A stretch of 64,000 nt of DNA from an uncultured SAR92 cluster bacterium. Its GTDB lineage: Bacteria; Pseudomonadota; Gammaproteobacteria; Pseudomonadales; Porticoccaceae. The DNA lies in contig CABZOI010000002.1 of assembly GCA_902527245.1 (NCBI GenBank), positions 1 through 64,000 on the forward strand, in the 5' to 3' direction. Below are positions 1 to 64,000 of this stretch, in pieces. The notes under the pieces were generated by a model. It saw only the letters and a program-made list of their open reading frames with translations. It was not told the origin of the DNA and made no database searches. A program made the position numbers and the translations under genes. Within the stretch, counting starts at the first letter, position 1; each line of letters starts with the position of its first letter.

Positions 1-401
1 TTTTCACAAATCAATTAGATCACACAAAAGATCCTTATTTTGAGCAATTAATCAATTTAAAAGTCTCATCTCACTTTTATATAAAGAGATCGGGAGAGAT
101 TATTCAATTCGTTTCATTGGATCACAGAGCCTGGCACGCTGGGCTGTCAGAATATAATGGTAGATCAAACTGTAATGATTTTAGTATTGGTATTGAACTT
201 GAGGGAACTGAAAATATTAAGTATACCAATCAACAATATATGTCTTTGATTGAGCTCTCAAAGTGTTGCATACATAACTACTCAAAGTTAACTATTGACC
301 GAATAGTAGGCCACAGCAAAATTTCACCCGGAAGAAAAACTGATCCCGGGATGCTTTTTGATTGGCAGTATTTTTTAAATAATCTGGCTCTTAAATTTTA
401 G
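1..401 (+). CDS. ampD: AmpD, 1,6-anhydro-N-acetylmuramyl-L-alanine amidase (5' truncated by window edge)
   Basis: This is the C-terminal part of the cytoplasmic zinc amidase that cleaves the stem peptide from anhydro-muropeptides during peptidoglycan recycling. The reading frame is open from base 3 and gives about 132 residues to the stop at 399-401. AmpD signatures are visible in order: SSHF, DHRAWHAG, CNDFSIGIELEGTE, and a terminal GHSKISPGRKTDPG. The His of GH and the Asp of TDPG are the expected second and third zinc ligands; the first His lies upstream of the window. The gene ends convergently with ampG, with an 11-base overlap, so the enzyme and the permease that supplies its substrate sit tail to tail. 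Confidence 0.95.
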   Translation, partial: FTNQLDHTKDPYFEQLINLKVSSHFYIKRSGEIIQFVSLDHRAWHAGLSEYNGRSNCNDFSIGIELEGTENIKYTNQQYMSLIELSKCCIHNYSKLTIDRIVGHSKISPGRKTDPGMLFDWQYFLNNLALKF

Positions 402-1644
402 AGTCATTATCCCAAGGCGCAATTTTAAGCAATAGTATCATTCCGGGTACAGCAAGCGCTGTGCAGAGGTAGAAAAAGTGCTCCCATCCCATTAATTCGA
501 CTATATAACCGGAGGAAGCACTAATCGTTGTTCTGGGAACTGCTGTCAATGCAGTAAAAAGCGCAAATTGGGTTGCGGCAAAGGCTTTACTCGTGGTTTT
601 GGCAATATAGGCTATAAATGCAGCTGTTCCGAGTCCGACTCCAAGGTACTCAAATCCAACTACTGCACCAAGAAGCCAAAGATTTTCTCCCACTCTCGCT
701 AGTATCGCAAACCCGAGAATGGATATTATTTGGATAAGACCAAAAATCCATAATGCTTTATTTATTCCGATTCGAATCATAATAATTCCACCTACAATCC
801 CACCGATAATACTTGTCCAAAGCGCTGCATTTTTTGCAACTAGACCGATATCGGTTAAGGAGAAACCCAGATCTATGTAAAATGGTGTTGCAAGAGAAGT
901 AGCCATACTGTCTCCCAACTTATAAGTGAGCATGAAGAGCAAGATGAAAAAGCTATTTTTCATTCCATTTCTTGAAAAGAATTCGAGGAACGGCGCAGTA
1001 AATCGACTGTGACCTGTTTGTTTTAATTGAGGACTTATCTGAGGTTCTTTTACAAAAAGAGTCATGATGATGCCAGCAATAAAAAATGCGCTGGTAACTA
1101 CAAACGCAAAGTTCCAGGAAAATAAATCAGCCAGCATTAGAGACAAGCTACCCGGAATCAGACTACTTATCCTGTATGCATTTACATGAATAGAGTTGCC
1201 TAGACCTAACTCTAAATCTGGTAAAATCTGACGCCTGAAAGCGTCGATAGAGATATCAAAGGTTGCACTGAATATTGCAACACTAATACACAAGATTGTT
1301 ATTTCGAATAGGTGATGTGTCGGATTAAGAAAACCTAAAAAACTTATCGCCATTAGGAGGACTACTTGTGTTACAAACATCCAACTGCGCCGCAAACCAA
1401 TATCCAGTCTCAAGATTTTCAAACTAAAAGTGTCTAATAGTGGAGCCCATATAAATTTGAGTGTATAAGGAAGTTGGGTTAATGAAAGAAGACCAATTTC
1501 AGCTAACCCTACTCCTTCAGTTCTAAGCCATGCGGGTATGAGTTGAATCAAAGCGTAATATGGAAGACCAGATGCAAAACCTGTGAAAATACACGTCAGC
1601 ATTCTTGTGTTCATTACACTGCCCACAAGGCTATTATCTTGCAT
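391..1644 (-). CDS. ampG: AmpG-type muropeptide permease (MFS)
   Basis: This 417-residue protein is a major facilitator with about 12 predicted membrane helices. It imports GlcNAc-anhydro-MurNAc peptides across the inner membrane for peptidoglycan recycling. The N-terminus has the AmpG pattern FASGLPYYALIQLIPAWLR followed by KFIWAPLLD, and the length fits short AmpG proteins. The adjacent convergent ampD supports the assignment. ATG at 1642-1644 is the chosen start; an in-frame ATG ten codons downstream is an alternative. Close relatives of AmpG in the same family transport other substrates, so the substrate is inferred from motif and context. Confidence 0.88.
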   Translation of the reverse strand: MQDNSLVGSVMNTRMLTCIFTGFASGLPYYALIQLIPAWLRTEGVGLAEIGLLSLTQLPYTLKFIWAPLLDTFSLKILRLDIGLRRSWMFVTQVVLLMAISFLGFLNPTHHLFEITILCISVAIFSATFDISIDAFRRQILPDLELGLGNSIHVNAYRISSLIPGSLSLMLADLFSWNFAFVVTSAFFIAGIIMTLFVKEPQISPQLKQTGHSRFTAPFLEFFSRNGMKNSFFILLFMLTYKLGDSMATSLATPFYIDLGFSLTDIGLVAKNAALWTSIIGGIVGGIIMIRIGINKALWIFGLIQIISILGFAILARVGENLWLLGAVVGFEYLGVGLGTAAFIAYIAKTTSKAFAATQFALFTALTAVPRTTISASSGYIVELMGWEHFFYLCTALAVPGMILLLKIAPWDNDSKI

Positions 1645-1859
1645 TCTATTTCAGCCTATTTCGGAGAATTTGAAATCTTAATTTCGATTGTGTTATATCC
1701 TAGCATAAGAAATAAATGCTCTCCTTATTTGCCTCAATCTGGTTAGTTTTTCTTAGGTTATATTTCCGAGTTTAAGAGGATTGGATAGATACAAATTAAA
1801 AATTATCTTCTTACTTAAATAAATTGAGGTGCAGTGCAAAAATACATTAGGATACGACG

Positions 1860-2342
1860 ATGCGATTAAGATTTATACCTTTGTTATTGCTGAGTCTGAT
1901 TGTTTTTGAGCTTTACATGCTCTTTTTAGCCTCTGAATCCATCGGTTCATTGAAAGTATTAGCACTCATTATAATGACTGCCGTTCTTGGTATCAGTTAT
2001 ATTAAAAAACAAGGGCTTAAAACTATCACAAAAGCTAGAGAGAGAATTTCATCTGGCAAAAGTCCAAATTCAGAGTTTATTCAGGGATTACTTCTAGCCT
2101 TTGGTGGTGTATTCCTATTAATTCCGGGGTTTATTTCCGATCTAATCGGTCTCGTCTTTGCTCTACCCTTTACTCGTAAACAAATTGCAAAATATATTCT
2201 TGGATCCTTTCAATCTTTTTTTGGACGTATATTTTCGTTTGAAGAGACGAGGGATGATGAGTCCTCAAGAGATATTATCGATGGCGAATTTTGGGAGCAC
2301 CAGGATCAAAAAAAAATTAAAAAAAATACCAAAGACACTTGA
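1860..2342 (+). CDS. fxsA: FxsA family inner-membrane protein
   Basis: The 160-residue protein matches the FxsA family (PF04186). It starts with a helix (RFIPLLLLSLIVFELYMLF), continues with a second helix, an amphipathic linker (KARERISSGKSP), and a pair of helices around FGGVFLLIPGFISDLIGL, and ends in a charged cytoplasmic tail. FxsA was named for suppressing F-plasmid exclusion of phage T7 when overproduced; its cellular role is otherwise unclear. It lies directly upstream of groES, a common gammaproteobacterial order. The groE heat-shock promoter overlaps its stop codon, so groESL can be transcribed separately from it. Confidence 0.9.
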   Translation: MRLRFIPLLLLSLIVFELYMLFLASESIGSLKVLALIIMTAVLGISYIKKQGLKTITKARERISSGKSPNSEFIQGLLLAFGGVFLLIPGFISDLIGLVFALPFTRKQIAKYILGSFQSFFGRIFSFEETRDDESSRDIIDGEFWEHQDQKKIKKNTKDT

Positions 2343-2366
2343 AAATGTTAATGTGAATCACCATAT
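2338..2366 (+). promoter_or_regulatory. Sigma-32 (heat-shock) promoter for groESL
   Basis: The -35 element CTTGAAA lies at 2338-2344. After a 14-base spacer comes CACCATAT at 2359-2366, which matches 7 of 8 positions of the sigma-32 -10 consensus CCCCATNT. The -35 element overlaps the fxsA stop codon. Transcription would start about 55 bases before groES. I saw no CIRCE inverted repeat, so RpoH control rather than HrcA control is inferred. Confidence 0.82.
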
Positions 2367-2430
2367 TTCCTATTAGCGAAAGTTAACGCGATTAAACTAT
2401 AAATAAAAATCTATCTTTTGGAGAAAAATT

Positions 2431-2724
2431 ATGAAAATTCGTCCATTGCACGACCGAGTCATCGTTCGGCGCGAAGAGGAAGAACAAACGACCGCAGGCG
2501 GAATATTATTGCCCGGTTCTGCACAGGAGAAGCCAAACCAAGGAGAAGTTGTCGCTGTTGGTAGCGGACGTATTTTAGATAACGGAGAGGTTAGGGCAGT
2601 AGATGTGAAAGTTGGTGATACTGTTGTTTTTGGTCAGTATGCTGGGAATGACAAAATTGATGTTGATGGTGAAGAGCTAATAATCCTCAGTGAAAGTGAC
2701 ATAAAAGCAGTCATCGACGCATAA
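2431..2724 (+). CDS. groS: Co-chaperonin GroES
   Basis: The 97-residue GroES forms the heptameric lid of the GroEL folding chamber. It opens with the canonical [14 protein letters not shown], contains the mobile loop [19 protein letters not shown], and ends [18 protein letters not shown] ribosome-binding sequence (TTTGGAGAAA) precedes the ATG. groEL follows after 35 bases, so the two form the usual bicistronic operon behind the sigma-32 promoter. Confidence 0.98.
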
Positions 2725-2744
2725 CACACAAATATAAAATTTAG

Positions 2745-4421
<1,677 letters not shown>

Positions 4422-4441
4422 TCATCCTCTTTTGTTGTTCC

Positions 4442-4499
4442 CATACAAATGTTCTTGTATGTGTTAAAAGCCCGCAGATCCTTGGTTTGCGGGTTTTTT
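4442..4499 (+). terminator. groESL terminator with a preceding hairpin
   Basis: Two hairpins lie downstream of groEL. The first is a perfect 7-bp stem, CATACAA (4442-4448) with TTGTATG (4455-4461). The second is a terminator: CCCGCAGATC (4471-4480), a 3-base loop, and GGTTTGCGGG (4484-4493) followed by a run of six T. The second stem is 10 bp and includes two G-U pairs. It is a good intrinsic terminator for the groE operon. Confidence 0.85.
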
Positions 4500-4571
4500 A
4501 ATAAGTGGTTATGACTCCTAATAATTGATAAAGTATAAGTATGATTAATCAGTAAAAACAGAGGAAGTCTA

Positions 4572-5366
4572 ATGGATAAAAAATCGACGCCTCCAATTGT
4601 ACCTGATAGACGCGAAATGATTGGTAGGAAAGGATCATCGAACTCTGGCGGTCAGGGTAACTCAGATGTTAATAAATCTAACAAATCCTCAATTTCAGGT
4701 GGCGGCTCAAGTAATAAGTTTTCAGTTCTAATTTTACTCTTACTTTTAATTGCTGGAGCTTATGGGGGTTATGAGTATGTTGTTTTGGCAAAAAAACATG
4801 AGAACTTGTCTATCCGTTTTGATGAATTAGAGTCACGTCTGATGAGTACTGATGAATCAGTGAGTCAATCTGGGGCAGCATTGCAATTGAAACTCAGCAA
4901 ACATGAAAGTGATTTGAAGAAACACTGGAGCGAAATTAGAAAATTGTGGGGTGTATCAAATGACAGAAACAAAACAAATATCGCATCAAATAAGAAAGAT
5001 ATTTCATTTTTGGCAAATCAAAACAATCAATCAAAGGCGAATCTTGAATCTTTGAAAACGAATCTTGAATTAACAAAGAAAAGAGTAGCTGATAACAAAA
5101 CTTTACACGGTAATACTGAAAAAGAACTCAAAGCGCTCGACAAAAATATCATGCAATTAAGTGATCGGCTTAACCAAATGAAGATTTTGCAAGACAAACA
5201 TGGGAGATCTCAAGTTGAGATAGACGAAGCTGTTGCCGCTATTGATAGTTTTAGAAGACAAACAATTCAAAAGCTTTACACACTCGAACAGCGAGTTAAG
5301 TCCATGAGTGAAGTCGATTTTCCAAATTCCCAACCCATCAACTATGTTAATGATCTTGAAGAGTAG
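4572..5366 (+). CDS. Unrecognised membrane-anchored coiled-coil protein
   Basis: I do not recognise a named family for this 264-residue protein. Residues 1-48 are polar, rich in Ser, Gly, Asn and Lys, and probably disordered. Residues 49-72 form one hydrophobic helix (FSVLILLLLLIAGAYGGYEYV). Residues 75-245 are charged and heptad-like, with long Lys/Asn/Glu/Leu stretches that predict a coiled coil. The charge pattern suggests a cytoplasmic N-terminus and a periplasmic coiled coil. The ATG has a good ribosome-binding site (AGAGGAAG). It lies behind the groE terminator and 20 bases before sbcB, so it may be cotranscribed with sbcB. No function is assigned. Confidence 0.8.
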   Translation: MDKKSTPPIVPDRREMIGRKGSSNSGGQGNSDVNKSNKSSISGGGSSNKFSVLILLLLLIAGAYGGYEYVVLAKKHENLSIRFDELESRLMSTDESVSQSGAALQLKLSKHESDLKKHWSEIRKLWGVSNDRNKTNIASNKKDISFLANQNNQSKANLESLKTNLELTKKRVADNKTLHGNTEKELKALDKNIMQLSDRLNQMKILQDKHGRSQVEIDEAVAAIDSFRRQTIQKLYTLEQRVKSMSEVDFPNSQPINYVNDLEE

Positions 5367-5386
5367 CAATAAATAGCCATTGAAAA

Positions 5387-6826
5387 ATGAATCAGTCAAT
5401 CTTCTGGCATGACTATGAAACATCTGGGATCAATCCTTCTTTCGATCAACCATTACAATTTGCCGGAATTCGAACTAATGAGAATTTAGATATTATTGGC
5501 GATCCAATCGTATTATTTTGTAAGCCGCATCTTGATATTATCCCATCGCCACAGGCTTGTCTTGTGACGGGAATATCGCTACAGCAAGCATACTCAGAAG
5601 GACTCAAAGAGCCCGATTTTATATCGACTATTCATGCGGAAATGATTAAGCCGGGCACATGCAGTGTTGGTTATAACAGTATTAAATTTGATGATGAGTT
5701 TACGCGATTTACGTTGTATAGAAACTTTTTTGATCCTTACGAGCGAGAGTGGAAAAACGGGAATACTCGATGGGATATTTTAGACATGATGAGAATGGCC
5801 AGAGCATTGAGGCCAGAGGGAATCGAGTGGCCGAACCATCTTGATGGAAAACCAAGCTTTAAACTTGAGGATTTGACTCGGGCCAATGGCATTGACCATT
5901 CTGATGCGCATGACGCGTTATCTGATGTGTACGCGACGATCTCAATAGCAAAACTGATCAAATCAAAACAACCAAAGTTGTTTGATTATTTATATAACAT
6001 TCGGAAAAAACATGAAGTTGAGAAAATAATAAACACCAATGACAAACGTCCATTCTTCTATGTCTCTGGAATCTTGTCCAGCGACAATATGTACGGATCT
6101 ATTATGTTACCGCTAGCAAAACATCCAGAGAATAAAAATGCGATGATTTGCTGGAATTTAATGAAAGATCCATCATGCCTGATTAATAAAAGTGTTGAAA
6201 CTCTGCAAGAGAATTTCTTTAATTTACATGTATCTGAACGATCAAGTGACATTTTTACACCATTAATTATCTCGCTAAATAAAGCTCCTGCAGTAACTCC
6301 TATTAATTTAATTACCCCAGAAATTGCCCAAAAATTAGCGCTAGATATGGAAATTTGTCGCCTCAATATGGAGAAAGTAATTCAGTTTGATATAAGTGAA
6401 AAGTTAAGACAGATTTATCAATTGCAAATTGCTCAAAGTACAAAATCGGCAGAATCTGCTCTTTATTCTGGTTTTATCCCAAACGAGGATATTAAAACTG
6501 CAGAAACTATAAGGAGTGCATCAATGGAGGATTTTTCAAAAAACTCATATCTTTTCAATGATAATAGGATGAATGAGCTCCTTTTTTTGTATCGTGGACG
6601 AAATTATCCAGAATCCTTTTCGCAAGATGAAAGAAAAATATGGAAAGAGATTTGCCGTGATCGACTGGTAAATGGGATTGACGGTAGGAAATCGATCAAT
6701 AAAACGAGAGACGAAATAACCTGTTTGAAGCAATCCCTTAAATCTGAGAAGGCCATAACCATACTAAATCAATTAATGGAATGGCTATCAGTGATTGAAA
6801 GAGATTTCAATACAAACCTAGAGTGA
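5387..6826 (+). CDS. sbcB: Exodeoxyribonuclease I (SbcB)
   Basis: This 479-residue protein is the DEDDh-family 3'-5' single-strand DNA exonuclease used in recombination and mismatch repair. The catalytic motifs are present: DYETSG with Asp9 and Glu11, GYNSIKFDDEF for motif II, and HSDAHDALSDV for motif III with its His and Asp. The conserved PSPQACLVTGI segment and the C-terminal SH3-like and helical regions follow. Its length matches the E. coli enzyme (about 475 residues). The ATG follows the coiled-coil gene by 20 bases. Confidence 0.96.
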   Translation: MNQSIFWHDYETSGINPSFDQPLQFAGIRTNENLDIIGDPIVLFCKPHLDIIPSPQACLVTGISLQQAYSEGLKEPDFISTIHAEMIKPGTCSVGYNSIKFDDEFTRFTLYRNFFDPYEREWKNGNTRWDILDMMRMARALRPEGIEWPNHLDGKPSFKLEDLTRANGIDHSDAHDALSDVYATISIAKLIKSKQPKLFDYLYNIRKKHEVEKIINTNDKRPFFYVSGILSSDNMYGSIMLPLAKHPENKNAMICWNLMKDPSCLINKSVETLQENFFNLHVSERSSDIFTPLIISLNKAPAVTPINLITPEIAQKLALDMEICRLNMEKVIQFDISEKLRQIYQLQIAQSTKSAESALYSGFIPNEDIKTAETIRSASMEDFSKNSYLFNDNRMNELLFLYRGRNYPESFSQDERKIWKEICRDRLVNGIDGRKSINKTRDEITCLKQSLKSEKAITILNQLMEWLSVIERDFNTNLE

Positions 6827-6874
6827 TTGATCAAAAACGGGTAGAATCGCCCAAATTATTTAGGGAGAGTAATA

Positions 6875-7885
6875 TTGAGCTTTACCGGTGCCAGTATTTT
6901 ATCTATTGAACAATTCTCTTTGGATGATGTTGAAAGAATCTTTGCTGTCGCAGACCGAATGCAACCTTTTGCCAGTAGGGAACGTTTCACCAAGGCCCTT
7001 GATGGTGCAATTTTAGGCAATATTTTTTTAGAGCCTAGTACTCGAACGAGGATTAGTTTTGGATCCGCTTTTAATCTTTTAGGAGGTCACGTAAGAGAAA
7101 CGTCAGATATTTCAAGCAGTGCGTTTGTTAAGGGTGAATCACTTCAAGATTCTGCGCGAATTCTTTCTGGTTATAGTGATATTATCTGCTTGAGACATCC
7201 AACAAGCGGATCAGTTGAAAAATTTGCAAAATACAGTCGCGTGCCAGTTATTAACGGTGGTGATGGTGCAAATGAGCATCCAACCCAAGCTTTACTGGAT
7301 CTTTTTACAATAAAAAAAGAGCTCAGGGCAAAAAATCGTGACATTAATAACTTACGCATTGCCCTAGTCGGTGATTTGCTTTTTGGCCGAACAGTTCACT
7401 CATTATGTAAGCTACTTTCATTATATCGAGGAATTTCAGTAGTGTTGATTTCTCCCCCTGAGTTGTCAATGCCGGAGGATATTATCGAATCAATGAGGGC
7501 GGCAAACATTCAGGTAAATGATTGCGAGGATTTCTATAAAGGTATTGGAGATGTTGACATCATTTACACCACTAGAATTCAAGAAGAACGTTTTGAAAAT
7601 AAAGAGATGGCTTCTAAGTACAGAGGAAAGTTTGTTTTGAACGATGATATTTATACAAAATATTGTTCATCTGACACTGTAGTAATGCATCCCCTTCCTC
7701 GAGACAGTAGACCTGAGGCAAATGAAATTGATTTTGATCTCGATAGCAATCCAAATCTCGCAATTTTTAGACAGGCAGATAATGGTATAGCAGTTCGAAT
7801 GGCTCTTTTTGCCTTAGTTCTGGATGTAGTTGATCAAGTTGAAAAAACATCATCAAAAATTCAATGGTATGTTTCAAGAAAGTAA
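6875..7885 (+). CDS. pyrB: Aspartate carbamoyltransferase catalytic subunit
   Basis: This 336-residue enzyme condenses carbamoyl phosphate and aspartate in the second step of pyrimidine synthesis. The carbamoyl-phosphate loop FLEPSTRTR and the HPTQALLDL motif are intact, as is the C-terminal HPLPR segment. The start is TTG at 6875, with a strong ribosome-binding site AGGGAG (6862-6867) seven bases upstream; the next in-frame Met is 28 codons in. The chain is longer than E. coli PyrB (311 residues). No regulatory subunit gene (pyrI) or inactive DHOase-like pyrC' lies beside it, unlike many gammaproteobacteria. Confidence 0.95.
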   Translation: MSFTGASILSIEQFSLDDVERIFAVADRMQPFASRERFTKALDGAILGNIFLEPSTRTRISFGSAFNLLGGHVRETSDISSSAFVKGESLQDSARILSGYSDIICLRHPTSGSVEKFAKYSRVPVINGGDGANEHPTQALLDLFTIKKELRAKNRDINNLRIALVGDLLFGRTVHSLCKLLSLYRGISVVLISPPELSMPEDIIESMRAANIQVNDCEDFYKGIGDVDIIYTTRIQEERFENKEMASKYRGKFVLNDDIYTKYCSSDTVVMHPLPRDSRPEANEIDFDLDSNPNLAIFRQADNGIAVRMALFALVLDVVDQVEKTSSKIQWYVSRK

Positions 7886-7919
7886 GTAGTTTAAAAGTAA
7901 CTATATTTGGGGGTCTCTT

Positions 7920-9080
7920 TTGGATTTATTTGATGATATTAGACCGTATAATAATGAGGAAGCGACAGATGCTATGCTTCGCCTCGTCCAAAACAAAAAT
8001 TTCTTAAATCTTCTTATATCTAAAAAACTTTCTATAAATAACTCACCGTTAACTTATTGTTACTATTATTTTAGTCGACTATTTGTTCGGTATAAGCTCA
8101 CAAAATTATTGTCGAATATTGAAAGCATTGAAGATTTTCAAGAGGAGATTTCAAAGAGATTGCAGTACTCGTTGGACAAAACAACTGATGGATATGAATT
8201 TGTAGGATTAGATAATTTGAAAGCTAACTGTTCATATCTTTTTCTCAGTAATCACAGAGATATTGCATTAGACCCTGCGTTAGTTAATTTAGGTATGAGA
8301 CAAGCAAAACGTGATACGGTCCGAATAGCAATCGGAGATAATCTCCTCAGTAGGCAATATGCGATAGATCTTATGAGAATAAACAAAAGTTTTATTGTTA
8401 AAAGATCCTTTGAAAACCGACGTCAAAAATTAGAGTTTTTGAAAAGATTATCAAGTTATATTCAACAAAGTTTAACTGTTGATAAGTCCTCAGTATGGAT
8501 TGCTCAGGCAGAGGGCAGAGCTAAAAATGGAAAAGATTTAACTGACACAGCACTTCTGAAGATGCTCAGCTTAGCGAAGGCAAAAGGTGAACAGTTCTCT
8601 GAATTTATTCAGAAATTGAATGTTATTCCAGTTGCTATTTCTTATGAGTATGACCCATGTATACGACAGAAAGTCGATGAGATTCATGCCAAAAGGATTG
8701 GTCTAGACTATAAGAAATCAAAGTTTGAAGATTTGGACAGTATTGTCAAAGGATTCCTCGATTACAAAGGGAGAGTGAAAGTGACCTTTGGTCATATGAT
8801 TTCACAAAATTCTTATTCTGTTGAAGATCTTGCCAAAGAAGTTGATAAACAAATACATAACAACTACTGTCTTTTCCCATCAAATATAATTGCGTGGGCA
8901 CTAAGCAATCCGGATGAGCAAAAAGTTATTGATAAGTTGAAAAAGCTTTGGCCTCGAGAAAATTGGAATTATTCTGAAGAAAAATTTTTAGTTCATCTAC
9001 AAGATTTCTCAGATGATTTAAGGGAGATCGCAGTAGGAATATATGCTGAACCTGTGACCAGCCGTTTAATGTACAAATAA
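7920..9080 (+). CDS. PlsC/PlsB-like glycerol-phosphate acyltransferase family protein
   Basis: The 386-residue protein carries an acyltransferase core (PF01553 type). The block LFLSNHRDIALDPALVN around residue 105 is the His/Asp catalytic region, and IAQAEGRAKNGKD is the later glycerophosphate-binding type block. The spacing is H-x5-D rather than the classical H-x4-D, a variant I recall from other NHRDI-type members. No clear membrane helix is visible, so it may be peripheral. The start is given as TTG at 7920 with a G-rich stretch upstream; ATG at 7974 is possible. The true acyl acceptor is unknown. Confidence 0.75.
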   Translation: MDLFDDIRPYNNEEATDAMLRLVQNKNFLNLLISKKLSINNSPLTYCYYYFSRLFVRYKLTKLLSNIESIEDFQEEISKRLQYSLDKTTDGYEFVGLDNLKANCSYLFLSNHRDIALDPALVNLGMRQAKRDTVRIAIGDNLLSRQYAIDLMRINKSFIVKRSFENRRQKLEFLKRLSSYIQQSLTVDKSSVWIAQAEGRAKNGKDLTDTALLKMLSLAKAKGEQFSEFIQKLNVIPVAISYEYDPCIRQKVDEIHAKRIGLDYKKSKFEDLDSIVKGFLDYKGRVKVTFGHMISQNSYSVEDLAKEVDKQIHNNYCLFPSNIIAWALSNPDEQKVIDKLKKLWPRENWNYSEEKFLVHLQDFSDDLREIAVGIYAEPVTSRLMYK

Positions 9081-9150
9081 TTAGAAAGATATATTTTGAT
9101 ACTTCGATTTTTTTTATAAGGGTATTGTTCTCTTTGAAGTTTTATTGATC

Positions 9151-9159
9151 TGATATACT
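9151..9159 (+). promoter_or_regulatory. Candidate extended -10 promoter for the histidine phosphatase gene
   Basis: The sequence TGATATACT at 9151-9159 fits an extended -10 element (TGn plus TATACT), about 30 bases before the next ATG. No good -35 element is present at 16-18 bases upstream, which is tolerated by extended -10 promoters. This suggests a new transcript begins here. Confidence 0.4.
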
Positions 9160-9188
9160 ACCATTTTGAACTTAGAGAGAAATTACTT

Positions 9189-9881
9189 ATGAGTGAGCTA
9201 TACCTGGTGCGTCATGGCCAAGCCTCTTTTGGTTCCTCCGATTATGATCAGCTCTCAGAAATTGGTTTTGAACAATCAAATGTTTTGGGAGAGTTTTTTG
9301 TTTCTCGAAATATTATTTTTGACCGCTTTGTTTGCGGTGATATGCGGCGTCACAGGCAAACAATATCGCAGGTCTGTGAGGGTATGCAATTATCTAAATA
9401 TAACTTAGACATATTGCCAGGTCTCAATGAATATGACTTTGAAAACCTGTTTTTGGCTTACGGTAAAATTTTTGGGGATGATGTTTCGTATAAAAAAGCA
9501 AAAAAAAATCCGAAAGACAAAAAAAATTATTATCGACTTTTAAGAAAGATTCTAAATGTCTGGGTGTCTGATCAGTTACCTGATGTTGATGAAACGTGGG
9601 ATGTTTTTAAATCTCGTGTTAGTAAGTCTCTCGAAAATATAATGTCAAATTCACACACTGGTTCTAAAGCTCTAGTAATTGCATCAGGAGGGTCAATCAG
9701 TATGCTTTTGGGTCTCGTGCTACAAATCCCCGATGAAAAGGTTTTTGATCTTAATCTGCAGTATCTAAATACGGGAGTGACACATTTTTTTTTCAATCAA
9801 GAGAAAATAAATCTAACTGGTTTCAACAACATCTCCCACCTAATTTTGAATGATGATGAACGTTTAATTACATATGGCTAG
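9189..9881 (+). CDS. Histidine phosphatase superfamily protein
   Basis: This 230-residue protein belongs to the phosphoglycerate-mutase-like histidine phosphatases. The catalytic block LYLVRHGQASFG begins at residue 4, with the phospho-accepting His in RHG. CGDMRRHRQT supplies a conserved Arg, and VIASGGSISMLLG replaces the usual second His motif (ASHG/SHGG), with Ser/Gly in place of the His. The substrate cannot be told from sequence. It follows its own candidate promoter and lies 14 bases before an SDR gene, so the two may be cotranscribed. Confidence 0.85.
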   Translation: MSELYLVRHGQASFGSSDYDQLSEIGFEQSNVLGEFFVSRNIIFDRFVCGDMRRHRQTISQVCEGMQLSKYNLDILPGLNEYDFENLFLAYGKIFGDDVSYKKAKKNPKDKKNYYRLLRKILNVWVSDQLPDVDETWDVFKSRVSKSLENIMSNSHTGSKALVIASGGSISMLLGLVLQIPDEKVFDLNLQYLNTGVTHFFFNQEKINLTGFNNISHLILNDDERLITYG

Positions 9882-9895
9882 TCCAAGGAAAGATC

Positions 9896-10666
9896 ATGAA
9901 AAATAGCGAGTTCGACATGTCTGAAAAAGTAGCATTAGTCACTGGCGCTTCTAGTGGGTTAGGAGCACATTTTGCTAGAGAGCTAGCAATTCGGGGTGCT
10001 AAAGTGGTTGTTACCGCGCGAAGAACTGAAAAACTAGAAAATGTGGCTCGTGAAATTTTATCACTGGGTGGAGAGGTAGTCAGTATCCCTATAGATGTAA
10101 CTGAAAGGAAGTCTATCAAGAATTGCTTTGATGAAGTGGAGAAGAGATATGGAGTGGTAAACTTAGTCTGCAACAATGCAGGAGTGGCAAAGCCTGAGAA
10201 AGCGGTGGATGTGGACGAGGCAAGTTGGGATAAAATCTTGGATACAAATCTTAAGGGAGTTTGGATGGTTGCCAAAGAAGCCGCTAAACGAATGATCAGC
10301 GAGGAAGTCTCAGGGTCAATCGTAAATACCGCTTCGATTATGGGACTCCGAGTGGCGCTGAATAGAGCAAGTTATGCTGCTTCAAAGGCTGCAGTAATTC
10401 AGCTTACAAAGGCTTTAGCATTAGAATGGAGTGAATATAATATTAGAGTGAACGCACTTTGCCCTGGTTTTTTTGTCACCGAAATGACCGAACATTATTT
10501 TTTACAGCCTTCTTTTGCTAAGTATATGAAAACAATTGTTCCAAAAAGGGCTGGAGATATGGATGAAATAACTGCACCATTTCTCTTATTAGCCAGTGAT
10601 GCTGGCTCGTATCTCAATGGTATTTGTATCCCGGTGGATGGTGGTCATAGTCTTGGTAAAATTTGA
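9896..10666 (+). CDS. Short-chain dehydrogenase/reductase (SDR)
   Basis: The 256-residue protein is a classical SDR with a Rossmann fold. It has the cofactor loop TGASSGLG (about residues 17-24), NNAG in the middle, a catalytic Ser in NTASIMG, and the YAASK Tyr/Lys pair. It ends VDGGHSLGKI, as typical for FabG-like enzymes. The Arg-rich segment VTARRTEKL after the second strand suggests preference for NADP(H). The substrate is unknown; a histidine phosphatase lies upstream and pdxH downstream, which gives no clear hint. A ribosome-binding site AAGGAAAG precedes the ATG. Confidence 0.9.
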   Translation: MKNSEFDMSEKVALVTGASSGLGAHFARELAIRGAKVVVTARRTEKLENVAREILSLGGEVVSIPIDVTERKSIKNCFDEVEKRYGVVNLVCNNAGVAKPEKAVDVDEASWDKILDTNLKGVWMVAKEAAKRMISEEVSGSIVNTASIMGLRVALNRASYAASKAAVIQLTKALALEWSEYNIRVNALCPGFFVTEMTEHYFLQPSFAKYMKTIVPKRAGDMDEITAPFLLLASDAGSYLNGICIPVDGGHSLGKI

Positions 10667-10685
10667 TTATTAGGGTGTCGAAGTT

Positions 10686-11321
10686 TTGGATTTAAAAAAC
10701 GAAAGAAGAGAGTACAAGCGTTCAACTCTCAGTCGAGAAAAATTATGTATTGACCCTTTTGATCAATTTAAAGTTTGGATTGACGATGCAGCTGGCTCAT
10801 CGATGAGTGATCCTACGGCAATGGTTCTAGCAACGTCTGACTCAAGAGGTAGGAATAGTCAGAGAACTGTTTTAATGAAAGAATTCAGTTCAACTGGTCT
10901 TGTTTTTTACACAAATTTAAATAGTAAAAAGGCTCAAGATTTAGAAGTAAATAAGCGGGTGAGTGTTCTTTTTCCATGGTATGAACTTGATCGACAAGTT
11001 CAAATAAGAGGATTCACTGAGATGCTTGATAAATCTGAGGTGGAAAAATATTTTAAAAGTAGACCTAAGATGAGTCAGATTTCTGCTTGGGTCTCAAAGC
11101 AGAGCTCTGTTATTAAATCGAAGAGTCTTTTGGAGGATAGATTTCAAGAAATACAAAATCATTTTTTAAATAGAGAAATAGATTTACCAGATTTCTGGGG
11201 CGGAATCCGGATAATTCCCGATGAGTTTGAGTTTTGGCAGGGTGGTGAAAGAAGACTTCATGATAGGTTTGTTTATAAAAAGAACAAAGACGGTTGGTTG
11301 ATCAGTAGATTATCACCCTAA
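10686..11321 (+). CDS. pdxH: Pyridoxamine/pyridoxine 5'-phosphate oxidase
   Basis: This 211-residue FMN flavoenzyme makes pyridoxal 5'-phosphate from its amine or alcohol form. Family motifs include REYKRSTLSRE near the N-terminus, the FMN region RTVLMKEF and GLVFYTNLNSKKAQDL, RQVQIRG, the SRPKMSQISAWVSKQS loop, and the C-terminal FWQGGERRLHDR. The start is TTG with AGGGTG (10672-10677) eight bases upstream. It ends convergently with greB with a 4-base overlap. Confidence 0.95.
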   Translation: MDLKNERREYKRSTLSREKLCIDPFDQFKVWIDDAAGSSMSDPTAMVLATSDSRGRNSQRTVLMKEFSSTGLVFYTNLNSKKAQDLEVNKRVSVLFPWYELDRQVQIRGFTEMLDKSEVEKYFKSRPKMSQISAWVSKQSSVIKSKSLLEDRFQEIQNHFLNREIDLPDFWGGIRIIPDEFEFWQGGERRLHDRFVYKKNKDGWLISRLSP

Positions 11322-11785
11322 TACCACACATCGAGGATTTCATAATGAGTTGTTGTATTTGCAGTTGTTAACTCAATTATGTCTGAAGCCGATTTTCCAA
11401 GAAGGCTTTTACTAAGAGGTGATTCGAAATTAATCCATCTCTTTTCTGGGTTTGTCTCGTCTATGCCTACAAGCCTAAATGTCATGATCTTTTCATTTTC
11501 CAAGTTTCTCAGTTTGACAAAGGCTGAAAAATAAATCCTATTTCGATCAGTCGGTTTTTTCCTTACTACTTGGATTGTAGCTAGCTGCTTCGTGATATAT
11601 CGGATTCTTCTGTCAATTTCGCGGAGTTTTCTTTTACCATAAATGTAATCACCGTTCTCTGACCTGTCACCATTTTTTGCAGCTTGATGCACATTATCAA
11701 CTATTTTTGGTCTCTCTTTTGACCATAAAAACTCTAGTTCTTTTTTTAAGTTAGCTGCACCCTCCGATGTAATATATGTTTTCAT
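11318..11785 (-). CDS. greB: Transcription elongation factor GreB
   Basis: The 155-residue protein rescues backtracked RNA polymerase by stimulating transcript cleavage. The N-terminal coiled coil holds the tip acidic residues in DRSENGDYIYGKRKLREIDR (residues about 41-60), the part inserted into the secondary channel. The C-terminal FKBP-like domain follows. The YIYGKRKLREIDRRIRY wording and the N-terminus MKTYITSEGAANLKKELEFLW fit GreB rather than GreA. It is oriented toward pdxH and overlaps its end by 4 bases, so no terminator fits between them. Confidence 0.94.
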   Translation of the reverse strand: MKTYITSEGAANLKKELEFLWSKERPKIVDNVHQAAKNGDRSENGDYIYGKRKLREIDRRIRYITKQLATIQVVRKKPTDRNRIYFSAFVKLRNLENEKIMTFRLVGIDETNPEKRWINFESPLSKSLLGKSASDIIELTTANTTTHYEILDVWY

Positions 11786-11812
11786 ATTATGATGATTTCA
11801 AATCAAATGCGT

Positions 11813-13705
11813 TTATTGTTGATTTAGAGACAGTACATTTAAATAAAACAAGAGTTCCCTATTTAGCGCATCCTCAATATTTTTTGGTTTTTTAAATCCA
11901 TGACCCTCATCTTTAAAGGTAACGTACTCCACTGCAATATTTTTTCGTATTAATTTATCAACCATTGATTGGCTTTGGCTGGGGGGCACAACTTTATCTT
12001 TTAAACCTTGAAGGAAAATGACTGGACAATTAATCTCATCGATGTGATTGACTGGAGATCGTTGTTGGTATGTCTCTTGTTGATTCAGAGGATCGCCAAT
12101 GAGGGTATCCAAATATTTAGATTCGAACTTGTGAGTATCTGTTGCGAGTTTTTGTAGGTCACCAATTCCATAAAGACAGGCACCCGTCTTGAAAAGAGTT
12201 AACTTTGTGAGTGCGGAGAGAACTGTGTAACCCCCGGCACTACTCCCTCGAATAATGCATCTATCTTTATCAATCATTTGTTGGCGCGAAAAATATTCGG
12301 CCGCTGCTTGAATGTCTTGGATATCATATTCGCCCCACTTTCCATAGAGTTTCTCTCTGTAATGTTTCCCAAATCCAGAACTCCCTCGATAATTCAAATC
12401 GATCACAGCAAAACCCCTATTGGTCCAAAATTGTATTTTAAAATTTAAATTATTTTTGGCTGAGCTTGTTGGACCACCGTGACACAAAAAAATAGCAGGA
12501 GGTAACTCAGAGATATGGCCACAAACTTTACGATTTTTTGGAGCATAAAAAAAAGCATGAATTTTATCTTTGTTTAATGCAGGGAAAAATACAGACTTTC
12601 CAATCGATATATCCCCGGTGTTGATTTTAATCTGATTGGGCTGATAAATTTTTTTAACTGCTAAGTTACTGTCTACACAAAAAATTTCCTGAGCCATCAA
12701 TGGACCACTGCCAATTAAAATAATTTTTCCCGCATGTATGCATAAACTTTTTAAAACAGTATGCTTTGTATTCACAGTCTCTGGTGCCGCTTTACTTTTA
12801 GTTGCAACCAAAAGAGTGCCCTCAGCATTAAATATTTCTGTGTACCCAATAAAACCACTTTCATCCACACAGAAATTTTTCATTCCAAATTGCCAAAATG
12901 GATCGGCGCAGTCACGTTCGACGTCAAAAATTTGTTGTGAGTGATGGTTATTTACTCGATATAAATTCCACCAACCTGAGGTATCTGATATATATATAAT
13001 TTCATTGTTGCTTGACCAACAAGGCTGGGTTATTGACTCTGAAGTTGTCTTGCCAACAATACATGTTTTTGATGAGATATTTTGCTCATTGTTCCCGGAC
13101 CAGAGCTCGGTTTTATCCCACGGCATATCAGGATGATTCCATTGTATCCAACAAATTTTTGAACATTCTTTATTGAGTCGAGGGTAGGCATAGAAATCTG
13201 ACCCTGTAATCAAAGGATTGATTTTTAGCGATCCCTCTAGATTCAGCCCTGCAATAAAATTTTTTATTGATCTCGGATTTGAATGATCCTCACATACTGT
13301 AATTATCCGATTATGTTTCTTATCGGGTATCAGATCTGCATATCTGAGTTTATTCTTTGGTGTGAAAGGTTTGGGGTCTCCAGAGGGATTTGACAGATCT
13401 GAACTATATATTCTTTGATCGGAGCTATTCACAAAATAGAGATAGTCACCAAGAACTGTATAAGCGATACCTCCATATTCATGAACCTTGGAGCCATGAC
13501 TGTAAGGAGAAGAGAACATGTCACTAATGGCACCGAACTTATCCATTGTTACAATTACGGATCTTCCATTTTCATGAGGGCGATATTCAATCCAGTATAA
13601 GTTTCCATCAAATGATTGGATATCACTCAGTTCAATGAGTGCTTTCGATGCAGTTTTAGCAGTAATGTCAGATGACCAAGTTCCAAAAGGTTTTGAAATT
13701 TTCAT
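11813..13705 (-). CDS. S9 family prolyl oligopeptidase-like serine peptidase
   Basis: The 630-residue protein has an N-terminal beta-propeller-like part (to about residue 370) and a C-terminal alpha/beta-hydrolase domain. The nucleophile is Ser489 in GSSAGGYT. The acid is Asp570 in LKDKVVPP and the His is His602 in DEGHGFKK. It resembles dipeptidyl or acylaminoacyl peptidases of the S9C type. No signal peptide is apparent, so it is probably cytoplasmic and degrades short peptides. It lies 6 bases downstream of yciH on the same strand and may share a transcript with ubiK-yciH. Confidence 0.9.
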   Translation of the reverse strand: MKISKPFGTWSSDITAKTASKALIELSDIQSFDGNLYWIEYRPHENGRSVIVTMDKFGAISDMFSSPYSHGSKVHEYGGIAYTVLGDYLYFVNSSDQRIYSSDLSNPSGDPKPFTPKNKLRYADLIPDKKHNRIITVCEDHSNPRSIKNFIAGLNLEGSLKINPLITGSDFYAYPRLNKECSKICWIQWNHPDMPWDKTELWSGNNEQNISSKTCIVGKTTSESITQPCWSSNNEIIYISDTSGWWNLYRVNNHHSQQIFDVERDCADPFWQFGMKNFCVDESGFIGYTEIFNAEGTLLVATKSKAAPETVNTKHTVLKSLCIHAGKIILIGSGPLMAQEIFCVDSNLAVKKIYQPNQIKINTGDISIGKSVFFPALNKDKIHAFFYAPKNRKVCGHISELPPAIFLCHGGPTSSAKNNLNFKIQFWTNRGFAVIDLNYRGSSGFGKHYREKLYGKWGEYDIQDIQAAAEYFSRQQMIDKDRCIIRGSSAGGYTVLSALTKLTLFKTGACLYGIGDLQKLATDTHKFESKYLDTLIGDPLNQQETYQQRSPVNHIDEINCPVIFLQGLKDKVVPPSQSQSMVDKLIRKNIAVEYVTFKDEGHGFKKPKNIEDALNRELLFYLNVLSLNQQ

Positions 13706-13711
13706 GCGATT

Positions 13712-14032
13712 TTATTTTAGTATTTTCACACTGAAATTATTAGCTTGTAATTCTAGGGCAATTTTTTCTAAAAAATTTCCTTGTAACTCGATTGTATCTT
13801 TATCAAATGTTCCTCCAGTGGAACATTTTTTTCGTAGAGCTTTGGCTAGATTTTTCAATTCTTTATTAGGTAAGCGAAACCCGGTAGCAACGGTAACGGT
13901 CCTACCTCTCCTTGATTTTTTATCTAATTTTAGGAAGATTAACCGATCTTTTTGACTATCACAGTCAGGACGTTTCTCCTCTCTTATGCGACCCTGGTCT
14001 GTAGAGTAAACGAGTCGAGAGTTCTTGTTCAT
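13712..14032 (-). CDS. yciH: SUI1/YciH family translation-factor-like protein
   Basis: The 106-residue protein is a bacterial homologue of eIF1 (SUI1 domain). The conserved core is seen as RRGRTVTVATGF, the basic region LAKALRKKCSTGGTF, and the final IELQGNFLEKIALEL. In E. coli YciH can act on initiation fidelity in vitro; its in vivo role is uncertain. It sits 7 bases after ubiK and 6 bases before the S9 peptidase on the minus strand, suggesting cotranscription. Confidence 0.9.
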   Translation of the reverse strand: MNKNSRLVYSTDQGRIREEKRPDCDSQKDRLIFLKLDKKSRRGRTVTVATGFRLPNKELKNLAKALRKKCSTGGTFDKDTIELQGNFLEKIALELQANNFSVKILK

Positions 14033-14039
14033 TGAATTT

Positions 14040-14285
14040 CTATAATTTATAACCAGTTTGAAGTTCTGTAATTTTTTGTTCTAGTTGTTTAATTTTTGCT
14101 TCTGCTCTTTCTAAGATAGCTTTTTGTGTTTTAAATTCTTCCGTTGTAACAAAATCAAAATCTTCGAGAGTGTTAATTGTGGTAGACCGAATTAAATTTT
14201 TTAAATCACCGCCTATGGCTTTTGCATCTTTGAGTTTTTCTTCAATATTTTCTTGTAACAGAGTTATCAGAGAATCTTTGTCCAC
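14040..14285 (-). CDS. ubiK: Ubiquinone biosynthesis accessory factor UbiK
   Basis: The 81-residue protein matches the BMFP/UbiK family. It has an amphipathic N-terminal helix and a C-terminal coiled coil ending AKIKQLEQKITEL, with the family signature LDFDFVTTEEFKTQ-like segment in the middle (here EDFDFVTTEEFKTQ). UbiK assists late steps of aerobic ubiquinone synthesis with UbiJ. The start is GTG at 14283-14285, preceded by GGAG. It is divergent from torF-PII-amt, a gene order also found in Pseudomonas-type genomes. Confidence 0.88.
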   Translation of the reverse strand: MDKDSLITLLQENIEEKLKDAKAIGGDLKNLIRSTTINTLEDFDFVTTEEFKTQKAILERAEAKIKQLEQKITELQTGYKL

Positions 14286-14398
14286 TTATTTTTCTCCATA
14301 AAGAGGTGCATCAAGATTTTACAATAAATGTGAACTATTTATATAGTTTCACGAAATAATTCTGTCATGGTGCAAAAACATAAATTAAAAATAGTAAA

Positions 14399-14415
14399 TG
14401 CACTAAATTAGAGCA
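14399..14415 (+). promoter_or_regulatory. Candidate NtrC-binding site upstream of torF-PII-amt
   Basis: The 17-base sequence TGCACTAAATTAGAGCA is an imperfect palindrome that resembles the NtrC site TGCACY-N5-GGTGCA. Its centre is about 70 bases upstream of the sigma-54 -24 element. A GGTGCA half-site also occurs at 14369-14374. Both are at distances used by enhancer-binding proteins. Confidence 0.5.
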
Positions 14416-14477
14416 GAAAATTTTCTCCAAATTGTTATTAGACGGATAAATGTCTGAAATATATACGGATTTAATTT

Positions 14478-14493
14478 TGGCACGTTATATGCA
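14478..14493 (+). promoter_or_regulatory. Sigma-54 (RpoN) promoter for torF-PII-amt
   Basis: TGGCAC at 14478-14483 and ATGCA at 14489-14493 fit the -24/-12 consensus TGGCAC-N5-TTGCA with one mismatch. The GG and GC dinucleotides are separated by exactly 10 bases, as sigma-54 requires. It lies about 70 bases before the torF ATG. Together with the upstream NtrC-like site it indicates nitrogen-limitation control. Confidence 0.82.
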
Positions 14494-14562
14494 TTTTTTT
14501 AAAACGTCAGCAAAAAGCTGACTTCACTATTTATATATAAATTGCAACTTTGGGAGTTAAAA

Positions 14563-15228
14563 ATGAAATTAATTAAAACAACAATTTGTGCGGCAACCCT
14601 AATGACGGCATCGGCGGCGATGACAGCTGAAGTGTCTGGAAACGTTGCCCTCGGAACCGACTATTTTTTCAGGGGAGTCGACCAATCTGGAGGAGCAGCG
14701 CTCTCTGGCGGTTTTGATGTAGCGTTTGATAGTGGTTTGTACATCGGAACATGGGCGTCTAGCCTAGATTTTAGTGCGGGCCCTGAACTCGATTATTACA
14801 TCGGTTATGGCGGTAGCATCACGGATGACGTTTCATTCGATGTGGGATACCTAATGTATGGATATCCGGGAGATACTTCGCTCGATTTTAATGAAATATA
14901 TGGCAGTGTTTCGTTTGCATCTACAACTGTTGGCATGGCTTACTCAGATGACTATTTTGATTCTACTGGCGCAACCACTTATTTGTACGTTGACTACGGA
15001 TTTGATGTGGCGGAGAACATAAGTATTGGGCTTCATTACGGCACAATATCAGCAGACGACGATGATGCATATGATGCTGTGTTTGGAGATACAATCGATG
15101 ATTACTCAATTACTTTGAGTACTTCAGCTGCAGGACTAGGAATTGATTTTTCATTAATCGAATCCAATGGAAGCGGTGCGCTCGATGCAGACACTGAGTT
15201 TACTATGACAATTTCGAAATCTTTATAA
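14563..15228 (+). CDS. TorF family putative outer-membrane porin
   Basis: The 221-residue protein begins with a signal peptide (MKLIKTTICAATLMTASAAMTA, cut before EVSG). The mature chain alternates aromatic and small polar residues, typical of an outer-membrane beta barrel. It carries the TorF-type opening VSGNVALGTDYFFRGVDQS and aromatic repeats such as LDYYIGYGGSI, DVGYLMYGYPG and DYGFDV, ending with a beta-signal-like FTMTISKSL. ATG 14563 is preferred over an upstream TTG because GGGAG lies six bases before it. It is first in the sigma-54-driven cluster, 17 bases before the PII gene, so a role in nitrogen-source uptake is inferred. The transported substrate is unknown. Confidence 0.83.
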   Translation: MKLIKTTICAATLMTASAAMTAEVSGNVALGTDYFFRGVDQSGGAALSGGFDVAFDSGLYIGTWASSLDFSAGPELDYYIGYGGSITDDVSFDVGYLMYGYPGDTSLDFNEIYGSVSFASTTVGMAYSDDYFDSTGATTYLYVDYGFDVAENISIGLHYGTISADDDDAYDAVFGDTIDDYSITLSTSAAGLGIDFSLIESNGSGALDADTEFTMTISKSL

Positions 15229-15245
15229 AAAGTTTTCGTAACTAA

Positions 15246-15584
<339 letters not shown>

Positions 15585-15625
15585 TGTTCGGTTATTGGAA
15601 TCAAATAACATAAGAGGAATTAATA

Positions 15626-16864
15626 ATGGAAGCAACTTTTGAATTAGCGTACGCGCTAGACACATTCTACTTCCTGATTTGTGGAGCTTTAGTAATGTGG
15701 ATGGCTGCAGGCTTTACAATGTTGGAAGCAGGGTTAGTTAGAGCAAAAAATACAACCGTAATTTTAACCAAGAACGTAGCACTTTTCTCCATCGCATGCA
15801 CCATGTACATGGTATGCGGATATAGCATCATGTATGGGGGTGGTGATTTTAGTTTATTTCTGAGTGGGATCACAGGTGATGGAGCGACAGGTGCCGAGGA
15901 CCCAGCAACGTACGCACCCTCAGCCGATTTCTACTTCCAAGTTGTATTTGTGGCAACTGCGATGTCGATAATCTCAGGATCAGTAGCAGAAAGAATTAAG
16001 CTTTGGTCATTCCTAGTCTTCGCAGTGGTGATGACCGGAATTATCTATCCAGTTGAAGGTTCATGGACCTGGGGTGGAATGCCAGTGTTTGGTATGTATA
16101 CCTTGGGCGATTTAGGGTTCTCTGACTTTGCTGGTTCAGGCATTGTGCACATGGCTGGAGCAGCGGCAGCATTGGCTGGCGTTATACTACTCGGAGCAAG
16201 AACTGGTAAGTATGGTGCAGACGGCTCTGTAAATGCAATTCCCGGTAGTAGTTTGCCTCTCGCGACCCTAGGAACATTTGTTCTTTGGCTGGGATGGTTT
16301 GGATTTAATGGAGGATCAGTTTTAGCTACTGCTAGTGTAGAGAGCGCAAATGCTGTGGCCGTAGTCTTCATGAACACTAATGCTGCTGCGAGCGGAGGCT
16401 TAATTGCTGCTCTATTAGTTGCAAAGATGATGTTTGGTAAGGCCGATCTAACGATGGCGCTCAATGGTGCGCTTGCTGGATTGGTGGCAATAACAGCCGA
16501 GCCATCGACACCTACGCCTTTGCTAGCGACATTGTTCGGTGCCGCTGGTGGTGTATTGGTAGTCTTTAGTATTGTTGCATTGGACAAAATGAAAATTGAC
16601 GATCCAGTAGGTGCTATCTCTGTTCATGGAACAGTCGGCCTACTTGGACTTCTCCTAGTGCCTTTGACAAATGATGGCGCTTCATTCTCAGGTCAGATAA
16701 TTGGTGCATTAACCATTTTCGTTTGGGTATTCGTAGCGAGTTATATCGTTTGGTCGATACTTAAAGCGACAATGGGCATTCGAGTATCCCCTGAAGAAGA
16801 AGAAACAGGAGTTGATGTCGGTGAAACTGGGATGGATGCATACCCTGAATTCACGGCTAAATAA
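15626..16864 (+). CDS. amt: Ammonium transporter (Amt/MEP/Rh)
   Basis: This 412-residue protein has about 11 membrane helices. The twin pore His residues are His175 (SGIVHMAG) and His334 (ISVHGTVG). There is no cleavable signal peptide, unlike E. coli AmtB. The loop AITAEPSTPTPLLATLFGAAGG differs from the usual AmtB sequence and marks a distinct Amt subgroup, but pore residues look normal. The C-terminal tail is acidic (SPEEEETGVDVG). It is cotranscribed with the upstream PII, which is expected to gate it, and is followed by a strong terminator. Confidence 0.95.
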   Translation: MEATFELAYALDTFYFLICGALVMWMAAGFTMLEAGLVRAKNTTVILTKNVALFSIACTMYMVCGYSIMYGGGDFSLFLSGITGDGATGAEDPATYAPSADFYFQVVFVATAMSIISGSVAERIKLWSFLVFAVVMTGIIYPVEGSWTWGGMPVFGMYTLGDLGFSDFAGSGIVHMAGAAAALAGVILLGARTGKYGADGSVNAIPGSSLPLATLGTFVLWLGWFGFNGGSVLATASVESANAVAVVFMNTNAAASGGLIAALLVAKMMFGKADLTMALNGALAGLVAITAEPSTPTPLLATLFGAAGGVLVVFSIVALDKMKIDDPVGAISVHGTVGLLGLLLVPLTNDGASFSGQIIGALTIFVWVFVASYIVWSILKATMGIRVSPEEEETGVDVGETGMDAYPEFTAK

Positions 16865-16890
16865 TTCAGCGACCCCTTCGCATATACTTT

Positions 16891-16919
16891 ATCCGGGGCT
16901 TGTCCCCGGATTTTTTTTT
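16891..16919 (+). terminator. Rho-independent terminator after amt
   Basis: ATCCGGGG (16891-16898) pairs perfectly with CCCCGGAT (16904-16911) across a 5-base loop. A run of eight T follows. This 8-bp GC-rich stem separates the amt transcript from the second PII gene. Confidence 0.93.
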
Positions 16920-16941
16920 CTAATTTTTGACATTGTCCTAA

Positions 16942-17343
<402 letters not shown>

Positions 17344-17416
17344 CACTCTTTAATCTTTCAACTAGAGTTCAAGCCACGGTTAACTATCAGCGTCAACTAT
17401 TTAAAGCTCCCAATGT

Positions 17417-18151
17417 ATGTTGAATAACCCTTTCAAAATTTTTCTTTCATGCTTTATGGGTGTTTTGATTAGCTGTTCTGTACCAGCAAATGATCAAGAG
17501 ATTATTAATAAGTTAAAGTCTGCCCGATCAGACCTCGAATATAAAATACTTGGCCCCTCAGACATTCCAGGATTTTTCGAACTTCAAATTGGCAATGATT
17601 CAAACTTTTATGTTTCATCTGACGGAAAGTTTTTACTTGATGGCGATGTTTACCTTATCGGTGATGGTGATTTTTCAAATGTGAAAGAATCGAAGTTTAG
17701 TCAAGTTAGGAAGATCGCAATGAGCAAGATAAATAAAGATGACTTGATTATTTTCAAAGCAAATAATAAGACAAAAGCAGTGATAAGTGTGTTTACCGAC
17801 ATTGATTGTGGTTTTTGCAGAAAACTTCATAAAGAAGTTTCCAGCTTAAATGCATTAGGTGTGGAAGTAAGGTATCTTGCTTTTCCAAGAGCAGGTTTAG
17901 ATTCAAAGTCATATCAGAAAGCCCTCTCTGCATGGTGTTCCGATGATCCTAAAGAATCGCTTACTGATTATAAAAATGGCGATGATAAACCATTTCTTGA
18001 GTGTGGAACGAATGCTGTGGCTGAACAATATAGACTTGGCCTAGAGTTAGGCATTAGTGGAACACCCGCCATTATCCTTGAAGATGGCAGCCTAGTGCCT
18101 GGTTATCGGACTGCTGAAGCTTTGATAAAAATAATGGGTCTTAAAACTTAA
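17417..18151 (+). CDS. dsbC: DsbC/DsbG-like thiol:disulfide interchange protein
   Basis: The 244-residue protein has a signal peptide with a Cys near its end (FMGVLISCSVPA), so it may be secreted or lipid-anchored. An N-terminal dimerisation-like region follows. The thioredoxin domain has the active site CGFC in FTDIDCGFCRKLH and the cis-proline motif GISGTPAI. Two further Cys (in SAWCSDD and LECGTN) form the structural disulphide pair. DsbC isomerises wrong disulphides in the periplasm and is kept reduced by DsbD. It precedes hom and thrC, a frequent order in gammaproteobacteria. Confidence 0.9.
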   Translation: MLNNPFKIFLSCFMGVLISCSVPANDQEIINKLKSARSDLEYKILGPSDIPGFFELQIGNDSNFYVSSDGKFLLDGDVYLIGDGDFSNVKESKFSQVRKIAMSKINKDDLIIFKANNKTKAVISVFTDIDCGFCRKLHKEVSSLNALGVEVRYLAFPRAGLDSKSYQKALSAWCSDDPKESLTDYKNGDDKPFLECGTNAVAEQYRLGLELGISGTPAIILEDGSLVPGYRTAEALIKIMGLKT

Positions 18152-18230
18152 TATAATTAAAACGCTGGATAAATAGATTTATTGTCATAATTTTGTTTGA
18201 ATCATCCCTTTGGGTTGCTAGAGGCTTTAT

Positions 18231-19526
18231 ATGAGACAATTAAATATAGGCATATGTGGTCTCGGTACCGTTGGCTCTGGCGTTTTAAGCGTTTTACAGA
18301 ATAATGCAGATATTATTAGAGAAAAAAGTTCGTGTTTAATCCATGTTACTCATGTTGCAACTAGAAACACTAACCATGGATGTAACGTTGAGAATATCCA
18401 ATTTTCAAATGATATATTCGAGGTCGCTAGAGATTCTGACATCGATCTCGTAGTCGAACTGATCGGTGGGACGAGCTCAGCATTAGAATTAGTCATGTTA
18501 GCAATATCAAATGGAAAACATGTAGTGACTGCGAACAAGGCACTAATTGCCGAGCATGGTACGAGTATTTTGCAAGCTGCTTATGAAGCAAATGTCATTG
18601 TTGCTTTTGAGGCATCTGTGGCAGGTGGTATACCGATTCTAAAAAGTATTAGGGAAGGCCTAGTAGCTAACAAAATCAATTGGTTGGCCGGTATCATAAA
18701 CGGGACGACTAATTTTATTTTGTCAGAGATGTCATCGAAAGGCAGGAGTTTTGAATCAGTTTTAGAAGAAGCTCAAAAAAGGGGTTATGCCGAGGCAGAT
18801 CCATCATTTGATATAGAAGGGATTGATGCCTCCCAAAAACTCTCTATTCTCACCTCAATGAGCTTTGGTATGACTTTGCCACTCGATCATTTGTTCACTG
18901 AGGGAATAACCAAAATTCCCCTAAAGGACGTCTATTTCGCAAAAGAATTAGGTTTTACCTTGAAACATATTGGCATTTGTAGGGATCACGGTGAGCAGAT
19001 AGAGGCGAGAGTTCACCCTGCATTAATTCCGGACAGCTCTATTTTGTCCAGTGTTAATGGTGTATCAAATGCTGTTATGATCAATGGTGACGCGGTCGAT
19101 ACGACACTTTACTATGGGCCTGGTGCTGGGAGCACCCCAACAGCATCATCTGTCATTGCGGATATAGTTGAGGTAGCAAAATCGGATAAGAATGCCTACT
19201 CCTCTCTTGGATTTCCTGTAGAGAAGCTTTGTCAACGCAAAATGCTCGATATTGATTTAGTTGAATGTGGTTTCTACGTTCGTTTTACGGTCGTAAATGA
19301 AACCGGTGTATTGTCCAAGATAACGAAAATTATGGCTGATTCAGCTTTGAGTATTGAATCGATCATTCAAAGAGATGTGGAAGACGACTCTAATCGTGTA
19401 GATATCGTTTTACTCTCGAGTAAAACGACTCAAAGCAACTTATCGCCTGTATTAAGGAAAATTACAGAACTGGATAGTGTATCGGATGAGTTTGTAATAT
19501 TACGAGTAGAGTATTTAGATAACTAA
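18231..19526 (+). CDS. hom: Homoserine dehydrogenase
   Basis: The 431-residue protein reduces aspartate semialdehyde to homoserine, the branch point to threonine and methionine. It opens with the NAD(P) motif GICGLGTVGSGVL, contains ANKALIAEHG and the signature GIINGTTNFILSEM, and ends with an ACT domain (VRFTVVNETGVLSKI) for threonine feedback. It is monofunctional, with no aspartokinase part. thrC follows after 37 bases, forming the threonine operon with the kinase gene elsewhere. Confidence 0.96.
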   Translation: MRQLNIGICGLGTVGSGVLSVLQNNADIIREKSSCLIHVTHVATRNTNHGCNVENIQFSNDIFEVARDSDIDLVVELIGGTSSALELVMLAISNGKHVVTANKALIAEHGTSILQAAYEANVIVAFEASVAGGIPILKSIREGLVANKINWLAGIINGTTNFILSEMSSKGRSFESVLEEAQKRGYAEADPSFDIEGIDASQKLSILTSMSFGMTLPLDHLFTEGITKIPLKDVYFAKELGFTLKHIGICRDHGEQIEARVHPALIPDSSILSSVNGVSNAVMINGDAVDTTLYYGPGAGSTPTASSVIADIVEVAKSDKNAYSSLGFPVEKLCQRKMLDIDLVECGFYVRFTVVNETGVLSKITKIMADSALSIESIIQRDVEDDSNRVDIVLLSSKTTQSNLSPVLRKITELDSVSDEFVILRVEYLDN

Positions 19527-19563
19527 TTTCCACTAAATTTATCACAAATGAGATATAGCAATC

Positions 19564-20958
19564 TTGAGATTTATTAGTACAAGAGGAATTTCAGAGCCCT
19601 GCTCTTTCGAGGAAGCCGTGATGACTGGTTTAGCGACTGATGGGGGTCTTTACGTCCCAGAGTATCTGCCTCAATTTCCTGAGGATCTGATAACTTCTTG
19701 GTCTAGTTTAACTTATGAAGAGCTCGCTTTTAAGGTGATGTATCCGTTTGTAGAGGATAATATTGACGAGATTTCATTTCAAAGAATATTAGATAAGTCA
19801 TATGCTAAATTTAGGGACACATCTATTGCTCCATTAAAACAATTCGATGAAAAAAACTGGATTTTGGAGCTCTTTCATGGACCAACGCTTGCTTTTAAGG
19901 ATTTCGCTTTACAGTTTTTGGGTAATTTGCTGGACCATATTGTTGGGTCTAAAAATGAAAAATTAGTTGTTCTTGGGGCTACCTCCGGTGACACTGGATC
20001 AGCTGCAATTGAGGGATGCAAAGATTGTAGGAACATTGATGTATTTATTCTGCATCCTCATAATCGCGTTTCAGACGTTCAAAGACGGCAAATGACAACA
20101 ATTAATAAGTCCAACATACATAATATTGCTATTAGTGGAAATTTTGATGATTGTCAGGCAATCGTGAAAAAAAGTTTTTCTGAACAAGAATTTTTGAGAG
20201 GAGAGCGTCGATTAATTGCAGTCAATTCGATAAATTTTGCAAGGATATTAGCTCAAATTGTTTATTATTTTTGGTCATATTTACGGATTAACTGCCCAAA
20301 AGAAGGAATTATTTTTTCTGTTCCAACTGGCAATTTTGGGGATGTCTTTGCTGGTTACATAGCTCTTGGTATGGGATTACCAATCAAAAAGCTCATAGTT
20401 GCGACGAATTCAAATGACATCTTACACCGATGCATCAATAACAATGATCATTCGCCTAGGGAGGTAAATGCAAGCCTTGCCCCGAGTATGGATATCATGA
20501 TTTCGAGTAATTTTGAACGTCTTTTGTTTGATGCATTCGAAAGAGACTCTTCAAAAATAAGAGAGTTGATGGAGAAAGTAACAAACTCATCTATACAGTT
20601 AAGTGAGCGCAGTATCCTTTCAATAAGAGACAACTTTTGGAGTTATCGATGTGATGACAGAGAAATAGTCTCTACCATAAAGTCCTTCTATAAAAAAAAT
20701 AATTACTTATTAGACCCTCACACAGCTATCGGTGTTTCTGCATCCATGGCATATGAGGATGATGCGGGGATTCCTATAGTTACTTTATCTACTGCTCATC
20801 CTGCTAAGTTCCCTGATGTTTCGAAATATACAAATCTTCTTACCCCAGAATTACCTGAGCATCTTAAATCTATATTATTAGATGAAGAGTATTATTCAAT
20901 TGTAGATAATTGTCAGAATAGAGTTGAAAGCTTTATATCTAAGAAGCTTTTTACATAA
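19564..20958 (+). CDS. thrC: Threonine synthase
   Basis: This 464-residue PLP enzyme converts O-phosphohomoserine to threonine. The PLP lysine is Lys112 in HGPTLAFKDFALQ. The phosphate-binding Gly/Thr/Ser motif is LGATSGDTGSAA, and VPTGNFGD supports ring binding. It belongs to the longer fungal/E. coli type of threonine synthase. The start is TTG at 19564, with a weak ribosome-binding site. It is in an operon with hom. Confidence 0.96.
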   Translation: MRFISTRGISEPCSFEEAVMTGLATDGGLYVPEYLPQFPEDLITSWSSLTYEELAFKVMYPFVEDNIDEISFQRILDKSYAKFRDTSIAPLKQFDEKNWILELFHGPTLAFKDFALQFLGNLLDHIVGSKNEKLVVLGATSGDTGSAAIEGCKDCRNIDVFILHPHNRVSDVQRRQMTTINKSNIHNIAISGNFDDCQAIVKKSFSEQEFLRGERRLIAVNSINFARILAQIVYYFWSYLRINCPKEGIIFSVPTGNFGDVFAGYIALGMGLPIKKLIVATNSNDILHRCINNNDHSPREVNASLAPSMDIMISSNFERLLFDAFERDSSKIRELMEKVTNSSIQLSERSILSIRDNFWSYRCDDREIVSTIKSFYKKNNYLLDPHTAIGVSASMAYEDDAGIPIVTLSTAHPAKFPDVSKYTNLLTPELPEHLKSILLDEEYYSIVDNCQNRVESFISKKLFT

Positions 20959-20997
20959 TCTAGAGTCTTATTATTAGGAGAATTACAGAGGATTAGT

Positions 20998-21183
20998 ATG
21001 TTTGACGACACAAAATTATCAAAGGAAGATCAAAAGAGAGTGGACGCATACTTGAGTTCCGGTTTTAACAGTGTGAATAGGGCACCTTTCAGACCATTGA
21101 GATTACTAATCTTGATTTGGGTGGTAGTAGCTGCTTTAGGTTTGATAAGTTGGTATATAGGCAAACAGGCTGGTTACCTCTAG
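20998..21183 (+). CDS. DUF3094-like small single-helix membrane protein
   Basis: This 61-residue protein starts with a charged segment (MFDDTKLSKEDQKRVDAYLSS), then a short basic linker (RAPFRPLR) and one membrane helix (LLILIWVVVAALGLISWYIG). The LSKEDQKRVDAYLSSG...PFRPLRLL pattern resembles DUF3094 proteins (PF11293) known from Pseudomonas-like bacteria; this match is from memory. A ribosome-binding sequence precedes the ATG. Its function is unknown. It lies between thrC and an epoxide hydrolase. Confidence 0.75.
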   Translation: MFDDTKLSKEDQKRVDAYLSSGFNSVNRAPFRPLRLLILIWVVVAALGLISWYIGKQAGYL

Positions 21184-21212
21184 GATTAAGTATTCCCCAG
21201 AGTCTTTTATCT

Positions 21213-22163
21213 ATGAAATTTTTCGATATTTGTACTAAGGCACTGGTTCCAACAAATGGAATAAAACTTGAAGTTTACGAAGCTGGAAAGGGCGGCATAC
21301 CCATAGTTTTGTGTCACGGTTGGCCTGAGTTAGCATTCAGCTGGCGCTATCAAATACCTATTCTGATTGATATGGGATTTCATTGTATCGTACCAAACCT
21401 AAGAGGATATGGTAATTCGAGTAAACCAACAGAAGTAGACTCTTATAATGCTGTTAATCTGTCCGAAGACCTTAATGGGCTACTCGATCATTATGGATTA
21501 GAGAGAGCTTTTTTTGTGGGGCATGATTGGGGTGCATGGTTGCTTTGGCATTATGCATTACTGCACAAAAACAGGGTATATGGATTAATTAATCTATCTG
21601 TGCCATTCCGCCCACGTGATTTATCCGACCCAATCGAATTTTGGGAAAAGGTGCTAGGAGAGGACTTTTATATTGTCCACTTCAATAAGAAACCAAACTT
21701 GGCTGTTTCTTCATTTAATAAAAATCCTGAGAGAGTATTACGAAACTTATATCGAACTGAGCATTGGTTGGATGATGAAAAAAAAGATGATAGTTACAAC
21801 ATCATTAAATCTGGAGATCTTGATTACAATGTCGGCAAGCTTGCCATGAGTGATGAAGAGCTTAAGGTTTTTGTTGATGTATTTTCCAGAGGTGGATTTG
21901 AAGCTCCTTGTAATTGGTATAGGAATATTAGCAGAAACTGGAGGCTAATGGAGGGAGTTCCTCAAACAATTGAGATAAATACACTGATGATATATGGCAA
22001 ATACGACATGGTGCCGAAAGTAGATATGTCAGAGTCCGTGAAAAACTTAGATATTGTTACTTTAGATTGTGGGCACTGGATTCAGCAAGAAAAGCCACGT
22101 GAGACTAATGAAGCTTTATCTAAGTGGTTGAATGTTCAAAAGGTAAACTACGGATTCATATGA
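21213..22163 (+). CDS. Epoxide hydrolase-type alpha/beta hydrolase
   Basis: This 316-residue protein is an alpha/beta hydrolase with the epoxide-hydrolase set. It has HGWPE at 35-39 (oxyanion loop), the Asp nucleophile Asp105 in GHDWG, a lid segment ending PCNWYRN with a likely activating Tyr, and a C-terminal GHW His. Haloalkane dehalogenases share the Asp, but the HGWPE motif and NWYRN favour epoxide hydrolase. ATG 21213 is preferred; the open frame extends upstream into the DUF3094-like gene. Its stop overlaps the recJ ATG (ATGA). Confidence 0.87.
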   Translation: MKFFDICTKALVPTNGIKLEVYEAGKGGIPIVLCHGWPELAFSWRYQIPILIDMGFHCIVPNLRGYGNSSKPTEVDSYNAVNLSEDLNGLLDHYGLERAFFVGHDWGAWLLWHYALLHKNRVYGLINLSVPFRPRDLSDPIEFWEKVLGEDFYIVHFNKKPNLAVSSFNKNPERVLRNLYRTEHWLDDEKKDDSYNIIKSGDLDYNVGKLAMSDEELKVFVDVFSRGGFEAPCNWYRNISRNWRLMEGVPQTIEINTLMIYGKYDMVPKVDMSESVKNLDIVTLDCGHWIQQEKPRETNEALSKWLNVQKVNYGFI

Positions 22164-23896
22164 CTGTAGAGATACATAAAAGGGTTTATGATCAAAAATT
22201 ACTTGGTAGCCTAAATCTCGACAATGAAATTTTAGAGAGAATTTTTCTTTCTCGAGGAATCACTCGAGCCGAAGATTTAAATAAAAGTTTAAAAATACTC
22301 CCAAATCCCAAACTGTTAAAAAATATCGATGCGGCCATGAATCGACTTTTCTCTGCTTTGATGAACGATGAAATTGTGATGGTAATTGGAGATTTTGACT
22401 GTGATGGCGCATCGAGTACTGCTTTGATGATGCTTGCTCTATCTGAGATGGGTTTTAAAAATATCAAGTTTCTTGTACCTGATCGTTTTAAATTGGGTTA
22501 TGGACTGACTGAGGGCGTAGTTGATCTGGCAATCGACAATAAGACTGATTTGATAATAACCGTTGATAACGGAATATCGAGTATATCTGGTGTGCAGTAT
22601 GCTCGATTAAATAATATTGATTGCATCATTACAGATCATCATATTGCCCCAGATTCGCTCCCGCAAGCTGTCGCAATTATCAATCCAAATCAGAAAAATT
22701 GTAATTTTCCGGCGAAAAATTTGGCAGGTGTAGGTGTCGCTTTCTTTTTTATTGCAGGATTCCGAACGTTTTTACGAGAGAAGAACTGGTTTGAAGAAAA
22801 TAATATTGAAGAGCCATTTCTAGCAAACTATCTTGATTTAGTTGCCCTTGGAACAATTTGTGATGTTGTGCCTTTGGATAAGGTAAACCGATGCTTAATT
22901 TATCAGGGAATTCAGCGAATTCAGAATGATAAATGTAGACAGGGTATCAAAAAATTGGTGGATTTAACTGGTTTAAAGATAAAACTTATCTCTTCAGAAG
23001 ATATAGGGTATCGAATAGGGCCTTACCTTAATGCTGCAGGAAGATTAGATGATATATCTCTGGGCATCAAATGCTTAGTTTCTGAAAATTCAGAGGTTAC
23101 AAAAACTATTGCAGCTGAGCTGGAACAATTAAATCATCGCAGGAAAACCCTTCAGCAAGAGATGGAGAAAGAGGCCAATCATGAAGTTGAAGCATTAATA
23201 TATGATCAAAAATTAGAACTTCCAGAAGTTATCTGTTTATTTAAAAAAGATTGGCATGAGGGAATAATAGGATTGATTGCCTCTCGTATGAAAGAAATTT
23301 TTGATAGGCCAGTAGTCGTTTTCACCTTATCAGAATCAGGAGATGTAAAAGGCTCAGCTCGGTCTATCAATGGATTCCACATTAGAGACGCATTAGAAAA
23401 GATATCAGAAAAAAATGAGGAGTTAATAATAAAATTCGGTGGTCATGCAAAAGCTGCAGGTCTTACTATCAGAGAAGATGGATTTGAAATATTTCAAAAT
23501 TATCTCATTGAAATTTTCCATGAAATGTTTGGATCAAGAATAGCAGGAAAGAAATTATCGACAGATGGAAATCTGCCTAGCGAATATATGAATCTTGAAA
23601 TGGCAAAGTTGTTGAAAGATTCTGGCCCTTGGGGAGAAGGATTTCCCCGACCAAGTTTTGAGGGGTATTTTCATGTGTGTAATAAAAAAACCGTAGGTCA
23701 AAAACATATTCGATTGGATCTTTCACCAATGGACAACCGTTCTTTAATAATACCTGCTATTTATTTCAACGCCGATTTGGCTTTTTGGGAAAATCTAGAG
23801 GCAGACCAAATCTTTTGCATCTACGAGCTTGACGTCAATTTGTATCGGAATTTTGAATCTTTGCAGTTATTAGTTCGATTTTGCAAACCACACTAG
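22160..23896 (+). CDS. recJ: Single-stranded-DNA exonuclease RecJ
   Basis: This 578-residue DHH-family protein is the 5'-3' single-strand exonuclease of recombination and repair. It shows GDFDCDGAS with metal-binding Asp78, Asp80 and Asp82, the DHH motif at 159-161 (TDHHIAP), and the DHHA1 motif GGHAKAAGL near residue 430. A C-terminal OB-like domain follows. The start ATG overlaps the previous stop, indicating coupled translation; starting here removes twelve non-conserved residues from the longer open frame. Confidence 0.95.
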   Translation: MTVEIHKRVYDQKLLGSLNLDNEILERIFLSRGITRAEDLNKSLKILPNPKLLKNIDAAMNRLFSALMNDEIVMVIGDFDCDGASSTALMMLALSEMGFKNIKFLVPDRFKLGYGLTEGVVDLAIDNKTDLIITVDNGISSISGVQYARLNNIDCIITDHHIAPDSLPQAVAIINPNQKNCNFPAKNLAGVGVAFFFIAGFRTFLREKNWFEENNIEEPFLANYLDLVALGTICDVVPLDKVNRCLIYQGIQRIQNDKCRQGIKKLVDLTGLKIKLISSEDIGYRIGPYLNAAGRLDDISLGIKCLVSENSEVTKTIAAELEQLNHRRKTLQQEMEKEANHEVEALIYDQKLELPEVICLFKKDWHEGIIGLIASRMKEIFDRPVVVFTLSESGDVKGSARSINGFHIRDALEKISEKNEELIIKFGGHAKAAGLTIREDGFEIFQNYLIEIFHEMFGSRIAGKKLSTDGNLPSEYMNLEMAKLLKDSGPWGEGFPRPSFEGYFHVCNKKTVGQKHIRLDLSPMDNRSLIIPAIYFNADLAFWENLEADQIFCIYELDVNLYRNFESLQLLVRFCKPH

Positions 23897-23906
23897 GACT
23901 CCAGAG

Positions 23907-24788
23907 TTGTTAGATTTTAAAGAGATCCTTAAAGCAGATTTATTGCTAATTACAACTGCAGTTATCTGGGGTTTTGCCTTTGTTTTTCAGACACTTGGGC
24001 TTGAGTTTATCGGGCCAATCACTTTTGTGTTTTTCCGATTTCTAATAGCGAGCATCATTTTCTTGGTTTTATTCAAGTTTGGCATGAAAAATGAGTCAAA
24101 ATTGCATGATAGTTCTTTGGATTATTACTCAATAATTCTAGGAATCATTATGGTAATTGGAATGTTATTTCAACAAATTGGGCTTCAGTACACTACCGTT
24201 GCTCGAGCAGGCTTTGTTACGAGCCTCTACATAATTTTTGTTCCTTTACTCGGGTTGTTCCTCTCTATTAAAACTGATTTATTAACACTCATTGGGATAG
24301 TTGTAGCATTAATTGGATTCTATTTGCTTGCAAATATAAATCCTGAAGAATTCTTATTTGGTGATTTATTAATGTTGGCAAGTTCTGTTTTATGGGCATC
24401 ACATGTGCTTATAATAAGTAGAATCGCAAGACTTGTTTCTATTGTTCGGGTGATGACAATACAGTTCGTTACAGTTGCCGTGATAAGTGGTGTATTGATG
24501 CTTCTCTATGAGTCATGGTCAATTAATGACTTGGCGCGAGCAACATACTCCCTCCTGTTTGTTGCAATTTTATCTTCATGTTTAGGATTTTCGTTTCAGG
24601 TGCTTGCTCAAAGGAAAGCACCGCCTTCACACTCGGCTTTGATATTAAGTACGGAAGCAATTTTTGCCGCCCTTGGCGGGTGGTTAATTTTGAACCAGAA
24701 TTTGAGTGGACTCGAGATTTTTGGATGTTTATTGATACTTTTGGGCGGAATCATATCTCAAGCAAAGATATTTAAAAAAGCTTTGTAA
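23907..24788 (+). CDS. EamA/DMT family transporter
   Basis: This 293-residue protein has two EamA repeats of five helices, ten membrane segments in all. The N-terminal repeat starts LLLITTAVIWGFAFVFQTLG, and the second starts GDLLMLASSVLWASHVLIIS. The family exports metabolites such as amino acids. The substrate is not recognisable. The start is TTG at 23907 with AGGA eight bases upstream, overlapping the recJ stop. It ends 10 bases from convergent tesA. Confidence 0.88.
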   Translation: MLDFKEILKADLLLITTAVIWGFAFVFQTLGLEFIGPITFVFFRFLIASIIFLVLFKFGMKNESKLHDSSLDYYSIILGIIMVIGMLFQQIGLQYTTVARAGFVTSLYIIFVPLLGLFLSIKTDLLTLIGIVVALIGFYLLANINPEEFLFGDLLMLASSVLWASHVLIISRIARLVSIVRVMTIQFVTVAVISGVLMLLYESWSINDLARATYSLLFVAILSSCLGFSFQVLAQRKAPPSHSALILSTEAIFAALGGWLILNQNLSGLEIFGCLLILLGGIISQAKIFKKAL

Positions 24789-24798
24789 TCGAAAATTA

Positions 24799-25395
24799 TT
24801 AATTTATTAAATGAATTATCGATGCTTTTACCACATCTTTTATCATATCTTGCGCTTTTGCTGTTGGATGAATGCCGTCTGGTTGGATGTAATCAGGGAC
24901 AGATATAAGGCTCTCAAAGTCAAAAGAGATTGCATTAGTATTGTGTTTAAGAGTTAGGTCTGTGAATACCTTTTCAAATGCTGTCGCATATCGTTTGCCA
25001 TAGTTTGGTGGGATACGCATTTTGAATAAAATAGGAACGATGTCTTTCTCAATACAAAGGTTAATCATTTGATCTAAGTTGTTTTGCATTGATCTCAAAG
25101 ATTGCCCTCTCAATCCATCATTCCCACCAAGCTCGATTATCACGTAATCTGGATTCTTTAACTCTATTAACCGAGGTAACCTTGATAGTCCGCCTTGAGT
25201 CGTATCGCCACTGATGCTTGCATTTATAACTCTGTATTCAGGTTCAAGCTCTTGGGATAGCAGATGGACCCATCCTTCCTCTGTTTTCATACCGTATCCA
25301 GCACTAAAACTATCTCCTAAAACTAATATCGTTGATCCGTAGGTTAATGACGGAAGTAACGAAAATAGAAAAAGTATTAGTTTAATCTTGGGCAA
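24799..25395 (-). CDS. tesA: Acyl-CoA thioesterase I / lysophospholipase L1 (TesA, GDSL family)
   Basis: The 198-residue protein has a signal peptide (about residues 1-20) and is an SGNH/GDSL hydrolase. The catalytic Ser is Ser29 in LGDSFSAGYG. Block II is INASISGDTTQGGL, block III is ELGGNDGLRG, and block V is DGIHPTAKAQ with Asp and His. It acts in the periplasm on thioesters and lysophospholipids. It is divergent from ybbA-ybbP, as in E. coli. The start is TTG with AAGGA upstream. Confidence 0.92.
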   Translation of the reverse strand: MPKIKLILFLFSLLPSLTYGSTILVLGDSFSAGYGMKTEEGWVHLLSQELEPEYRVINASISGDTTQGGLSRLPRLIELKNPDYVIIELGGNDGLRGQSLRSMQNNLDQMINLCIEKDIVPILFKMRIPPNYGKRYATAFEKVFTDLTLKHNTNAISFDFESLISVPDYIQPDGIHPTAKAQDMIKDVVKASIIHLIN

Positions 25396-25480
25396 TTATT
25401 TTCCTTAAAATTAAAAAAGTTTGGACTAATGGGTATATACTTTTTATGCACAACTTATTTTAACATTATTTGAAAACTTT

Positions 25481-26146
25481 ATGATTATTGCTTCCAATCT
25501 AAGTAAGTCAGTCCAGTCTCCAGAAGGAACACTGAACATTCTATCTGATATAAATTTGAGCATTATGGAATCTGAAAGTCTCGCAATTGTGGGGCCATCT
25601 GGGTCAGGTAAATCTACACTTCTTGGAATTTTAGCCGGGCTGGACACGCCTACCTCTGGAGATGTGGTTATAAACAATAAAAATATTGTATCGATGAGTG
25701 AGGAGGAAAGAGCAAAGTATCGTTCAAAATATGTCGGTTTTGTATTTCAGTCGTTTCATTTGTTGCCTGGGCTTACAGCAATCGAAAATGTATCACTACC
25801 ACTTGAAATAAAAGATATTCCAAATACCGCTAGCCTTGCAAACGATTATCTTGAAATGGTTGGATTAAAAAATAGGGCACGTCATTATCCTCAGCAACTC
25901 TCGGGTGGTGAGCAACAGCGAGTTGCAGTTGCAAGAGCTTTTGCATGCCAACCAAAAATTTTATTTGCAGATGAACCGACTGGTAATTTAGATCAAAAGA
26001 CTGGAGCTAAATTGTCAAATTTACTTTTTGAACTTAACAAGAGTCAAAAGACGACACTAATTTTAGTAACACATGACATGCGACTTGCGAGCAGTTGTGA
26101 TAAAACGCTTAATTTATCTGACGGTAAGGCTGTGCCTAATAAATAG
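25481..26146 (+). CDS. ybbA: YbbA-type ABC transporter ATPase
   Basis: This 221-residue protein is an ABC ATPase of the LolD/MacB type. It has Walker A GPSGSGKST at 38-46, the Q-loop FVFQSFHLLPGLTA, the signature LSGGEQQR, Walker B ILFADEPTGNLD, and the H-loop VTHD. It pairs with the permease downstream, 15 bases away. In E. coli ybbA-ybbP lies beside tesA in the same way; the partner and substrate remain uncertain. Confidence 0.92.
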   Translation: MIIASNLSKSVQSPEGTLNILSDINLSIMESESLAIVGPSGSGKSTLLGILAGLDTPTSGDVVINNKNIVSMSEEERAKYRSKYVGFVFQSFHLLPGLTAIENVSLPLEIKDIPNTASLANDYLEMVGLKNRARHYPQQLSGGEQQRVAVARAFACQPKILFADEPTGNLDQKTGAKLSNLLFELNKSQKTTLILVTHDMRLASSCDKTLNLSDGKAVPNK

Positions 26147-26161
26147 TATTAGAAGATAGAT

Positions 26162-28669
26162 ATGCTTTCATTAAAAATACTTCTCAGAGCCTTGCGTGCT
26201 GGAGAGCTTAAAACAATTTTTATTTCATTATGTCTTTCTGTCGCAGTTGTTGCGGCTGTCTCTATTTTTGCTGAGCGGATTGAAAAAGCAATAGTAAATG
26301 AATCAAAAGAATTATTGGGAAGTGACTTCATTGTCAAAAGTAGCAAGCCTATTCCGCAAGTTTGGATTGAATATGCAGTTAATCGTAATATTGATGTAAG
26401 TAGGACACTTTCTTTCGCTTCAGTTGTTTTTTTTAATGAAAATATGCACCTCGCATATATTAAGGCTGTTGAGAGTAATTATCCTTTGAGAGGAAGCATT
26501 TTAACCTCTCAACTTCCATTTACATACGATGTAAAACAAATGGAAGAGTTTACATCCGGTCCAAAAGTAGGCGAAATATGGGTAGAATCAAGGTTATTAC
26601 CAATCTTAGATGTCGAAATTGGCTCTCAAATTGATATTGGTGAATCCTCTTTAACGATAACTAAAATTTTAATCGAGGAGCCAGAGGGTCCATCATTTTC
26701 TATATTGGGCTCGAGAATTCTTATGAATTTTGCTGATGTAGAATCAACAAATGTAGTTCAGCCAGGTAGTCGAGTTACACATAATCTGCTTGTTGCTTCA
26801 TCTGAAGAATCAGATATCAATAGTTATGTTAGTTGGGTAACAGAAAAAATGAGTCCTCATGATCAACTGATTAAACCAGAGGAAGCTCAAGAAAATATTT
26901 CTTCGACTATCGATAGAGGGAGAGTATTTTTGCTGCTTGCGGGCAGTATAGGTATCGTTTTAGCAGCGGTAGCGCTAGCGATGGCAAGTCATCTTTTTGC
27001 AACGAAACAAAAAACACAGGTAGCTCTTTTAAAGAGTTGGGGTTTGACGGAGTCGAGAGTTCGAAAGCTTTATGTCAATCAAAGTCTTTTTCTTGGTTTT
27101 GTTGGATCCTTTATAGGTTTATTTTTGGGATATATATTTCACTTATTCTTGATTGATATAGCTCGAGAATGGCTACCCACTATGCTACCCAATCCCGGAT
27201 TACAAAGCTTTCTAATAAGCATATTCACTGGTATTGCGTGTGTAATTGGTTTTATTCTCCCGGCACTTTGGCATCTCCCGAAACAGCCTCCAATATCGAT
27301 TCTAAAGGATGATGGAATGGGTCAATCAACTAGCATTATGGTGCGATTGATTGTGGGATTGTGTGTGATTATGGTCTTACTCTTTTTATATAGTAAAAAT
27401 GTCAGCATTACATTTGCAATGACGTTGGGAGTGTTATCTATTTCTACGATGGCGGCTCTGGTTGGTGGTTCCCTTTTTAGCATTGCGCTAGCCATGGGTA
27501 AATCAACGGGAGGATTTTTTAGAATAGGATTATCTAATCTATGGAGAAGAAAGAGTCATAACTTGATTCAATTAATCGGATTTTCATCGGCCATTTTCTT
27601 ATTTCTCGTTCTTGCGATTATCCGCAATTCACTGTTGGACGAGTGGCAACTGCAAATTGATGATGACTTACCCAATCACTTTTTCATCAATGTAAATGAA
27701 GATGATATTAAAGAAATTGATGATTATGCAGCTAAAAGTAAAGTTTCAAGTGCCGGATGGTACTCAATGACGAGAGCTAGAATAACATCTATTAATAATG
27801 AGCTTATTACTGAGGATCAAAGAGAGGCACATAGAGCTTATGACCGAGAGTTAAATCTGAGCTGGAGTGAAGATTTGCCAGCCGGTAACGAAGTGTCAAG
27901 TGGAAGTTGGTGGAAAGTAGATAATACAGAGAGTGCGGCTTCGCTGAAAGGAGACATTGCTCCAGTGTCTGTTGAGCATGATCTTGCGGGTGAGCTTGGT
28001 CTAAAGTTGGGTGATGTTATTACTTTTAGTGTTGGAGGTTTGAGTTTTGATGCAGAGGTTAGTAACACGAGAATACTTGATTGGGAAAAGATGACACCAA
28101 ATTTTTATTTTTTATTCCCTGAGGGGGCGTTAGAGGGTTTCCCCAGAACATCTATGACAAGTATGTATATACCTATTGAAAATAAAAGAATTATCAGTGA
28201 AATTTTGCGTGAGTATCCTACCATTCAAGTCATTGAGCTTGATAAAGTATTTGAAACAATAAAGAAAACAATAAATCAAGTAACGAGAGCCCTCGAGGCA
28301 ATGACCGTGTTGATTTTATTCTGCGGAATTATGGTACTGATCACGTCTGTCCATTTATCGATTAGTGAGCGAATGCGTGAGAGTGCTGTGCTTAGAACTT
28401 TTGGATGCGCTCGTAGGGATGTAGTTGTGGTTCAACTAATAGAGTTTCTTGCATTAGGACTTGTTTCAGGTCTTCTAGGTGCTCTTGGCGCGGAAATCGC
28501 AGTAGGAGTATTGTCGAGCACAGTTTTTGACTTTTCATTTAAGCTCCATCCTTGGATATGGGGTTTTGGACCATTATTAGGGATGGCCATAATAGCAATA
28601 TTTGGAATTATTTCTTGCAAATCGGCAATCTCGTCACCGCCTTTATCAACGTTAAGATCTTTTAATTAA
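26162..28669 (+). CDS. ybbP: YbbP-type ABC transporter permease (FtsX domains)
   Basis: The 835-residue protein has an N-terminal membrane helix, a large periplasmic region, and two FtsX/MacB-like membrane blocks. Helix groups lie around residues 250-420 and 690-830, each with the FtsX pattern (LLLAGSIGIVLAAVALAMASHL, and ERMRESAVLRTFGCARRDVV). The family uses ATP hydrolysis as a mechanical signal or to remove lipids or lipoproteins. It is paired with YbbA. Its 3' end is two bases from the convergent kinase gene. Confidence 0.92.
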   Translation: MLSLKILLRALRAGELKTIFISLCLSVAVVAAVSIFAERIEKAIVNESKELLGSDFIVKSSKPIPQVWIEYAVNRNIDVSRTLSFASVVFFNENMHLAYIKAVESNYPLRGSILTSQLPFTYDVKQMEEFTSGPKVGEIWVESRLLPILDVEIGSQIDIGESSLTITKILIEEPEGPSFSILGSRILMNFADVESTNVVQPGSRVTHNLLVASSEESDINSYVSWVTEKMSPHDQLIKPEEAQENISSTIDRGRVFLLLAGSIGIVLAAVALAMASHLFATKQKTQVALLKSWGLTESRVRKLYVNQSLFLGFVGSFIGLFLGYIFHLFLIDIAREWLPTMLPNPGLQSFLISIFTGIACVIGFILPALWHLPKQPPISILKDDGMGQSTSIMVRLIVGLCVIMVLLFLYSKNVSITFAMTLGVLSISTMAALVGGSLFSIALAMGKSTGGFFRIGLSNLWRRKSHNLIQLIGFSSAIFLFLVLAIIRNSLLDEWQLQIDDDLPNHFFINVNEDDIKEIDDYAAKSKVSSAGWYSMTRARITSINNELITEDQREAHRAYDRELNLSWSEDLPAGNEVSSGSWWKVDNTESAASLKGDIAPVSVEHDLAGELGLKLGDVITFSVGGLSFDAEVSNTRILDWEKMTPNFYFLFPEGALEGFPRTSMTSMYIPIENKRIISEILREYPTIQVIELDKVFETIKKTINQVTRALEAMTVLILFCGIMVLITSVHLSISERMRESAVLRTFGCARRDVVVVQLIEFLALGLVSGLLGALGAEIAVGVLSSTVFDFSFKLHPWIWGFGPLLGMAIIAIFGIISCKSAISSPPLSTLRSFN

Positions 28670-28671
28670 TT

Positions 28672-30120
28672 TTAGCTTTTTGGAAGTCTTATACTAAAGA
28701 CAGTATTTTTATTTTCGTCACATAAAACGGCGAGTTGCCCCTGATGCTGTTCTGCGATTATAAAATATGAGAATGACAGTCGTTGAGCGCTATCCATTTT
28801 TGATGGATTTTTGTTTGCAATAGAATTTGCTGGAGACTCGAAAGAGTCAAACAAATATTGCTGCTCATGATCATTCATTGGGGCTCCATTATGTTTTATT
28901 TTGATCCAAATATCTTCATAAAAAGAGGAAACTGATATATTAACTTTTGGTATGTACTCATTGGTGTCAACTTTACCCATAAAAAGGCAAGCATTTCGCA
29001 AAATACTTAAGAACACTTGTTTTAACTCGACAGCATAACAGGCGATCTGAGGTAAGTCCTTGCTGTAATCTTTCTCTATCAGCACATCATGGAAGTTAAC
29101 GCCGGAGTTAATTGATAGCACGTCTGATGCCAGCTCTAAGCTTTGATCTATTACTTGCAAAATATTTTCATTTGCCTTTGGCTGACTACCATCACTTGAA
29201 AAATTAATAAGGTTTTCAATTACCACTCTCGCTTGTTGAGCACCGATTAGACTATTATCGAGCTCTTCCATGATCTCGGATTTTTCATAACTATCTTGTG
29301 CGAGTTGCGACCTTGCCATCTTTATCGATTTAAGCATCTCACTAATGGGCATATTGACATCATGTGCCATTATTGAAGCTAATTCTCCCATAAGAGACAT
29401 TTTATCTTTTTGTATCAATTGAGTTTCAGAATTTACACGGAGTGTTATGTCGTCAATTAGTAGAACTACTCCAGTTTTTGAGCTTTCACGAAGGGGATAT
29501 ATCAAGATATCAAAGTGATACTGGCCTTTTTGACTGTACTTGATTGATACTGTAGTTTGTTTCTTTTGTGCTTCTGCTATTTTCTCTGGCCTTACCGTGA
29601 TATCAGGATAGGCGTCCCATAAATATTGGCCCATCGCATTTTTGTTCGAAATCCCAGAAATCTCCTCAGCTTTCGGATTCCACTGTGTAATACGATTCTT
29701 TTTGTCAAGTCCAATTAACATCAGTGGCATTGAGGATAAAACCTCTGCTATATATGCCTCAGATTTTTTTAACTGCCTTGCGGTAGTTAAATGCTTTTTT
29801 ACTTCACTTTCTAGCGCGTTATTAGTTTCTGACAACTTTTCGTTGGATTCTTTTAGTGTAGCTGTTCGTTCAGAGACTCTTTTTTCAAGATCTTCCTTGA
29901 TATCAATTAAATACTTATTAAACCGACTTATTTTCCTTTGGGTAAATGTTATTTTTATCAAAGCAATTAACAGTGCAATGATTAGTAGCCCACTTGAGGT
30001 ATTAGCAACATATTGCCAATTAGTGGAGCCGTCTGTTTCTCTGAATGCTGAGAAGATATCAACTTCTGCCAAGCTGTACCCTGAAAAAAACAAAAGTATT
30101 ATAATTAGAACATATTGCAT
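28672..30120 (-). CDS. Degenerate PAS sensor histidine kinase
   Basis: This 482-residue protein starts with a signal-like segment, MQYVLIIILLFFSGYSLA, then a short loop and a membrane helix (SSGLLIIALLIALIKITF), a coiled coil, a PAS domain (AEVLSSMPLMLIGLD), and a kinase core. The H-box reads MAHDVNMPI, in place of AHEINNPL. The N-box Asn is kept (SILRNACLFM), but the G1 motif is KHNG instead of DNG and the G2 glycine motif is missing. ATP binding may be impaired. ATG 30120 lies 16 bases after the DUF411 stop and gives the signal segment; longer starts overlap that gene. No response regulator is nearby. Confidence 0.8.
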   Translation of the reverse strand: MQYVLIIILLFFSGYSLAEVDIFSAFRETDGSTNWQYVANTSSGLLIIALLIALIKITFTQRKISRFNKYLIDIKEDLEKRVSERTATLKESNEKLSETNNALESEVKKHLTTARQLKKSEAYIAEVLSSMPLMLIGLDKKNRITQWNPKAEEISGISNKNAMGQYLWDAYPDITVRPEKIAEAQKKQTTVSIKYSQKGQYHFDILIYPLRESSKTGVVLLIDDITLRVNSETQLIQKDKMSLMGELASIMAHDVNMPISEMLKSIKMARSQLAQDSYEKSEIMEELDNSLIGAQQARVVIENLINFSSDGSQPKANENILQVIDQSLELASDVLSINSGVNFHDVLIEKDYSKDLPQIACYAVELKQVFLSILRNACLFMGKVDTNEYIPKVNISVSSFYEDIWIKIKHNGAPMNDHEQQYLFDSFESPANSIANKNPSKMDSAQRLSFSYFIIAEQHQGQLAVLCDENKNTVFSIRLPKS

Positions 30121-30136
30121 AATTTCTATTTTAGAG

Positions 30137-30646
30137 CTACGGGATATCCCTCGAATGCAAAAATATTTCATCCATGTTGTCCTCAAATATTGTCAGGACA
30201 ACGTAATCATCTGATCTGCCACCCATTTCCATACCAGGAGATCCAACAGGCATACCTGGAACACTCAATCCTTTGGAATTTTCAGAGGGATTTTCGAGAT
30301 ATTTCTTTATTACATCCGCGTGTATATGCCCCTCAAAAACATATCCGTCTTTTGAAATGCTTGTATGACACGATTGGTGCTTGAGATTGATTTTGTATTC
30401 ACTTTTTATTGCATTCAGATTTTGATGATCTTTTTCAATTATGTTAATCCCAGCTTCCCGCGCATGTTTTATCCATTTTTTACAACATCCACAGAAAGGG
30501 GTTTTGTGTACTGTCAGTGTCAAATTACCTTCGTTCGCTAAAGGTATTGAAGTGGAGCCAGTAAAAAATACTGCTGTTAAAAAGAACACTAAGAATTTGA
30601 TGCTGAGGTTAAACTTTATATTATTTTCCTGAATTAATTGGTTCAT
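30137..30646 (-). CDS. DUF411 periplasmic metal-binding-type protein
   Basis: The 169-residue protein has a signal peptide (IKFLVFFLTAVFFTGSTSIPLA) and then the DUF411 pattern. The Cys motif CGCC lies in KTPFCGCCKKW, a further Cys in SCHT, His residues in GHIHADVI, and the C-terminal GLSVPGMPVGSPGME. DUF411 proteins are often found with copper systems. The ATG at 30646 is chosen; the frame also has an upstream TTG. It is cotranscribed with the kinase 16 bases downstream and lies 80 bases after selO. Confidence 0.85.
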   Translation of the reverse strand: MNQLIQENNIKFNLSIKFLVFFLTAVFFTGSTSIPLANEGNLTLTVHKTPFCGCCKKWIKHAREAGINIIEKDHQNLNAIKSEYKINLKHQSCHTSISKDGYVFEGHIHADVIKKYLENPSENSKGLSVPGMPVGSPGMEMGGRSDDYVVLTIFEDNMDEIFLHSRDIP

Positions 30647-30726
30647 CGCAAAGGCCAAATCTAGTTGATCTTCTCAAGTATAGTGTCATCACTTAAATTT
30701 TCTAGTTATTTAACTTTTTTGTCGGA

Positions 30727-32208
30727 TTAAGACGAGCAACTCAGTCGTTGTGATTGTAAGTCAGTGGGAAGTGGTAGTGAATATTGATGGTATTCTTTAT
30801 GCTCCTCGTATGGGGCTTGTATTATTTTCTCGAGAACTTTAAGTTCTTGGAAGTCACCCTCTTCCGCCTTTTTTATTGCTTTCTGAGCAAGATGATTTCT
30901 GAGCGTGAATTTTGGATTAACTTCTAACATAGAACGTTGGTGCACTTTACTACTTTTGACTTTAAGCTCATAGTTTTCAAACCATTCCTTTATGTCATCA
31001 ATACTACTAAATAATTTAAGAATTTCATCTGTGAGTGATCGTGTATAACTTAACTGTCTGAAAAAGAAAGTATAGTCAACCTTGTCTCTTTGCATGATTT
31101 TGAGAAGTTCATCTTGAAATTTATAGTCAGTTGAATCATCTGAAAGACCAAGTTTTTGGTTCATAAGAGCCCTGTACTCCTTCACCAGAGCAGGCTCATA
31201 TAGTCGCAATTTTGAAATAATCTTCTCTTTTTTTATTAGTTTTGAGAAGCATGTCGCGAGAGCATTTAAATTCCAAAGGCCGACTGAAGGTTGATTATGA
31301 AAAGAGTATCTCCCGTTATAATCAGATGTGTTACATATCCACATTGGGTCATATCTATCTAAGAAACCGAAAGGACCATAGTCCAAAGTGTTACCAAGAA
31401 TACACATATTATCGGTATTCAAAACGCCATGGCAAAATCCTACGGATTGCCATTTTGCGATTAAGGAGGCTGTTTTTAAAATAGTATTCGTAAAAAATCT
31501 TTCATATTTATCTTTGAGATTATTCCACTCGGGAAAGTGTCTGTTTATTGAGTAATCAATGAGAGCAATTAAGGCATCAGGCTGCTCGGAGTAATAAAAA
31601 TGTTCCAATGAACCAAACCGAATATGATTTTTAGCGACTCTGCATAGGATTGCGCCACTTTCAATTGATTCTCTTTGAACTTTAGTATCGCTGGTAACAA
31701 GGCACAACGCTCTTGTTGTTGGTATCCCAAGACCATGCATTGCTTCAGAGCAAAGATATTCTCGAATACTGGATCTAAGCACGGCTCTCCCATCAGCGAA
31801 TCTAGAATACGGAGTTAATCCTGCTCCCTTAAGTTGAATATCCCAAAGTGATTCTATTTGCGTAGTTTGATCTTTTGTTGCCAGCTCTCCCAAGGTAATT
31901 GCTCGACCATCGCCCAATTGACCTGCCCACGTTCCGAATTGATGCCCCGAATAAACTACCGATATTGGTTTAAGACTTAATCCCGCCAAATTTCCTGACA
32001 TCAAATCTTTAGCTCTTTCTGTCTCAAAAATATTGTGTTTCAAGCCGAGTTCAATACAAAAACGTTTATTCACATGAATTAAACGTGGGTTCTCTAGTGG
32101 AGTCGGTTGACAGTTACTAAAAATATCGATGTCTTTTGAGTTGAAATGATCAAAGAAATCACTGTTGAGTGAGTTAATCAGATTATCAAATGTGTTTACA
32201 GCACTCAT
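30727..32208 (-). CDS. selO: Protein adenylyltransferase SelO (YdiU)
   Basis: This 493-residue pseudokinase-fold protein transfers AMP to target proteins and supports redox homeostasis. Motifs are YSGHQFGTWAGQLGDGRA, LKGAGLTPYSRFADGRA, and HGVLNTDNM with DYGPFGFLD. It ends LSCSS; the Cys third from the end corresponds to the selenocysteine of eukaryotic SelO. The ATG follows the preceding gene's TAA by one base, so translation is probably coupled. Confidence 0.95.
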   Translation of the reverse strand: MSAVNTFDNLINSLNSDFFDHFNSKDIDIFSNCQPTPLENPRLIHVNKRFCIELGLKHNIFETERAKDLMSGNLAGLSLKPISVVYSGHQFGTWAGQLGDGRAITLGELATKDQTTQIESLWDIQLKGAGLTPYSRFADGRAVLRSSIREYLCSEAMHGLGIPTTRALCLVTSDTKVQRESIESGAILCRVAKNHIRFGSLEHFYYSEQPDALIALIDYSINRHFPEWNNLKDKYERFFTNTILKTASLIAKWQSVGFCHGVLNTDNMCILGNTLDYGPFGFLDRYDPMWICNTSDYNGRYSFHNQPSVGLWNLNALATCFSKLIKKEKIISKLRLYEPALVKEYRALMNQKLGLSDDSTDYKFQDELLKIMQRDKVDYTFFFRQLSYTRSLTDEILKLFSSIDDIKEWFENYELKVKSSKVHQRSMLEVNPKFTLRNHLAQKAIKKAEEGDFQELKVLEKIIQAPYEEHKEYHQYSLPLPTDLQSQRLSCSS

Positions 32209-32209
32209 T

Positions 32210-33316
32210 TTAGTGTTGGATGTCGAGATCTTGTTTTTTTAGACGAGCAAGATTCTCAGCATGGAGTGAGCTAATGTAAAGCCAATCCTTTGTTTCAAGT
32301 GCACCTGTGTTGGTATGGTAAGCTCCTTTTGGATCTTGCAGGGAAATAATTACCTCACCCTCTGAATCAATTGCAAAAACATGGCTATAGTGCACTGCGC
32401 TTGGCCTTAAAAATTCTGGGAATCTTTGTATTACTTTTCGCAGATTGGGATAAGCTGAAAGAGTGTCTAAAATATTATTTCTTGGTGAGACTAATCCGAT
32501 CCAAAACCGATCATCCTTACCCCGCACAATGTTGTCCGGAAATCCTGGAAGATTTTCAATAAAAATTTCAGACGAACCAGATTTTGGACCCTTCAACCAA
32601 TACTTGTGGATTTTATATGATCCAGTTTCAGCAACAAGAAAAAAATCGTACTCATGACTCACAGCAATTCCGTTCGCAAAATTTAAACCGCTCATTAAAA
32701 CTTGGGTTACATCAGACCTAGGATCATAGACTAAAACTCTGCCATGTCCTCCATGCTCAGTGATGTCGAGGAGACTCGCTGCATAAGTGCCTCCATTTTT
32801 TGCGCTAAATTTTGTAGATGCATCACTGAAGATGATCTTCCCATCATCAGTAATGTCAACATCATCAGCATATAATATTTTTTCATTGTTAACTGAGTCT
32901 GTGAGCACTGATATTTCGTTATTAGGAGAAATTTTGAGCAAGCCTCGATATGCATCAGCGACGATAAGGTTTTCATTCTCATCGAAAACAATCCCTAAAG
33001 GACTTCCTTTCGTGTTTACCCACTTTGTAACACTGCCATTTTTGGGATTATATTTGATTATCCATCCTTCTCTGACTGCAGCGAATATTTGATTATTTAA
33101 TTCAGCTAAATCTTCTGGTCCCGACATTTCATTCAAGGGGATGAACTCGACCTTACTTAATATGTTATTAGGAGCAAATTTTCCCGTGAATCCTTCATTT
33201 CTTGGTGCATCCCAAGCAATTGGGCTAATAGGTACTGGCCAAAAACAGAGATAAGTAAAAAAAAGGGTGCTGAGAATGAGAGAGAGGTGTTTTACAGACA
33301 CAAGATTTTTGTTCAT
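32210..33316 (-). CDS. SMP-30/strictosidine synthase-like beta-propeller protein
   Basis: The 368-residue protein has an N-terminal membrane segment (LSLILSTLFFTYLCFWPVPI) and then a six-bladed beta-propeller. Repeated blade motifs are visible, such as GIVFDENENLIVADAYRGL, ANGIAVSHEYDFFLVAET and FPDNIVRGKDDRFWIG. The C-terminus resembles strictosidine-synthase and APMAP-type proteins. It is likely exported or anchored facing the periplasm and may hydrolyse lactones, but the substrate is unknown. It is the first gene of the probable minus-strand unit with selO, DUF411 and the kinase. Confidence 0.85.
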   Translation of the reverse strand: MNKNLVSVKHLSLILSTLFFTYLCFWPVPISPIAWDAPRNEGFTGKFAPNNILSKVEFIPLNEMSGPEDLAELNNQIFAAVREGWIIKYNPKNGSVTKWVNTKGSPLGIVFDENENLIVADAYRGLLKISPNNEISVLTDSVNNEKILYADDVDITDDGKIIFSDASTKFSAKNGGTYAASLLDITEHGGHGRVLVYDPRSDVTQVLMSGLNFANGIAVSHEYDFFLVAETGSYKIHKYWLKGPKSGSSEIFIENLPGFPDNIVRGKDDRFWIGLVSPRNNILDTLSAYPNLRKVIQRFPEFLRPSAVHYSHVFAIDSEGEVIISLQDPKGAYHTNTGALETKDWLYISSLHAENLARLKKQDLDIQH

Positions 33317-33481
33317 ATCAAAGTAAAATAAATTCTTCTGTTAATATTTAAGCAGTCTCGAGAGCTATGTTCAAAAGACCGAAATCTTAGTTATTGTTAA
33401 TGTGCTCTTTTGATTAACTTAGTATACTGGTACTGAAACCAATCTTACTTCGTCATCATATCAAAAATATATGGATGCCTT

Positions 33482-34577
33482 ATGGAAATTACTTCATTTA
33501 AAACAAAATTAACTGATATTCAGCAGAGGATTGAGCTCTTGAGGGGGTATCTTTGACTATGGTGCCAAAGCAGAAAGATTAGAAGAGGTTGAGTTAGAGC
33601 TTGGAGCCCCCGATGTATGGGAAAATCAGGATCACGCTCAAAAACTTGGAAAAGAAAGAGCTAGTTTGGAGTTAGTTGTTGAAACAATAAGAGATTTATC
33701 AAGAACGTTTGATGAGATCTCAGAATTACTTGATTTAGCAATTAACGAGGAAGATGAATCTACTTTTGAAGCCTTACTATCTGATACTCAAGTTCTAGAG
33801 GAAAAATTAGAGATTTTGGAATTCCGGAGAATGTTCTCCGGATCAATGGATGTAAATTCTGCTTTTGTGGATATACAATCTGGCTCTGGTGGAACCGAAG
33901 CTCAAGACTGGGCTGAGATGCTCTTAAGAATGTATCTTCGTTGGTGTGAAGCAAAGGGATTTAAAGTTGATTTGATTGAAAACTCCCCTGGTGATGTGGC
34001 AGGAATAAAAAGTGCTACTTTCGAAGTATCAGGAGAGTATGCGTTTGGCTGGCTCAGAACCGAAATCGGTGTGCATCGATTGGTTAGAAAATCTCCATTT
34101 GATTCAAGTAATAAAAGACACACCTCATTTGCCGCTGTTTTTGTATCACCTGATATTGATGATGATATAGATATTGAAATTGATCCAAGTGATGTAAGAA
34201 CAGACACCTATAGGGCATCAGGTGCGGGAGGTCAGCACGTTAATAAAACTGACTCGGCAGTGAGATTGACGCATCTTCCCACTGGAGTAGTTGTTCAAAG
34301 CCAAAGTCAAAGATCACAACATCAGAATCGAGATAAATGTTGGCAGATGCTAAGGGCAAAATTATATGAGCTCGAAGTGCAGAAGAGAAAAGATGTGGCT
34401 CAAAAAGATGAGGACAACAAGGCTGATATTGGTTGGGGAAGTCAAATTCGTTCTTATGTTCTGGATGATTCGCGTGTCAAAGATTTGAGAACGAGTGTTG
34501 AAACAAGAAATACACAAGCTGTTTTGGATGGTAGTTTAGATCAGTTTATAGTGGAATCTCTGAAAGCAGGGTTATAA
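33482..34577 (+). CDS. prfB: Peptide chain release factor 2 (programmed +1 frameshift)
   Basis: RF2 terminates translation at UAA and UGA. The product is 364 residues: 24 codons from ATG 33482, an in-frame TGA at 33554-33556, then +1 continuation at GAC 33555. The GGQ motif is in [11 protein letters not shown], and the SPF anticodon-like tripeptide is in VRKSPFDSS. The E. coli protein is 365 residues. A TATACT hexamer at 33423-33428 may be part of its promoter. lysS follows after six bases, the conserved prfB-lysS order. Confidence 0.97.
33543..33557 (+). promoter_or_regulatory. RF2 autoregulatory frameshift site
   Basis: The sequence AGGGGGTATCTTTGAC contains the internal Shine-Dalgarno-like AGGGGG, the slippery CTT codon and the TGA stop followed by C. 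Low RF2 makes the ribosome pause at TGA and slip +1 from CTT, so RF2 controls its own synthesis. It matches the canonical site nearly base for base. Confidence 0.97.
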
Positions 34578-34583
34578 TTAAAT

Positions 34584-36083
34584 ATGGATAAAAAAATATA
34601 TGAAGATGAGAATCGACTCATCTCTGAGCGGAGAGATAAGCTACAAACTATTCGTGAGAAGACGAACATCCCATTTCCAAACAATTTTAAACCTGATACT
34701 AGAGCCGCTGACCTCCAACAAGATTTTCTTGAAACATCAAAAGCAGATCTAGAATCAAGATCAGAAAAATATATTATTGCAGGTCGGTTAATTCGTAACA
34801 GAGGTGCTTTTCTTGAACTCCAAGACAGTTCTGGGAAAATTCAGTTGTATGTAAACAAAGACGCTCGAGCTTTTGTTAAGACTTTAGATTTGGGAGATAT
34901 TATTGGTGTCGAGGGCAGATTATTTAGGTCGGGGAAGGGAGATCTTTATGTCGACATGAGCAGATTTGTAATGCTGACAAAGGCACTACGTCCTTTACCC
35001 GATAAGTTTCACGGGCTTGCTGATCAAGAGCTCAGGTACCGACAACGATACGTGGATTTAATCTCTAATCCTGAAGCTAGAAATGTGTTCACTATTCGAT
35101 CGAAGTTAATCAATTATATTCGATCATTTTTCAATGAAAGAAATTTTATGGAAGTAGAGACGCCAATGCTTCAAACGATCCCTGGTGGCGCCGTAGCACG
35201 ACCATTCATAACTCACCATAATGCACTTGGTATTGATATGTTTATGCGTATTGCTCCAGAACTGTTTTTAAAAAGGCTGATAGTGGGTGGATATGACAGA
35301 GTGTATGAGATAAATAGGAACTTCAGGAACGAGGGATTATCCACTCGACATAATCCAGAATTTACAATGTTAGAATTTTATCAAGCTTATGCTGATTACA
35401 GAGATATGATGGATCTCACTGAGCAGCTGATTAAGAGTTCAGCAGAAAATGTTCTAAAAAAGCAAAAACTGACGATATCTTTAGTCGGTGAAGATGATTC
35501 AGAGAGAGATGCTATAATTGATTTGAGTCAGCCTTTTACAAGAATGTCAGTCATTGAATCTATTCTTAAATTTAATCCAACTTTTGATTCTGAGGTTCTC
35601 GATGATGTTACAAGGATCAATGAATACACTAAACGTCTCGGTATAGATGTGAAACCCTCTTGGGGATTGGGCAAGATACAGACGGAAATTTTTGAGAAAA
35701 CGGTAGAGTCTAAATTAATCCAACCAACTTTTATCACCATGTATCCTGCAGAGGTTTCACCACTAGCGAGACGAAATGATGAAAATCCTTTTGTAACGGA
35801 TAGGTTTGAATTTTTTGTTGGCGGACAAGAGATTGCAAACGGATTTTCAGAATTAAATGATCCCGAGGACCAAGCACAGAGATTTAAAGATCAGGTTAAG
35901 GAGAAGGAATTGGGAGATGAAGAGGCAATGTATTTTGATGATGACTATATACGAGCTTTAGAGTTTGGTATGCCACCTACAGCAGGTGAAGGTATAGGAA
36001 TTGATCGACTAGTCATGCTTTTTACTAATTCCACCTCTATTAAAGACGTCATTTTATTTCCTCACATGAGGCCAGAGTCTTAA
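34584..36083 (+). CDS. lysS: Lysyl-tRNA synthetase (class II)
   Basis: The 499-residue class II synthetase charges tRNA-Lys. It has the N-terminal OB fold ([18 protein letters not shown]), class II motif 2 ([18 protein letters not shown]) and motif 3 ([11 protein letters not shown]). Its length is close to E. coli LysS (505). It ends one base from the convergent ctaA, so there is no room for a separate terminator. Confidence 0.97.
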
Positions 36084-36084
36084 G

Positions 36085-37131
36085 CTAGATTTGTTCTCTC
36101 GATAGACAGCTATGAGTAATGAATAATGACACGCTTAAAAGCGCAATTGCACCAACCTGATGGGCTGCTGCAACTGGAATTGGAATATAAAATAATAGGG
36201 TACTTATCCCCAATACTACCTGAAGAGACAGAACAAATAATAAAACTGTAGTGCCGTTTTTGAGGAATCTCGGTACATTACTCCCAAGCAAAACGATTGC
36301 AAATATTACGATGAAGATTGTTAGTAGATATGCGAACATTCTGTGATTGAATTGAATAGTCGCCATATCTTCAAAAGCTGATAACCAACTTGGATTCATC
36401 GAGTATATTTGAGGTGGGATAAAAGTGTCTCCCATCAGTGGCCATGTTGGGAAAGGAATTCCAGCTCTAGTACCAGCTACCAGACCACCTGATAATATCA
36501 TTAGGAAAATTAAAAGGGTCAATGTGGAAGACATCCACTTTATGCGAGATCTAATAGCGTGATTATAATTTAAGCTTAAATCAAAGACTGTCCATAGTAT
36601 CAAGCTATATATAAATACGGCCATCCCCAAATGCGCTGTGAGCCTATACTGACTGACGTTTGGGTCATCCACAAGACCACTTTTAACCATATACCATCCG
36701 AGAACGCCTTGGAATCCTCCAAGAATGAGAAGAAGGTAAAGTCGAGGTATCAAAACAGGTGGGATTGCTTTCCTTATCGTAAAGTATAGGAGTGGGATAA
36801 AGAAAATGATGCCAATGATTCTACCGAGAATCCGATGCAGATACTCGTACATAAAGATAGGTTTAAACTCGCTTAGCGTCATTTCAAAGTTAGTTTTCTT
36901 ATACTCTGGATATTGTTGGTATTTCAAAAACATTTCCTGCCAATCATTTTCAGATAAGGGTGGTATTATGCCCATGATTGGTTTCCAATCGACCATAGAT
37001 AACCCTGAATCGGTCAATCGTGTCACACCTCCCAAAAGAATCATGCCGTAAATCACGCAAGCGCATAAGACTAGCCACCAAAAAATGGGTGCGGTATCGG
37101 GTTTTAAATGGATTAGCCGACTGCTTGTCAT
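36085..37131 (-). CDS. ctaA: Heme A synthase (CtaA/COX15)
   Basis: This 348-residue inner-membrane protein has eight predicted helices and converts heme O to heme A for aa3-type terminal oxidases. Four conserved His are visible in EYLHRILGR, TAHLGMAV, FNHRMFAY and AAHQVGAI. No cytochrome oxidase genes or ctaB are next to it. The presence of the gene implies that the organism has an aa3-type cytochrome oxidase. Confidence 0.94.
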   Translation of the reverse strand: MTSSRLIHLKPDTAPIFWWLVLCACVIYGMILLGGVTRLTDSGLSMVDWKPIMGIIPPLSENDWQEMFLKYQQYPEYKKTNFEMTLSEFKPIFMYEYLHRILGRIIGIIFFIPLLYFTIRKAIPPVLIPRLYLLLILGGFQGVLGWYMVKSGLVDDPNVSQYRLTAHLGMAVFIYSLILWTVFDLSLNYNHAIRSRIKWMSSTLTLLIFLMILSGGLVAGTRAGIPFPTWPLMGDTFIPPQIYSMNPSWLSAFEDMATIQFNHRMFAYLLTIFIVIFAIVLLGSNVPRFLKNGTTVLLFVLSLQVVLGISTLLFYIPIPVAAAHQVGAIALLSVSLFITHSCLSREQI

Positions 37132-37312
37132 ATAATTTTAGTTTGAACCTCGCTCATCAAAACGTACGGAGACTTGCGTATTTTAGACCCATTGAAACAA
37201 CAACAATGATTACTCTAACTTTCTAAGAATTAGCTTAATAAATTAACTATGCAAACATTATCGTTTGTTAATTAGTGTAAACTTTTGCTGAGCGCTGAGA
37301 TCTATTTAATTT

Positions 37313-38044
37313 ATGGCCGATTTACTTTCAAAAGCTAAGCAAAAAATTACGCCCTCTTGGCGCGATATTCTAAGTCCTGAGTTCAGCAAATCTTACTTTA
37401 CCAATTTAGAAAAATTTTTATTTGAAGAGTACTCTTCAAATAAAAAGATTTATCCGCCACCTTCAAATATTTTTAGATCCTTTTCGTCTCCAGAATTTCA
37501 TGAAGTTAAAGTGATTATATTAGGTCAAGATCCATATCATAGCGAAAAAACAGCAAATGGACTCGCATTTTCAGTTGATGAAGGTAAAAAGATACCTCCA
37601 TCATTGGTAAATATTTTTAAAGAACTAAGCAATGATTTGAACACTGGACTACCAGAGTCAGGTTGCTTAGAACTCTGGGCTCAACAAGGAGTTTTGCTGT
37701 TGAATACAGTTCTAACAGTTCAGAGTGGTGTTCCTGAGTCACACAAGGGTGTTGGTTGGGAACAGTTTACTCTGTTTGTTTTAAAGCAAATTAGTGATAA
37801 CTTGATGAATTGTGTTTTCATGTTTTGGGGAGCAAAGGCACAAAGATATGCCGATTTGGTCGATAGCACCAAGCATTTAATATTGTCTGCTGCTCACCCT
37901 TCGCCTTTATCTGCCCACAAAGGTTTTTTTGGTTGCAGACATTTTTCAAGGGCAAACAGATATCTGGCTGATATGAACAGGGACACAATTAAGTGGGACA
38001 TTATTTGCAAGGATTCAAGGCAGTATGGAATGGAGTTTGAGTGA
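37313..38044 (+). CDS. ung: Uracil-DNA glycosylase
   Basis: The 243-residue enzyme removes uracil from DNA. The active-site motif GQDPYH has Asp73, and the DNA-intercalation loop HPSPLSAHKGFFG carries the catalytic His. The length is slightly above E. coli Ung (229). It is divergent from ctaA and just before an MFS gene, 6 bases away. Confidence 0.96.
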   Translation: MADLLSKAKQKITPSWRDILSPEFSKSYFTNLEKFLFEEYSSNKKIYPPPSNIFRSFSSPEFHEVKVIILGQDPYHSEKTANGLAFSVDEGKKIPPSLVNIFKELSNDLNTGLPESGCLELWAQQGVLLLNTVLTVQSGVPESHKGVGWEQFTLFVLKQISDNLMNCVFMFWGAKAQRYADLVDSTKHLILSAAHPSPLSAHKGFFGCRHFSRANRYLADMNRDTIKWDIICKDSRQYGMEFE

Positions 38045-38050
38045 GTTAGG

Positions 38051-39247
38051 ATGAGCTTAAAATATTTACAAAATCAGAAGAACCTGTTGTATTTGATGAC
38101 GATCGCTATGACGCTTGCGTTTGCAACATGGATGGTGCTTCTTAATAATTTTGTTGTAGAGAGAGCATCATTCTCGGGAAAAGAAATTGGTATTCTGCAA
38201 AGTATAAGAGAAATTCCAGGATTTCTCGCGTTTACAACTATTTTTATTCTTCTGCTTATCAGGGAGCAGAAGTTTGCGTATGTATCGCTTGTGATGCTTG
38301 GGATAGGTGTTTTAATAACAGGATTTTTCCCGTCCGCACTTGGCTTATACCTCACTACATTTGTTATGTCTGCTGGATTTCACTACTTCGAGACTGTGAA
38401 GCAGTCTTTATCTTTGCAATGGTTAAGTACTCAAGAGGCGCCAGAAATACTGGGCAAGCTTATTGCTTTAGCATCTTTTACTTCGCTTATAACTTACTTT
38501 TGTATTTGGGTATCTCAACACTACTTTTCGTTCAGTTTTGAATCGATCTACTTCGTGTCAGGTTTTATATGTCTTATTTTGACTTTATTAATGTGGATTG
38601 GCGCCCCACAGTTTAAGGGTGTGACCGAGCAGAAGAAAAATTTAGTATTCAAAAGAAGCTATTGGTTGTATTACGCCCTAACTTTTATGAGTGGAGCTCG
38701 ACGTCAAATTTTTGTTGTTTTCGCGGCTTTTTTGATGGTAGAAAAATTTAATTATTCTGTTTCTGATATTGCGATATTGTTCATTATCAATCATACATTT
38801 AATTGGTTATTTGCCTCGAAAATTGGTCAACTAGTAGGTAAATTTGGTGAGAGAAAAGCTCTGACTTTCGAATATTGTGGTCTTTTTTTGGTTTTTTATG
38901 CATATGCTTATGTCGAGAATGCAATGCTTGCTGGAGCTCTCTACGTTGTTGATCATTTGTTTTTCTCGCTCGCAATTGCGATAAAGACATATTTTCAAAA
39001 AATCGCCGAGCCATCCGATATCGCATCAACTGCTGGAGTGGCATTCACCATCAACCATATTGCTGCGGTTTTCATCCCTTTCAGTTTTGGCCTTGTTTGG
39101 CTTATTTCGCCCAAATTTGTCTTTTTAATGGGAGCATTCATGTCTCTCATTAGCCTAATTTTGGCGAGAAATATTCCAAACAATCCAAAATTTGGCAATG
39201 AGGTAATATGGGATTTTATAAACCGTTCAAACTTCAAAAGACTATAG
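38051..39247 (+). CDS. Major facilitator superfamily transporter
   Basis: The 398-residue protein has about 12 membrane helices and the MFS pattern. The loop after helix 2 (LLIREQKF) is short, and the second half begins KRSYWLYYALTFMSGARRQIFV. The substrate is not recognisable. It is 6 bases after ung and probably cotranscribed; it abuts the convergent PGPGW-like gene with no gap. Confidence 0.85.
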   Translation: MSLKYLQNQKNLLYLMTIAMTLAFATWMVLLNNFVVERASFSGKEIGILQSIREIPGFLAFTTIFILLLIREQKFAYVSLVMLGIGVLITGFFPSALGLYLTTFVMSAGFHYFETVKQSLSLQWLSTQEAPEILGKLIALASFTSLITYFCIWVSQHYFSFSFESIYFVSGFICLILTLLMWIGAPQFKGVTEQKKNLVFKRSYWLYYALTFMSGARRQIFVVFAAFLMVEKFNYSVSDIAILFIINHTFNWLFASKIGQLVGKFGERKALTFEYCGLFLVFYAYAYVENAMLAGALYVVDHLFFSLAIAIKTYFQKIAEPSDIASTAGVAFTINHIAAVFIPFSFGLVWLISPKFVFLMGAFMSLISLILARNIPNNPKFGNEVIWDFINRSNFKRL

Positions 39248-39685
39248 TTAGTTTTTTAATTGATTGGGTGAAATAAGAGGTTCTGTTTTTGCTTTTTCAC
39301 GAAGCCAATTCAATTTTGGGAATACCTTTTTATTTAAAGCAAATTTTCGCTCCAAATGAGATTTACCTGGATAGTCTAAGAATATGAGACTGATTATGAC
39401 GGTAATAATTCCTTGACCTGGGAGCACTAGCATTATCAATCCGCCAATTAATAAAAAAAATCCCACAACGTTTTTTATGATAATTATTATTAGCCAACTA
39501 CTTGGAAATTTCTCGCGCCAAAAATCAAAGCGATTGGTGTTTCTGACAAAGTAATCTTTGGGAATTTTCGATACTACCCACGGTAGACTCAAAAGACTCA
39601 GAAAAAAAATAAAAACGGAGACTGCAGCGACACTGGTGAGCAGCGACTGATTGTCGATTGCCCATATTTTAAAACTATTCATCAT
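39248..39685 (-). CDS. PGPGW-like small transmembrane protein
   Basis: The 145-residue protein has an N-terminal helix (LLTSVAAVSVFIFFLSLLSL), a basic loop (NTNRFDFWREKFPSSW) and a pair of helices holding GGLIMLVLPGQGIITVIISLIFLD. The PGQG motif corresponds to the PGPGW family (PF09656), with one substitution. A basic tail follows. Function is unknown. It is 10 bases from ygfZ on the same strand. Confidence 0.78.
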   Translation of the reverse strand: MMNSFKIWAIDNQSLLTSVAAVSVFIFFLSLLSLPWVVSKIPKDYFVRNTNRFDFWREKFPSSWLIIIIIKNVVGFFLLIGGLIMLVLPGQGIITVIISLIFLDYPGKSHLERKFALNKKVFPKLNWLREKAKTEPLISPNQLKN

Positions 39686-39694
39686 GCTCGCAGG

Positions 39695-40663
39695 TTATTG
39701 ATTAATTTGTTTTGGCATGGTGCATTTTGCGGATGACCCATTGTCAAAATAAACCTGATCGATCTCTTTTTTTTGGTTGGTTATCACAAACATTTTGATA
39801 CAGTCATTTTCGGTGTTGAAGAATTCAATAATGGTAGCAATTGGTAAACCTTGGTCGTTATATAGCTTTTGATTTAAGTGAATTTTATTTTTTGTATACA
39901 CTTGCCATCTTTGTAATGTTTTTTTCGCTTTCCCTAAATAATGAGTTCTGGCAACTATTTCTTGGCCTGTATAACAACCTTTTGTGAAGCTAATAAAATT
40001 TAGATTATCAAGATTTAAAACTTGAGGAATAAATTTTGATGACGTGTCCGGATATATTTCTACTAATCCAAAGTTAAACCTCAGAATTGTAATAATCGAC
40101 TTTCCGTACAAGGTACATTTGGTTTTTATTAACTCAAGCAACTTTGGTATATGCTCTTTACTTATCGCAGCTGAACAATGATTTTTCACTGTATTAACAG
40201 TGAAACAAGGCATTCCACAACTTTCAAGAAGCACATTAGTCTTAGGTGAGAGAAAAAATGATTGAAATTCTTCTGTTACGGAAATATCTACTTTTGAAAA
40301 TATTGAATATTTTTTCAAACTCGATAATGCTATCTCGAGTATTTTTGAATTCATTTTTAATAAAAGTTGTTCATTGCTAATTTTTGTCAGAACAAAGGTG
40401 AATATCACTTTTCCTTGAGGATTTAAGTGTGCTCCATGGATTGATCTTCCAATATCGAGATCATCTACATCACATGTTACTTGTCCTTGAAGAAAACTTA
40501 CTGAATCAGGCCCATTTATTTTTAGGAAGGTGCTGTTTTCGATTGAAATACCAAAGCTTTGTGTGAAAGTTTCCAATAGACTTTCATGACATGCCTTAGC
40601 GGTGTAAGTGTTGAAATTAGCTTGATCCTGAGAATGTGCTTCTAATAATGATTTCCAATCCAC
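39695..40663 (-). CDS. ygfZ: YgfZ folate-binding Fe-S/tRNA-modification protein
   Basis: The 322-residue protein is a GcvT-like folate-binding protein that supports Fe-S enzymes and tRNA thiomodification. The signature KGCYTGQEIVARTHYLG is present, including its conserved Cys. LQGQVTCDVDD lies near the N-terminus. The start is GTG at 40663. It is divergent from sdhE, as in many gammaproteobacteria. Confidence 0.93.
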   Translation of the reverse strand: MDWKSLLEAHSQDQANFNTYTAKACHESLLETFTQSFGISIENSTFLKINGPDSVSFLQGQVTCDVDDLDIGRSIHGAHLNPQGKVIFTFVLTKISNEQLLLKMNSKILEIALSSLKKYSIFSKVDISVTEEFQSFFLSPKTNVLLESCGMPCFTVNTVKNHCSAAISKEHIPKLLELIKTKCTLYGKSIITILRFNFGLVEIYPDTSSKFIPQVLNLDNLNFISFTKGCYTGQEIVARTHYLGKAKKTLQRWQVYTKNKIHLNQKLYNDQGLPIATIIEFFNTENDCIKMFVITNQKKEIDQVYFDNGSSAKCTMPKQINQ

Positions 40664-40726
40664 GATAATCAGTTCCTACTATTTATTTCAGTTATAATTC
40701 ACCTAACAGAATTCTAATTGCTTGTT

Positions 40727-40975
40727 ATGGAAAAAAATAGACTTATTTGGGCATGTCGAAGAGGTATGCTTGAGCTCGATATACTTTTGTCTCGATTTGT
40801 CGAGGAGCACTATGATTTGCTATCCGAGGATGAAAAATTGAGATTTGATGTGTTGTTGGAGTGCGAAGACCAAGATTTATATAATTGGCTTGTAAAAAAA
40901 CAGACACCTCAAAGTGCGAGCATTGAAGTGATTACTAAAATTATTAACAAATCAATTATGGATAGGTCTCAGTGA
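40727..40975 (+). CDS. sdhE: FAD assembly factor SdhE
   Basis: The 82-residue protein helps covalent flavin attachment to succinate dehydrogenase SdhA. It shows the RRGMLELD motif and the downstream WLVKKQTP region, and the length matches E. coli SdhE (88). ATG 40727 is chosen over a TTG three codons earlier. It is divergent from ygfZ. In E. coli ygfX (cptA) follows; here nadB follows directly in the opposite direction. Confidence 0.93.
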   Translation: MEKNRLIWACRRGMLELDILLSRFVEEHYDLLSEDEKLRFDVLLECEDQDLYNWLVKKQTPQSASIEVITKIINKSIMDRSQ

Positions 40976-41005
40976 GTCTTCTTGATTTGATTTTCAGAGC
41001 AGGTT

Positions 41006-42631
41006 TTATTTATCTTTTGTGATTATCACCTTTTGATCAGCGAAGTTTATTGGCACTAAAATTGTGTCTTTAACAACATTTGATTTTTCTGGAAAGTCCA
41101 GAGTGTAGTGAAGTCCACGGCTCTCTCGACGCTGTTGAGCAGATTTTATAATCAGCTTTGATACCGTTACTAAATTTCTGAGTTCAAGAAGATCCTTTGA
41201 CACATTGAAATTTTTATAAAATTCTTGGATTTCATTAATCAAAAGTTCAATTCTGTGCTCTGCCCTCAACAGACGTTTTTTTGTTCTTACTATACCTACA
41301 TAGTCCCACATAAATCTGCGTAATTCGTCCCAATTATGTGCGATTACAATATTCTCATCTGCATGACTTACCCTAGATTCGTCCCATTGAGGCGCTTCAT
41401 TGGGTTTGTTTAGGTTGGAGATAGATTTATTTATATGACTTGCTGAAGATTCAGCATACACCAAGCACTCCAGTAATGAGTTGCTAGCCATTCGGTTAGC
41501 TCCATGCAAGCCAGTAAATGAGCTTTCACCAATCGCATATAAATTAGATAAATCTGTCTGACCATCCCGAGAAACAATTATACCGCCGCAGGTGTAATGT
41601 GCTGCGGGCACAATTGGTATTTGATCCTTTGTGATATCGATATCATATTTCAGGCAATCTGCATAAACATTTGGGAATAATTTTTTTATAAAAGAGGAGG
41701 ATTTGTGACTAATATCCAGGTAAAGACAATCGCATCCAATTCTCTTCATTTCATGATCAATAGCTCGTGCAACAACATCTCGTGGTGCTAACTCCCCATC
41801 TTTATGAAATTTATGCATAAATCTCTCTCCGGTTGGAAGTCGAAGCACCGCTCCTTCACCTCGAATCGCTTCAGTGATAAGTGAAGATTTAGCTTTTGGA
41901 TTGAAAAGGCATGTTGGATGAAATTGGTTGAACTCCATGTTTGCCACCCTGCATCCTTGTCTCCAAGCCATTGCAATACCATCTCCACTGGCTCCATCAG
42001 GATTGCTCGTGTAAAGATAAGCTTTACTTGCTCCTCCCGAGGCTATAACCGTGGCTTTAGCATGAAATAAATCGGTATTTAAGGTTTTTAAGTTAAAGAT
42101 ATAACTTCCGACACATTTTAATTTACCAGAATTATCATCGGGTTGAGTAACAAGATCGACTGCACAATGTTCCTCGAAAATTGTTATATTTTTTGTTGAT
42201 CTAACATTTTCGATTAATGTTTGAGTGACGGCTTTTCCAGTCGCATCTGCACTGTGCAATATTCTTCTAAAACTATGGCCACCTTCTTGTCCTAGGTGAA
42301 AATTTTTGGAGGTTTTATCTTTTGTGAACATAACTCCCTGTTCGACTAACCAGTTAATAGTTTTTTCACCATTTTTTACAACAAATTCAACAGTTTCTCG
42401 GTCACACAGCCCATCTCCAGCAATGAGTGTGTCATTAACGTGATCCTGAATACTATCTTTCTCATCCAAAACTGCAGCAATACCACCTTGCGCGAGCCAT
42501 GATGAGCCGTCGACTAGAGATCCCTTGCTTATTAACGCAACAGAGAGATTTCTGTCTAAATGAAGTGCACACGCTAATCCAGCAACACCAGTTCCTATTA
42601 CGAGAACATCAAATTGAAATGCTTTTTTCAT
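41006..42631 (-). CDS. nadB: L-aspartate oxidase
   Basis: The 541-residue flavoenzyme oxidises aspartate to iminoaspartate in NAD synthesis. The FAD motif is VLVIGTGVAGLACALHL at the N-terminus. Conserved segments are SSWLAQGGIAAV, HSFRRILHSADATGKA, GASGDGIAMAWRQGCRVANMEF and HYTCGGI. It is divergent from rpoE, the conserved gammaproteobacterial arrangement. Confidence 0.96.
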   Translation of the reverse strand: MKKAFQFDVLVIGTGVAGLACALHLDRNLSVALISKGSLVDGSSWLAQGGIAAVLDEKDSIQDHVNDTLIAGDGLCDRETVEFVVKNGEKTINWLVEQGVMFTKDKTSKNFHLGQEGGHSFRRILHSADATGKAVTQTLIENVRSTKNITIFEEHCAVDLVTQPDDNSGKLKCVGSYIFNLKTLNTDLFHAKATVIASGGASKAYLYTSNPDGASGDGIAMAWRQGCRVANMEFNQFHPTCLFNPKAKSSLITEAIRGEGAVLRLPTGERFMHKFHKDGELAPRDVVARAIDHEMKRIGCDCLYLDISHKSSSFIKKLFPNVYADCLKYDIDITKDQIPIVPAAHYTCGGIIVSRDGQTDLSNLYAIGESSFTGLHGANRMASNSLLECLVYAESSASHINKSISNLNKPNEAPQWDESRVSHADENIVIAHNWDELRRFMWDYVGIVRTKKRLLRAEHRIELLINEIQEFYKNFNVSKDLLELRNLVTVSKLIIKSAQQRRESRGLHYTLDFPEKSNVVKDTILVPINFADQKVIITKDK

Positions 42632-42777
42632 AAATACACGGAGTAACTATATTCGATCAACGTGTTATTATACTTTAACAGTTTTGAACTTACTTGTGAT
42701 CACTTTGAAATATTCAATTAGCTTCAAAATTTGCGTTTAGATGTTTTGATTGAAAATCCGTGACGAGTGAATTTAGA

Positions 42778-43344
42778 ATGTCAGATAAAAGCGATATCCA
42801 GCTGGTAAAGGAAGCTCAGAAGGGAAGTATTGAGTCTTTTGATTTATTAGTGATCAAGTATCAGAATCGACTTCAGTCAATCATTTCAAAGTATGTTTCT
42901 AATTTTGATGACGTTCCTGATATTGCTCAAGAAACATTTTTGAAAGCATACAGAGCTCTGAGTAGTTTTCGCGGAGATAGTGAGTTTTACACTTGGCTAT
43001 ACCGCATAGGCGTTAATACGGCAAAAAACTATTTGGTTTCCAAGTCTCGCCGTCCTGTTTTTGGTGATCTAGAGATATCAGAAAATGAGTATCTTCATCC
43101 GGAGGACACATCTACTCCCGAAAATAATTTAATGACTGAGGAGTTGGAATTACTGATTAAAAAATCGATTTCAAACTTACCTGAAGATTTACGCATGGCG
43201 ATTACATTGCGTGAATATGACGCTCTGTCGTATGAGGAAATCGCATCTATAATGAAATGTCCCGTTGGGACAATTAGATCAAGAATTTTTCGCGCGCGAG
43301 AAATTATAGATCAAATTATTGATAAAAATTTAAGCAATGAATAG
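42778..43344 (+). CDS. rpoE: Envelope-stress sigma factor RpoE (sigma-E)
   Basis: This 188-residue ECF sigma factor directs the outer-membrane stress response. Region 2 has DLLVIKYQNRLQ and QETFLKAYRAL; region 4 has LREYDALSYEEIA and CPVGTIRSRIFRARE. ATG 42778 is chosen, with a GTG six codons upstream as alternative. A GAACTT hexamer at 42686-42691 resembles its own -35, but no matching -10 is found. rseA follows after 59 bases. Confidence 0.94.
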   Translation: MSDKSDIQLVKEAQKGSIESFDLLVIKYQNRLQSIISKYVSNFDDVPDIAQETFLKAYRALSSFRGDSEFYTWLYRIGVNTAKNYLVSKSRRPVFGDLEISENEYLHPEDTSTPENNLMTEELELLIKKSISNLPEDLRMAITLREYDALSYEEIASIMKCPVGTIRSRIFRAREIIDQIIDKNLSNE

Positions 43345-43403
43345 AAATCATGAACTTAAATAAAAAGCTCGTGTCTAAATCAAAATTGCATAAAGTGTAA
43401 ATT

Positions 43404-44045
43404 ATGAGTGAAGAAAAAAATAAAGCGATATATGAAGCATTATCTGCATTGAAGGATGGAGAATCTGACACTCTGGAGAGAAAAAGAGTTTTCAAGTTCA
43501 TAAATAATCCCTCGAAGAATGATGAGATCAGAAAAAAATGGAAGAATTATTGGCGGATTTCTCAAGTATTGGAATCGGATGAATCTCGGCATTCAGATAT
43601 AAGTGATAAGGTTCGAGATGCATTGCATTCAGAGAATCTAAACCAATCTAATCGAGATCGGTTTAAAAATGAAATCTTCAGGTCATTAAGTCAGGTAGCA
43701 ATTGCCGCATCTGTTGCGTTTGTTACGATATTGGGCGTTCAAAACTTTTCGAACAATCCATCTCTCCCAACGAAGACAGAGATTGCAGCAGAGACTGAGA
43801 GTATAAATGTAAAGCAAGACGGACCTGCGCAGCAATATCCATTTGGTTGGATGCCAAATCGAGATGTTAATTTAAAGCAGGCAAGTGCTGAACGATATCT
43901 GGGTCCAGTAAAACCCCGCCGTAAAGTGGAGCCATATGTTATTAGAATCATATCAGTTCATGAAAAATCTAAACCGCCAATTAGAATTCAGGGATTACAA
44001 ATCGATCGCACAGCCCAGTCTGAAACGCAAAAGGATCGTGAATAA
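43404..44045 (+). CDS. rseA: Anti-sigma-E factor RseA
   Basis: The 213-residue protein has an N-terminal anti-sigma domain (EALSALKDGESD, WKNYWRISQVLES), one membrane helix (about residues 92-112, VAIAASVAFVTILGVQ) and a periplasmic tail. It holds RpoE inactive until envelope stress triggers its proteolysis by DegS and RseP. The usual next gene, rseB, is not found before mucD; a 205-base gap with no gene takes its place. Confidence 0.88.
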   Translation: MSEEKNKAIYEALSALKDGESDTLERKRVFKFINNPSKNDEIRKKWKNYWRISQVLESDESRHSDISDKVRDALHSENLNQSNRDRFKNEIFRSLSQVAIAASVAFVTILGVQNFSNNPSLPTKTEIAAETESINVKQDGPAQQYPFGWMPNRDVNLKQASAERYLGPVKPRRKVEPYVIRIISVHEKSKPPIRIQGLQIDRTAQSETQKDRE

Positions 44046-44250
44046 ATTCGTTTTTGCTTTGATTTTTTAAGTAGTGATGTCATTGGCCAATTCTTTGAAA
44101 ATGAAACCTGACCTCTTTAAATTGTGGCGCCGATTGCTATTATTTGATTTTCTGGATATTAAGTACCATAACTAAATCGACTCATCACTGGTGATCACGC
44201 TCATTAAAATCATCTAACTAAAATTAACCATCGTAGGTATATTTAAATTC

Positions 44251-45654
44251 ATGAACAGAACATTTAATAATTTGAAAAATAAAGATTCCAGTAACCCTAA
44301 TTTGTTTGGTATTGCATTATTGGTGATTCTCTTTTCCTCGAGCAGCTATGGTCTTCTACCTGATTTTACGGAGCTCGTTGAAAAAGCGGCCCCTGCAGTG
44401 GTAAAAATAAATACCATCAGTGTTCAAAAAAACTCTGATGAAGGATCTTTTCAAAGACAAATGCCCGATATTTTCAGAGAGCTTCTGGATCCACGACGAA
44501 GACCTTCAAGACCTGCCAGGACTATGGGCTCTGGGTTTGTGATCTCAAGTGATGGATTTATCCTTACAAACCATCATGTCGTGGCTGATGCTGACGAAAT
44601 CCAAGTGCTATTTGCTGATAGAAGCGAATATACGGCTGAAATAATTGGTTCAGATAGGCGATCTGATTTAGCGTTACTGAAAATTGATGCGACGGGTCTA
44701 CCAAGCTTAAAATTTTCGAATGAAGAGAATGTCAAGGTGGGCTCATGGGTTATTGCTATCGGATCTCCATTCGGTCTTGATTATTCTGTGACGGCGGGCA
44801 TTGTGAGTGCTTTGGGTAGAAGTTTGCCGACTGAGCAGGGTGAGAACTATGTGCCTTTTATTCAGACGGATGTAGCTATTAATCGAGGAAATTCTGGAGG
44901 ACCTTTGTTCAATTTGGAGGGTGAGGTTGTGGGCATTAATTCCCAAATATACTCTCCGACGGGTGGATCTGTTGGTCTGTCATTTTCGATTCCATCCAAT
45001 ATTGCAATTAATGTGGTTGAACAACTCAAAAAAGCCGGGAAAGTGAGTAGGGGATTTCTTGGTGTTAGCATTACTGATGTAACCAAAAACCTTGCAGAGG
45101 CTCTTGGACTTCCGGGCCCAATGGGAGCTGCTGTTAGCCAAGTGACGAGGGGGAGCGCCGCAGATAAAGGAGGTATTGTCGACGGAGACATAATTGTTAA
45201 TATTGATGGAAATCCTATTCTTAGGTCCGAGGATCTGCCTCACATTGTTGGGCTTATTACTCCCGGTACCAGTGTTGATGTTGAAGTTTATAGAGAAGGC
45301 AAGAAAAAAACTTTAAGAGTCGAAGTTGGATCTTTGGATGCTAATGACGATATAAGATTGGCTGGAAATAACTCATTTGACCGGCTAGGTCTTGTGGTCG
45401 AAGAAATTGGAGCAGACCAAGCGAGAGAGAATCGTATTAGATCAGGATTAATTGTGGTAAATGTAGATCCAAACTCTCCAGCAGAGATCGCAGGGCTTAA
45501 AGTAAATGATATTATTGTGCAGATTGGATATCAAAGAATTGAGGATATTCGGCAGTATGACGCGTTAGTGCGTCAGCTTCGAGGACAAAAGCCAATTGCG
45601 CTCAGATTCTATAGAGGTGGCAACGCCTACTTTACTACCCTTGAGATAAATTAG
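44251..45654 (+). CDS. mucD: DegP/MucD-type periplasmic serine protease
   Basis: This 467-residue protein is a HtrA-type protease and chaperone. It has an N-terminal signal segment (NLFGIALLVILFSSSSYG), and the triad His109 (TNHHV), Asp139 (RRSDLALL) and Ser215 (GNSGG). Two PDZ domains follow, about residues 255-350 and 370-460. It follows rseA and degrades misfolded periplasmic proteins under sigma-E control. Confidence 0.95.
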   Translation: MNRTFNNLKNKDSSNPNLFGIALLVILFSSSSYGLLPDFTELVEKAAPAVVKINTISVQKNSDEGSFQRQMPDIFRELLDPRRRPSRPARTMGSGFVISSDGFILTNHHVVADADEIQVLFADRSEYTAEIIGSDRRSDLALLKIDATGLPSLKFSNEENVKVGSWVIAIGSPFGLDYSVTAGIVSALGRSLPTEQGENYVPFIQTDVAINRGNSGGPLFNLEGEVVGINSQIYSPTGGSVGLSFSIPSNIAINVVEQLKKAGKVSRGFLGVSITDVTKNLAEALGLPGPMGAAVSQVTRGSAADKGGIVDGDIIVNIDGNPILRSEDLPHIVGLITPGTSVDVEVYREGKKKTLRVEVGSLDANDDIRLAGNNSFDRLGLVVEEIGADQARENRIRSGLIVVNVDPNSPAEIAGLKVNDIIVQIGYQRIEDIRQYDALVRQLRGQKPIALRFYRGGNAYFTTLEIN

Positions 45655-45726
45655 GAATTTCACCACGTCCCATTGTCTAGATTTTATTTGGCGTAATCCT
45701 ATAGATCGATAGCAAGAATTTATGGA

Positions 45727-45732
45727 TATAAT
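45727..45732 (+). promoter_or_regulatory. Candidate -10 element upstream of lepA
   Basis: A perfect TATAAT is at 45727-45732, 36 bases before the lepA GTG. The position 17 bases upstream (GATCGA) is a poor -35. It may give lepA and the downstream operon an independent promoter. Confidence 0.35.
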
Positions 45733-45768
45733 ACGCTAGAATCGCGAAGCGCTAAGTATGGATAGACC

Positions 45769-47562
45769 GTGTCAAATACAAAAAATATAAGAAATTTCTC
45801 AATCATCGCACATATAGATCATGGTAAATCAACGATTGCCGATCGTTTTATTCAGCTCTGTGGAGGTTTGAGCGAACGAGAGATGGAATCCCAAGTATTG
45901 GATTCTATGGATATCGAGCGCGAGAGGGGCATAACTATCAAGGCCCAAAGCGTTACTCTAAATTTTACTGCTTCAAACGGACTTGAGTACCAATTGAATT
46001 TTATCGATACCCCAGGCCACGTTGATTTCTCCTATGAGGTATCTAGATCTCTTGCGGCATGTGAGGGAGCTTTATTGATTGTTGACGCTGCACAAGGTGT
46101 AGAGGCACAATCTGTTGCTAATTGTTATACCGCGATTGCACAAAACCTCGAGGTCATCCCAATTTTAAATAAAATGGATCTTCCGCAGTCCGAACCTGAG
46201 CGTGTAATTGACGAAATTGAAAATATTATAGGAATTGAAGCGCAAAATGCGATTCGATGCAGTGCTAAAACTGGTCAAGGTATCTCCGATATTTTAGAGG
46301 AGATCGTTAAAACTGTTCCCCCGCCTAGTGGTAATGAAAATGCAGAGCTTCAGGCATTGATCATTGATTCTTGGTTTGATAATTATTTAGGAGTTGTCTC
46401 ACTCATTAGGGTGGTGGAGGGTCAAATAAAATTAAAAGATAGAGTCGTGATGAAGTCTGTTGGGCGAATCCATTCTGTCGATAAGCTGGGTATTTTTTCT
46501 CCAAAAATAAGATATAAAGATTGCCTAAAGGCCGGAGAGGTAGGATTTCTCGTAGCAGGAATAAAAGATATTCAAGGAGCACCTGTTGGAGATACGATAA
46601 TCTCTCACGCTGGGGTTGATACTCAAGCATTACCCGGATTCCAAAAAGTTAAGCCTCAAGTATATGCAGGAATGTTTCCGATAGATTCCAATGACTTTGA
46701 GGATTTCAGAGAAGCCTTGAGTAAACTTTCAATTAATGATGCCTCTCTTTTTTATGAACCTGAAAGTTCAGATGCTTTAGGTTTTGGTTTTCGATGTGGT
46801 TTTTTGGGCATGTTGCACATGGAAATTATTCAGGAGCGATTAGAGAGGGAATATAATTTAGATTTGATTACTACTGCACCTACAGTGGTTTATGAAATAT
46901 TGACGGAAAAAAATGAAATTATAAGCATCTCAAATCCCTCAAGTCTTCCTGAGACAAATACAATACAAGAGATGAGAGAACCAATTTGTGAAGCAAATAT
47001 TCTGGTGCCGAAAGACTATGTTGGTAACGTGATTACTTTGTGCGTTGAAAAAAGAGGTGTACAGAAAGATATGCAGTTTGTCGGTAATCAAGTTTCTATT
47101 TCTTATGAACTCCCTATGAGTGAGGTTGTAATGGACTTTTTTGATCGGTTAAAGTCTGTTAGTAGAGGATTTGCTTCCTTGGATTACTCTTTTGTCCGAT
47201 TTCAAGCGGCCTCGCTGGTTAAGTTAGATGTTCTTATCAATGGAGATAGAGTTGATGCTTTGGCTGCCATAACACATAGAGACAATGCGCAACAAAGAGG
47301 ACGACAGTTGGCGGAAAAAATGAAGGAACTAATTCCCCGGCAAATGTTTGATGTTGCAATTCAAGCAGCAATTGGTGGTCATGTTATAGCGCGAACAACT
47401 GTCAAGGCATTGAGAAAAAATGTGACGGCTAAATGTTATGGTGGAGATGTTACAAGAAAGAAGAAACTTTTGGAGAAACAAAAGGCTGGTAAGAAAAGAA
47501 TGAAACAAGTGGGTAGTGTTGAAATCCCGCAAGAGGCATTTTTGGCAGTTCTTCGGACTTAA
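45769..47562 (+). CDS. lepA: Elongation factor 4 (LepA)
   Basis: This 597-residue translational GTPase acts on stalled or mis-translocated ribosomes. It has the P-loop [17 protein letters not shown], and NKMD, plus the LepA C-terminal domain ([39 protein letters not shown]). The start is GTG, as ATG is not available. lepB follows after 30 bases, as usual. Confidence 0.97.
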
Positions 47563-47592
47563 AAGTCATTATTTGCATCTTGGAGAATATTG

Positions 47593-48321
47593 ATGGATTT
47601 GAATTTTGAACTAATACTTACGGTTTGCACGGTAGTGTGTGGTCTTTTTTGGATTATAGACCGCTTTTTGAAAAGTAGTTCTCAAATCATTTTATTTTTT
47701 GGATCTTTAGCGCCGATCCTTTTATTTGTTTTGATTTTAAGGTCTTTTGTAGTAGAGCCTTTCCAAATTCCCTCTAGATCGATGGTCCCCACCTTAGTGG
47801 TCGGTGACTTTATTTTAGTTAGTAAATGGAATTACAGCGTTAGATTACCGGTATTGAGGACCGAATTGGTTGAAGTTTCATCTCCTAAAAGAGGCGATGT
47901 CATTGTATTCTTTCCTCCTCACGAAAGTAGATATTTTATAAAACGACTTATTGGACTCCCTGGAGACAGAGTTAATTTGATTGATGGAACTCTTTATATC
48001 AATAACGAAGTGATTTCTGAAAATACTATCTCAACATCTGATTTCCCACGAAGAACCGCAGTCATTGAAGAGTCCATCGATAATAGAAAGTTTTTAACAA
48101 AAAAGCATAACCCACCCGGAAGATTAAGCAGAAATTACTCAATAGTAGTTCCCAAAGATCATTATTTTGTGATGGGAGATTACCGAGATAACTCGAGTGA
48201 TAGCCGTATATGGGGGCCAGTTCCAAAAGATAGAATTGTTGGAAAAGCGTTTGCCAGGTGGATGTTTTGGGACGAATTTTTTAGTTTGCCAAGCTTTCAC
48301 AGAGTTGGTTCAATAAACTGA
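47593..48321 (+). CDS. lepB: Signal peptidase I
   Basis: This 242-residue inner-membrane protease removes signal peptides. It has two N-terminal helices (ELILTVCTVVCGLFW and QIILFFGSLAPILLFVLILR). The catalytic Ser63 is in SRSMVPTL and Lys117 in RYFIKRLIGLPGD; MGDYRDNSSDSR marks the box-E type motif. ATG 47593 with GGAG upstream is chosen. Confidence 0.96.
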   Translation: MDLNFELILTVCTVVCGLFWIIDRFLKSSSQIILFFGSLAPILLFVLILRSFVVEPFQIPSRSMVPTLVVGDFILVSKWNYSVRLPVLRTELVEVSSPKRGDVIVFFPPHESRYFIKRLIGLPGDRVNLIDGTLYINNEVISENTISTSDFPRRTAVIEESIDNRKFLTKKHNPPGRLSRNYSIVVPKDHYFVMGDYRDNSSDSRIWGPVPKDRIVGKAFARWMFWDEFFSLPSFHRVGSIN

Positions 48322-48357
48322 ATGTGAAATTGTGTCCTCTTGGGTAATCATATAAAC

Positions 48358-49038
48358 ATGACGAGTAATCTGTTAAAGCTCGAAAAAGCTATTGGTTATA
48401 CTTTTAATGATCCTAAGTTATTGCGTCAGGCGTTGTCTCACAGAAGCATCGACGGAGATAACAATGAGCGTCTGGAATTTTTGGGAGACTCAGTGTTAGG
48501 TCTTGTGATAACTAACTATTTATATTGTAACTTAAAGTCAATTGATGAGGGTGAGCTAAGCAAGCTTCGCTCAAACATTGTTTGCGGTAAGACGCTTGCG
48601 ACCGTAGCGTCCAAATTAAACTTGGGAAGTTATCTATTTTTGGGAGTTGGAGAAAAAAAGAGTGGAGGGCATCTTCGGGAGTCTATCTTGGGAGACGCTC
48701 TTGAGGCACTGATTGGTGCTATTTTTTTGGATGCAAATCTAAATCAAGCCGAAGACTGCATTATTGAGTGGTTTAAATCCTCCATAGAGAAAGCTTTGTT
48801 AAAGGATAGTAATAAGGATGCTAAAACCAGTCTTCAGGAGTGGCTTCAGAAAAGGGGGTATTCACTGCCAGTGTATAAATTGGTAGCTAGTCACGGGGAT
48901 CCGCATTCGAAAACCTTTACTATTGAGTGCACATTGGAACAGTTTAAATTAACGGCGAGTGATTGTGGGTTGAGTCGAAAAGCTGCAGAGCAATTGGTAG
49001 CGTCAAAGCTACTGAGCTCATTAAAAAATATAGACTAG
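48358..49038 (+). CDS. rnc: Ribonuclease III
   Basis: This 226-residue double-strand-RNA endonuclease processes rRNA and mRNA. The catalytic motif NERLEFLGDSVLG is present, with the second acidic block GDALEALIGAIFLD. A C-terminal dsRNA-binding domain (KTSLQEWLQKRGYSLPVYKLV) follows. ATG 48358 gives the same length as E. coli Rnc; a TTG at 48340 would add six residues. Confidence 0.96.
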   Translation: MTSNLLKLEKAIGYTFNDPKLLRQALSHRSIDGDNNERLEFLGDSVLGLVITNYLYCNLKSIDEGELSKLRSNIVCGKTLATVASKLNLGSYLFLGVGEKKSGGHLRESILGDALEALIGAIFLDANLNQAEDCIIEWFKSSIEKALLKDSNKDAKTSLQEWLQKRGYSLPVYKLVASHGDPHSKTFTIECTLEQFKLTASDCGLSRKAAEQLVASKLLSSLKNID

Positions 49039-49053
49039 TTGGTTGATGTATCC

Positions 49054-49950
49054 ATGAATGAAAATGAGGAGAAGACTGGTTACATAGGAATTGTTGGGAA
49101 ACCCAATGCAGGCAAATCTACGCTACTAAATCATCTAATCGGTCAAAAGTTGTGTATCACGTCGCGAAAACCTCAAACTTCTCGCCACAACATATTAGGG
49201 ATCAAACAGGTACACAACTGCCAACTCATCTTTATAGATACACCTGGCATGCATGAAGATCAAGTCACTAAACTCAATAAGATAATGAACAAATCAGCGA
49301 AAAACACAATTATCGATGCTGATATTGTTTTATTTGTTTTGGATCGACTTGACTGGGACTCAAAAGATAAGTACGTAGTAAAACACTTAAAAAAAATTAA
49401 TAGGCCAATAATTTGTGTTTTAAATAAGGTGGATCTTATTAAGGATAAAAATCTTATTCTTCCTCATATAGAAAAACTAAGAAACATTTTTGAAAATGTA
49501 ACTATCGTTCCAATCTCTGCTTTAAAAAAGAGAAATCTTGGAACTTTAGAGGACGAGATAATCACTCGGTTGCCTTGTAAACCCAATTTTTTTCCAAGAG
49601 ACCAGATTTCTGATAGGAGTGAACGTTTTTTCTGTGCAGAAATTGTAAGAGAGAAAGTTATTAGGCAGTTGGGTAAAGAGTTACCTTATCAAACATCAGT
49701 CGACATTGAACGCTTTGAAGTGAGAGGTAATGTAACGTTCATAGATGCTTGCGTATTTGTAGAAAGACAGAGTCAGAAGAAGATTATTATTGGAGAGAGG
49801 GGGCAAAAGTTAAAAAATATAGGGCAGGCCGCTAGAATTGATATTGAAAAATTTATTCAGTGTAAGGTTATGTTAAATGTTTGGATTAAAGTTAGAAATG
49901 GCTGGTCAAACAATGAAGACATTCTAAAAAGTTTGAGCTTCGAAATATAG
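49054..49950 (+). CDS. era: GTPase Era
   Basis: This 298-residue GTPase binds 16S rRNA and supports small-subunit assembly. It shows GKPNAGKSTLLN, DTPGMHED, NKVD and a C-terminal KH domain (IIIGERGQKLKNIGQAAR). ATG 49054 is used; TTG at 49039, right after the rnc stop, is possible. It is in the lepA-lepB-rnc-era-recO operon. Confidence 0.96.
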   Translation: MNENEEKTGYIGIVGKPNAGKSTLLNHLIGQKLCITSRKPQTSRHNILGIKQVHNCQLIFIDTPGMHEDQVTKLNKIMNKSAKNTIIDADIVLFVLDRLDWDSKDKYVVKHLKKINRPIICVLNKVDLIKDKNLILPHIEKLRNIFENVTIVPISALKKRNLGTLEDEIITRLPCKPNFFPRDQISDRSERFFCAEIVREKVIRQLGKELPYQTSVDIERFEVRGNVTFIDACVFVERQSQKKIIIGERGQKLKNIGQAARIDIEKFIQCKVMLNVWIKVRNGWSNNEDILKSLSFEI

Positions 49951-49958
49951 ATTTAACT

Positions 49959-50699
49959 ATGAATATTGAATCAAAGGGTTTTGTTCTGCATACGCGCCCC
50001 TATAAAGAGACTAGCTTTTTGGTGGATATTTTTTCTGAGAATCATGGTCGAGTGAGGTGTGTTGCAAAAGGGTACAGAAGATCAACTAGTAGACAGAGAG
50101 CTGAAAGTTTATCTTTATTTGTGCCATATAATTTCACATGGCGCGGCAAAAACGATCTTAAGACGCTCGTGAATGCAGAGACTTGTGAGATGAATCTTTC
50201 TCTGAGTGGCGAGCGGCTATTTGTAGGGTTATACGTAAACGAATTGCTATACAATCTCTTGGCTATTTATGATCCATCGAAGGAAATTTATGCCGGTTAT
50301 TTTGAGCTCGTAAATTTTTTGGGGACATCTGCACGGTATAACGGAAAGTTGAGATGTTTTGAACTACTACTTTTAGAATATTTGGGCTACGGGCTCGTTC
50401 TTGATATTGAATATGAATCGGGTAATACAATTGAGCTTGAGAAAAAATATGAATATTTGCATGGCTATGGTTTATCGCCGTTTGAAAGCCAAAGTGAAAA
50501 TCGCGATGTATATGTCGGTGCAGATTTATTGGCTATCCAGGATCAAAGATTTGATGACATTCATATTGAAAAAGTGGCGAGGCGTTTGATAAGGAGTGCT
50601 ATAGATTATCAGCTAGATGGTAAGCTTCTTAATAGTCGAAAGTTGTATCAACAATATTTAGCGAGCACAAAAAGCGACTCTAACATAGGACAGTGTTAA
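49959..50699 (+). CDS. recO: DNA repair protein RecO
   Basis: The 246-residue protein loads RecA with RecR and anneals strands. The N-terminal OB fold starts SKGFVLHTRPYKETSFLVDIFSENHGRVR, and SLFVPYNFTWRGKNDLKTL follows. A helical C-terminal part is present, without the zinc-finger Cys set seen in some RecO proteins. Its TAA overlaps the acpS ATG by one base. Confidence 0.93.
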   Translation: MNIESKGFVLHTRPYKETSFLVDIFSENHGRVRCVAKGYRRSTSRQRAESLSLFVPYNFTWRGKNDLKTLVNAETCEMNLSLSGERLFVGLYVNELLYNLLAIYDPSKEIYAGYFELVNFLGTSARYNGKLRCFELLLLEYLGYGLVLDIEYESGNTIELEKKYEYLHGYGLSPFESQSENRDVYVGADLLAIQDQRFDDIHIEKVARRLIRSAIDYQLDGKLLNSRKLYQQYLASTKSDSNIGQC

Positions 50700-51073
50700 T
50701 GATTATTGGAGTAGGTACAGATATTGTTCGAGTAGCTCGAATAAAAAAAATTGTTGAAAAATCAGAAACAAAATTTATTGATCGGATACTCACTCCTAAA
50801 GAGAAAGATAAAATTTCAGGTTTAGATAAAACCAAGGCTTTATCCAAAATTTATGCATCGAAAGAAGCTTTATCTAAAGCCTTGGGCACTGGCATATCAG
50901 GTGGAGTAAGTTTTTTGGACTTCGAAATTTTTAATGATCAATTTGGAGCGCCAAAAGTAATACTCTCTGGTGTTGCTAAAAGAATTTTTGATGAGAAAAC
51001 AGCGAAGTATGTCCATTTGTCAATATCAGATGAAAGAGATTATGCAGTCGCATTTGCTGTAATTGGTCGATAA
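50699..51073 (+). CDS. acpS: Holo-[acyl-carrier-protein] synthase
   Basis: This 124-residue phosphopantetheinyl transferase activates ACP. It opens MIIGVGTDIV with the conserved Asp8, and has the ASKEALSKALGTGI motif with Glu and Lys. The E. coli gene pdxJ is absent between recO and acpS. The ATG overlaps the recO stop (TAATG), so translation is coupled. Confidence 0.94.
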   Translation: MIIGVGTDIVRVARIKKIVEKSETKFIDRILTPKEKDKISGLDKTKALSKIYASKEALSKALGTGISGGVSFLDFEIFNDQFGAPKVILSGVAKRIFDEKTAKYVHLSISDERDYAVAFAVIGR

Positions 51074-51106
51074 ATAAGATTAACTCACTGCTAAGGTTGT
51101 TGAATT

Positions 51107-51916
51107 TTGCAGAGATATGATTTAAATGATCTAAAAAATGTCATGAAACGACTCAGGGATCCAGATACTGGATGTCCTTGGGATGTCAGGCAGAGTATTG
51201 AGTCACTTCAGCCATTTATATTGGAAGAGACCTATGAGGTGATCAGCGCTATCATAAAATCTGATTTTAATAATCTGAGCGAGGAACTCGGTGATCTTTT
51301 ATTTCAAATTTTATTTATTTCTCAAATAGCGGATGAAATGGAGGAATTCAATTTTGAGATAATAGTTGATCAGCTTGTTAAAAAAATGGTGAGTCGTCAT
51401 CCTCATGTTTTTCCTGACGGATCAATTATTAGTGTTAATACGCAAGCACACAAAATTTCACAGTCAGAACTAAAGTCTAGATGGGAAACAGATAAGCAGA
51501 GCCAGAGATCCTCTAAGGGATTTAAGAGTGTGGTCGATGATATTCCTCTGGCATTACCCGCACTTCTTCAATCTATCAAACTTCAGAAGCGTGCGAGTTT
51601 AATTGGTTTGGATTGGCAAGATATTGAGAAAATACATCACAAGATTTTGGAGGAGCTGAGAGAGTTGCAAGCTGAAATAAAAGCTGACGATAGGGATAAT
51701 TTAATTTCTGAACTAGGCGATGTTTTGTTCTCTTGTGTGAATTTAGCTAGAAAATTGGATATTGACCCTGAGATAGCGCTTCTGCAGTCAAATAAAAAAT
51801 TTGCAGAACGAGTGAGATATGTTGAGAAAGCGTGTAACGAGCATTCGAAGGAAAAGATAGATCAGAAATTTTTAGATTTGTATTGGGCGAGATCTAAAGA
51901 AGAGCAGTTGGATTAG
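51107..51916 (+). CDS. mazG: Nucleoside triphosphate pyrophosphohydrolase MazG
   Basis: This 269-residue protein hydrolyses NTPs to NMP and PPi and helps clear house-cleaning or stringent nucleotides. It has two MazG repeats, beginning RLRDPDTGCPWD with EETYEVISAI and SEELGDLLFQILF. The second repeat ends with SELGDVLFSCVNLARK. The start is TTG at 51107. Confidence 0.93.
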   Translation: MQRYDLNDLKNVMKRLRDPDTGCPWDVRQSIESLQPFILEETYEVISAIIKSDFNNLSEELGDLLFQILFISQIADEMEEFNFEIIVDQLVKKMVSRHPHVFPDGSIISVNTQAHKISQSELKSRWETDKQSQRSSKGFKSVVDDIPLALPALLQSIKLQKRASLIGLDWQDIEKIHHKILEELRELQAEIKADDRDNLISELGDVLFSCVNLARKLDIDPEIALLQSNKKFAERVRYVEKACNEHSKEKIDQKFLDLYWARSKEEQLD

Positions 51917-52002
51917 AAATTTATTAATCAGGAGAACTTGTTAGTCTTCGATATTGAGTGTATGGTTCAGATCCGAAAAATAAAGCGATTAGAGATGTAC
52001 CT

Positions 52003-52647
52003 ATGAAGTTAATTTTATTGGGTCCACCGGGAGCAGGCAAAGGAACACAAGCGAAGTTTTTGACTGAGTATTTGAATATTCCTCAAATCTCTACCGGGGA
52101 TATTTTGCGTGCGGAAGTGAAAGACCATACTGACTTGGGTATTAAAGTCCAAGAGATAATGGATTCAGGTGGACTTGTGTCTGACGAATTAATAGTCTCA
52201 ATAGTTAAGAATCGTTTACAAAAAGATGATTGCATAAACGGATTTTTGCTAGACGGATTTCCAAGAACTATCCCTCAAGCAAAGGCCTTACTTGAGGCTA
52301 AGATTGCTATTGATATTGTCATAGAGTTAAGTGTAAGTGATGATGAAATTGTAAAAAGACTCTCGGGTAGACGAGTTCATGAAGCATCAGGTAGGATTTA
52401 CCATATTCAAAATAATCCTCCAAAGCACCCTGATTTGGACGACCAAACCGGAGAAAAACTTGTCCAAAGACCTGACGATTTGGAAAGTACTGTGAGGAAG
52501 AGATTGGCTGTTTATAGATCTCAGACCAAACCTCTCGTTGATTTCTATTCAAACTTGAGCACAAGTAATAGCGTTCATTTTGAAAGCATAGACGGCTCTC
52601 TTGATATGATAAGCGTTCAAGACATGTTAAAAAAAATAATCAATTAA
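52003..52647 (+). CDS. adk: Adenylate kinase
   Basis: This 214-residue enzyme interconverts ATP plus AMP and 2 ADP. It has [10 protein letters not shown] at 7-16, LDGFPRT, and the long LID region [20 protein letters not shown] without zinc-binding Cys. ATG 52003 gives the same length as E. coli Adk; the open frame extends 15 codons upstream. Confidence 0.97.
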
Positions 52648-52698
52648 CCTTTTGTTGCAACCTATCCTTCGGCAGAGTCAGTCGTAACAAGACTACTT

Positions 52699-53397
52699 AT
52701 GAAAAACATACTGACAATTGAAACATCAGGGACCACATGTTCTGTTGCACTCTCTTACTCTGGAACCATCCTAGAAAAATATTCAGATGAGCTCAGGGTG
52801 CATGGCAAGATTTTATTGCCATTTATCTCTGAGCTTTTAGACGAGATGTCTTTAACTGTCTCTGATATAGACATAATCGGTATATCTATTGGACCGGGTT
52901 CCTTTACCGGTTTAAGGATCGGATTTGCGATCACTCAAGGGCTAGCATATGCGCAAAATATTTCAGTAATTCCTTTGAGTTCTTTATGCGCCCATGTGCA
53001 CTCTTTTAAAACCACGTTGAGTAAAGATAACCTATCGTCTATTCCAGGCAAATCGATAGTGGTAATTGTCGATGCGAAAATGGACCATTTCTATCTTGGT
53101 CAATACATCATGAAAGAAAACTATTCTATTGATTCGATGGGAGCAGACATTATCATTAAAAAAGATAGGATGAAGTCTTTCCTTTCAAAAATTGATCCTG
53201 ATCTAATTTTAACAGACGACAAGTCACGCATTTCTGGATTAGATTTTGTTCAGACTGAAATCATTGAGATTTTTCCTAGAGCAAAAGATTTAATAGAAAT
53301 CACAGAAAATCTATTTAACACCGGATTTTCAGTTAGCCCTATGAATATTGAATTGGCTTACTTGAGAGAGGCAGACGCATGGAAGAAGTCAAATTAA
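52699..53397 (+). CDS. tsaB: tRNA threonylcarbamoyladenosine protein TsaB
   Basis: The 232-residue protein is the ASKHA-fold partner of TsaD in t6A modification of tRNA. It has ILTIETSGTTCSVAL and GISIGPGSFTGLRIGFAITQGLAYA. The C-terminal half is shorter and more divergent. Its last 19 bases overlap the following dehydrogenase gene. Confidence 0.94.
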   Translation: MKNILTIETSGTTCSVALSYSGTILEKYSDELRVHGKILLPFISELLDEMSLTVSDIDIIGISIGPGSFTGLRIGFAITQGLAYAQNISVIPLSSLCAHVHSFKTTLSKDNLSSIPGKSIVVIVDAKMDHFYLGQYIMKENYSIDSMGADIIIKKDRMKSFLSKIDPDLILTDDKSRISGLDFVQTEIIEIFPRAKDLIEITENLFNTGFSVSPMNIELAYLREADAWKKSN

Positions 53398-54278
53398 AAA
53401 TTGATGCTTTAAAACACCTGGAGGTAGGTTTTATTGGACTTGGTGTAATGGGTTATCAAATGGCAGCCTGGACAGCGAAAGCAGGCTTCAGCGTTTCAGT
53501 TTACAACCGAAGTAGTAATGTGTCTGAGAAATGGGTTAAAAAATTTGGAGGTAAAAACTTTAGCGAACCATCTGAGCTAGCAGAGACTTGTGATGTTGTC
53601 TTTATATGTGTGGGCCGTGATGAAGATGTTTTGGAGGTAACTTCTGGGAAAAATGGAATATTTCACACCATAAAGCCTGGTAGTTTGATTGTCGATCACA
53701 GTACAACCTCCGCAAATTTATCGAGAGAGCTTGGTGCGATCGCAAATCAACTAAATTGCAATTTTATTGATGCTCCAGTGTCTGGAGGCGAGAAGGGAGC
53801 CATTGATGGGAAACTAGCAATCATGTGCGGTGGAAGCAGTGAAAGTTTTAATCTCGCGAAGAGCATTATGGAGTGCTATGCCACCAAAATTTCACTCATG
53901 GGGCCTCACGGGAGTGGACAGTTATGCAAAATGGTAAATCAAATATGTATTGCTGGGCTTCTTCAAGGTTTATCGGAAGGAGTTAATTTTGCAAAAAATG
54001 CAGGTTTAGATGTCGAGCAAGTTATAGAAATCATCTCTAAAGGTGCCGCGCAGTCTTGGCAATTGGATAATCGAGCTGTCACTATGTACCAAGATAAGTT
54101 TGATTTTGGTTTTGCTGTAAAATGGATGCGGAAAGATTTAGACTACGCGTGCGCGGAGGCGTTGAAGAATAGCAGCCCATTACCTATAACTGGTCAGATT
54201 TTGGGATATTATGAGGAGCTAGAGCAAGCTGGTGATGGTGAACTTGATACATCAAGCTTGATTCGAAGACTTCGATAA
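53379..54278 (+). CDS. HIBADH-family NAD(P)-dependent beta-hydroxyacid dehydrogenase
   Basis: This 299-residue protein resembles 3-hydroxyisobutyrate dehydrogenase and glyoxylate/tartronate semialdehyde reductases. It has GFIGLGVMGYQMA, DHSTTSANLSRELG, DAPVSGGEKGAIDGKLAIMCGG, and the catalytic Lys in GQLCKMVNQ. The substrate is not certain. The start overlaps tsaB by 19 bases. Confidence 0.86.
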   Translation: MEEVKLKIDALKHLEVGFIGLGVMGYQMAAWTAKAGFSVSVYNRSSNVSEKWVKKFGGKNFSEPSELAETCDVVFICVGRDEDVLEVTSGKNGIFHTIKPGSLIVDHSTTSANLSRELGAIANQLNCNFIDAPVSGGEKGAIDGKLAIMCGGSSESFNLAKSIMECYATKISLMGPHGSGQLCKMVNQICIAGLLQGLSEGVNFAKNAGLDVEQVIEIISKGAAQSWQLDNRAVTMYQDKFDFGFAVKWMRKDLDYACAEALKNSSPLPITGQILGYYEELEQAGDGELDTSSLIRRLR

Positions 54279-54337
54279 CAAGTTAGCAAAAAGACGCATA
54301 TAGAGATATTCATTACCTAAATTTTAAGTTGTAAGAT

Positions 54338-55645
54338 ATGAACATGAGTAACGATAGCAGTGATTTAAATAAAGACTTAATTGCTTTCTTGAAAGGCTCT
54401 GTCTCGAAATACCATGCTGTCTCTCAAATAGTCAATATACTCTCAAATAAAGGTTTTTCTCTTTTGCGAGAGGATCAAGAATGGAACCTAAAGAGGGGTG
54501 GGAAGTATTTTGTTGTAAGGAATAATTCATCAGTTATTGGATTCATCAATGGGGAAAGGTCATTGCAAGATACTGGTGTAAAGATTATTGGTGCTCACAC
54601 AGATAGTCCATCTTTGACTTTGAAGCCAAATCCAATAACTTATAGCTCTGGTTATTCGCAGTTGGGAGTAGAGGTATACGGTGGTGCACTTCTCAAGCCT
54701 TGGTTTGACAGAGATCTCTCGGTAGCAGGTAGAATTGTTTTTAAAAATAGTAAAGGGGATATTGGAGAAAAGCTTATCGATTTTGAGAGACCTATTTGCG
54801 TTATTCCAAGTTTGGCAATTCACTTAAATAGGGATGCCAATGGAAATAGCCCGATAAATCCTCAGACTGATATATTGCCCATTTTGTCTCAGAATATAGA
54901 AGGACAAAAACCTCTTGATGAGATGTATTTTAACTCAGAAATTTCGGATAAGTTTCTAAAAAAAGGGGAAATATTACTTGATCATGATTTAAATTTGTAT
55001 GATGTTCAACCGCCGTCCATGGTTGGTTTTAACGAAGAATTTATCTCATCTCAACGTTTAGATAATTTAGTGAGTTGTTTCATTGGAACTATGGCGATTT
55101 TGGGCGCAGGCTCTAACAATACAAGTATGATCGTATTTAATGATCATGAAGAGGTTGGAAGTGTGTCAACAACTGGTGCAGATGGCCCTTTTCTTGATGA
55201 TGTGATTCGTCGTGTTTGCTATTCTAGTAATGATTGCAATGTAGAGGTAGTAAAAGCGAAGTCATTTGTATTGTCTTGTGATAACGCTCATGCTGTCCAT
55301 CCAAATTTTGTTCATAAGCACGATCCACAGCATAAGCCACAACTCAATGGTGGAATAGTGATCAAATACAATACTAAGCAAAGATATACAACTGATGGCT
55401 ATTCGGCCGCACTTTTTAAAGACTTATGCGCAAGGATAAATGTTCCTATACAGTCTTTTGTATCCCGAAATGATATGCCATGTGGAAGTACTATTGGACC
55501 TCTTACTGCGGGTCGAGTAGGTATTCGTGGAATTGATATTGGGATATGTCAACTTGCTATGCATTCCTGTAGAGAAATTATTGGCTCAAAAGATCCTCTT
55601 CTTCTTAGAAATGCATTGTCAGCGTTTCTTGGAGAGGAGCTTTGA
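54338..55645 (+). CDS. apeB: M18 family aminopeptidase (ApeB-like)
   Basis: The 435-residue zinc aminopeptidase has the M18 metal motifs: GAHTDSPSL, NDHEEVGS, and DNAHAVHPN. A further His motif is at CQLAMHS. Family members prefer acidic N-terminal residues. The protein is cytoplasmic. trpS follows after 30 bases. Confidence 0.92.
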   Translation: MNMSNDSSDLNKDLIAFLKGSVSKYHAVSQIVNILSNKGFSLLREDQEWNLKRGGKYFVVRNNSSVIGFINGERSLQDTGVKIIGAHTDSPSLTLKPNPITYSSGYSQLGVEVYGGALLKPWFDRDLSVAGRIVFKNSKGDIGEKLIDFERPICVIPSLAIHLNRDANGNSPINPQTDILPILSQNIEGQKPLDEMYFNSEISDKFLKKGEILLDHDLNLYDVQPPSMVGFNEEFISSQRLDNLVSCFIGTMAILGAGSNNTSMIVFNDHEEVGSVSTTGADGPFLDDVIRRVCYSSNDCNVEVVKAKSFVLSCDNAHAVHPNFVHKHDPQHKPQLNGGIVIKYNTKQRYTTDGYSAALFKDLCARINVPIQSFVSRNDMPCGSTIGPLTAGRVGIRGIDIGICQLAMHSCREIIGSKDPLLLRNALSAFLGEEL

Positions 55646-55675
55646 TATGAATAATTTGATGGCTTTAGAGAGAAA

Positions 55676-56689
55676 ATGAGCAAACCCATTGTTCTTACTG
55701 GTATTACTACGTCTGGGACTCCTCATCTAGGGAATTACGTGGGAGCGATCAGACCAGCCATAAATGCGAGTAGAAGTAGTGAGCTTGATTCTTTCTTTTT
55801 TCTTGCTGATTACCACGCGATTGTAAAAACTTCTGATAGTAAGCGGATTGCTCAATCAACACTCGAAATTGCGTCAGCATGGATAGCATTAGGTCTGGAC
55901 TGCAATACAGTAACTTTTTACAGACAATCAGACATTCCAGAGATTACAGAGCTTGCATGGATTTTAAACACCATCGCTGCAAAAGGTTTGTTAAACAGAG
56001 CTCATGCTTACAAAAGTGCAGTTCAAAATAATTTATCAATCGATGAAGATGGAGACGCAGGTATCTCAATGGGACTTTTTAGTTATCCTGTCTTGATGGC
56101 AGCTGACATTTTGATGTTTAATGCAAGCCTCGTACCCGTCGGAAAAGATCAAATTCAACATATTGAGATGGCGAGAGATATTGCTCAGCGATTTAATCAT
56201 TTGTATGAAACACTTTTTGAAATACCAACCGCACAAGTTGATGATAAGAGCTCAGTTTTAACTGGCTTAGATGGAAGAAAAATGAGCAAAAGCTATAACA
56301 ATATCATTCCTTTATTTTGTTCTGAAAAACAACTTAAAAAGTATATCAACAAAATAAAAACAAATTTATTGGAGCCTGGTCAACCAAAAGATCCGGATGA
56401 ATCAGCTGTTTTTGAAATTTGGTCAGCTTTTGCTTCAGATGCTGACACTGAGAGTATGCGGGTCGCCTTTAAAGAGGGAATTGGTTGGGGAGACGCTAAG
56501 AATAAACTCTTCAATCTAGTCAACCATGAGTTAGTTGAGTCTAGAGAGAGATATTTTGACCTTATCCAAAAACCAGAAGTTGTTGAAGATCTCTTGATTG
56601 AGGGAAGCAAAAAAGCACGACCAATTGCTCAAGAGAATATTAAAAAGATAAGACACGCAGTTGGACTTAAAGAGTTAACGGAGCAATAA
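55676..56689 (+). CDS. trpS: Tryptophanyl-tRNA synthetase
   Basis: This 337-residue class I synthetase charges tRNA-Trp. Its HIGH-type motif is TSGTPHLGNYVGA, and its KMSKS motif is DGRKMSKSYNN. GKDQIQHIEMARDIA is conserved. Its length matches bacterial TrpS. Confidence 0.97.
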   Translation: MSKPIVLTGITTSGTPHLGNYVGAIRPAINASRSSELDSFFFLADYHAIVKTSDSKRIAQSTLEIASAWIALGLDCNTVTFYRQSDIPEITELAWILNTIAAKGLLNRAHAYKSAVQNNLSIDEDGDAGISMGLFSYPVLMAADILMFNASLVPVGKDQIQHIEMARDIAQRFNHLYETLFEIPTAQVDDKSSVLTGLDGRKMSKSYNNIIPLFCSEKQLKKYINKIKTNLLEPGQPKDPDESAVFEIWSAFASDADTESMRVAFKEGIGWGDAKNKLFNLVNHELVESRERYFDLIQKPEVVEDLLIEGSKKARPIAQENIKKIRHAVGLKELTEQ

Positions 56690-56777
56690 AATTTTGCCCG
56701 CGTAGTAAGCTAAAGAAGCCTTTTTCCTGTATACTAAAGTAACCTTTAAGCAAACGTCTTTTAGATTAGGAATCCCT

Positions 56778-57377
56778 ATGATTTTGTCACCAAAAATGAT
56801 CTTTGTTCTCTTGTTTATATTATTTATTGCTGGGTGCGGTTTAAATAATGAAAGTTTAGGTCCAACAGAAGAACAAAAAGAAGAGATTGCTCAACGGATT
56901 GCGCCCATTGGTACCATAGTTATGTTTGGTGATACCTCGTCGGTTGTTGAGGAGAGCATCTCCATGGATATTCAAAAAGTCTCGCTATCTCCCGGTCCAG
57001 AACATACCGTCAAAATGTTAAATGCGGGGGTGGATGGATCAATGGTTTTCGAGCCAGCAGTGCTAAAGGTATCAAAGGGTGACACCATTCATTTCAAAGC
57101 TGTGGATTTATCTCATAACTCAGCCAGTATAGAAGGTATGATACCTGCGGGTGCAAGCCCTTGGGCGGGAGCGATGAATCAGGATATAAGTATTACGCTG
57201 GATATAGATGGAATTTACGTTTATCAATGCGATCCTCACGCAATGATGGCGATGGTTGGTGTAATTCAAGTAGGAGAGCCAACTAATTTAACAGAGATTA
57301 ACGCTCTAGCATCTGACCAGAAAAGCTCTTTTATTATGAATGAGAATAGGCTATCTACCTACCTCTCTAAGCTATAG
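56778..57377 (+). CDS. Pseudoazurin-like cupredoxin lipoprotein
   Basis: The 199-residue protein is a lipoprotein with a signal peptide ending in the lipobox IAGC (Cys20). A linker of about 60 residues follows, then a blue-copper domain. The type-1 copper ligands are His in LSHNSA, Cys in YQCDPH, His three residues later, and Met five after that (HAMMAM). The ligand spacing fits pseudoazurin. It likely carries electrons in the periplasm while anchored to a membrane; the partner is unknown. It ends 63 bases from convergent pckA. Confidence 0.87.
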   Translation: MILSPKMIFVLLFILFIAGCGLNNESLGPTEEQKEEIAQRIAPIGTIVMFGDTSSVVEESISMDIQKVSLSPGPEHTVKMLNAGVDGSMVFEPAVLKVSKGDTIHFKAVDLSHNSASIEGMIPAGASPWAGAMNQDISITLDIDGIYVYQCDPHAMMAMVGVIQVGEPTNLTEINALASDQKSSFIMNENRLSTYLSKL

Positions 57378-57440
57378 TATCCGGACACTGAGACGAAGAT
57401 TCAAAGTAAATTGATTTAACTTTTGTTTGATACTTGAGTT

Positions 57441-59063
57441 TTATCTGCATTGAGGCCCTGATTTAGCAATTTCTTCAGTCACCACAAAATTGCTCATATT
57501 TTCGATAAACAACGAGGCTAGTGCACGAGCAGCTTGCTTATATTTGATTGGGCTGGTCCAACATTTTTCCGGCTCAAGTAAATTCGAATCTACACCATCT
57601 ATTGAGAGCGGGATGTTTAAGTTCAGTATATTGAGATTTTTTGTTTGTGTATTCTCAAGCTTATTGTTTAATATTGCGGTAATAATAGCTCGCGTGACAG
57701 GGATAGGGAATCTTTTGCCAACGCCCAATGGTCCGCCTGTCCAACCAGTGTTTACGAGATATACTTGTGACCCGAATTTTTTTATTCTATCTATTAGTAA
57801 TGCTGCATACTCATTAGGACTTCGAGGCATGAAAGGCGCTCCAAAACATGCTGAAAAGACCTGCGAAACTGAATTATCATCGCCACCAGTTTCTGTCGAG
57901 CCAACCTTCGCGGTGTATCCACTAATAAAATGATACGCAGCCGCATGTTCGTCTAAGATGGAAACAGGAGGTAATACTCCTGATGTATCACACGTAAGAA
58001 ATATTATGTGTCGGGGTTCTTGACCATAATTTTTTTCTTCTCGTTTCTCTATGTGTGTGAGTGGATAACTACACCTTCCATTTTCGGTTATTGATGTATC
58101 GCTAAAAATAGGTTGTCCGTGAGACATGTCCATTTTAACGTTCTCTAAAATTGCACCCGGCTTAATCGCTTTCCATATTAAGGGCTCATTTTCTTCACTC
58201 AGATTTATCGTCTTAGCATAACAACCGCCTTCCATATTAAATACCTTTCCGGTGGTCCATGCGTGCTCATCGTCGCCAATAAGAAATCTATTTGGATCAG
58301 CAGATAGTGTAGTTTTGCCTGTTCCCGATAATCCGAAAAATAGCGCAGTGCTTCCATCTTCTGCCATGTTTGCAGCACAATGCATCGGCATAACCTCTTT
58401 CTCGGGGAGTAGAAAGTTTTGAACGGAGAACATAGCTTTCTTTATTTCTCCAGCATAACTCATGCCAGCTAGTAATACTTTTTTTGAGGCAAAATTTATT
58501 ATTACAACTGCCTCGCTGTTGGTGCCATCGATTTTAGGATCACAAACATAGTTGGACGCATGCATGATCTCCCATTCCGCATATTTAAGAGGATTATAAG
58601 TTTTTGGATTTATAAACATATTGCGGCTGAATAGACTATGCCAGGCAGTTTCAGTGGTTATTTTCAAAGGTAAATAGTGGTCCTCACTCTCCCCAATATG
58701 CATTTCAGATGTAAATCTCTCTTTTGAGTTGACATGTAAGGCCACTTTTTCCCATAAATTCTCGAAAATGTGAGGCGAGATGGGTCTATTAATTTCATTC
58801 CAGTCTATTTGTTTTTGGGTAGAGGACTCTAAAACGATAAATCTGTCTTTGGGGGATCTACCACATCGCTTTCCTGAATATGCAACTAGGGCTCCACTTT
58901 TGGATAGAAAACCTTCTCTTCTTCTTAAAGCTTCCTTGACTAAATTTTCAGAGGATAAATTATGAAATGCTTTTTTAGGTCCCTTGATGCGTTTGAGAGA
59001 AATATCTTCGATCCTTTGAAATGATATATTTGATTTCTCTTTATCTTGTGAACTATTTTTCAT
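57441..59063 (-). CDS. pckA: Phosphoenolpyruvate carboxykinase (ATP)
   Basis: This 540-residue enzyme converts oxaloacetate to PEP for gluconeogenesis. It has the P-loop FGLSGTGKTTLSADPNR, the substrate motif RCGRSPKDRF, and GDDEHAW. ATG 59063 gives the E. coli PckA length of 540; an open frame with 22 more codons upstream exists. Confidence 0.96.
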   Translation of the reverse strand: MKNSSQDKEKSNISFQRIEDISLKRIKGPKKAFHNLSSENLVKEALRRREGFLSKSGALVAYSGKRCGRSPKDRFIVLESSTQKQIDWNEINRPISPHIFENLWEKVALHVNSKERFTSEMHIGESEDHYLPLKITTETAWHSLFSRNMFINPKTYNPLKYAEWEIMHASNYVCDPKIDGTNSEAVVIINFASKKVLLAGMSYAGEIKKAMFSVQNFLLPEKEVMPMHCAANMAEDGSTALFFGLSGTGKTTLSADPNRFLIGDDEHAWTTGKVFNMEGGCYAKTINLSEENEPLIWKAIKPGAILENVKMDMSHGQPIFSDTSITENGRCSYPLTHIEKREEKNYGQEPRHIIFLTCDTSGVLPPVSILDEHAAAYHFISGYTAKVGSTETGGDDNSVSQVFSACFGAPFMPRSPNEYAALLIDRIKKFGSQVYLVNTGWTGGPLGVGKRFPIPVTRAIITAILNNKLENTQTKNLNILNLNIPLSIDGVDSNLLEPEKCWTSPIKYKQAARALASLFIENMSNFVVTEEIAKSGPQCR

Positions 59064-59339
59064 AATTTGACTACGAACTGCGTCTCCCTTTTCTCCAGGA
59101 TACGTGCTAAAACGATATTTGCCACACAAATAGAGAAAACAATAGTGCAGAAACGGCTGCTTTCTCTGGGTAAAGCAAAGTCATATAAATAGATAGCTCT
59201 GAAAAGCTTACTATTATTGGATTTCAGAGTTATGAACTTTGAAGGAACGAACTGGTCACTGATAGAATATTCATAATAATCGCTCTTTATAAAGGTCATA
59301 CTTAGCCAGTGTTAAGCGCTGATGTATTGCTTGAATATT
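59064..59339. other. pckA-hslR intergenic region with a long inverted repeat
   Basis: This 276-base gap has no convincing gene; a 79-codon open frame in it has no recognisable motif. ATAGCTCTGAAA (59193-59204) pairs with TTTCAGAGTTAT (59222-59233), 12 bp with one G-U pair and a 17-base loop. It may be a leader structure or operator for pckA. No clear T-run follows. Confidence 0.55.
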
Positions 59340-59720
59340 TCAGAAGTTTGAGTTTAAAAAAGAATCAAGTTGACGCCTTTGTTTTTTGTTAGGCTTTACT
59401 GAATTCACGCTAAGGTCAAAGGAGGATTTTTTTAGAGCTTGCTCCCTTAACCTTGTGTCTATTGATTCTTCAGTCTCAACGTACAGTTTAGATGCGATAG
59501 TAGCGTTCTGACGAATATTTGACAGAAAACTTACGATCACAGTTTTTTGGAAATGTTTTGCTCTGATTAGAACTTCATCACTGATCACAATTTCTTTACT
59601 CGGTTTGCAAGATTTACCATTAACTTTTACTTTACCACTATTAATGGCAGTCTTTGACAGGGATCTAGTCTTATAAAATCTCGCTGCCCACAACCATTGA
59701 TCTAATCTTACTTTTTCCAT
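59340..59720 (-). CDS. hslR: Heat-shock protein 15 (HslR, S4 domain)
   Basis: This 126-residue RNA-binding protein recognises stalled 50S subunits carrying nascent chains. The S4 domain is VRLDQWLWAARFYKTRSLSKTAI followed by GKVKVNGKSCKPSKEI. A basic tail (KPNKKQRRQ) follows. It lies 10 bases after yrfG, as in E. coli where yrfG-hslR are adjacent. hslO, which usually follows, is absent here. Confidence 0.93.
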   Translation of the reverse strand: MEKVRLDQWLWAARFYKTRSLSKTAINSGKVKVNGKSCKPSKEIVISDEVLIRAKHFQKTVIVSFLSNIRQNATIASKLYVETEESIDTRLREQALKKSSFDLSVNSVKPNKKQRRQLDSFLNSNF

Positions 59721-59730
59721 TTGCTTGCAC

Positions 59731-60414
59731 TTAGGTTGTCAGTTGTAATTCATCAAAAGTATTAATCGATATAAATTCGTTAGTGATTTTAGGGGGTTTT
59801 TGACTGTCTGGACTATTTATATGAACAATATTTTTTATTCCAAATAACTTTGCGGTTCGCAAAATAGATATTGAATCATCCATGAAAAGTGTTTTCTGCT
59901 TACATAGTAAGTGATTTTGAAAAAGTCTGCGCCAAAAATTAATAGATTCTTTGGGATAATCCAGTGTGTGTGATGAAATAATTTGATCAATGTATTTAGC
60001 AATCGAAACGTGTTCGAGTTTTAAATTAATCACATCCGGGTGCGCATTTGTAACAATAAAAAGATTTTTCTTTTTTTTTCTTAAGTACTCCAAAAACCTG
60101 ATTGTCCCTGGACGCTCGGTTATGAGATGACATAATTTTTTTTTAAGATTAACAACGTCTAGTTGCAACTCTCGTGACCAATAGTCAGTGGAGTACCAAT
60201 CTAAGGTTCCTTCTTTAGCCTTCATTTTTTTTTGCAGCTGTGTTTTTGCATCGCAAGCTCTAATTCCTCTAGCAGATGCATAGTCATTTACCAAATTTTT
60301 TAACCAGAATTCATTATCAAAATGCAGATCTAAAAGTGTACCATCCATATCGAAGAGGACGGTATCAAAGTCCTGAATCTTTAGCGTCTCAGAATTTCTT
60401 TTATAAAATGTCAT
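59731..60414 (-). CDS. yrfG: HAD-family GMP/IMP nucleotidase (YrfG)
   Basis: This 227-residue HAD phosphatase is like E. coli YrfG. It has the nucleophile motif LFDMDGTLLDLHFDN, the Thr motif IVTNAHPD, KLEH, YPKE and the final Asp pair in LFMDDSISIL. ATG 60414 overlaps mrcA by 14 bases. The E. coli order mrcA...yrfG-hslR is kept. Confidence 0.92.
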   Translation of the reverse strand: MTFYKRNSETLKIQDFDTVLFDMDGTLLDLHFDNEFWLKNLVNDYASARGIRACDAKTQLQKKMKAKEGTLDWYSTDYWSRELQLDVVNLKKKLCHLITERPGTIRFLEYLRKKKKNLFIVTNAHPDVINLKLEHVSIAKYIDQIISSHTLDYPKESINFWRRLFQNHLLCKQKTLFMDDSISILRTAKLFGIKNIVHINSPDSQKPPKITNEFISINTFDELQLTT

Positions 60415-62884
60415 CAGGCAGCAGATCTTCTTGAGAATCAATAAGTGAAGAATTTTGAGATTCTATCTCAGGAATATTTTCCGTTTTAAAATATTCGAAA
60501 ATCCCTTTGGATCCAGGCAGGACCCTTTTACCTGTGACCGGATCAATTTTTACAATCGAAATACCCTCTGGTTGATCAAAAGAGATTTCCTCTTCATTTG
60601 CCAATGCAGAGCGCATAAAATTTATCCAAATTGGTAGTGCCGATGATCCTCCGTATTCGTTTCTTCCCAACAAAGAGTTGTCATCAAAACCAACCCAGCT
60701 TGTTGCCACAAGATGAGGAGAATAACCTGAAAACCAGGCATCTCGGGGACCATTGGTAGTACCTGTCTTGCCAGCAATATCCGTCCGATCAAGGACCTTT
60801 GCTTTTCGGCCAGTACCGAAATTTATTACATCTTTTAGCATAGAATCGATTTGAAAAGCAGTCTTCAAATCCATTACCCGTTTAGCTTGATTAGATTCCT
60901 TATTTTCATAAGTTAAATTTGACTTTCTCTCTAAGGACATCGATGAATTAGTCACCTGCTCCTTTTGTAAGCTTTCAAAAAGATCGGATAACTTTTTATC
61001 TAAATCACCTGATGAGAGATCATCAAGATTATTTTTTTTGTTTGAGGTTAGAACAAGATTGGGAACTTTTTTTGGATTTGCTTGAAAAATAATTTTTCCA
61101 TTTCTATCTTCAACACGATCTAGAATAAAAGGCTTGATTTCATAACCCCTATTTGCAAATGTGGAGTACCCTGTTGCTATTTCGAGTGGAGTCAATGCGT
61201 GACTTCCGAGCGCAAGAGATAGATCCAGTGGCATTTCTGAGGTGTTAAAACCAAAATTTTGAAGACCTTCTAATGTCGAGTCAATGCCAAGTCGCCTCAG
61301 TAATCGAATTGATACCAAATTTCTCGATCGATACAGAGCTTCTCGCAATCGAGTTGGTCCATAGAACTTACCTCCATCATTTTCTGGACGCCACGTATCC
61401 TCTAATTTTTCGTCATTAAAAACAATTGGTGAGTCATTTATTATTGAAGCGGGGGTAAAACCTCTTGTGAGGGCTGTAGCATAGATAAATGGTTTGAAAT
61501 TTGATCCTGGCTGTCTTGAGGCCTGAGTCACTCGATTGAAGCTACTTTCCTTAAAATTATAACCACCAACTAGTGCTTTGATACCACCATGTTGAGGATT
61601 CATTGCTATTAACGCCGCTTGGATATTTGGGATCTGAGCAATTGATATTTTGTTTGTATCATCTCGCACAATTCTTATTAGGTCTCCTCTATTGAATAAG
61701 TTGGTCAACTCTGTAGATTTGGTTGTTGTACTCGCATCTACATATATTTTTAGATTATTGAGATCATTTAAAGAGAGTATCTCAGGGCTACCAGACTTTG
61801 TCAGAATGAGAATTCTATCTTCGAAAACATTAGTTACAATTGCAGGCTCTTTGTTTTCAGAGACTTCGGCATTAGCTAGTACTTCTATCCAATCATTTTC
61901 TGGAATGTCAAAGGATTCTGCGCCCCTATATCCGTGACGAAGATCATATTCATTAACTCCAGATTTTACAGACTCAATCGCTGCACTCTGCATTCGAGAA
62001 TCAATAGTTGTAATTGCAGTATAACCATTGGTGTAAGCATCTAAGCCAAATTTTGTAATAACTTCTTGGCGGACCATCTCTGCAACATAATCAGCTTCTA
62101 CCTCTGAGGTGGAACCAAAATATTTTGCTTCATCAACTTCATTTACTGCTTCATTAAATTCATCAGAATTAATGCTCCCGAGTTTAAGCATCCGACTCAA
62201 TATCCAGTTTCGTCTCTCCATCGCTTTTTCGGGATTTGAGATTGGATTCCGTGTTGAGGGCGCTTTGGGGACGCCAGCTAGCATTGCGATTTGTGCGAGT
62301 GATAACTGATTTAAATTTTTACCATAATAAATCTGTGCTGCAGCACCAAAACCATACGCTGTCTTGCCCAAAAACATCTTGTTTACATACAGGGAGAGAA
62401 TTTCAGGTTTAGATAGCTCACTTTCTATCCTCAGTGCGAGAAGTATTTCATTAAATTTTCTACTGAATTCTTGTTTTCTATTAAGGAAAAAATTTCGAGC
62501 AACTTGCATTGTGATAGTACTACCACCACTTACTATACGTCCCTCTGTGATCAACTGCATAGTAGATCTAATTAAACCTTGATAATCGATCCCTCGGTGT
62601 TTAAAAAAATTATCATCCTCAGCAGCAAGAAGTGCATCAATTAGATATTGTGGAATTTCATCATATTCAACCGGTGTTCTTTTCTTCTCTCCGAATTCTC
62701 TGATTACTAATCTATCACTTGTCACAATTTTGAGTGGTATTTGTAATTGAACATCTTTAAGCTCATTGGTGGATGGTAATTTTGGCGTTAAGTACATATA
62801 CAGACTAGAGGAGCCAATAAGAAATCCACCAACAAGAATCAGCGTAATTGAAGCGATAAACCTTATTAACCTATTCGTTGCCAT
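60401..62884 (-). CDS. mrcA: Penicillin-binding protein 1A
   Basis: This 827-residue bifunctional PBP polymerises and cross-links peptidoglycan. It has an N-terminal membrane anchor, a transglycosylase domain with Glu89 in AAEDDNFFKHRG, and a transpeptidase domain with SRQPGSNFKPF, SRN and KTGTTNG. An OB-like insert separates them. It is divergent from aroK with 215 bases between them. Confidence 0.96.
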   Translation of the reverse strand: MATNRLIRFIASITLILVGGFLIGSSSLYMYLTPKLPSTNELKDVQLQIPLKIVTSDRLVIREFGEKKRTPVEYDEIPQYLIDALLAAEDDNFFKHRGIDYQGLIRSTMQLITEGRIVSGGSTITMQVARNFFLNRKQEFSRKFNEILLALRIESELSKPEILSLYVNKMFLGKTAYGFGAAAQIYYGKNLNQLSLAQIAMLAGVPKAPSTRNPISNPEKAMERRNWILSRMLKLGSINSDEFNEAVNEVDEAKYFGSTSEVEADYVAEMVRQEVITKFGLDAYTNGYTAITTIDSRMQSAAIESVKSGVNEYDLRHGYRGAESFDIPENDWIEVLANAEVSENKEPAIVTNVFEDRILILTKSGSPEILSLNDLNNLKIYVDASTTTKSTELTNLFNRGDLIRIVRDDTNKISIAQIPNIQAALIAMNPQHGGIKALVGGYNFKESSFNRVTQASRQPGSNFKPFIYATALTRGFTPASIINDSPIVFNDEKLEDTWRPENDGGKFYGPTRLREALYRSRNLVSIRLLRRLGIDSTLEGLQNFGFNTSEMPLDLSLALGSHALTPLEIATGYSTFANRGYEIKPFILDRVEDRNGKIIFQANPKKVPNLVLTSNKKNNLDDLSSGDLDKKLSDLFESLQKEQVTNSSMSLERKSNLTYENKESNQAKRVMDLKTAFQIDSMLKDVINFGTGRKAKVLDRTDIAGKTGTTNGPRDAWFSGYSPHLVATSWVGFDDNSLLGRNEYGGSSALPIWINFMRSALANEEEISFDQPEGISIVKIDPVTGKRVLPGSKGIFEYFKTENIPEIESQNSSLIDSQEDLLPDDIL

Positions 62885-63099
62885 GGCTTAAAAATTTTGG
62901 GTTTATGTAATTATAGGCACTAAACTCGTTAAATTAAATTTTTTAAAAAGTCTAATATTATGGGAACTAGAAAATTCGATTCGGTTGATACTTTACTGTC
63001 ATTCTACTACACGTGTTTTTAGCGATTTTTTGCTTTGTTGGGTATTGCTCTGAATTCTCAAGTAGCTAATAATCGACCAGAGTTTTAGGTGAGAATTTT

Positions 63100-63633
63100 T
63101 TGACAAAAATGATACATAAAAAACACATATTTTTAATCGGTCCAATGGGTGCAGGAAAGACGACGATTGGAAAACATTTAGCCAAGCATATGGAGGTGCC
63201 ATTTTTTGATATCGATAACGAAGTTATAAAAGCAACTGGAGCTGATATCCCATGGATATTTGATGTTGAAGGTGAAATAGGATTTCGATCGCGTGAGTCA
63301 AAGGCTCTTAAATCCGTATCAGAGATTGATCCTCCCGCTGTAATCTCCACCGGAGGAGGTATCATCCTCGCTGAAGATAACCGCCGATTCATGAAAAATA
63401 ATGGGTTCATTGTGTACCTTTATGTGAATGAAAATCAGTTATATGAGCGATTAAAAAAGGATAAGAAGCGACCCTTACTTCAAGTAGGAGATAGAAAAAA
63501 ACTTATTGCTAATTTGTTCCACGAAAGGGATCCATTGTATAAATCAATTGCTGATATAATCTACACTCCCCGCAGTTTGCAACTCAAGAAAGTAATTCCA
63601 GAGTTGTTCGATAAGATAAGTAAGCGGGAGTGA
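63100..63633 (+). CDS. aroK: Shikimate kinase
   Basis: This 177-residue kinase phosphorylates shikimate in aromatic amino acid synthesis. The P-loop is GPMGAGKTTIGK, with FDIDNEV and the GGG motif STGGGIIL. The start is TTG at 63100, with AGGTGAG about eight bases upstream; ATG 63109 is too far from it. aroB follows, the standard order. Confidence 0.95.
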   Translation: MTKMIHKKHIFLIGPMGAGKTTIGKHLAKHMEVPFFDIDNEVIKATGADIPWIFDVEGEIGFRSRESKALKSVSEIDPPAVISTGGGIILAEDNRRFMKNNGFIVYLYVNENQLYERLKKDKKRPLLQVGDRKKLIANLFHERDPLYKSIADIIYTPRSLQLKKVIPELFDKISKRE

Positions 63634-63697
63634 TACCGAGGATGCCTCTGAAATTGATATGTAAGATATCAATAACATCAAAAATTTGAGAATAAGA

Positions 63698-64000
63698 ATG
63701 AAATTAAATGTGAAGCCATCATTAGTTGTTAGTATCCCGAAAAGGAGTTATCCAATCTTTGTTGGCGTTGATATTTTTGAGAATGTTGATTACTCCCAAT
63801 TTTTTATTGGAAATAAGGCTTTAATAGTAACGGATGACCATATTGCACCGATACTTCTTGACAGAGTGACCAAAACACTTAGTAAGTTTGCAGACGTTGA
63901 TTTTTTAATTCTCAAAAGTGGTGAGACGTCAAAAAATATGGAAACCCTATCCAGAATACACAGTAAATTAATTGAGAATAACTTTGATAGAAGCAGCACG
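63698..64000 (+). CDS. aroB: 3-dehydroquinate synthase (3' truncated by window edge)
   Basis: The first 101 codons of aroB are present. They show KRSYPIFVGVDIFEN, a Rossmann segment KALIVTDDHIAPILLDRV, and LKSGETSKNMETLSRIHSKLIENNFDR, all typical of the AroB N-terminal domain. The enzyme makes dehydroquinate from DAHP. It follows aroK after 64 bases. Confidence 0.93.
   Translation, partial: MKLNVKPSLVVSIPKRSYPIFVGVDIFENVDYSQFFIGNKALIVTDDHIAPILLDRVTKTLSKFADVDFLILKSGETSKNMETLSRIHSKLIENNFDRSST

Follow-up and report, generated by a model that had tools for sequence, protein, structure and literature searches.

Two conserved gene pairs and a probable non-enzymatic membrane receptor in a SAR92 cluster bacterium

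To our knowledge, a role has been worked out for few pseudo-histidine kinases, DivL being one that has been described. As reported in PMC4211667, DivL of Caulobacter has lost the phosphoacceptor His and has kept its N, G1, F and G2 boxes. A ChrS variant of Corynebacterium glutamicum is described in PMC9491836 as a pseudokinase whose CA domain is destroyed and which nevertheless influences signalling via a partner kinase. As for the other proteins relevant here, a Cys272-Cys476 bond of SelO is described in PMC8097203, and a review (PMC7558416) links copG to copA, cusCBA and multicopper oxidase genes.

Gene order in the window and in its relatives

The window analysed here, a stretch of 64,000 nucleotides from an uncultured SAR92 cluster bacterium, contains four minus-strand genes running from 33316 to 28672 with gaps of 1, 80 and 16 bases (starts ATG 30646 and ATG 30120). 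From 5' to 3', Pfam assigns them to a strictosidine-synthase/SMP-30-like protein, SelO, a copper protein of the DUF411 (CopG) type and a sensor "kinase" with a PAS domain. The first-pass annotation had listed the same run with the same spacing, and the open reading frame coordinates and starts confirm this; its protein identities also agree with Pfam, but its term "membrane kinase" overlooks the absence of ATP-site motifs. The genes and the intergenic feature of the locus are as follows:

33482..34577, plus strand: prfB, the divergent flank
32210..33316, minus strand: strictosidine-synthase-like/SMP-30-type beta-propeller, 368 aa (Pfam; N-terminal signal anchor by inspection)
30727..32208, minus strand: predicted SelO protein adenylyltransferase, 493 aa (Pfam SelO, PF02696, 2.3e-134)
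30677..30704, minus strand: promoter-like block TAGAAA-16-TATACT between SelO and DUF411 (consensus scan, 9/12 matches)
30137..30646 (alternative start 30658), minus strand: predicted DUF411/CopG-type periplasmic copper protein (Pfam DUF411, 4e-18)
28672..30120, minus strand: probable membrane PAS pseudo-histidine kinase, 482 aa (PAS and HATPase_c by Pfam; TM segment and signal peptide by inspection)
25481..28669, plus strand: ABC transporter of the YbbA/YbbP type, convergently oriented to the pseudo-kinase

We consider it likely that in this genus two independently conserved pairs adjoin each other and that the "kinase" is a non-enzymatic membrane receptor acting by contact. Pair A consists of SMP30 and SelO, tightly spaced and divergent from prfB. 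Pair B consists of the CopG-type copper protein with the pseudo-histidine kinase behind it, is oriented convergently to ybbAP and presumably possesses its own promoter. An unlikely rival is a single transcription unit forming a module for redox or metal stress of the envelope, with the kinase as its sensor, SelO performing redox AMPylation in the cytoplasm, and the propeller and CopG working in the periplasm. The common strand and short gaps speak for such a unit, and so does the gene order, held in all three genomes of the genus that were searched. The first-pass annotation had named uniqueness of the order to one genome as grounds for abandoning its module, and this objection thus falls away; the check on conservation that it proposed nevertheless succeeds only within the genus, the uninterrupted four-gene order being seen nowhere else.

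The first pair is well defined. The propeller protein carries Str_synth (1.4e-22), SGL (1.4e-12) and SSL_N (6.6e-11) domains, the first and the last marking it as strictosidine-synthase-like, and strictosidine synthases make up most of its best PDB relatives. SelO exceeds the cut-off of PRK00029.1 (535.9 bits against 431) and lies below those of both equivalog models (900 and 850). Alignment to 6eac and 6iii demonstrates that active-site NTDN and DYGPFG are retained; two Cys residues, in ICN and in the C-terminal SCSS, align with the regulatory pair of 6eac and are probably the same positions as the Cys272-Cys476 pair of PMC8097203. In all 24 family genomes having a close SMP30 (match E <= 1e-100), SMP30 and SelO are adjacent on the same strand, with 4-139 bases between match ends, and prfB stays with them in the relatives compared whose sequence includes that flank. 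These 24 come from 42 genomes with any SMP30 match; of the 18 omitted, two (G042, G059) show a contig-end SMP30 fragment beside SelO, in 11 the homologue is weaker and lies off the contig of SelO (one of these, G044, being without SelO), and five show nothing more than scraps. Outside the family, no SMP30-SelO pairing was found in a 145-genome order sample.

The DUF411 protein, containing CGCCKKW, SCHT and PGMPVGSPGMEMG, aligns to 6wis (E 5.4e-24) and combines CxCC, a further Cys and a Met-rich tail, as CopG/DUF411 proteins do. Its motifs recur in all 11 cluster copies checked (two being the same genomes twice). DUF411 lies directly 5' of the kinase, on the same strand, in nine of nine genomes of one clade (SH-aLRT 88). 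In five of the six such genomes outside the genus, UPF0014 on the opposite strand stands between SelO and DUF411; in the sixth (L216) UPF0014 is present and the contig ends before SelO. The unit is thus divided in five of the nine DUF411-kinase genomes, and probably in a sixth. In other relatives the SMP30-SelO and kinase blocks are separate, which, together with the UPF0014 intruder, rules out one four-gene operon as the general state. Nor did the 145-genome order sample, read by coordinates, show any linkage of the four-gene type outside the family, or any SelO-DUF411 adjacency. Elsewhere within the family, a candidate SelO-DUF411 link came down to a single case (G016) with two opposite-strand genes intervening.

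The promoter-like block ahead of DUF411 also argues against a single module. Its ACTATACTTG is invariant in the three genomes of the genus (effectively two independent sequences), and the total matches of the promoter/terminator consensus scan were not above shuffles; the block may thus be taken as a weak hint of a promoter before DUF411. Taken together with the UPF0014 insertions and the separate blocks, it leaves the single module proposed in the first-pass annotation without support.

SelO and the kinase are nevertheless often neighbours. Among 54 family genomes with both genes, they lie on the same strand within 2 kb in 26, farther apart on the same contig and strand in six, and on another contig or strand in 22, a frequency of closeness too high to dismiss as meaningless. 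This sample is the list of 56 kinases obtained after omitting G002 as a non-orthologue (30% identity), minus G019 and G067, which have no SelO. Over 103 distinct loci (99 pseudo-kinases, two f4 rows, L196_4337 and L206), the 3' neighbour of the kinase is ybbP in 37, and SelO lies directly 5' in 22. In 24 others the 5' neighbour belongs to a metal-type cluster (DUF411 in nine, UPF0014 in five, an ArsP_1 permease in 10). Both 5' counts favour the redox or metal module, and a metal theme around the kinase may be suggested, with limited support. We do not name these neighbours copper/zinc or iron exporters, since the two ArsP_1 permeases tested do not reach the cut-offs of SO_0444 and SaoE, nor does the one UPF0014 protein tested reach that of FetB.

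Motif loss in the kinase family

The last gene of the run weighs against the module as well, because its product lacks its ATP-site motifs. It is composed of a signal peptide, a short conserved segment (TDGSTNWQYVANTS), a TM segment, a coiled coil, PAS, DHp-like helices and a degenerate CA domain; PAS and HATPase_c were matched by Pfam, and HisKA gave no match above the cut-off. The listed start is TTG 30186, with ATG 30120 as the alternative; the kinases of both congeners are 482 aa long, which favours the latter. The AF2 model (pLDDT 80.5) has a histidine-kinase fold. The diagnostic positions, all on the minus strand, are as follows:

29362..29364: phosphoacceptor position, His253 in the window; Q, Y, R or N in 29 of 99 pseudo-kinases
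28993..28995: N-box position 376; N in the window and its two congeners, H, Y, C or S in 96 of 99
28891..28893: G1-box position 410; His instead of the catalytic Asp in 97 of 99, Phe in 2 of 99
28780..28782: G2-box position 447; Gly of GLGL replaced by Arg in 88, His in 10 and Pro in 1 (99 of 99)

Of the marks of an active HisKA kinase, the window protein thus has the phosphoacceptor His, while DxGxG of G1 reads HNGAP and GLGL of G2 reads QRLSF. Its genus is less degenerate than most, since it keeps both this His and the N-box Asn. The 99 sequences were drawn from 114 distinct ones with an entry limit of 430 aa; we omitted 11 canonical outgroup rows, two intact f4 sequences, L196_4337 (a different kinase) and L206_1, a contig-edge sequence. 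The latter (L206/G140) is an exception, having GLGL at G2 together with HNG at G1.

One alternative is that the kinase remains catalytically active although its ATP site is altered, or that His is phosphorylated in trans and the protein serves phosphotransfer. His persists in 70 of 99, for which phosphorylation in trans would be possible, and Asp at +1, Pro at +5 and the F-box Phe are present in 99 of 99. However, the G1 Asp and the G2 Gly are gone from every one of the 99, and His itself from 29. Four positions after His, each of the 11 canonical outgroup rows has Asn, whereas at least 77 of the 99 pseudo-kinases have Ile, Leu, Ala, Lys, Met or Val there and nine have Thr. We therefore regard continued activity or phosphotransfer as rather improbable.

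The tree, a quick build with long branches flagged and the motif columns masked, requires at fewest one change at G1, one at G2, two at the N-box and 15 at His. Two f4 genomes with intact H, N, G1 and G2 motifs lie in the sister branch. The ATP-site motifs were thus lost once, in an ancestor, and the phosphoacceptor His changed afterwards about 15 times, which also speaks against the phosphotransfer alternative. A gene neighbour in common with the intact f4 kinases did not emerge: next to the kinase of L193 lies a 6-pyruvoyl-tetrahydropterin synthase, for which the compared neighbourhoods contained no other matching open frame.

Absent catalytic motifs and neighbours that vary between families might also indicate a decaying, functionless gene. 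This we consider very improbable: dN/dS is 0.03-0.21 in 11 of 13 pairs (dS was saturated in W-L122 and L153-L154, which gave no ratio), so that the pseudo-kinase has been under purifying selection since the motif loss. The new RLSF (from GLGL) and HNG (Asp to His) motifs are nearly fixed in the clade, and long open frames run through all 99 sequences counted, although with the 430 aa entry limit broken copies would be missed. In the samples searched, its members come from 10 families belonging to one order and from four families outside it; Marinobacterium and Amphritea are among the genera with orthologues. Among the open-access literature matches listed, no title or abstract start named it.

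How the putative receptor may signal

The protein seems to descend from a normal histidine kinase and to have been retained after losing its ATP-site motifs. Since these motifs were lost in a long-conserved family, it probably signals without being an enzyme: to judge from its residues, it would neither bind ATP nor have kinase or phosphatase activity, and would act through protein-protein contact. Most likely, it would be a dimeric membrane receptor that works as a scaffold or allosteric partner, relaying the signal through the PAS-coiled-coil-DHp-CA frame without phosphorylating anything. A two-component partner was not found: all seven receiver-domain matches of this genome (assembly 94% complete) lie beside or inside other kinases, leaving neither an adjacent nor an orphan cognate response regulator.

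The gene directly 5' of the pseudo-kinase is SelO in 22 and CopG in nine of the 103 distinct loci, which leaves open a route from CopG through the pseudo-kinase to SelO. It is tempting, as a long shot, to suppose that the pseudo-kinase senses the copper or thiol state of the envelope via CopG and steers SelO by direct contact. If true, a dead kinase would steer a kinase-fold AMPylase, providing a phosphotransfer-free signalling route from membrane to cytoplasm.

Comparison with known systems

The family represents a natural series, consisting of an intact sister branch, one ATP-site loss and repeated phosphoacceptor loss, and would permit a direct test of the role of a two-component receptor once phosphorylation is impossible. 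To annotate such proteins as "sensor histidine kinase" is misleading. The best-scoring general models and PDB relatives of the pseudo-kinase include AtoS/FixL/NtrB-type PAS histidine kinases; in the canonical ones examined, H-E-x-x-N, N, D-x-G-x-G and GLGL are kept, with few exceptions.

SelO shares active-site and regulatory-Cys positions with 6eac and 6iii and, unlike there, is paired here with an SMP30-like gene. The DUF411 protein has CxCC, SCH and Met-rich PGMPVGSPGMEM in common with CopG (6wis, 6wje), whereas its link is to a pseudo-kinase instead of the genes given for copG in PMC7558416. The ChrS variant, as described in PMC9491836, is a single laboratory-evolved frameshift, whereas the family of the window is natural and conserved. 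With DivL, as presented in PMC4211667, it shares a PAS and DHp/CA frame for which no kinase activity is expected, and the DivL structure 4q20 is among the matches of the AF2 model (Z 17.9, 203 aligned, rmsd 4.2), a structural match that does not imply orthology. The pattern of loss is opposite to the DivL type, in which His is replaced and the other boxes are intact: here N, G1 and G2 are lost and His is often kept, so that the two are mirror images of each other.

Order of the four genes in related genomes

The four genes lie on contig 2 of a 1.9 Mb assembly (94% complete). Among named genomes, those nearest to it belong to the Porticoccaceae / SAR92 clade. According to Pfam, the four genes encode:

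33316-32210, minus strand, SMP30-type propeller (strictosidine-synthase/SMP-30)
32208-30727, minus strand, SelO
30646-30137, minus strand, DUF411 protein
30120-28672, minus strand, PAS + HATPase_c protein (herein "kinase")

The first-pass annotation had taken these closely spaced genes for a probable transcription unit, possibly an envelope redox or metal stress module. Their arrangement was confirmed, with intergenic gaps of 1, 80 and 16 bases along SMP30-SelO-DUF411-kinase. SelO retained NTDN, DYGPFG and two cysteines aligning with those of a solved SelO; a regulatory cysteine pair of SelO is described in the excerpt of PMC8097203. Alignment to 6wis covered the Cys and Met motifs of DUF411, and the 6wis-type protein is called CopG in the excerpt of PMC7558416.

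For gene order, 80 genomes of the family were searched with each of the four proteins, and neighbourhoods were then fetched. SMP30 matches of any strength came from 42 genomes. SMP30 adjoined SelO in all 24 genomes with a match at E <= 1e-100, while the other 18 (weaker or partial matches) comprised two whose SMP30 fragment adjoins SelO at a contig end, 11 with a weaker homologue off SelO's contig and five with mere scraps. The pair was flanked by prfB in those fetched neighbourhoods that include that side. In the window, prfB (plus strand) runs in frame from ATG 33482 to GGG TAT CTT TGA C, with the stop at 33554-33556 (site within 33482-33557); we take this to resemble the known programmed +1 frameshift site of release factor 2, so the open reading frame listed at 33666 would be only a part of prfB.

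Of the 54 genomes of the family in which SelO and a kinase orthologue were both found, 26 have the two on one strand and <=2 kb apart, six have them at a greater distance but still sharing contig and strand, and 22 have them on different contigs or strands; contig breaks may conceal some links (G066 is an example). The complete four-gene order was present in all three genomes of the genus. In six further genomes, DUF411 lies directly 5' of the kinase, preceded by an opposite-strand gene of the UPF0014 cluster (a name tested on one copy), with SelO beyond it in five; in locus L216, the contig stops after UPF0014, before any SelO, and L219 carries an additional short open frame between DUF411 and UPF0014. 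These nine DUF411-kinase genomes formed a single clade on the kinase tree (SH-aLRT 88), and beside them stood five genomes that have UPF0014 but lack DUF411. The simplest history would be that DUF411 came in once beside the kinase and that UPF0014 was lost in the window's genus, placing SelO next to DUF411. A block ending in ACTATACTTG in the SelO-DUF411 gap, common to the three genus members (effectively two independent sequences), fits a putative separate promoter before DUF411; matches in the promoter motif scan as a whole did not rise above shuffles.

The order-level sample comprised 145 genomes; with the cut-offs applied, 132 of them had SelO, 41 had SMP30, 70 had DUF411 and 52 had a match to the kinase. 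Judged by coordinates, none of the pairs kinase-SelO, kinase-DUF411, SelO-DUF411 and SMP30-SelO lay side by side in this sample outside the family, although contig breaks may conceal some; the nearest SMP30-SelO pair there was 13 kb apart (genome G185). Overall, the four-gene order is conserved within the genus but not beyond it, where UPF0014 separates SelO from DUF411 in five genomes, and a single four-gene stress module is unsupported outside the genus.

Neighbours and candidate partners of the kinase

Among 103 distinct loci, the position directly 5' of the kinase was occupied by DUF411 (nine), UPF0014 (five) or ArsP_1 permease (10) clusters in 24, by SelO in 22, and elsewhere by a variety of genes or the end of a contig; the kinase converged on ybbP in 37. 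These 5' neighbours hint at a metal theme, in one family. The permeases form one cluster and face the pseudo-kinase head to head at 10 distinct loci (L128, L130, L133, L147, L149, L159 and others), and the tested copy is ArsP_1 with a Cys-rich N-terminus. Genome G100 also carries a second kinase, of canonical type, that converges on the pseudo-kinase at a distance of 28 bases (L196, 4337 and 5886).

Seven receiver-domain matches were found in the window's genome. PhoB adjoins a PhoR-like kinase, NtrC adjoins NtrB, and a LytR/BtsR-like regulator adjoins a 383-aa kinase without an NCBIfam match at 1e-20. A hybrid kinase that itself carries two receiver domains has a PleD-like protein and a single-domain regulator beside it (PhoR, LytR/BtsR and PleD are named here after their best matches, which fall under the curated cut-offs). 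None of the seven, in this 94%-complete assembly, is a spare response regulator for the pseudo-kinase.

Motif loss in the kinase family

None of the 36 sequences in a first alignment had the usual Asp at G1 or the glycines at G2, and Pfam recognised no HisKA domain in the window's protein beside PAS and HATPase_c. Close orthologues (E below 1e-140) occurred in 19 of the 145 order genomes, from 11 families; the G1 Asp was absent in 17, that is, in all those outside f4, a sister-branch family whose two genomes retain the kinase motifs. At one f4 locus (L193), a 6-pyruvoyl-tetrahydropterin synthase gene (4910-5275) adjoins the intact kinase. A class-level sample of 369 genomes yielded the degenerate form in five more genomes outside the order, as well as 14 weaker sequences that were canonical-type kinases, one with Asn at the G1 Asp.

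Over 99 distinct pseudo-kinase sequences, the G1 Asp is replaced by His (97) or Phe (2) and the G2 Gly by Arg, His or Pro (all 99); the N-box Asn is gone from 96, and the phosphoacceptor His is replaced in 29 (Gln 20, Tyr 5, Arg 3, Asn 1). Judged on these motifs, the window protein would fall outside the active histidine kinases, and the initial sensor-kinase reading misses the loss of G1 Asp and G2 Gly in 99/99. A contig-edge copy outside the 99 (L206, genome G140) has HNG at G1 yet retains GLGL at G2, and may be either an intermediate form or an assembly effect.

When the motif columns were masked for tree building, all 99 pseudo-kinases fell into one clade (SH-aLRT 100). One change was needed at G1, one at G2, two at the N-box and 15 at the His (14 on the unmasked tree), these exact counts being soft because the tree was a quick one with many flagged long branches. 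The kinase genes are under purifying selection, with dN/dS of 0.03-0.21 in 11 of 13 pairs (dS was saturated in the other two), within the range of adjacent genes. The AlphaFold model (pLDDT 80.5, pTM 0.56) comprises long helices, a PAS-like portion and a CA-type fold, and its C-terminal half resembles histidine kinases, DivL among them, and pyruvate dehydrogenase kinases (Z about 18). T33, W35, Q36 and N40, in the segment ahead of the membrane helix, are invariant among 33 aligned kinase sequences.

Possible mode of action

The likely discovery here is a conserved pseudo-histidine kinase family. Its role is best read as contact signalling without ATP use: the protein would be a membrane-anchored dimer, ATP use would have been lost once in its lineage, and the retained frame may pass conformational signals by contact. 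We infer a mode of action of the DivL type. The excerpt of PMC4211667 offers DivL, a Caulobacter pseudo-histidine kinase, as a precedent that such signalling can work, and a laboratory-evolved ChrS pseudokinase works with a partner kinase, according to the excerpt of PMC9491836. As far as the DivL excerpt (PMC4211667) describes it, the pattern of motif loss in DivL is the opposite of that in the present family.
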